Assembly: GCA_003024175.1 (NCBI GenBank)
Contig: MDYQ01000321.1
Location: forward strand, 1 to 23,499
Direction of reading: 5' to 3'
Source: Planoprotostelium fungivorum
Taxonomy: Eukaryota; Evosea; Variosea; Cavosteliida; Cavosteliaceae
Length of the DNA stretch: 23,499 nt
Shown here: positions 1 through 23,499 of the stretch, in pieces
Numbering within the stretch: the stretch's first letter is position 1
How the letters are laid out: the number at the start of each line of letters is the position of its first letter
Notes under the pieces: generated by a model
Database searches by the model: none
Told to the model about the DNA's origin: nothing
Seen by the model: only the letters and a program-made list of their open reading frames with translations
Translations under genes and position numbers: made by a program

Positions 1-55
1 AATTTATTGTTTATTCGGATTCCGTTTTTTCGCGACACAAATCCTCAGCGACGAA

Positions 56-3000
56 ATGGTGAAGGCGTGTCTTGCGCTTTTATTCCTTCTCTTTTTGGGG
101 GTTTACTCTCATATCCCCGGAGACCCTACTCAGTATTGGCAATGGTGACCTGATGAATGATTCTTGGATGTCTGACATTAGCAGCGTCCACGGAGACTTC
201 AACCCAGCCGACGGAACTTGTAAATGTCTCCCAGGCTGGTCTGGAATCGATTGTTCATGTGAGAACCTCTGTCGATTTTGGAAGAAGTCTGACCTTCTGA
301 CGTCATTAAGTGTGTAACACCGATAGCGTATGTACGGATGGGAGGACATGCAGCCATGAATTTACAATTGTGGATGATATGAGCTACAGCTGTGCAGTCA
401 GTAAGAAAAGGACTTTTTGATGGACCACGCTGACACTTGTTTAGATTTCGATAACCAAGCCTTGACAGCCAACTTCCATAATCTGTCCACTGGTGTTGGT
501 ACGGGACACTTACAGGTGGGATATAGATGTAAAGATTGAATATAAGGACTCAAATTCTTCAAGAATTTGAAACAGAGAAATGGAGGTCCGATGATCTTCA
601 ACTGCTCATTGGCCGCTTGCCGAGTCGATCATGGTGAGTCCCCCAATTACCTTCTTATCAATTCTCTCCAGATTCCAATACGCAGACCATCGCTTGTTCC
701 AATGTCCACTGCTACTGCTCGACTTGGTGCGATGGAGAGGCTTGTGAGTGCTCTCAGACGTACGTTGCTCTCGTCTCACTTCGACCTTAGACAAAGACAA
801 TATCAACCAGATCACCTCCTTCACCATCGTGTGCGATACAAGCAAACACCTTTGCACCTACGATGGAGCCTTGAGAATCACCTTCCAGTGCAACAATTCT
901 GTCTGTCTCCTCCCCACGGCCACAAGAGAGGGAGCCAACACTGCATGGACATACGAGGTGAAGATACAGGCACCACCTTCAGAAGATGATATAAGACTCT
1001 GAATGACCTCTCGACAGGTTCGACTGACGCTCCTCGTCTGTCTGGCTGTGTTCGGTACCCTGTGGATCCTCCTCTTCATCACCATCATCTGGATCGCCGC
1101 TCCCGCGTGAGTTTTACGTGTTCCCTTCGATCTAATTCGATCAGGTACAAATTCGATATTCCGGCCCTGGACGACTATCACATGCAGGCCTCGTTGGCGT
1201 GGGAATACATCTCTTGCACGGTCAACAACTCCATCACCGGTACAGAGAAGGTCATCCTCAACAATATCTCTGGTTTCGCTAAGAGTGGAGAGGTGATGTA
1301 CCCTCCATCTACAACGAGACACTCAAGTACGTCAGGTGGTGGCCATCATGGGACCTTCTGGAGGGTGAGATCCTGGCGGGGTTGTAGATTGATTGACCGA
1401 TACAGTGGTAAGACGTCGTTCATCGACATCCTGGCCGGCCGCAAGAACACAGGTGTCATCCACGGACAAGTTCTCGTCAACGGAGCTCCCAGGTGAGATG
1501 ATTCACATCTGCCACACACTGACTCATGGGAGGGACGGTACATTCAAGAGAGTGTCGGGCTACGTCATGCAGGACGAAAAACTGATCGGAACTCTCACTG
1601 TGAAGGAGCATCTCATGTACGTCGCAAGATTGAAACTACCCTCCAACTTCAATTGGTCACAGAGAGAGGTATAGAGGATCCATCTTCTCAATGTCTTTCG
1701 CCTTTGGCCATTGTCTGACCATCCTTTAGGCTAAAGTGCTCCGCACGCTGTCTGATCTGGGGATATCGCACATCGCTGACACGTTGATTGGTACGGAGAT
1801 GACGAGAGGTATCTCGGGAGGAGAGAAGAGGAGAGTCACCATCGCATCTGAGTTGGTCAGTGATCCATGCATCTTATTCTTAGACGAGCCCACCAGTGGT
1901 CTCGATTCGCACACTTCTCAGAGGCTGATGAAGAGGTGACGCTATCTATTCCATTGGATATCTCGTGGCTCATCCGTTGTAGATTGAAGACCATGGCTGT
2001 GGAGAGAAACAAGACCATCTTGATGTCCATCCATCAGCCCAGCAGTGGCATATTCAATTCCTTCGATCAACTCATGCTCCTCTCCAGGGGTGAATGCGTC
2101 TACTACGGTCCTCGCTCTCAGGTGATAGATCCTACATTCATACTACACTGCTTCCCACTGACACCGTCAGGCCATGGACCACTTCGCCTCATTAGGCTAC
2201 CACTCCCCCCTTCACTACAACCCGGCAGATTATCTGTTGGATCTGGTCATTGAGAACGATCGATCCACCATCCGTGCCATGGCTAGATCTTACAGAGATG
2301 GACACGCCGCCAGGGACATGGTCAGACAGATTGATGAAGCAAAGGAGACTTACTTGGCGTGAGTTCATACATTAACACGAAGAGTGACGTGGATAGATCC
2401 ACGAGACATCGCAGACCTTCTCATTCCAGGAGAAGTGGTCTCACTCTTTCACCTGCCATCTTCAGGAGAGCGTGAGTATCTTCTTCATCGTGTGATATTG
2501 AACATCTGTAGAAAGTACGTCCCTCCTCCATCTGAACTGAGGGCACAATACATGACTTCGTGGTTCACTCAGGTGAGTCCCGTGACATCTTCATTCTCAC
2601 ATCCATTCACCCTCACAGGTCTACGTCATCGCTCACAGGACCTTCCTCAACAATTTCCGAAACCCTTACCTCCTCCGATTCCAGTACATCGCCGTCAGCG
2701 TCCTCGGTATCGTTCTGGGTGGGGTCTACTGGCATCCAGGTGAGCCATGGAGAGTAATGTCATCGGTCAAGTGACTCGCATCAGGTGTCTACATCTCCGA
2801 CGTGAAGGATCGTCTGGGGTGTCTCTTCTTCGTGATGAGTCTCCTGTCTTTCAGCAGCATGAGTTCCCTCGATGTCTGTGAGTGTTCTCACCGTCTCCCT
2901 CTTCTGACTTTTCAGTTTACAACGAGAGGAGCATCTTTGTGAGAGAGAGAGCGAATGGAATGTATACGACATCGGCCTACTTTGTGGCCAGGGCTATCTG

Positions 3001-3796
3001 TGACATTATACCCATGAGAGTGTTACCCACTATCATCCTTGGATCTACGACGTATTTCATGATCGGCATGGATACATCACTGTGGTCCACCTTCCTCTCC
3101 TTCATAGGTATCTCCCTCTCTTCACTCTTCACTCTTTTCTCCTCTCTGTCTTCACTCCTCACTCTTCTTTCTTCTCTCTCTTCACTCTTCTCTCTCTTCA
3201 CTCTTCTCTCTCTTCACTTTTCTCTCTCTTTACTCTTCTCACTCTTCATATCTCTCTCTTCACTCTTCTCACTCTTCACTCTTCTCACTCTCTTAGGTGT
3301 GTTGGTGGCTACATCTCTCTGCGCCTCATCTCTCTGCTTTGCCGTATCCACCATCTCCCCTTCTCTTGCTTTTGCTAATCTTCTCACCATCTTGATGCTG
3401 CTCTACTGTATGCTCTTTGGTGGTTTCTTGGTGGACACGAGGTCTGACGGACCCCTGAAGATACTGGGCTACATCTCCTTCTTGAAGTGAGTCTCTACAA
3501 TCCTACTGCGTCTCACCACCTCTCAGCTTTGGTTTCGATCTGCTAGTAACTCAGCAGTTCACACCGTTGACCATTCGAGTGCAGATCGCACCTGGTAGTT
3601 CAGAGTACTTTGATATCACGGGACAAGAGGTGAGATTGCCGTGATCACATGTAATGACAGCGTGCAGATCTTACGTAGGTTGAATCTGGAGGGAGGAAAT
3701 TCCACGGTGGATATCGTCGGTCTATGCGTCTGGTTTGCGGCCTATTTTGTCATCGCATACATCTGTCTCAAGTGGTTGGTTAAGGAGAAGAGATAA
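56..3796 (+). CDS. ABCG-family half-transporter with EGF-like, Cys-rich extracellular N-terminus
   Basis: An ATP-driven membrane transporter of the ABCG (White/Adp1) type; its substrate cannot be read from sequence. The start at 56 gives a signal peptide ([18 protein letters not shown]). I find 22 introns, for example 145-181, 744-790, 1493-1532 and 3108-3296. Domains in order: EGF-like cysteine-rich segments ([12 protein letters not shown] near 230; [11 protein letters not shown] near 712-743), a first TM helix (about 1018-1107), then the nucleotide-binding domain with Walker A GPSGGGKTS split by an intron near 1360-1420, Q-loop (GYVMQDE), signature [16 protein letters not shown] (1811-1858), Walker [14 protein letters not shown] (1870-1908) and the H-loop histidine in SIHQPSSG. 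An ABC2 membrane domain with about six helices follows and ends in the basic tail WLVKEKR. The layout matches yeast Adp1 and plant ABCG24/28-type proteins. All catalytic motifs are intact. Some early exon borders are approximate. Confidence 0.9.
3108..3296 (+). repeat. Pyrimidine-rich microsatellite filling an ABCG intron
   Basis: This intron, at 189 bp, is several times longer than its neighbours. It is almost wholly built of imperfect TCTCTTCACTCTTC-type units. Its borders (ATAG|GTATCT and CTCTTAG|GTGTG) restore the frame between TFLSFIG and VLVATSL. It looks like slippage expansion of a polypyrimidine tract. Confidence 0.85.
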
Positions 3797-4170
3797 TATA
3801 AACGTGAATCCCGATTTCGGCATCGGTGTCGAAACTCAAGGCTCCCAAGTTTAGCGTTGAAAGTGTCGACCATCTTACAGGTTTCCCCATATAGTGCATT
3901 GACTGCTGGAAGATCTCCACGCTTGACCTTCTTGGTATCTGTAAGAATATGTCGAAATCCTTTCATGTGAGACACGACGATCTCACATGAAAGGATTTCG
4001 TGTGTATTTTGACATTCCGATCGTTCCAACAGAAACTTCGGACTTCATTCCTGCGGCGAAAAATGTGGATACACACCATGTCTCGAGCCATCTCATCCTT
4101 CCAAACCATCGATCAGCACACACAGAGAGGTGATACTTGTTGGCAAGATATTTGGCTGCGTCTAAGCAAA
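3797..4170 (-). pseudogene. Decayed piggyBac-like transposase fragment
   Basis: Read on the minus strand, 4168 to 3983 is open and encodes a segment with LDAAKYLANKYH, CADRWFGRMRWLETW and then FFAAGMKSEVSVGTIGMSKYTRNPF. This resembles the piggyBac (DDE_Tnp_1_7) stretch around an aspartate-containing D-x-W/Y-F motif followed by a 'new G-x-x-x...R-x-P' segment. After a stop the frame shifts, and 3970-3800 reads DLPAVNALYGETCKMVDTF and then a segment with FRHRCRN, like the family's Y-N-x-x-M-x-x-V-D-x-F-N motif and basic segment. The frame break falls at the inverted repeat at 3953-4000. No intact start, DDE set or terminal repeats are visible, so I call it a relic. The assignment rests on motif memory, not an alignment. 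Confidence 0.4.
3953..4000. repeat. Perfect 20-bp inverted repeat with 8-bp loop
   Basis: The arms 3953-3972 and 3981-4000 are exact reverse complements around an 8-base loop (CACGACGA). Imperfect pairing may continue a few bases outward. It lies inside the transposase relic and coincides with its reading-frame break. Confidence 0.9.
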
Positions 4171-4684
4171 TACGGCTGGCCTGTGGGCCATTTTCACAGC
4201 CATTGTATTACATACATTTCCATACAATCCAATAAGGCTTTTGCTCGATACAGATGATTCCCAAATCTTCTCCCTACCATGCCTACATCGTCTCACTGAG
4301 CTTTACGTAACTGATGCTTATCTCAAAGTTGTGGTTAAACGTTGTCCAAATGGTCTCCCATGATTGTACTTGTTAATGCTGAGAAATGACCCGCTGAGCA
4401 TATCCCAGAGCGTCATATTGAGACAAAATAGACAATTCCAGAATACGGATAGATGCAGAATTGAGAGTATTCTATGATGACATTAATTTTGGACTGACAA
4501 TATGACCAGACAACCTGTTGGCTCAATTGGTGAAGGAGACATAGACAAATTAAACTCACCCAATCATAGAGAACAGCCCCATGGCCACACAAATATGTTA
4601 GAGGAGTCGTCCACTGGCGTCGCTATGATGGTTTCAGCTTTCATCATCATCGCCTCACACTAATCCGTCGACAGCAAAAGGATG
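4171..4684. other. Intergenic stretch, no supported gene
   Basis: Between the transposase relic and the tRNA-Glu. Both strands are broken by frequent stops and no intron model restores a recognisable protein. It may hold further decayed transposase sequence on the minus strand. A pol III-type T-run in minus-strand sense (AAAA near 4675-4679) lies just beyond the tRNA 3' end and probably ends its transcript. Confidence 0.4.
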
Positions 4685-4755
4685 TTCCCTCACCGGGAGT
4701 CGAACCCGGGGCTCAAGAGTGAGAGTCTTGGATGTTACCGCTACACCATAAGGGA
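4685..4755 (-). tRNA. tRNA-Glu (anticodon CUC)
   Basis: Folds by eye into a cloverleaf. The acceptor stem pairs TCCCTTA with TGAGGGA (one T-G pair) and has discriminator A. The A-box region is TGGTGTAGCGG and the T arm/B box is GGGTTCGACTCCC. The anticodon stem CAAGA/TCTTG holds the loop CTCTCAC, placing CTC at 34-36, which decodes GAG. Length is 71 nt with no intron and no encoded CCA. It is identical to the copy at 8178-8248. Confidence 0.93.
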
Positions 4756-4848
4756 TTGGTGATCGGCCAAATTATTGATCTGATGTGGTGCACAACGTAC
4801 ATTCTTATCATGAATTTTATCTTCTCAGTGACAAGTTGGTTCTCATCG

Positions 4849-5178
4849 TCAAGGACTACCAGATCCCAGGTCATCCATCTCTATCCTCTTGATCTTACCA
4901 ATGTGGGACCACTTGTACGATGTCTTGTGAGGATGACACACGTAAATCATATCTTCATCATACAGATCAACCTGAACAGCCAGCGTGGATAGCAACAGAA
5001 ATGCACTCTATGAAGAAGGGTACCACCTACCAACAAATTACTTGCCTGTTCGTGCACAATCACTGCCGGTAAGAAGCATGTCCTGCGATCACACCGTCAG
5101 TAACAAGTTGAGCCCGCGACAGAGCCAAACCTACCCATCGTGTTGACATTCATCGCTTCCTCTGCAGATATGAGACAT
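4849..5178 (-). CDS. Weakly supported small gene, unknown function
   Basis: I do not recognise this protein. A three-exon model keeps one frame: exons 5135-5178, 5046-5082 and 4849-5007. It starts MSHICRGSDECQHDG, runs through a hydrophobic stretch (SAFLLLSTLAVQ) and then VDLYDEDMIYVCHPHKTS, and stops at 4849-4851. The second intron would be GC-AG with a perfect GCAAGT donor. Splicing a further intron (GTAAGA...GGTAG) instead of reading to the stop would give an exon with VLDDENQLVTEKIKF, but that frame runs on into the tRNA gene. Against the model: the product is short, has no family match and its 3' end is ambiguous. It sits just downstream of the LAMTOR5-like gene on the same strand. Confidence 0.3.
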
Positions 5179-5324
5179 CTTCTCATGGTTTCAACGTCTG
5201 TTATCCGCCGCTGTGAATATTAGAGGGATGTAGTTGGTAGCAATTAGATTTCCGCATCGGATACAAGTACTGTCCAACTGTCTTACATCAGAAGTGGCGT
5301 CATTACAACATTCTGAAATCGCTT

Positions 5325-5740
5325 TTATGAAGGAGGTAATTTGAAGACACCAACCGAGAGATCTTCGTGGCTTCTTATAAATATCGTGCTGACATGTCGA
5401 TCAGAACGTTCTAAAGGCACAAATGTGACCCACTTGTATTCCGTCTCAACGACGACAACTGCTTGAGGATCTGACGTCAGACGATTTGCTTTCGTTGTGA
5501 TAGAGGACACCAGACCAGCTGATTTGTTCGTGGCTGTCCCCTTGGCTACGCAAGTCAGAGGTAGAATTCAGCAATTGGCTCACCACTGAGGCACAGACCG
5601 TTCTTATCGCTGCAGACAACTCCCACCGCACCTTCCCGCAGTCTATATTATCATCAGTCCATCACAACAGTCCGAGTCACACACGCATTATCCATGGCCT
5701 TGTTGATGGCTGCATCCATAGACGGGTTAACGAAACTCAT
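5325..5740 (-). CDS. LAMTOR5: LAMTOR5/HBXIP-like Ragulator subunit
   Basis: Predicted small roadblock-fold subunit of the Ragulator complex, which tethers Rag GTPases and TORC1 to the lysosome or late endosome. Four exons (5685-5740, 5584-5642, 5434-5545, 5325-5388) join in phase to 96 residues, close to the animal protein's 91. It begins MSFVNPSMDAAINKAMDNA. The middle shows GVVCSDKNGLCLS and then KANRLTSDPQAVVVVE, matching the family's GVLCTDSQGLNLG and AAKLTSDP segments. The end, FIRSHEDLSVGVFKLPPS, matches the family's final beta-strand. Introns are 38-45 bp with GTGTGT, GTGAGC and GTGGGT donors. The similarity comes from remembered family features but runs along the whole protein. Confidence 0.78.
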
Positions 5741-6477
5741 CTCTTCTCGTGTTGGGATGGCTCTATCTGATGAGATCTCCACCGAAAAAAAATAGACCGA
5801 TAATCATCATTATGATTCTCTACACTGCGATTCACCTCTATCGAATGGAAGACATGTTCTTCTCCTTAACCTTCCACTGAGTCTGATTTCCCCTTCATGA
5901 ACGCCATTCATCCACCTTCCACCTCCCTTCCTGCCGTGTTCTATCAGTTGGAATGAGGTTCTGCTCTTCCACACTTCCTCCGGGTGGGAGATGCAGCCAG
6001 CAGTTCCAAGACGTTGCGGTCGATTCCTGACCATTATCGGCCAGGCCGCATCCGTACAGACATCGTACATAAGAAAGCTTCCAGAGTTGCAGGCAACATC
6101 GAGCACATGGTGATGGAGGCTCGAATGACCTCCCGCCTCAGCAGCAACAGCGGCTGACATCCAAGTGAATCGAATTTTGGCCCCAGAGAGAATGGGATGC
6201 AGTTGTAACGAGAGCCTTGGTCCTCTCACCACCCCACAATGCGTCCGTGTGAGATTCTGAGGATGAGAGAGAACAAGCTCGCCCATCATCAAGTTTTAAA
6301 CGTAGAAGAGGGAACGTTACAACCACCCAGCAACCCTGGCAAGCTGTCCGAATGTACAGTTGTATTACAATTTTTGTATAAATAGAAGAATGCATCGAAC
6401 GTCTCGTGATCTCATCATCTCATCATTGACACCAAAGACACAGAAGAGAAGCGTTCGTATCAAAATGGATAGAGTCT
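5741..6477. other. Intergenic region with no confident gene
   Basis: Lies between the start of the LAMTOR5-like gene and the stop of the acyltransferase. The minus strand has an uninterrupted 160-codon frame (6292-5810) with VLDVACNSGSF, which loosely recalls a methyltransferase motif I. The rest resembles no methyltransferase, and competing frames on both strands are also open. Another minus frame contains WLHLPPGGSVEEQ. I cannot join these into one phase-consistent model. A TATAAATA element at about 6375 on the plus strand has no convincing gene after it. A real but divergent minus-strand gene here is possible. Confidence 0.35.
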
Positions 6478-8038
6478 TTATCGTCTCTTCTTGTCGTCTG
6501 CTGTCTTGTGATAGATCAACTCGAGGTAATCTGCACCACCCAATTTGCTGATCACCACCTCCGCGATGACCACGACGAGAACGTACCATCTCACCTACCA
6601 TCGAGTCAACTTTAGATCATCATCATCATCATCGTGTCACCAGAGAGTAATTGAACATCCCGTAGAGGGCTAAAGATACGAAACAGATCCAAACGAAGAC
6701 GGAAAAGAGGAGCGTTGTAGTTTGAGGGTCCACACTCAATCTCTTCCCTGGAAATCTTTTCTTCTCGTAAAAGTCTTTCAGGTCGGCTGTCGGACATGAT
6801 GAGTGAGAGAAATGTGGAACGTGATCTCATTCACCTTCCTTCTTCCTCCACAGCTCGGAGATCCACTCTGACGCTTTCTCTTCTTCAATTGGCACCTATC
6901 GCGTGTCACCACCACAGATGATTTGCATCGTGATCGTGATGATCTCCCGACGATCTTCATCATCTCCACGACCAGACGATCAATCTTCACCTCTCGAATT
7001 GGAATCCTCTGCACGTGAAAGTGAATCTCGTTCGGCAGCTGCAACTGCAGTAATTCCTTCTCTGATTGGGGGATCTGCTGCTCTGGAAGGTAACCGATGG
7101 TCACGTTGTAGACGGCGTCGATCTTGTGACGCGTGAGGGAGAGCGTGTGGGTGAGACCTCTCGTGCGAGGATAAAGAGTGTATTCTACTCTGGGCAGATT
7201 GTTCTTCTCAGAGTAGGCGTAGCTCTGTCGACGTCAGGGAAGAGAGGTCATCCATTCACCTTGATTCGGTTGTCCGGGCACAAGTCTGTGCCTTCGGGGA
7301 AGATGAGCAACTGAAAGTTGTAATCGTGTTGAGAGTAATGCTCGAGGACTCTCCTGATCGTGGTGAGAAAGAATGAGAGATGTTTCGTCTCACGTGATGT
7401 TCTTCTCATCTTGTTCCCATCTCCTGTGGAGGAAGAGGAAACAGAACTTTTGCATGGCCCAACCGAAGCCGGGCACGTTCTTGAGTCCGTATTTGAGGAC
7501 GATCTTCTCTCTCTGAAGAGTTCCCGTTCGGTGCAAGAGACACCTGCTCGACGTCGGCATGGATGTGCAAGATGGAGGTGTCACCATAAGAACTGCCAAT
7601 CTAGACGCGTGCGGTGGTTGGCGATGATGATGGCAGTTTCTTTGTTGTTTTGGAAAATGTCGTCACCGACTGTGACGATGGAAGTACCCATGACATATTC
7701 TGTAGGGGTCAATTCACTTCAAATTGAGAAGACACGATTGGAATGTAAGTGTCCAATATCGAGTCAGCAGCGAGGATTGGGGAGATCGATCACCGTAGAA
7801 GAAGACAGAGATTCTGAACCACCATGCCGCTAAGAAATCGCACCAAGAGCGATACGCTCTCCAAGAGAAGGGGAAAACGAGTAAGAGGGGAGGAAACAAG
7901 AGGAAGATGTCCCCCAAAAGGCAGGTAAAGAAGAGAGAGAAGAGGAAGAGTCCTCCCGTGACGGTGATCTGAGAAAAATGCATGAGGATTGATCGTTCTT
8001 ACGCAAGTCACCTTCTTCTGCGGTTTAGTATCCACCAT
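6478..8038 (-). CDS. LCLAT1/AGPAT5-type lysophospholipid acyltransferase
   Basis: An ER-membrane enzyme that transfers an acyl group from acyl-CoA to lysophosphatidic acid or a lysophospholipid such as lysophosphatidylinositol or lysocardiolipin. Nine exons; exon 1 is 8012-8038 (MVDTKPQKK). A long hydrophobic N-terminal region follows, then catalytic motif I NHRTRLDW (H-x4-D), VPGFGWAMQ, and the substrate motif LLIFPEGTDLCPDNR (about 7300-7260). The family-typical YAYSEKNNLPRVEY, PRTRGLT, and IPQSEKELLQLQLPNEIHFH come next. The C-terminus has DLKDFYEKKRFPGK, a TM pair and GGADYLELIYHK, which parallels the GGLEIIEL ending of animal LCLAT1. About 390 residues, as expected for the family. An exon near 6805-6850 needs GAAG|GTGAAT as donor to keep phase. 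All catalytic residues are present. Confidence 0.88.
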
Positions 8039-8177
8039 GCAGACGATGTCGGTGTGAGCAAATTTGTTGGCCGGAAAAAGTGGAAAATCGGAAAAAACGA
8101 ATTGTATTTTTTACGATGCTACACATTTGATTATGATGCGATTAATGAAGTTAAAAATTCAGCGCGCGAAACACCGA

Positions 8178-8248
8178 TCCCTTATGGTGTAGCGGTAACA
8201 TCCAAGACTCTCACTCTTGAGCCCCGGGTTCGACTCCCGGTGAGGGAA
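8178..8248 (+). tRNA. tRNA-Glu (anticodon CUC), second copy
   Basis: Identical over all 71 bases to the minus-strand copy at 4685-4755, with the same stems and CTC anticodon. Both copies are followed by CATCCTTTT, which gives the pol III terminator. It lies 140 bp upstream of the acyltransferase start, transcribed divergently from it. Confidence 0.93.
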
Positions 8249-8560
8249 CATCCTTTTACTGTAGGCCATAGATCTATCTTTACCTTGCTCGGTGCAGTCT
8301 AACGCCGTCGTATCAGCTCGCGTGGTCTTCATTCTTTGGCAATTCTCTTGCCTTTTTGAATTTTGAACTCCAGGATAACAAAGAATATGGAAATATTTCT
8401 CCGTTAGTTCCGAGACCAAGAAGAGGCCGGTCTGTACCGCTTCGCTACAAATCAGATTCTGCTCGAATTCGACAGCAGCACCTCGGGGGACATCCATCAC
8501 CTTCTATATGGACACCCAAACACCAAAATAAGGACGTATTTACAACGACAAAAACGTCAG
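8249..8560 (+). other. Upstream region of the GPCR gene
   Basis: No gene supported. A 113-codon minus-strand frame (8500-8159) crosses the tRNA and is rejected. The stretch probably holds the tRNA terminator followed by the promoter and 5' leader of the GPCR gene. Confidence 0.4.
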
Positions 8561-10133
8561 ATGTCTTTGACAACATCATGGTCTTCGCTGGAAATGGAGA
8601 GGGAGGCAGTGTTAGATTTCAATACGGAAGAGGTTCGCATCATCTCCCAAGCAACTTTGATCGTCAGTGTCTTGTCTCTATTTGGATCGAGCTTCATGCT
8701 CCACAGCTACTTCAGTTTCAGTCGAGGCAAGGGAATCACCAAAGTGAGTCTCGTTTTTCATTTCAGTTTTGCATTTCCAACAATCTTTGATGTAGAAGAT
8801 CAACTCAAGATCACAGTTGATCGCTCACTTAGCCGCGTCTGATTTTGGATGGGCTGTAGTGGGTATCATCACTGAGGTCCCACTGGTCCTTCGAAAAGAG
8901 ATGGATCCATGGTTTCAACAGACAGTCCGACATCTCTTCCAGTTATTCGCACGAACGAGCGTCGTGTGGACATGTTGCATCGCCTTCTATCTGTGCCGAT
9001 CTGTCTGTCGAACCGTAAGATATTCCAACAGTGCCGAGATCGAGAAGACGTGAGTGGGATGGATATCATCTACATCTTCAGCATATCATTGGACATCACA
9101 TCACCATCCACCGTGTGAGATCTGATGATTGACATGAATACAGACCTCTGATGGTGCCTGAAGAGAGAGAACGAAAGACGAGTAAGATATCGAATCAGAG
9201 TTGGTTGATGTTCATGATCTTCGCATGGGGCATGCCTCTCGCCATGCTCGCCGTCGAGGCAACTTCTGGTATCCTCGTACCACAAGTGACTATAGAGCCA
9301 AACAAGGTGAATCCGAATTCTTCATCTCTTACGTGTATACTTTTCATACATCATGGTAGCTGATGAGGACAGGAGAGACGATACACTGGATTATATTTTC
9401 CAACAGACGAATTTTATCTGTGGGCTTGGCTCCTTCCCATCGCTTTGGCCGGTTTATTTCAGAGTGAGACAGCTCTCCATCATCTAATCATCACCATGTC
9501 TCCCATCACACCGTCTCATCTTCGTATGATAAACACGAATCATCTACGAAGACTTATTTCGTCCATTATTTATCTGATTTCATCCAGTCATCTGCGTCAC
9601 CATCATCTTCAACAAAGTTCAAACGAGTAAGAGTGCATATCTCAACATGAGAAATAAGATGTGAGACACCACTTGACAAACTCCATCTCACCCCGCATCA
9701 GATCTGCACCCATAAAACTGAAGTTGAGAGTCTTACTCTACGTCATGGTCTTTCTTGTCTGCTGGCCTCTCAATTTTCTAACCGCTGGCCTCTACGCTTT
9801 CTGGCCACACAAGACTTACTTCGGGCTCAGTCTCGCCTTCAGTGTGTTTCTAAATTCACAAGGTGAGAACACGGACGTCCTTCCTTCTCTTACGTCTACA
9901 GGTTTCCTCAACTCGGTCGTCTATGGCTTCACGAACAAAGGTCTGAGAGACAACTACAACGGGAACCTCTGGGTGCTTCCCTTTGTCGTTGTCTTCTCTC
10001 CGTTCCTCTTGCCCTTCTCCATCGTTCTACACGCCTGTAGGAAGGTGAAGATCGAGCTACTATGACACAAGTACTCACGGTGACGCAGGTGCGACCGAAG
10101 AAGGATCCAGGAGACAGAGAGAGTGTCAATTGA
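8561..10133 (+). CDS. Seven-TM receptor of the cAMP-receptor-like (class E) type
   Basis: A G-protein-coupled receptor at the cell surface; ligand unknown. Eight exons in perfect phase (8561-8743, 8796-9049, 9144-9306, 9373-9463, 9588-9660, 9702-9862, 9902-9972, 10041-10133) give 362 residues. TM1 is IISQATLIVSVLSLFGSS; TM2 contains LIAHLAASDFGWAVVGII. TM3 is ARTSVVWTCCIAFYLCRSV, TM4 SWLMFMIFAWGMPLAML, TM5 EFYLWAWLLPIALAGLF followed by an exon-5 helix. TM6 is VLLYVMVFLVCWPLNFL, and TM7 ends with GFLNSVVYGFTNKGLR, the G-F-L-N-x-x-x-Y-G signature of cAMP/cAMP-like receptors. Splicing intron 9973-10040 gives a polar cytoplasmic tail (LWEGEDRATMTQ... DRESVN). Reading through it would give an eighth hydrophobic stretch and an earlier stop at 10062-10064. 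No N-terminal signal peptide is evident. Confidence 0.85.
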
Positions 10134-10434
10134 GCGGAGGAAAGAAAGAAAAGTATAGATGAGAGAAATAAAGAGGAATTGTTGTTGGGATGTTCTTCTC
10201 CTGGGCCCGTTGCTGGGTTACAATCCTGCGACCCACGATTGACACTATCGATGAAGAGAGGAGGAGTTCTAGAGGTAGAATCACTCGATGGAAGAGAAAT
10301 GAGGAGAGGGAGAGGTGCCTCTATTTACTCGCCCTATTTCTGGTCCAATCACTTTGACATCCGTGACAGGTCCAAGAGAAGCCTATGAATAAAACATTTC
10401 CTTTTCGCCACACACCCGAGAGAATAAAGAGAAG
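10134..10434. other. Intergenic region between GPCR and RasGEF genes
   Basis: Purine-rich sequence with AATAAA-like elements near 10165 and 10388. No supported gene on either strand. It likely holds the GPCR 3' end and the RasGEF leader. Confidence 0.5.
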
Positions 10435-12719
10435 ATGTTGGGGCGCTCCTCTTTGATGGAAACGAGAGGATCCACCTCTTCTGAATCCTCCATCCGAACA
10501 GAGTCATCTCTTTCAGCCATGGATGAGGTCAAGAAGGAAAAGGGAATCAAATGCGGTACCATGCCGGTGCTCATGGACTATCTAGTCGATCACAATACGG
10601 GTGAGACGAGATGGAGGGATAATGCATTCGCGGCGCGACGTCGCTTATGTTCATCTGACTGACTCAACGCAGATGCAAACACCGTTGACTGCTTTCTAGC
10701 TGCGTTCACTGCTTTCACCACCGCAGACGAGATCTGGTCCATCTTAGAGAGTACGAAATCTTCGGATGAAATGAGGATGGACTGACCTAACGCAGATAAA
10801 TACAGACACTATAGGTCAAACAATATCCCTCCTGGAAAAGCCAAGTGAGAGCCGCGCTCATTTTCTTTCCATCCCGAGGAGATAATCTGATACCCTTAAA
10901 GAGTCTTGGGTTTCTTGTGGGAATGGATCAATCAAGATCTTCACAGAGACTTCCTTGCCAGGGTCAAGAAATCGAGCAGTGTCTTCTTATACGACGAGCT
11001 GCTTCGTTTCATTGCCTCATTCGAAGACAAGGAAACCATCAACAAATGGAAATTACACATCTTGAAGGTACAGAGTTCATCCTCGGTCGCATCGACATCC
11101 GCTGCACTTTCCATCTCATCTGATCGAAATGCAGAGCGCAGCCGCGAGAGCTTCGAGAAAGGAGAGGAAAGTCAGACTGAGAACATCGGACAACTTGGAC
11201 ATGAACAATCTGTCTCTCTCCTCCAACTCGGGTCCCATCGGTGGATCGGCTCCCATCAGAAGACCCACGCCCAATGTTTTATCCGCTCCTCTACCAGCAC
11301 CGGTGATCCCTCCATCTCACCATCATATCATCACGTGACTCACCTCGATGCAGCCAAAGAGGATCACCATGACCCTGAGCACCACGACTTACAATCCCAT
11401 CTCACCCACCAGCAGTGGATCTCTCCTCACCGAGCCATCCATGAGTAACATATTCGGTGCCGTCGCATCGGAGAAGGTGTGACCGTCTCTTCTTCAGAGG
11501 CTGCCGTCTCGTTGTAGACTGACTCCCACTTCAGGTCTACGAGATGAACAAGGTCACTTTCGCTGACATCGAGCCCGCCGATGCCGCAAAACAATTGACT
11601 CTATTAGAGAGCGGTGAGTTTCCATCTACAACGTTGTAGATTGACACGACATAGGAATATTCCAGAAGATCAATCACACCGAATTTCACCACCTCAACTG
11701 GAAGAAAGAGGACGGAAAGAAGATTTCCCCTCACATTCTCAACCTCGTCGATCGCTTCAACACGGTGATCTACAACAAGCCACTCCCGACCTCACACCCC
11801 CTCAGGTATCCTACTGGGTCTCTACCGAGATCGTCATTCAGTCCGAATTGAAGGAGAGGGTCAACGTGCTGAGGAAATTCATCATCATCGCGGAGCATTT
11901 GAGGGACCTGGGTAACTACAACGGTGTCATGGAAATCATAGCTGGGCTCAACTCTTTCGTCATCACTCGTCTGCAGTCCACTTGGGCTGTGAGTTCATCC
12001 TCCTCCTCTTCGCATCATCTATCCATCATCTTCACATCATCTTCACATCATCTATCCATCATCTTCACATCATCTATCCATCATCTTCACATCATCTTCA
12101 CATCATCTTCGCATCATGTTGCAGGTGACTGACATTCTTAGCAAACACCACAGAGATACGTCACCTCTTTCAACGACCTCAACCAACTGATGGAGAGCCG
12201 ATCGAATTACAGAGACTACCGTCTTCACATGAGAGACAGGAAGTTACCCGTCGTGCCTTATCTCGGTGTCATTCTCAGAGATGTCCTCTTTATAGAAGGT
12301 GAACGCACCTCGAGATGATGGAGATGATGGCTGATGGAACGAAGAGGGAAACAAAAACTACGTCGGGGATTCAAAGGAGGGTATCTTCAACTTCGAAAAG
12401 ATCCAACTGCTGGGAGAAGTCTTATCGAACGTTCGTGTCCATCTCATCTTCCATCGACTCATCTTCCATCATCTTCAACTCACTGCGAACGCAGGTGCGT
12501 AGACAACAAGAAGTCGGCTACGGCTTCGAAACCATTCCCGCCTTACAGAACTACTTTAAGACTCTCATCAGCTTCCCTGAAGAGGTCCTCTACAAGCAAT
12601 CTCTCATGTGTGAACCGAATGCAGCGTCCAGCGGAAACTCACCCGCTGCTTCTTCTTCAGAGTTCAACCAGTCACCTTCTCTATCGGAGAGTCAGAGCAC
12701 AGCCTCTTCTATGTTGTAG
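10435..12719 (+). CDS. Ras/Rap guanine nucleotide exchange factor (RasGEF_N + CDC25 homology)
   Basis: Activates a Ras-family GTPase by ejecting GDP. Twelve exons join in phase to 529 residues. A Ser-rich leader is followed by the RasGEF N-terminal motif (GTMPVLMDYLVDHNT, FLAAFTAFTTADEIWSIL, then KVLGFLWEWINQDLHRDFL). A Ser/Pro linker with SAAARASRKERKVRLR leads to the catalytic domain: FADIEPADAAKQLTLLE, IFQKINHTEFHHLNWKK, RFNTVSYWVSTEIV, RVNVLRKFIIIAEHLRDLGNYNG, and IAGLNSFVITRLQSTW. It ends with PYLGVILRDVLFIEEGNKNY, INFEK-like IFNFEKIQLLGEVL, and a Ser-rich tail. These are the ordered landmarks of CDC25-homology domains. Donor 12431 (GTTCGT) is atypical. Intron 12299-12344 must use the acceptor GAAG|AGGGAA to keep phase. 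The Rap1 gene lies tail to tail 127 bp downstream. Confidence 0.9.
11989..12141 (+). repeat. Imperfect CATC-rich tandem repeat in a RasGEF intron
   Basis: The intron between exons 9 and 10 is expanded to 153 bp by imperfect units based on ATCATCTTCACATC and ATCTATCC. The ends (GCT|GTGAGT and TTCTTAG|CAAAC) still keep the frame. Confidence 0.8.
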
Positions 12720-12846
12720 ACAAGAACCTTACCATAAAGTCACTGAAGAAAAGTCGTTACGTTTGTAAAGTGTAGAAGATGGTGTCTCGTGATCATCTAA
12801 ACGACACAGTCACATAGATAATTGACAGTGTGTTATGTGACACGAT

Positions 12847-13542
12847 TTATAACAGCAAGCATCCTTTGTTCTTCCTCTTGTCTGTCTCCTTCTTGGGTTG
12901 CATCTTGTTCACTTGCTTGACAAGATCGACGAACAGCTCCTCCACGTTGAGCCCCTGAAGAGCCGAAGATTCGTAGAAGCTGGCCCCGATCTCCAGCCCC
13001 AGGTTCGTGCCTTGTTCGGTCGAGATGACTCGCTGATCCACGAGGTCACACTTGTTGCCGCATAATACTAATGGTACCTGCACAGATGATTCAGAGGTGA
13101 TCGACAGATGATGTGAGTGACGACCACCTTCTCGACGTCTTTGACTCTGAGTATCATCTGATGCATGTCTCTGAGATCGACGAACGATGACTGCGACGTA
13201 ATCGAATAGACTAATATGAACCCGTGGCCGTTCTTCATGTAAAGATCTCTCATGGCTGTAAACTGCTCCGTTCCGGCGGTATCTGCCTCATCCATCAGAA
13301 TTCATGAGAAAGGATCTGATCGACTGACCCAGTATCTCTAACACTACCGACTCTCCCTCGATCAGTGTAGTCTTTCGGTATGAGTCTTCGATGGTTGGAT
13401 CGTAGCGAATGAGGAAGAAGTCTTGCACATATCGCACGGTGAGGGCACTTTTTCCTACCTGAAGAGAATGAGAAAGGAAGAAGAAAGAAGTGAAACTCAC
13501 TCCTCCTGTGCCAAGGACGACAAACTTGTATTCTCTGACCAT
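12847..13542 (-). CDS. RAP1: Rap1-like small GTPase
   Basis: A Ras-superfamily switch controlling adhesion and the cytoskeleton in amoebae and animals. Four exons in phase (13501-13542, 13329-13458, 13128-13282, 12847-13077) give 185 residues; human Rap1A has 184. G1 is GTGGVGKSA, split by the first intron. The effector loop [11 protein letters not shown] is standard. The switch II segment DTAGTEQF carries threonine where Ras has glutamine, the Rap hallmark. G4 is GNKCDL and G5 is ESSAL. The C-terminus ends in basic residues and CLLL, a geranylgeranylation CAAX box. Odd points: the strand before DTAG reads [16 protein letters not shown] replaces the usual VQGIFVEKYD, and the G5 serine-alanine is followed by leucine (ESSALQG) instead of ESSAK. 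Confidence 0.95.
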
Positions 13543-13675
13543 TCTGTGTGTTTGAATCGAAATGATGTTGAAAATGAAGAGGTAGGAGGCGTAGTTGTGA
13601 GGGAAGAGAAAGAGTTTCACGATGTATTCAGCGAAGCTGCAGGATCGCGGGCTAATTCCGTTTTGGTGTTGTAGA

Positions 13676-13825
13676 TGCCACCATTTTTCCGCTCTGCAAA
13701 CGTCAGGCCATGGCCCGGCTAGATCTTTCCATCAGGAGAGGACCGTCTCGTATGGACGAAGTCATCCCGTCGATGAAGTCATCAGAGAGCTGATTCAGAT
13801 GCGATGGGCTCAACGGATGGATTGA
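13676..13825 (+). CDS. Candidate micro-gene, unknown function
   Basis: I do not recognise it. From ATG 13676 (after TGTTGTAG) MPPFFRSAN is followed by a possible 35-bp intron (GTCAGG...CATCAG, 13703-13737). Then comes [20 protein letters not shown] and QMRWAQRMD before a stop. That gives a basic, amphipathic protein of about 38 residues. Alternatively the frame is open without splicing from 13622 to the same stop (67 codons). It diverges from the Rap1 gene, so it could be only Rap1 leader sequence. Support comes from the regular, helix-like composition of the last 30 residues. Confidence 0.3.
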
Positions 13826-13899
13826 CACATCTATACTTGTTCCACTTTTAAGTTGAACGTTCTAATCATTATTGCCTTGATATCATATAGCGACGTATT

Positions 13900-14158
13900 C
13901 TAGAGTAGAGGATGATCGATGTTGATGGCTACACAGGTGAAACCGACGATGTGAGAATCATCACTTTCTTGAAGTAGAGACCCGTGGTAGGCTCTAATAT
14001 ATCAAACGTCAGACACGATGAATATATGCAAGATTCGTAGACAACTCTTTCAGATGATCATCAGAGGTCTCAGCCGTGTCATCGAATGAACGTGATCCAA
14101 ATTTCACAAACACCAAGTCATCTGGTGTATTTCAATGGACAAAACCTTGTTCAGACAT
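13900..14158 (-). CDS. Small gene of unknown function
   Basis: Not a family I recognise. On the minus strand, exon sequence reads DDLVFVKFGSRSFDDTAETS and then DDHLKELSTNLAYIH. An intron of about 48 bp (GTGTCT...TTCAAG) joins it to QSDDSHIVGFTCVAINIDHP and a stop at 13900-13902. The 5' end is uncertain. ATG 14158 (MSEQ) reaches the first exon only through a 24-bp intron, shorter than any other here, so the true start may lie further upstream. The acidic, balanced composition looks like genuine protein. It is transcribed divergently from the receptor gene at 14296. Confidence 0.4.
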
Positions 14159-14295
14159 CAATGAAGATGAAATAGTTGGACCTAAAAACAAAGAAGCTGA
14201 TTTAATGTTGATTTAAATGCGCGCCTAAACTGCCGTCATATCTTGTCAATACTGCGTGACAACAAAACAGCTTGTGCACAACCACTGGATCCACC

Positions 14296-17200
14296 ATGAG
14301 GTTCGCATCTCCAACTTGGTTGAGCGCCTTCGCGGTCTTCGCATGCACCTGTGCACAATCATGTACCAACCACCTGAGCAAGGGAACCACACTCGATGCT
14401 TCCTCTTCACCCACTCTGTGCTCTCCGAATGGACTGTGGAAACTGGAGGTGATTTTGAACTCCTCGAACTTGAAGCAACATGTGAATATATCCGATGCTG
14501 ATGCCACCTCAGATTACACAGGACGGCTGGCTTCAAGTTGTGAACATCATGGATGGAAAATGGAGGTGGCGTCCGGTCTATGCTAACGGTAGTTCCACTT
14601 CAAAATACATGCTCAACGTCCAAAATGGTGGGGTCTCATCTGGATTGTCAACCTGACGACCTCAGATGGGAATATTGTCTTCTATAATGATACCATAGGT
14701 AATGTCCAAAATACCCTTTGGAAGGTGGAGGGGTGCCAGAGCTCAACACCCACCACTCCATACAACCTCACGCTCACCGACCAAGGGACACTCATACAAT
14801 CGAACCAGACGCTTACCTTTTGGAGCAGTTCCATCATCACCAACATCGACACGCGAGACCTCACAACAGATGGTGGAATCGTGACACTGAATGGAGTATT
14901 TCCAACATTGAGCCTGAACTTCTCCCTGGATTCCCTCGGTTCTGGTCGTAGCTCCTTTTCTGACGATCGGAAGTCAGTGATGATCGATGTCCCTCCCGGC
15001 AGTGGTACCAATCTCACTCTCGCACTCTTTCCTACCAACCCTCACCCTCAGACGCAAGATGAAGCCTGCCAGCAGAGTCGTCTGAACTATTATCCCTTCC
15101 ATTATCCCGCCAATTTTTCCATCCTTCAAGATCCCTCTTTCACATCGATCCGAGTAGAAGGTGACGAGGAGATGATGAGATCAACTCTCTAACGGTTCGC
15201 TCAGTCATCAACGTACTGTTCAACTCCACGGTGACTCTGGAAGGAAGGAGCTGTGCTCTCCCTCTCTCGAATCAGACAGTCAACCTGAATGGAGAGGTTT
15301 TCTTTCCTGTTCCAACCAATATCATCTCTTGTGAGTTCAATATCACGTTATACAACGCAACGGGGGATCCAAAAATTTCGAGGACATTTCAATATACCAA
15401 TCCAGTAGGAATGCTGGGGGTTCTCAATGTCAGTGGGACGTCTGTGGCGCAGATCTTTGGGGCGATCGAGAGCATCGCAGTCAATGCATTGAAGACTGCC
15501 GACACGTTCCAAGTGTCTAACAGAGACGGTATCTCTCTCTATGCTGCTGTTGTCGATCAGGTGAGTGTCGCTACTTTTCCTGACGAGATTGAACGAAGAA
15601 GCAGAGAGGAAATGGAACGACAGGAAGGCTGAACGGAACAGAGACAAGCTTCTCTGTTCCTCTGTCTGTCATACAGAGCGTGTCAGGAGGAGGAGAAAAG
15701 AACACAAGAGTGACAGTGATACTGAGCAGCATCGAGCAGAACGTGTTTGGCCACACAGACAACTGGACGATGTGAGAGAGAGTTATAGACGATATATCGT
15801 GTAATGAAAGGACGAATGATGCGAAGAAGAACGACTGAACGGTCGAGCAGAGTGAGCGGGCTGGTTGGACTGAGTCTCTATATCAACAATACGTACGTTA
15901 GCGTAGATGATCAAAGTGAGCGTATATCCATCACTATATCTATACCCACCAACGCCACCATCACAAACGGTGAGATAAGAAAAGACAACTGCGATAGAGA
16001 CGAGAGAGCAGATGCCGTATGTCTGTACTGGGCAGAAGAGAGCAGAGGATGGAAGAGAGATGGGTGTGACACAGAGAGAGGACAGGGCAGCATCACATGT
16101 CTCTGCTCTCATCTCACCAATTTCACCGTTGGAATACCCAGCCAAGATAGATCCAGTCAACAGGGGCTGGGTAACAAATTATACCTGTTGGCCATCTTAG
16201 GCTTGGTCCCCATCATCATTGGTGGGTACAAACGTTGACGACCACATCACCCTGATCGTTCATATTTATGCGCCATAAATTTGAATAGAACGCTGAAGAG
16301 ATGATCAGTGATCGTCGTGACGGTGGTGATTACAAAGAGGAGACGTCGCAATCCATATTCTGATGTCATGATGCAGAACATGGTAACACAGATGTGCAGA
16401 GAGGCATAGGATGACAAAGAGACAGGACATAGAGATAGAGAAAGAGATAGGCAGAGGCAGAGAGAGCGTTGTCTATGCAGCACTGAAAGGAGGAACGACA
16501 AGAGTGGCAGTCAAGAAGAGCAGAAGAGAAGACAAGATGAGAGGGGAAGCACAGAGACTCAGAGTGAGAGAGAGGAGAGAGAAGGGAGAGATGACAAGAA
16601 GATAGGAAGTGCATCATCCAGACATCTTGATGTGTCTGGGAGTGTACAGAGAAGAAAAGATGATATGTCTGGTGATGGAGTATATGGATGGTGGCACACT
16701 CGCGGATGTGAGATTCCAACGTCTTATCCTCTCTGATGATCATAACAGGTGATAAGAGATAAAAAATTACTGGATGACGATCAGATCCAAAACATGTGAG
16801 TATCATGAAGATATTCGTCACTCATTAGCTCAGAATGAGAGAGATAGCCGCAGGCTTGAGCTATCTGCACGAGAACACAGTTGTACACGGTAGACTGTGT
16901 CCGCAGAAAGTGTATATGACATCATCACACCATGCGAAGCTGTCAGCATATGTCAGCGACACGATGGATGACATACCAGCGTATATGGAAAGATACATGG
17001 TGAGTATCCATCGAGTCTGTGAAATCTGATCATCATCAGGCACCAGAAGTGAAGACGAGTAGAAAGAGCACTACAGAAGGCGACGTGTAAGTACATGCAT
17101 TTTGTTGTCATCAATCGATTTTCGTCAGGTTTTCTTTTGGAGTTCTATTCGAAGAGGTGAAGAATCGAGGAAGGGTGAGACGATCATGAGACGCGATCGT

Positions 17201-17445
17201 TGACAACGTTCTCATCATCCATCAGGTGCAGAGGGAAAATCGAGAGATGGTCCAATTATGGAGCGATATTATTGGGGTGTGGTAAGTAGAGGCGGCACGC
17301 AACGTGATGTGCTGATGCGATCAGCATGGTGGAGAAGGTGGAAGAGAGGATCGACATGAAGAGGCTGGGTGTGATGCTGAATCCAGCTCAAGGACATCAC
17401 GTAATACTCCAATCAGATGATGAAATGGATCCTTATCAAGCTTAA
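14296..17445 (+). CDS. Receptor pseudokinase: bulb lectin, IPT/TIG, GPS, TM, TKL-like kinase
   Basis: A predicted plasma-membrane receptor. Fifteen exons, all in phase, give 793 residues. ATG 14296 (CCACC context) starts a signal peptide (LSAFAVFACTCAQS). Residues ~30-115 form a B-lectin domain (CSPNGLWKLEITQDGWLQVV; DGNIVFYNDTIG). Residues ~125-255 are IPT/TIG-like (GGIVTLNGVFP; VMIDVPPGSGTNLTL) with many N-x-S/T sites. A GAIN-like region ends in a GPS at ~461-500: CLYWAEESRGW, GC, CLCSHLTNF, with cleavage triplet H-L-T. One TM helix (~512-545) ends in KRRRR. The kinase domain starts at ~554. It has G562-x-G564, Lys583 in VAVKK, EYMDGGTLAD, then HGRLCPQ (667-673) for HRDLKPEN, SAYVSD for DFG, and intact APE and GDVFSFGVL. 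Loss of both catalytic aspartates predicts a pseudokinase. It may signal as a scaffold after lectin binding and GPS self-cleavage; this is inference. Confidence 0.82.
15502..15897 (+). repeat. 396-bp block identical to 18532-18927
   Basis: Spans the 3' part of receptor exon 4, the 116-bp intron 15561-15676, exon 5, the 79-bp intron 15772-15850 and the start of exon 6. I compared it base by base with 18532-18927 and found no difference, introns included. The flanking exon sequence is clearly diverged. Confidence 0.92.
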
Positions 17446-17759
17446 AGAAGAGAAGAAATGAAGATTATAGACCTTGCTATCCTTCTTGCATCATTTGATA
17501 ATTCATATGTTGGTGCCGCCAAATCGGCTGGATCCGCAAAATGGGTTTTGGCTTGGCACAGAATGAAAGATTGCGGCCAAATTCGACACAAGCATCGTGC
17601 ATACGTCGTTAAATAAAGCTACAGAAGGACTCGGATATGTATATATCCGGGAGACAAAGCCGCTTGATTGTGTGAAGAAGGTAGACACCAAGTGGGTCAC
17701 GTAACGGCTGGTAGTGACAATAAAAGGGATTATTCCTTTTTCACCCGCAGGTGTATGTC
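17446..17759 (+). other. Spacer between the tandem receptor copies
   Basis: Contains a 52-codon frame beginning at ATG 17458 (MKIIDLAILLASFDNSYVG), which could be the remnant of a signal-peptide exon for the second copy. The following sequence has no clear match to the first copy's lectin exons. No other gene is supported. Confidence 0.35.
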
Positions 17760-20400
17760 AGGTATTCTCAGTGATAGGAGCAACAGTAGTGACTACATTC
17801 TCTCCCACACCAACGACGGAAATCTCGTCCATCAGAACAGCTCGACCATCAGCTGGACCAGTTTCGTCATCAATCTCCCCGATTATTCCATCTCAATAGA
17901 TGAAGGGCTGCTGAATCTCACCGTCCGTACCTTTCATTCGTGTTCTAAACTGGGGCTACTTCACAAGTTCACGCTGAACGACCAGAATGTCACCATTTCC
18001 CGTACGAATAGATCATCTGTGGATTCTATGACCGTACAGCTATCCATACCATCTGGTGTGGGGCTCAATCTAAGTCTGAAGGCTTCCGCATCCTGCGACG
18101 AGGCCAACGTCCTCTTCAGTTACGCCACACCCACTGCCACCTTCCGTGTCACGCCTTTCATCATATACATCAACGGTAAATCTCTCGTACAACTCCTCTT
18201 CTCGCTGAAATACATTGTCATTCATTCGTCTCACAGGTACGAACGCGGGACCCAACTCTTCGCTGTGTTGCAAAGTGTCTTCCTCCTCCTCCATTCCCTT
18301 ATGTTATATGGTCGGGGACGTCACTCGATCGCCATCAGCATAGCATCTTACATCCCCACCTCATCGATCACATTCACCTTGATTTGGAGTGAAGTGGATG
18401 TGTTTACTCTGGCAACTGTCATTTATGTCAGTCCGATGGATGCGCTGAGAGGGGTCATCAGTACCACGCCGACAGCTCAGATCTTTGGAACGATCGAGAG
18501 CATCGTAGTCAATGCATTGAAGACACAGCCAACACGTTCCAAGTGTCTAACAGAGACGGTATCTCTCTCTATGCTGCTGTTGTCGATCAGGTGAGTGTCG
18601 CTACTTTTCCTGACGAGATTGAACGAAGAAGCAGAGAGGAAATGGAACGACAGGAAGGCTGAACGGAACAGAGACAAGCTTCTCTGTTCCTCTGTCTGTC
18701 ATACAGAGCGTGTCAGGAGGAGGAGAAAAGAACACAAGAGTGACAGTGATACTGAGCAGCATCGAGCAGAACGTGTTTGGCCACACAGACAACTGGACGA
18801 TGTGAGAGAGAGTTATAGACGATATATCGTGTAATGAAAGGACGAATGATGCGAAGAAGAACGACTGAACGGTCGAGCAGAGTGAGCGGGCTGGTTGGAC
18901 TGAGTCTCTATATCAACAATACGTACGCAAGCGTAACAGACACAAATGACCGAATCACGAACACCATACCTCTACCTGTTAATATCACGAACGGTGAGGG
19001 AGGGACGAAGAAAGAAGAACAGACAGAGATGCTGTGTGTGTACTGGGCAGAAGAGAGCAGAGGATGGAAGAGAGATGGGTGTGACACAGAGAGAGGACAG
19101 GGCAGCATCACATGTCTCTGCTCTCATCTCACAAACTTCACCATTGGAATACCGAGCCAAGAGATAACGATGGAGTCGAGAGAATGGAACAAGATGTATC
19201 TCTTTGCCGTGTTGGGCATCATCCCTATCATCCTCGATGAGTCTTCATTTTCTTCACAGTAACGTTACTGACGATGAATCAGTGATCCTTATCATCGCCC
19301 TGTCGATCAGCAAGAGGAAGCAGAAGAGTTATCTGGGTGTAGAACTGGAACTGAAAGATAACGTGAGAGATTGTGATCGCGACGAGAGAGGTTTGATATC
19401 AAGTCAGGACATAGAGATAGAGAAAGAGATAGGCAGAGGCAGAGAGAGCGACAAGAGTGGCAGTCAAGAAGAGCAGAAGAGAAGACAAGATGAGAGGGGA
19501 AGCACAGAGACTCAGAGTGAGAGAGAGGAGAGAGAAGGGAGAGATGACAAGAAGATAGGAAGTGCATCATCCAGACATCTTGATGTGTCTGGGAGTGTAC
19601 AGAGGAGAAGAGATGACGTGTCTAGTGATGGAGTATATGGATGGTGGTACACTCGCCGATGAGAGATGTCATCGATTGATATTGCTTCATATGATCATCA
19701 ATCATATCATCGACGGTCCTGATTGATCAATAGCTGATGAACAACAAAGAGATGGATGATGAGACAATACTTGGAATGTGAGAGACGAATGCGATCGCAA
19801 CAGAACAATTGACGGAAGATAGAATGAGAGAGATAGCGGTAGGCTTGAGCTATCTGCACGAGAACACAGTTGTACACGGTAGACTGTGTCCGCAGAAAGT
19901 GTATATGACATCATCACACCATGCGAAGCTGTCAGCGTACGGCAGTGACACGATGGATGACATACCAGCGTATATGGAAGGTTACATCGTGTGTGATAAT
20001 CATCATCTTTCGTTTCGTGACGTTACATCAGGCACCAGAAGTGAAACGAAGCAGAACGCTGACAACCGAAGGAGACACGTAAGTCTTCACGTCTCCTGTC
20101 TTTGTGATCTCATTCTGTACAGTTTCTCTTTCGGTGTTATCTTTCAGCGACTGGGAGAGAAGAGGAAAGGAAGAGAAGACGAACCACGAGATTGGAATGA
20201 CATCATACTCTCCTGGTGAGTCACGTCTATGTGTCGAGATCGCAGTTGAATAGTGAGATGTGAGAGAATGATGATGGAACAGCACACGAGAGAGGGCGGA
20301 GGAGAGAACGAAGATGAAAGAAGTGGGAAGGAAGCTGAGTCCACAGATGAATGCTCCTGCGATGCGTCCCGTTGGCTTAGATAATGTTTACGTTGAATAA
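17760..20400 (+). pseudogene. Damaged tandem copy of the lectin/GPS/pseudokinase receptor
   Basis: The order matches the intact copy. There is a B-lectin remnant (DYILSHTNDGNLVHQNSS, then ISWTS), an IPT-like region, GAIN/GPS (GCDTERGQGSITCLCSHL), TM pieces, and kinase ending in NVYVE. Lesions against the intact copy: a needed frame change at about 18310-18345; a 2-base gain at about 18523-18531; donor GTGAGT replaced by ATGAGT at 19237, giving an in-frame stop; a 29-base loss after 19450 removing the VVYAALKGG segment; and a lost donor at about 19660 (GATGAGAGA). The lower kinase lobe stays open through correct introns: HGRLCPQK, SAYGSD, APEVKRSR, GDTFSFGVIF. The active-site losses match the intact copy except that the DFG glycine is kept. 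The start was not found. It may be a very young pseudogene or still yield a truncated ectodomain. Confidence 0.65.
18532..18927 (+). repeat. 396-bp block identical to 15502-15897
   Basis: The partner of the block in the intact receptor gene, offset by exactly 3030 bp, with no mismatch seen across two introns and the intervening exon. Confidence 0.92.
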
Positions 20401-20564
20401 GGATAATAGATCTTCGTTGTTAGAATTGGATTCAATCGGTTCATTCTTTATCCACTCGATTCGGGATGAAATGCGTTACGTCTTATGATTCAACTTCGAG
20501 CCGAAATCTTCCGTTCGTTTCACCACGGTTGGTTGATGATCACCTTGTCTGATGTCACGATGCA

Positions 20565-21605
20565 TCACCACTCCCTCTTCTCTCTTGACGTGGGTTGTTG
20601 TGATCTCTTTTCGCTCAGTTGAGATTCTAATCCATCCTTGTAATCCGTCGGTGACATTCATGATGTGTTCGCTTCATTCACCCTGAGAAGTTGTTGGGCT
20701 TGGAATTTCCTCTGTAACCTCTCTTGTTCTTCGGGGGACTGCATGTTATGCCTGAATCGACCGTAGGCAGGGCCTGAGAATCTTTAGACGTTCACCATCA
20801 GCGACGATCGCGAGCTCACCTGGACTACTGGGTGGTGAACTTGTCGAACTGAACGGGTTTGTATTGTTCAAACTGGCGGATCTCGACTTATTGTTGGACT
20901 CCCAAGAGCCCTGTTGTATTTCAACAACACCGACGATCAGCACACTGACCCTTAAATCGGTTTCTTTGAGTTCATCAGAACCTCCAAAGAGATAACCTAA
21001 AGAGCTTGTCTCCGCACGGTGCACCGTCCTCGTTGTCGGTGTGATAGGTCTTCGCATGTCAGGCGACGAACCAGATGACTTTGTGATGATCTCTAATTCT
21101 CCACTGCCTGCGTTTTGATCAACAGATGAGGTGGCGTGTAACATCTACGGTTTTGAACTCACTTGATTTCTCCAAAATGTCGGCACGGAATGGCGCACTA
21201 GATACACTGATGGTTTCGGAAACTAATTCTTCGTCTGATCCGTATTCTTCCTGGTGTCTATATCGCTGGGACGTTGCGACGGGTAGAGGCTCTACGTCAT
21301 CATCATCGTGTTGTAAAGGTACTCTTCTATCTTCTCCACGATAACGTTCGGCTGCGACGTGTCTCGATCGTGAAGTTGGTGCAGATCGGCGACTGTTGAC
21401 TGCACTCCATCAGATCATTTAACACCTGCGCCCAACTCTTTTACAGTTTGATGTAATTACCTCTTCCTGCTGCCAAAATGTCTTCGAACCGATCCAAGAT
21501 GTCCTGGATCCCCTCAATAGCCATCGGTCGAAACGTCGTGTGCTTCCTCGCCATCGCTTGTAGAGTGTTACACAATCCACTCAGTCTCTGAAGAGATGGG
21601 TCCAT
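20565..21605 (-). CDS. Uncharacterised Ser/Pro-rich protein with NPF motif
   Basis: I do not recognise the family. Six exons keep phase throughout (21461-21605, 21163-21399, 20950-21107, 20820-20910, 20682-20773, 20565-20636) for 264 residues. The N-terminus is a helical region of about 48 residues (MDPSLQRLSGLCNTLQAMAR; IQDILDRFEDILAAGR). A basic RRSAPTSRSRHV segment, an acidic HDDDDVEPL stretch and a long disordered Ser/Thr/Pro region follow. Within it NNTNPFSSTSSPPSSPG contains an NPF tripeptide, the usual ligand of EH domains. The C-terminus is a charged, possibly coiled helix (EEQERLQRKFQAQQLLRDGL). A role in membrane traffic is only suggested by NPF. An upstream in-frame ATG at 21674 would add 23 residues. 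A different last-exon frame running to 20476 (GWIRISTERKEITTTHV) is a rival 3' end. Confidence 0.6.
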
Positions 21606-21999
21606 CGTTAGCTGATGAAAAGTTGCCGCTTGAAAGTTGGTTGGGCGCGAAAGTTTAAAAATAGACCGAGGCACTCTTCGGATGATTTCTGACTCTAATG
21701 AGATTCAAACCGTGTGCACAACAGCAGTCTTCTATCACAGACAGTGGTAGTGGTTTGTCCAGGATCTTACTACCACGAGATATAAAGACATTCATTATTA
21801 TAGATCTCCCACAGCTGGATGTGTCAATATCCTCTAAAACATGTGTACGATATCATGGCTGCTGGTGTCTATAGTCGAGTTCATCAGGCAGCGTGGTGCG
21901 AAGGGTTTGATTGAAATTCCCTCGTGTCAAATCGCCTGTCAAAAATTTTCGTTCCGCAGCGCATCACACAGATCATCTCCTCATATATCAGCGACACTC
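21606..21999. other. Divergent intergenic region
   Basis: Lies between the starts of two divergent genes and probably contains both promoters. The plus frame from 21841 is open into the next gene and could add 53 residues (MCTISWLLVSIVEF at its start). Those residues look unlike the Pro/Ser-rich protein, so I favour the downstream ATG. Confidence 0.45.
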
Positions 22000-23243
22000 A
22001 TGGCAGATAAGAAGTCCCCCATGTCGGGCTTTAAGTGGTCCAAAGACTCTCCCAATCCTCTATCTGCATCGATGGATGGAAAGCCATCACCTAATCCGAA
22101 AAATGCAACTAGTCCCAGAGGCAATGTTGCCGCCGCAGCCGAACAGATCAATCGCCTCGCATTATCTACTGGTGCATTCCCCAAATCAGCTACACTCGGG
22201 TCACATGTTCAGAAGCCCACACAAACTGCGGGCTCTCCATCGAACAGTTGGTCAGCCGCAGCTCCACCCATCGTAATCTCTCCCACCAGAAGTAGCGGCG
22301 GCCTGACATCTCCAAGAGGTCCTTTAGCCACTTCACCCAAGCCACCAACCATCGTCTCACCATCGAGAGAGGATGCGAAGGTCAACGTGATCTCGCCCGC
22401 TAAGGAGGATGGAAAGATGTTGGCCCCATCCAGACCAGTCAATCGTGTTCCCGTGAAGAGGAGCGACAGAGTCTTATCTGGAAGATTCAGACCTGTGGCT
22501 GGTGGTCCTAAACAAACTGGCCCTAGAGAGTTTGTGAGTCATTATGCATTTTCAATGACGCACCAGATCGTTCGTGTGCCTGAAAAGATCGTCACGCAAA
22601 CACGCTGTATCTCGCGAAAGACATATCGACACAACCACACATCATATTCATTAACATTTACCCTCTTTAGAGAGCCGAGGCCAGAAAGAGTATTCGTTTT
22701 TCGACACCTGCAACAGAAGAGAAGGCCACGGCTCATCTCACCCTCAGAAGAGGAGCAGTGAAGAACCTCATCCGTCTCTACAATGAACAACCTGCAGCCT
22801 CTCAAGCGGAGGCAAAGATGGTCTATCAGTATCCCATCGAAGTGGTGAGAACATCATTCTCCGTCTCATCTTCCATCATCGCTCAGCTGCCATCATCATC
22901 ATCACGTCTAGAGAAGGACCTCCTCTCTCACGTCTTCACATCGTTCTCATGCATCATCATCACGTGTCTCATCCGTACACAGGGAGGCAGGAGCAAAGAC
23001 AGCAACGTCCCTCCCACGCCACGTCTCAAGGCCTCAACAACCTTCACCCCCACACTATCTTCTCCCAACACACCCAACACCGTCACACCCCCCTCTTCTC
23101 TACCCAAATCGATGAAGCCATCCATCGCAGAAGCTTCAGCATCCATGTTACTCTCTTCAGATAGCCCCGCGGCGAGTCCAAGGCCGAGACCCTCCAAGGC
23201 ACCCAGGTTGGCCAGAGCGGCATCGATCAAAGGTGAGACGTGA
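22000..23243 (+). CDS. Uncharacterised, largely disordered Ser/Pro-rich protein
   Basis: Not a family I recognise. Three exons in phase (22000-22533, 22671-22844, 22983-23243) give 322 residues starting MADKKSPMSGFKWSKDS. Most of it is low-complexity Ser/Pro/Lys sequence with repeated S-P sites (ATSPRGN, VISPTRSS, TSPRGP, VISPAKED), suggesting proline-directed phosphorylation. A short region likely to fold lies in exon 2 (TAHLTLRRGAVKNLIRLYNE and AKMVYQYPIEV). The two introns (137 and 138 bp) are longer than the local norm and start GTGAGT and GTGAGA. An alternative last splice (GTGAGA at 23233 to GGAG at 23270) would replace the final four residues with about 15 and stop at 23314. Confidence 0.6.
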
Positions 23244-23341
23244 CATCTACAACGGGACATTTTTTTGGAGACGAGAAAATTCGAAGAGAATCGGGAGGAA
23301 TTTCGTGGAAATGAAACTGAAGAGAGACAGTGGACGACAAG

Positions 23342-23499
23342 ATGGCCATTTTCACGGAAGACCACAAGGTGGAGAACGTCTGGCAGGTTGTAGTCTGACA
23401 CATCCAGGTCCAACAGATTATCTATCCCAAGGCGGCACCCGGCATCACCTCGTACACCAAACTCATTTCACAGGGTACGTACGGTATCGTGTGGGAAGC
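23342..23499 (+). CDS. 5' end of a gene cut by the window edge
   Basis: ATG 23342 begins MAIFTEDHK. An intron 23369-23407 (GTGGAG...CATCCAG) leads to VQQIIYPKAAPGITSYTKLI before a GTACGT donor near 23474, after which the window ends in intron sequence. The family is not recognisable from about 32 residues. The start is 98 bp beyond the preceding gene's favoured stop. Confidence 0.5.

Follow-up and report, generated by a model that had tools for sequence, protein, structure and literature searches.

A predicted lectin-type receptor gene of Planoprotostelium fungivorum belongs to a GPS-pseudokinase family with an acidic-tyrosine motif near the C-terminus

GPS/GAIN autoproteolysis has mostly been studied in seven-helix receptors, in which the freed stalk acts as tethered agonist. 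The receptor gene described here lies in a window of 23,499 nucleotides that comprises positions 1 to 23,499 of contig MDYQ01000321.1 from Planoprotostelium fungivorum. Its product resembles adhesion GPCRs (GAIN/GPS-7TM) and polycystin-1 in having an HL/T GPS just outside the membrane and a large modular ectodomain. In contrast to their seven or eleven helices, it carries one helix and a pseudokinase, and GAIN outside the GPS is unconfirmed. Plant G-type lectin (S-domain) receptor-like kinases consist of a bulb-type lectin ectodomain, one helix and a cytoplasmic kinase. The same order, ending in a kinase fold, is found here, but the GPS, the TIG-like regions and the inactive kinase distinguish the receptor from the plant proteins, and Pfam searches of the protein up to E 1 gave no match to S-locus glycoprotein or PAN. 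The animal receptor pseudokinases HER3, ROR, RYK and PTK7 possess an inactive kinase fold, in some cases with docking tail tyrosines, and may work like the present receptor, although they are without GPS, have other ectodomains and belong to an unrelated expansion. The Dictyostelium DRK-family receptor kinase rk3 (TIG-TM-TKL), which is classed with receptor kinases in the main text of its description, shares the TIG-type ectodomain, the single helix and the TKL-like kinase; unlike rk3, our receptor is without catalytic residues, and 'GPS' has 0 occurrences in that main text (PMC1420674). GPCR-TKL fusions, placed in oomycetes, amoebozoans and choanoflagellates by a GPCR survey (PMC12716839), likewise join a receptor to a TKL-like kinase, but contain a seven-helix bundle where one helix follows the GPS here. 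The same survey dates the joining of GAIN and 7TM to stem holozoans, while non-holozoans encode both in other genes (PMC12716839).

All 14 introns of the receptor gene (Table 1) are of the GT-AG type with lengths of 38-87 nt, and the reading frame contains no internal stop. The preliminary description had proposed 15 exons joined in phase to a protein of 793 residues. The joining was retained, while the length was not, since the product comprises 817 residues; the earlier figure implies a few different exon edges. In our first hand model (782 aa), which also served as row 1 of profiles A1 and A2, intron 1 exceeded its present length by nine bases, and the GAIN-like region was short of 32 residues. 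Exon edges were revised (exon 2 at 14513, exon 5 at 15605, exon 6 at 15851) because paralogues share those residues. A custom gene finder, whose over-splitting first run was dropped in favor of a second run with a raised intron penalty, agreed with our edges of exons 1, 3 and 4 as well as with the revised starts of exons 5 and 6. This agreement is not independent because the run began from the introns of the hand model. The gene finder merged the receptor gene with the next gene and missed several purine-rich kinase exons, which were placed by hand and by homology. A plasmid collection gave no match. Gene model and profile searches upheld the architecture proposed before, consisting of predicted signal peptide, lectin-like domain, GPS, one helix and pseudokinase.

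Table 1. Features of the receptor locus. Positions refer to the window.
Feature	Positions	Strand	Basis
Receptor gene	14296-17445	+	15 exons, 14 introns, 817-residue product
Predicted signal peptide, residues 1-21 (MRFASPTWLSAFAVFACTCAQ)	14296..14358	+	Predicted, read from sequence
Bulb-type (mannose-binding) lectin-like domain, residues 23-146, exons 1-3	14362..14835	+	6-row paralogue profile against PDB
Motif QNDGNIVFY	14621-14685, interrupted by intron 14628-14665	+	Read from sequence
Two E-set / IPT-TIG-like regions, residues about 147-320	14836..15401	+	Weak Pfam matches
Juxtamembrane GAIN-like domain ending in GPS, residues 321-522	15402..16130	+	GPS-anchored profile
GPS motif	16017..16130	+	PF01825 E 1.1e-9 (genome search), 5.8e-11 (protein)
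Predicted cleavage L/T of CSHL/TNF	between bases 16115 and 16116	+	HL/T triad, sequence
Single transmembrane helix, split by intron 16222-16308, then KRRRR	16176..16334	+	KD-19 maximum 3.3
Kinase-fold domain, residues 578-783, exons 8-15	16426..17340	+	PF00069 E 4.7e-31
HRD replaced by HGR	16886-16894	+	Read from sequence (HGRLCPQK)
DFG replaced by AYV	16946-16954	+	Read from sequence (KLSAYVS)
Acidic-tyrosine tail DPYQA	17428..17442	+	Family-wide enrichment
Tandem paralogue	17750..20400	+	Nucleotide identity blocks

Comparison with the 36.9-Mb genome revealed 176 GPS candidates, of which 150 were scored and 150/150 exceeded the curated PF01825 cut-off. A kinase follows the GPS on the same strand and in the same order in 79/79 sampled modules, the models of which were built with family hints. 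A kinase HMM from which relatives more than 60% identical had been removed recognized 79/79 modelled modules (worst E 5.4e-24; best shuffle 7.2 bits). Plain tblastn with the kinase of this protein and no hints detected downstream exons at 16 of 20 loci (E up to 1) and missed 4. Since all 79 sampled modules have one type of inner part, they look like a large GPS-pseudokinase receptor family. No title or abstract on such a GPS-kinase family was found in our literature search, which left most subscription papers outside. By these sequence matches the receptor is a member of a family whose GPS sites number about 150 and in which lectin/TIG is one of several ectodomain types. The 7tm_2 profile (PF00002) had no match in the genome, nor did the control genomes give one.

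The GPS of the receptor scored 43.2 bits in the protein, the curated cut-off being 22.5. A profile including the GPS matched 23 adhesion-GPCR chains in the PDB (best E 5.7e-12), and about 160 residues of the GPS-anchored profile align to adhesion GPCR L3. Without the GPS, the upstream GAIN was unrecognised in three tests. One of them, in which PF16489 (GAIN) had no match in the genome, is weak because the control genomes gave no match either. The segment upstream of the GPS is common to several ectodomain types, and we infer a GAIN fold from the GPS. Absence of profile similarity to GPS/GAIN had been named beforehand as an outcome that would refute the proposal; similarity was found for the GPS, but GAIN outside the GPS was not recognised. 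Of 57 loci drawn at random and examined at the coordinates of the PF01825 genome search, 54 have the triad HLT, and in the other 3 an exon end interrupts it. The corresponding numbers for all 79 loci, 20 of which were located by a pattern requiring H-x-T, are HLT 75, HFT 1 and interrupted 3. Cysteines flanking the triad are variable (e.g. CQSNHLT or CQTNHLT). Some animal GPS domains are uncleaved, which together with the unrecognised upstream GAIN would be compatible with a GPS that is an uncleaved structural relic. Retention of HLT in every uninterrupted random locus, despite the variable flanking cysteines, makes such a relic improbable and argues for a GPS that is cleaved.

A profile of six paralogue rows covering the lectin region retrieved bulb lectins as well as lectin-like pyocins from the PDB. 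The whole-sequence E of 1.2e-12 is a sum over repeat stretches; for the top match, the strongest individual stretch reached an E of 4.8e-4. Beta-propeller chains were matched as well, from about 8e-5 (Tako8 8e-5, WDR5 about 6e-4), and interleave with the weaker lectin matches. Pfam B_lectin was found in one of the six lectin-type rows (E 0.0011) and had no match in the 817-residue protein searched alone. In the whole genome it recognized one place (E 0.017), which passed the cut-off only together with a neighbouring piece, and B_lectin alone is therefore blind to this ectodomain type. Residues 88-96 correspond exactly to QxDxNxVxY, which we take to be the mannose-site motif of bulb-type (MMBL/GNA) lectins, and represent a putative mannose site. 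The bulb-type lectin of the preliminary description is supported by family profile and motif. For its IPT/TIG assignment the matches were weak: Pfam TIG matched three of eight rows (best E 0.0066), whereas a profile search with the TIG-like regions gave no PDB match of the IPT/TIG fold. Ig_TgrO1 matched the fragment of this protein with E 0.004, below its cut-off, and the whole protein with E 0.11. NCBIfam returned nothing for the ectodomain. AlphaFold2 models of the single exons 15876-16220 and 14668-15159 had a mean pLDDT of 44.6 and 30.1, respectively, and were unusable.

Nine rows carrying an ectodomain of this type group together in a single kinase branch (support 100/98). Eight of them match the lectin part, and L052 matches only query residues 258-347. 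As judged from the kinase tree, the lectin-type ectodomain and one kinase clade are co-inherited. Used as a proxy for transcripts, this agreement supports the view that the receptor gene is one gene. The gene model was built from DNA sequence, and a lectin/GPS membrane protein and a neighbouring kinase gene might have been fused in silico. Such an artefact is highly improbable in view of the constant order and strand, the distance of 409-624 nt between GPS start and beta3 Lys in the modelled rows, and the match between ectodomain type and kinase clade, all of which point to a single receptor gene.

The single transmembrane helix noted before is clear in the sequence and is followed by KRRRR. 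GPS, one helix and kinase follow each other in this protein, and no seven-helix bundle was found. In the family, a membrane helix is present in 78/79 modules, with 3.4 K/R per 10 residues after the helix versus 1.05 before it. The protein was also matched by PF07714 (5.9e-30), the best PDB sequence match of the kinase domain was ITK (6.3e-18), and NCBIfam gave kinase matches far below their cut-offs. The beta3 Lys is retained (VAVK); at the positions of the HRD Asp, the catalytic Asn and the DFG Asp, the residues differ from those of an active kinase. According to these comparisons the domain is nearest to TK/TKL folds with catalytic residues missing. HGR and AYV agree with the pseudokinase postulated earlier; of its supposed signalling through a kinase fold, the fold was substantiated, while the catalytic residues are missing. 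Kinase-fold signalling must therefore mean scaffolding or allostery.

Over 79 kinase rows, a few of them gapped, the HRD Asp is retained in 8, the catalytic Asn in 22 and the DFG Asp in 15, while beta3 Lys, alphaC Glu and APE Glu are retained in 65, 69 and 75 rows, respectively. All three catalytic residues are present in 3/79 rows and, by direct reading, in L023, giving 3 or 4 of 79. HGR takes the place of HRD in 10/10 lectin-type rows, the broken copy included. An ordinary receptor kinase that is active by an unusual mechanism, as are some atypical kinases, would account for the retained beta3 Lys and alphaC Glu and for one clade in which several members have tyrosine-kinase-like loops, e.g. 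HTDIAARN. We consider it unlikely, given how few rows keep the HRD and DFG Asp and that HGR, unlike an active site, occupies all lectin-type rows.

Concerning selection, the median dN/dS was 0.22 (46 finite values among the 60 closest pairs), with dS saturated in most pairs and <1 in only seven. At dS <1, ratios of 0.16 (L061/L062), 0.23 (L018/L076) and 0.26 (L026/L072) were obtained; L045/L069 gave 0.50. By these ratios the receptor module is under purifying selection. The tandem paralogue shares four blocks of 128-300 nt with 94-99% identity in GPS module and kinase, introns included. Its ectodomain has diverged, its kinase is short by 29 nt, no signal peptide was seen, and its tail reads DNVYVE. 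It is probably a pseudogene. Adhesion or decoy proteins with a vestigial cytoplasmic part, in which kinase and tail decay, would be in line with nearly all rows being without catalytic residues, with the broken appearance of one or more copies within the window, and with L045/L069, which runs counter to the low-ratio pairs. The low ratios of the other three pairs and the conserved fold-keeping motifs and tail leave decay little likelihood and favor a maintained pseudokinase.

A new feature, as read from the predicted proteins, is the acidic-tyrosine motif near the C-terminus of GPS-pseudokinase receptors. Tyrosine occurs within the last 8 residues in 53/79 modules. The corresponding counts are 10-12 for windows placed 20-50 residues upstream and 21-27 for those at 60-100. 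An acidic-tyrosine motif lies within the last 10 residues in 42/79 modules versus 2-10 in control windows, and within the last 12 residues in 44 versus a shuffle mean of 14.7 (maximum 26). Among representatives, the motif was found in 33/54, with 0-4 in controls. The remaining 26/79 modules have no tyrosine within the last 8 residues; some are model errors and others may be real. L045 and L069 are 92% identical yet have different ends, and the end of L015 differs between two models (EGSYQA in one).

The genome contains 79 SH2 matches at 69 loci and 70 matches of the tyrosine-kinase-type catalytic loop HRDxAARN (reversed pattern 0), all of which are DNA matches and not curated genes, as well as 43 PTP exon matches. 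Published counts are 48 SH2 proteins and 22 tyrosine kinases for Acanthamoeba (PMC4053784) and 18 SH2 proteins and 4 tyrosine kinases for Physarum (PMC4758236). Phosphorylation of the tail tyrosine and an SH2 partner are guesses from the receptor sequences. Position +3 is a bulky hydrophobic residue in 15 of the 60 tails with tyrosine, which would suit a YxxPhi trafficking signal or a dock that works independently of phosphorylation. This function of the motif seems rather doubtful, as 45/60 tails are without a hydrophobic +3, 17/61 stop before this position, and 27/61 have Asp at -2, which resembles tyrosine-kinase substrates and would better fit a phosphotyrosine tail.

Overall, it appears reasonably probable that the gene encodes a self-cleaving, single-pass adhesion-type receptor of a large lineage-expanded family, signalling by way of a pseudokinase scaffold and a tail phosphotyrosine, for which we infer cleavage, phosphorylation and ligand. 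The GPS module would undergo self-cleavage between Leu and Thr as the receptor matures, and both pieces would remain associated. Binding to glycans of prey, of another cell or of the matrix could then pull or reshape the outer piece. Because one helix and no seven-helix bundle is present, the freed stalk would not be a GPCR tethered agonist, and the signal would consist in altered receptor pairing or exposure. The pseudokinase might serve as scaffold or allosteric partner for an active kinase, and the tail tyrosine might be phosphorylated by one of the tyrosine kinases of the genome, resulting in recruitment of SH2 proteins.

More tentatively, the family could constitute, in a single-celled organism, an immune-like recognition repertoire of some 150 germline receptors, an idea to which we give less than even odds. 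Different ectodomains (lectin/TIG, LRR, beta-helix-like) would be mounted on a self-cleaving GPS stalk that functions as a mechanical release switch without a seven-helix tethered-agonist pocket. Output would be pairing of the pseudokinase and a C-terminal phosphotyrosine read by the SH2/tyrosine-kinase toolkit. A large single-helix GPS-pseudokinase family makes the role of cleavage without a 7TM partner directly testable, and the tail motif together with the SH2 loci offers a way to probe phosphotyrosine coupling to surface recognition outside animals. If the repertoire idea is true, GPS autoproteolysis would have a third output beside those through GPCRs and polycystins, and pseudokinases would dominate a receptor repertoire.

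The receptor gene predicted in the window could be joined from all its exons in one open frame, as the preliminary description had it, although the protein measures 817 residues and not 793. Three exon edges were placed with the aid of paralogues bearing identical residues, and the kinase exons by hand and homology. A simple gene finder agreed on the edges of exons 1, 3 and 4 and on where exons 5 and 6 begin after revision. As it was seeded from the hand model, merged the gene with the next one and missed several kinase exons, it supports the model only in part.

Receptor gene and neighbouring features of the window
Feature	Position	Strand	Description
Receptor gene	14296-17445	+	15 exons; 14 introns, all GT-AG, 38-87 nt
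Tandem paralogue	17750-20400	+	94-99% identical to the receptor gene, also in the introns, in four blocks (128-300 nt) of the GPS module and kinase
Ab initio model	8594-12719		hydrophobic N-terminal part and RasGEF domain (E 1.6e-45)

A Pfam search of the spliced protein returned Pkinase (4.7e-31), PK_Tyr_Ser-Thr (5.9e-30) and the GPS autoproteolysis motif (5.8e-11) over cut-off and no further domain, so that B_lectin, TIG and GAIN, expected alongside them, were absent at this level. The ectodomain was therefore examined together with its relatives. When it was used to search the genome, 21 of 24 candidates were matching pieces, distributed over the window and 10 other contigs. Compared with the PDB, a lectin-region profile of six sequences (the window gene and five other places, picked for readable exons) matched bulb-type lectins and lectin-like pyocins with a whole-sequence E of 1.2e-12, summed over repeat stretches, the best single stretch of the top match reaching 4.8e-4; beta-propellers were matched from 8e-5 (Tako8) and 6e-4 (WDR5). 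The lectin matches support the predicted bulb-type lectin. Pfam B_lectin was found in one of the six rows (E 0.0011). The motif QxDxNxVxY marks the mannose site of plant lectins, and the window protein contains it exactly, as QNDGNIVFY. The adjacent region, proposed as IPT/TIG, gave weak evidence of being TIG-like: Pfam TIG was detected in three of eight rows (best E 0.0066) and Ig_TgrO1 matched the window gene's fragment under its cut-off (E 0.004), but no TIG-type fold was matched in the PDB.

A 12-row juxtamembrane profile including the GPS matched 23 adhesion-GPCR chains (best E 5.7e-12), the alignment to adhesion GPCR L3 spanning about 160 residues. The GPS part of the proposed GPS/GAIN region thus held, whereas GAIN was not found with the profile lacking the GPS, nor did hhalign match this GPS-less region to an L3 fragment. 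The Pfam GAIN model had no match in the genome, and the controls likewise gave none. The GPS-less region recurs in receptors with differing ectodomains, so they have a juxtamembrane domain in common: models omitting one ectodomain type recovered it at E 4.8e-18 to 1.7e-5, and the weakest real row scored 17.4 bits versus 8.1 for the best shuffle, with types assigned by eye and rows previously aligned together. From its GPS, we infer that this domain may adopt a GAIN fold. At three loci (L034, L043 and L085) the GPS reading frame gives VS directly past the histidine and from there on sequence foreign to the family, so an intron probably interrupts their cleavage triad.

All 150 scored GPS candidates among 176 in the genome passed the cut-off, giving at least 150 GPS sites. 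The gene count could fall slightly below this owing to near-duplicates (L076 and L081 are identical), or exceed it because of the candidates beyond those scored. Hits with identical scores on contig pairs C12/C13, C185/C187 and C16/C101 suggest duplicated or allelic contigs, which may slightly inflate genome counts. We modelled 79 modules: 20 chosen loci (seven for a nearby kinase match), 57 loci picked at random from 75 contigs, no contig being used twice (of 58 draws, one was in the set beforehand), and two in the window. Plain tblastn with the window kinase (E up to 1) detected downstream exons at 16 of the 20 chosen loci and none at L010, L011, L012 and L017. A kinase HMM built without close relatives matched 79/79 modules (worst E 5.4e-24), a result not fully independent of the family hints that guided the models. 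A membrane helix was present in 78, the exception being L059. Among single ectodomain exons from ten loci, six carried LRRs over cut-off; those of L023, L024 and L025 appeared beta-helix-like by eye and received no Pfam name over cut-off.

In a kinase tree of 77 regions (broken tandem copy omitted, one short row removed, 58 rows unlabelled), the nine rows with lectin-type ectodomain formed a single branch (support 100/98), and the label required one change versus a shuffled mean of 6.6; eight labels came from matches to the lectin part, that of L052 from residues 258-347 of the query only. Because these rows share one kinase branch, the sequences indicate that both halves belong to one gene.

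The pseudokinase call was supported by HGR in place of HRD in 10/10 lectin-type rows, the broken copy among them. In the 79-row alignment the HRD Asp is retained in 8 rows, the catalytic Asn in 22 and the DFG Asp in 15, the beta3 Lys in 65, the alphaC Glu in 69 and the APE Glu in 75. Only L024, L037 and L047 have the complete catalytic trio; L023 shows KLADFG by direct reading, absent from its model. Rather than decaying, the inactive domain seems to be maintained, since the 46 finite dN/dS values from the 60 closest pairs had a median of 0.22 and the seven pairs with dS < 1 ranged from 0.16 to 0.50 (0.47 for the window pair, which includes the broken copy; 0.50 for L045/L069). Several members of one clade (L023, L024, L029, L047, L057, L058, L065, L067) keep tyrosine-kinase-like catalytic loops, e.g. 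HTDIAARN, and the ectodomains read there (L023, L024, by eye) are beta-helix-like. This clade possibly supplies the active kinases of the receptor system.

A tyrosine lies within the last eight residues in 53/79 models, compared with 10-12 in control windows 20-50 residues upstream and 21-27 at 60-100. In these and all further tail counts, rows without the tail motif were retained. An acidic residue at -2/-3 of a tyrosine occurred in the last ten residues of 42/79 versus 2-10 in control windows, and Asp at -2 of the tail tyrosine in 27/61. Within the last 12 residues 44 models had the acidic-tyrosine motif (shuffle mean 14.7, maximum 26, last 23 residues shuffled); when each 50% identity cluster was reduced to a single row, the motif was found in 33/54 versus 0-4. 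The genome yielded 79 SH2 hits at 69 loci, 43 tyrosine-phosphatase exon hits and 70 HRDxAARN matches (reversed pattern 0), the SH2 and HRDxAARN figures being DNA hits with duplicates included. On such counts both exceed the 22 tyrosine kinases and 48 SH2 proteins reported for Acanthamoeba (PMC4053784). For a genome that may belong to a single-celled organism, this is a large tyrosine-kinase and SH2 complement. The tail tyrosine would, we infer, be phosphorylated and used as a docking site.

The ectodomain of the tandem paralogue aligns with that of the window gene at 37-56%. Near-identical GPS and kinase blocks, introns too, beside this diverged ectodomain suggest gene conversion or a swap of the signalling half. 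With 29 nt of the kinase missing and no signal peptide seen, the paralogue is probably a pseudogene; its tail, DNVYVE, looks intact. Its history looks like gene conversion, then loss. Either the ab initio model describes a membrane receptor fused to RasGEF, or it has run two genes together; it matched no receptor family.

We found no title, abstract or passage describing a GPS-kinase receptor family in the open-licence literature searched, a scope outside which the Protostelium genome paper lies. For amoebozoan family 2 GPCRs, GAIN domains are reported as not detected. With a single helix, a freed stalk would have no seven-helix pocket to act on. The likeliest reading is that the window gene encodes an adhesion receptor that would be cut at the GPS with its two parts staying together, the outer part binding glycans and the inner part serving as a scaffold that carries a phosphotyrosine dock.
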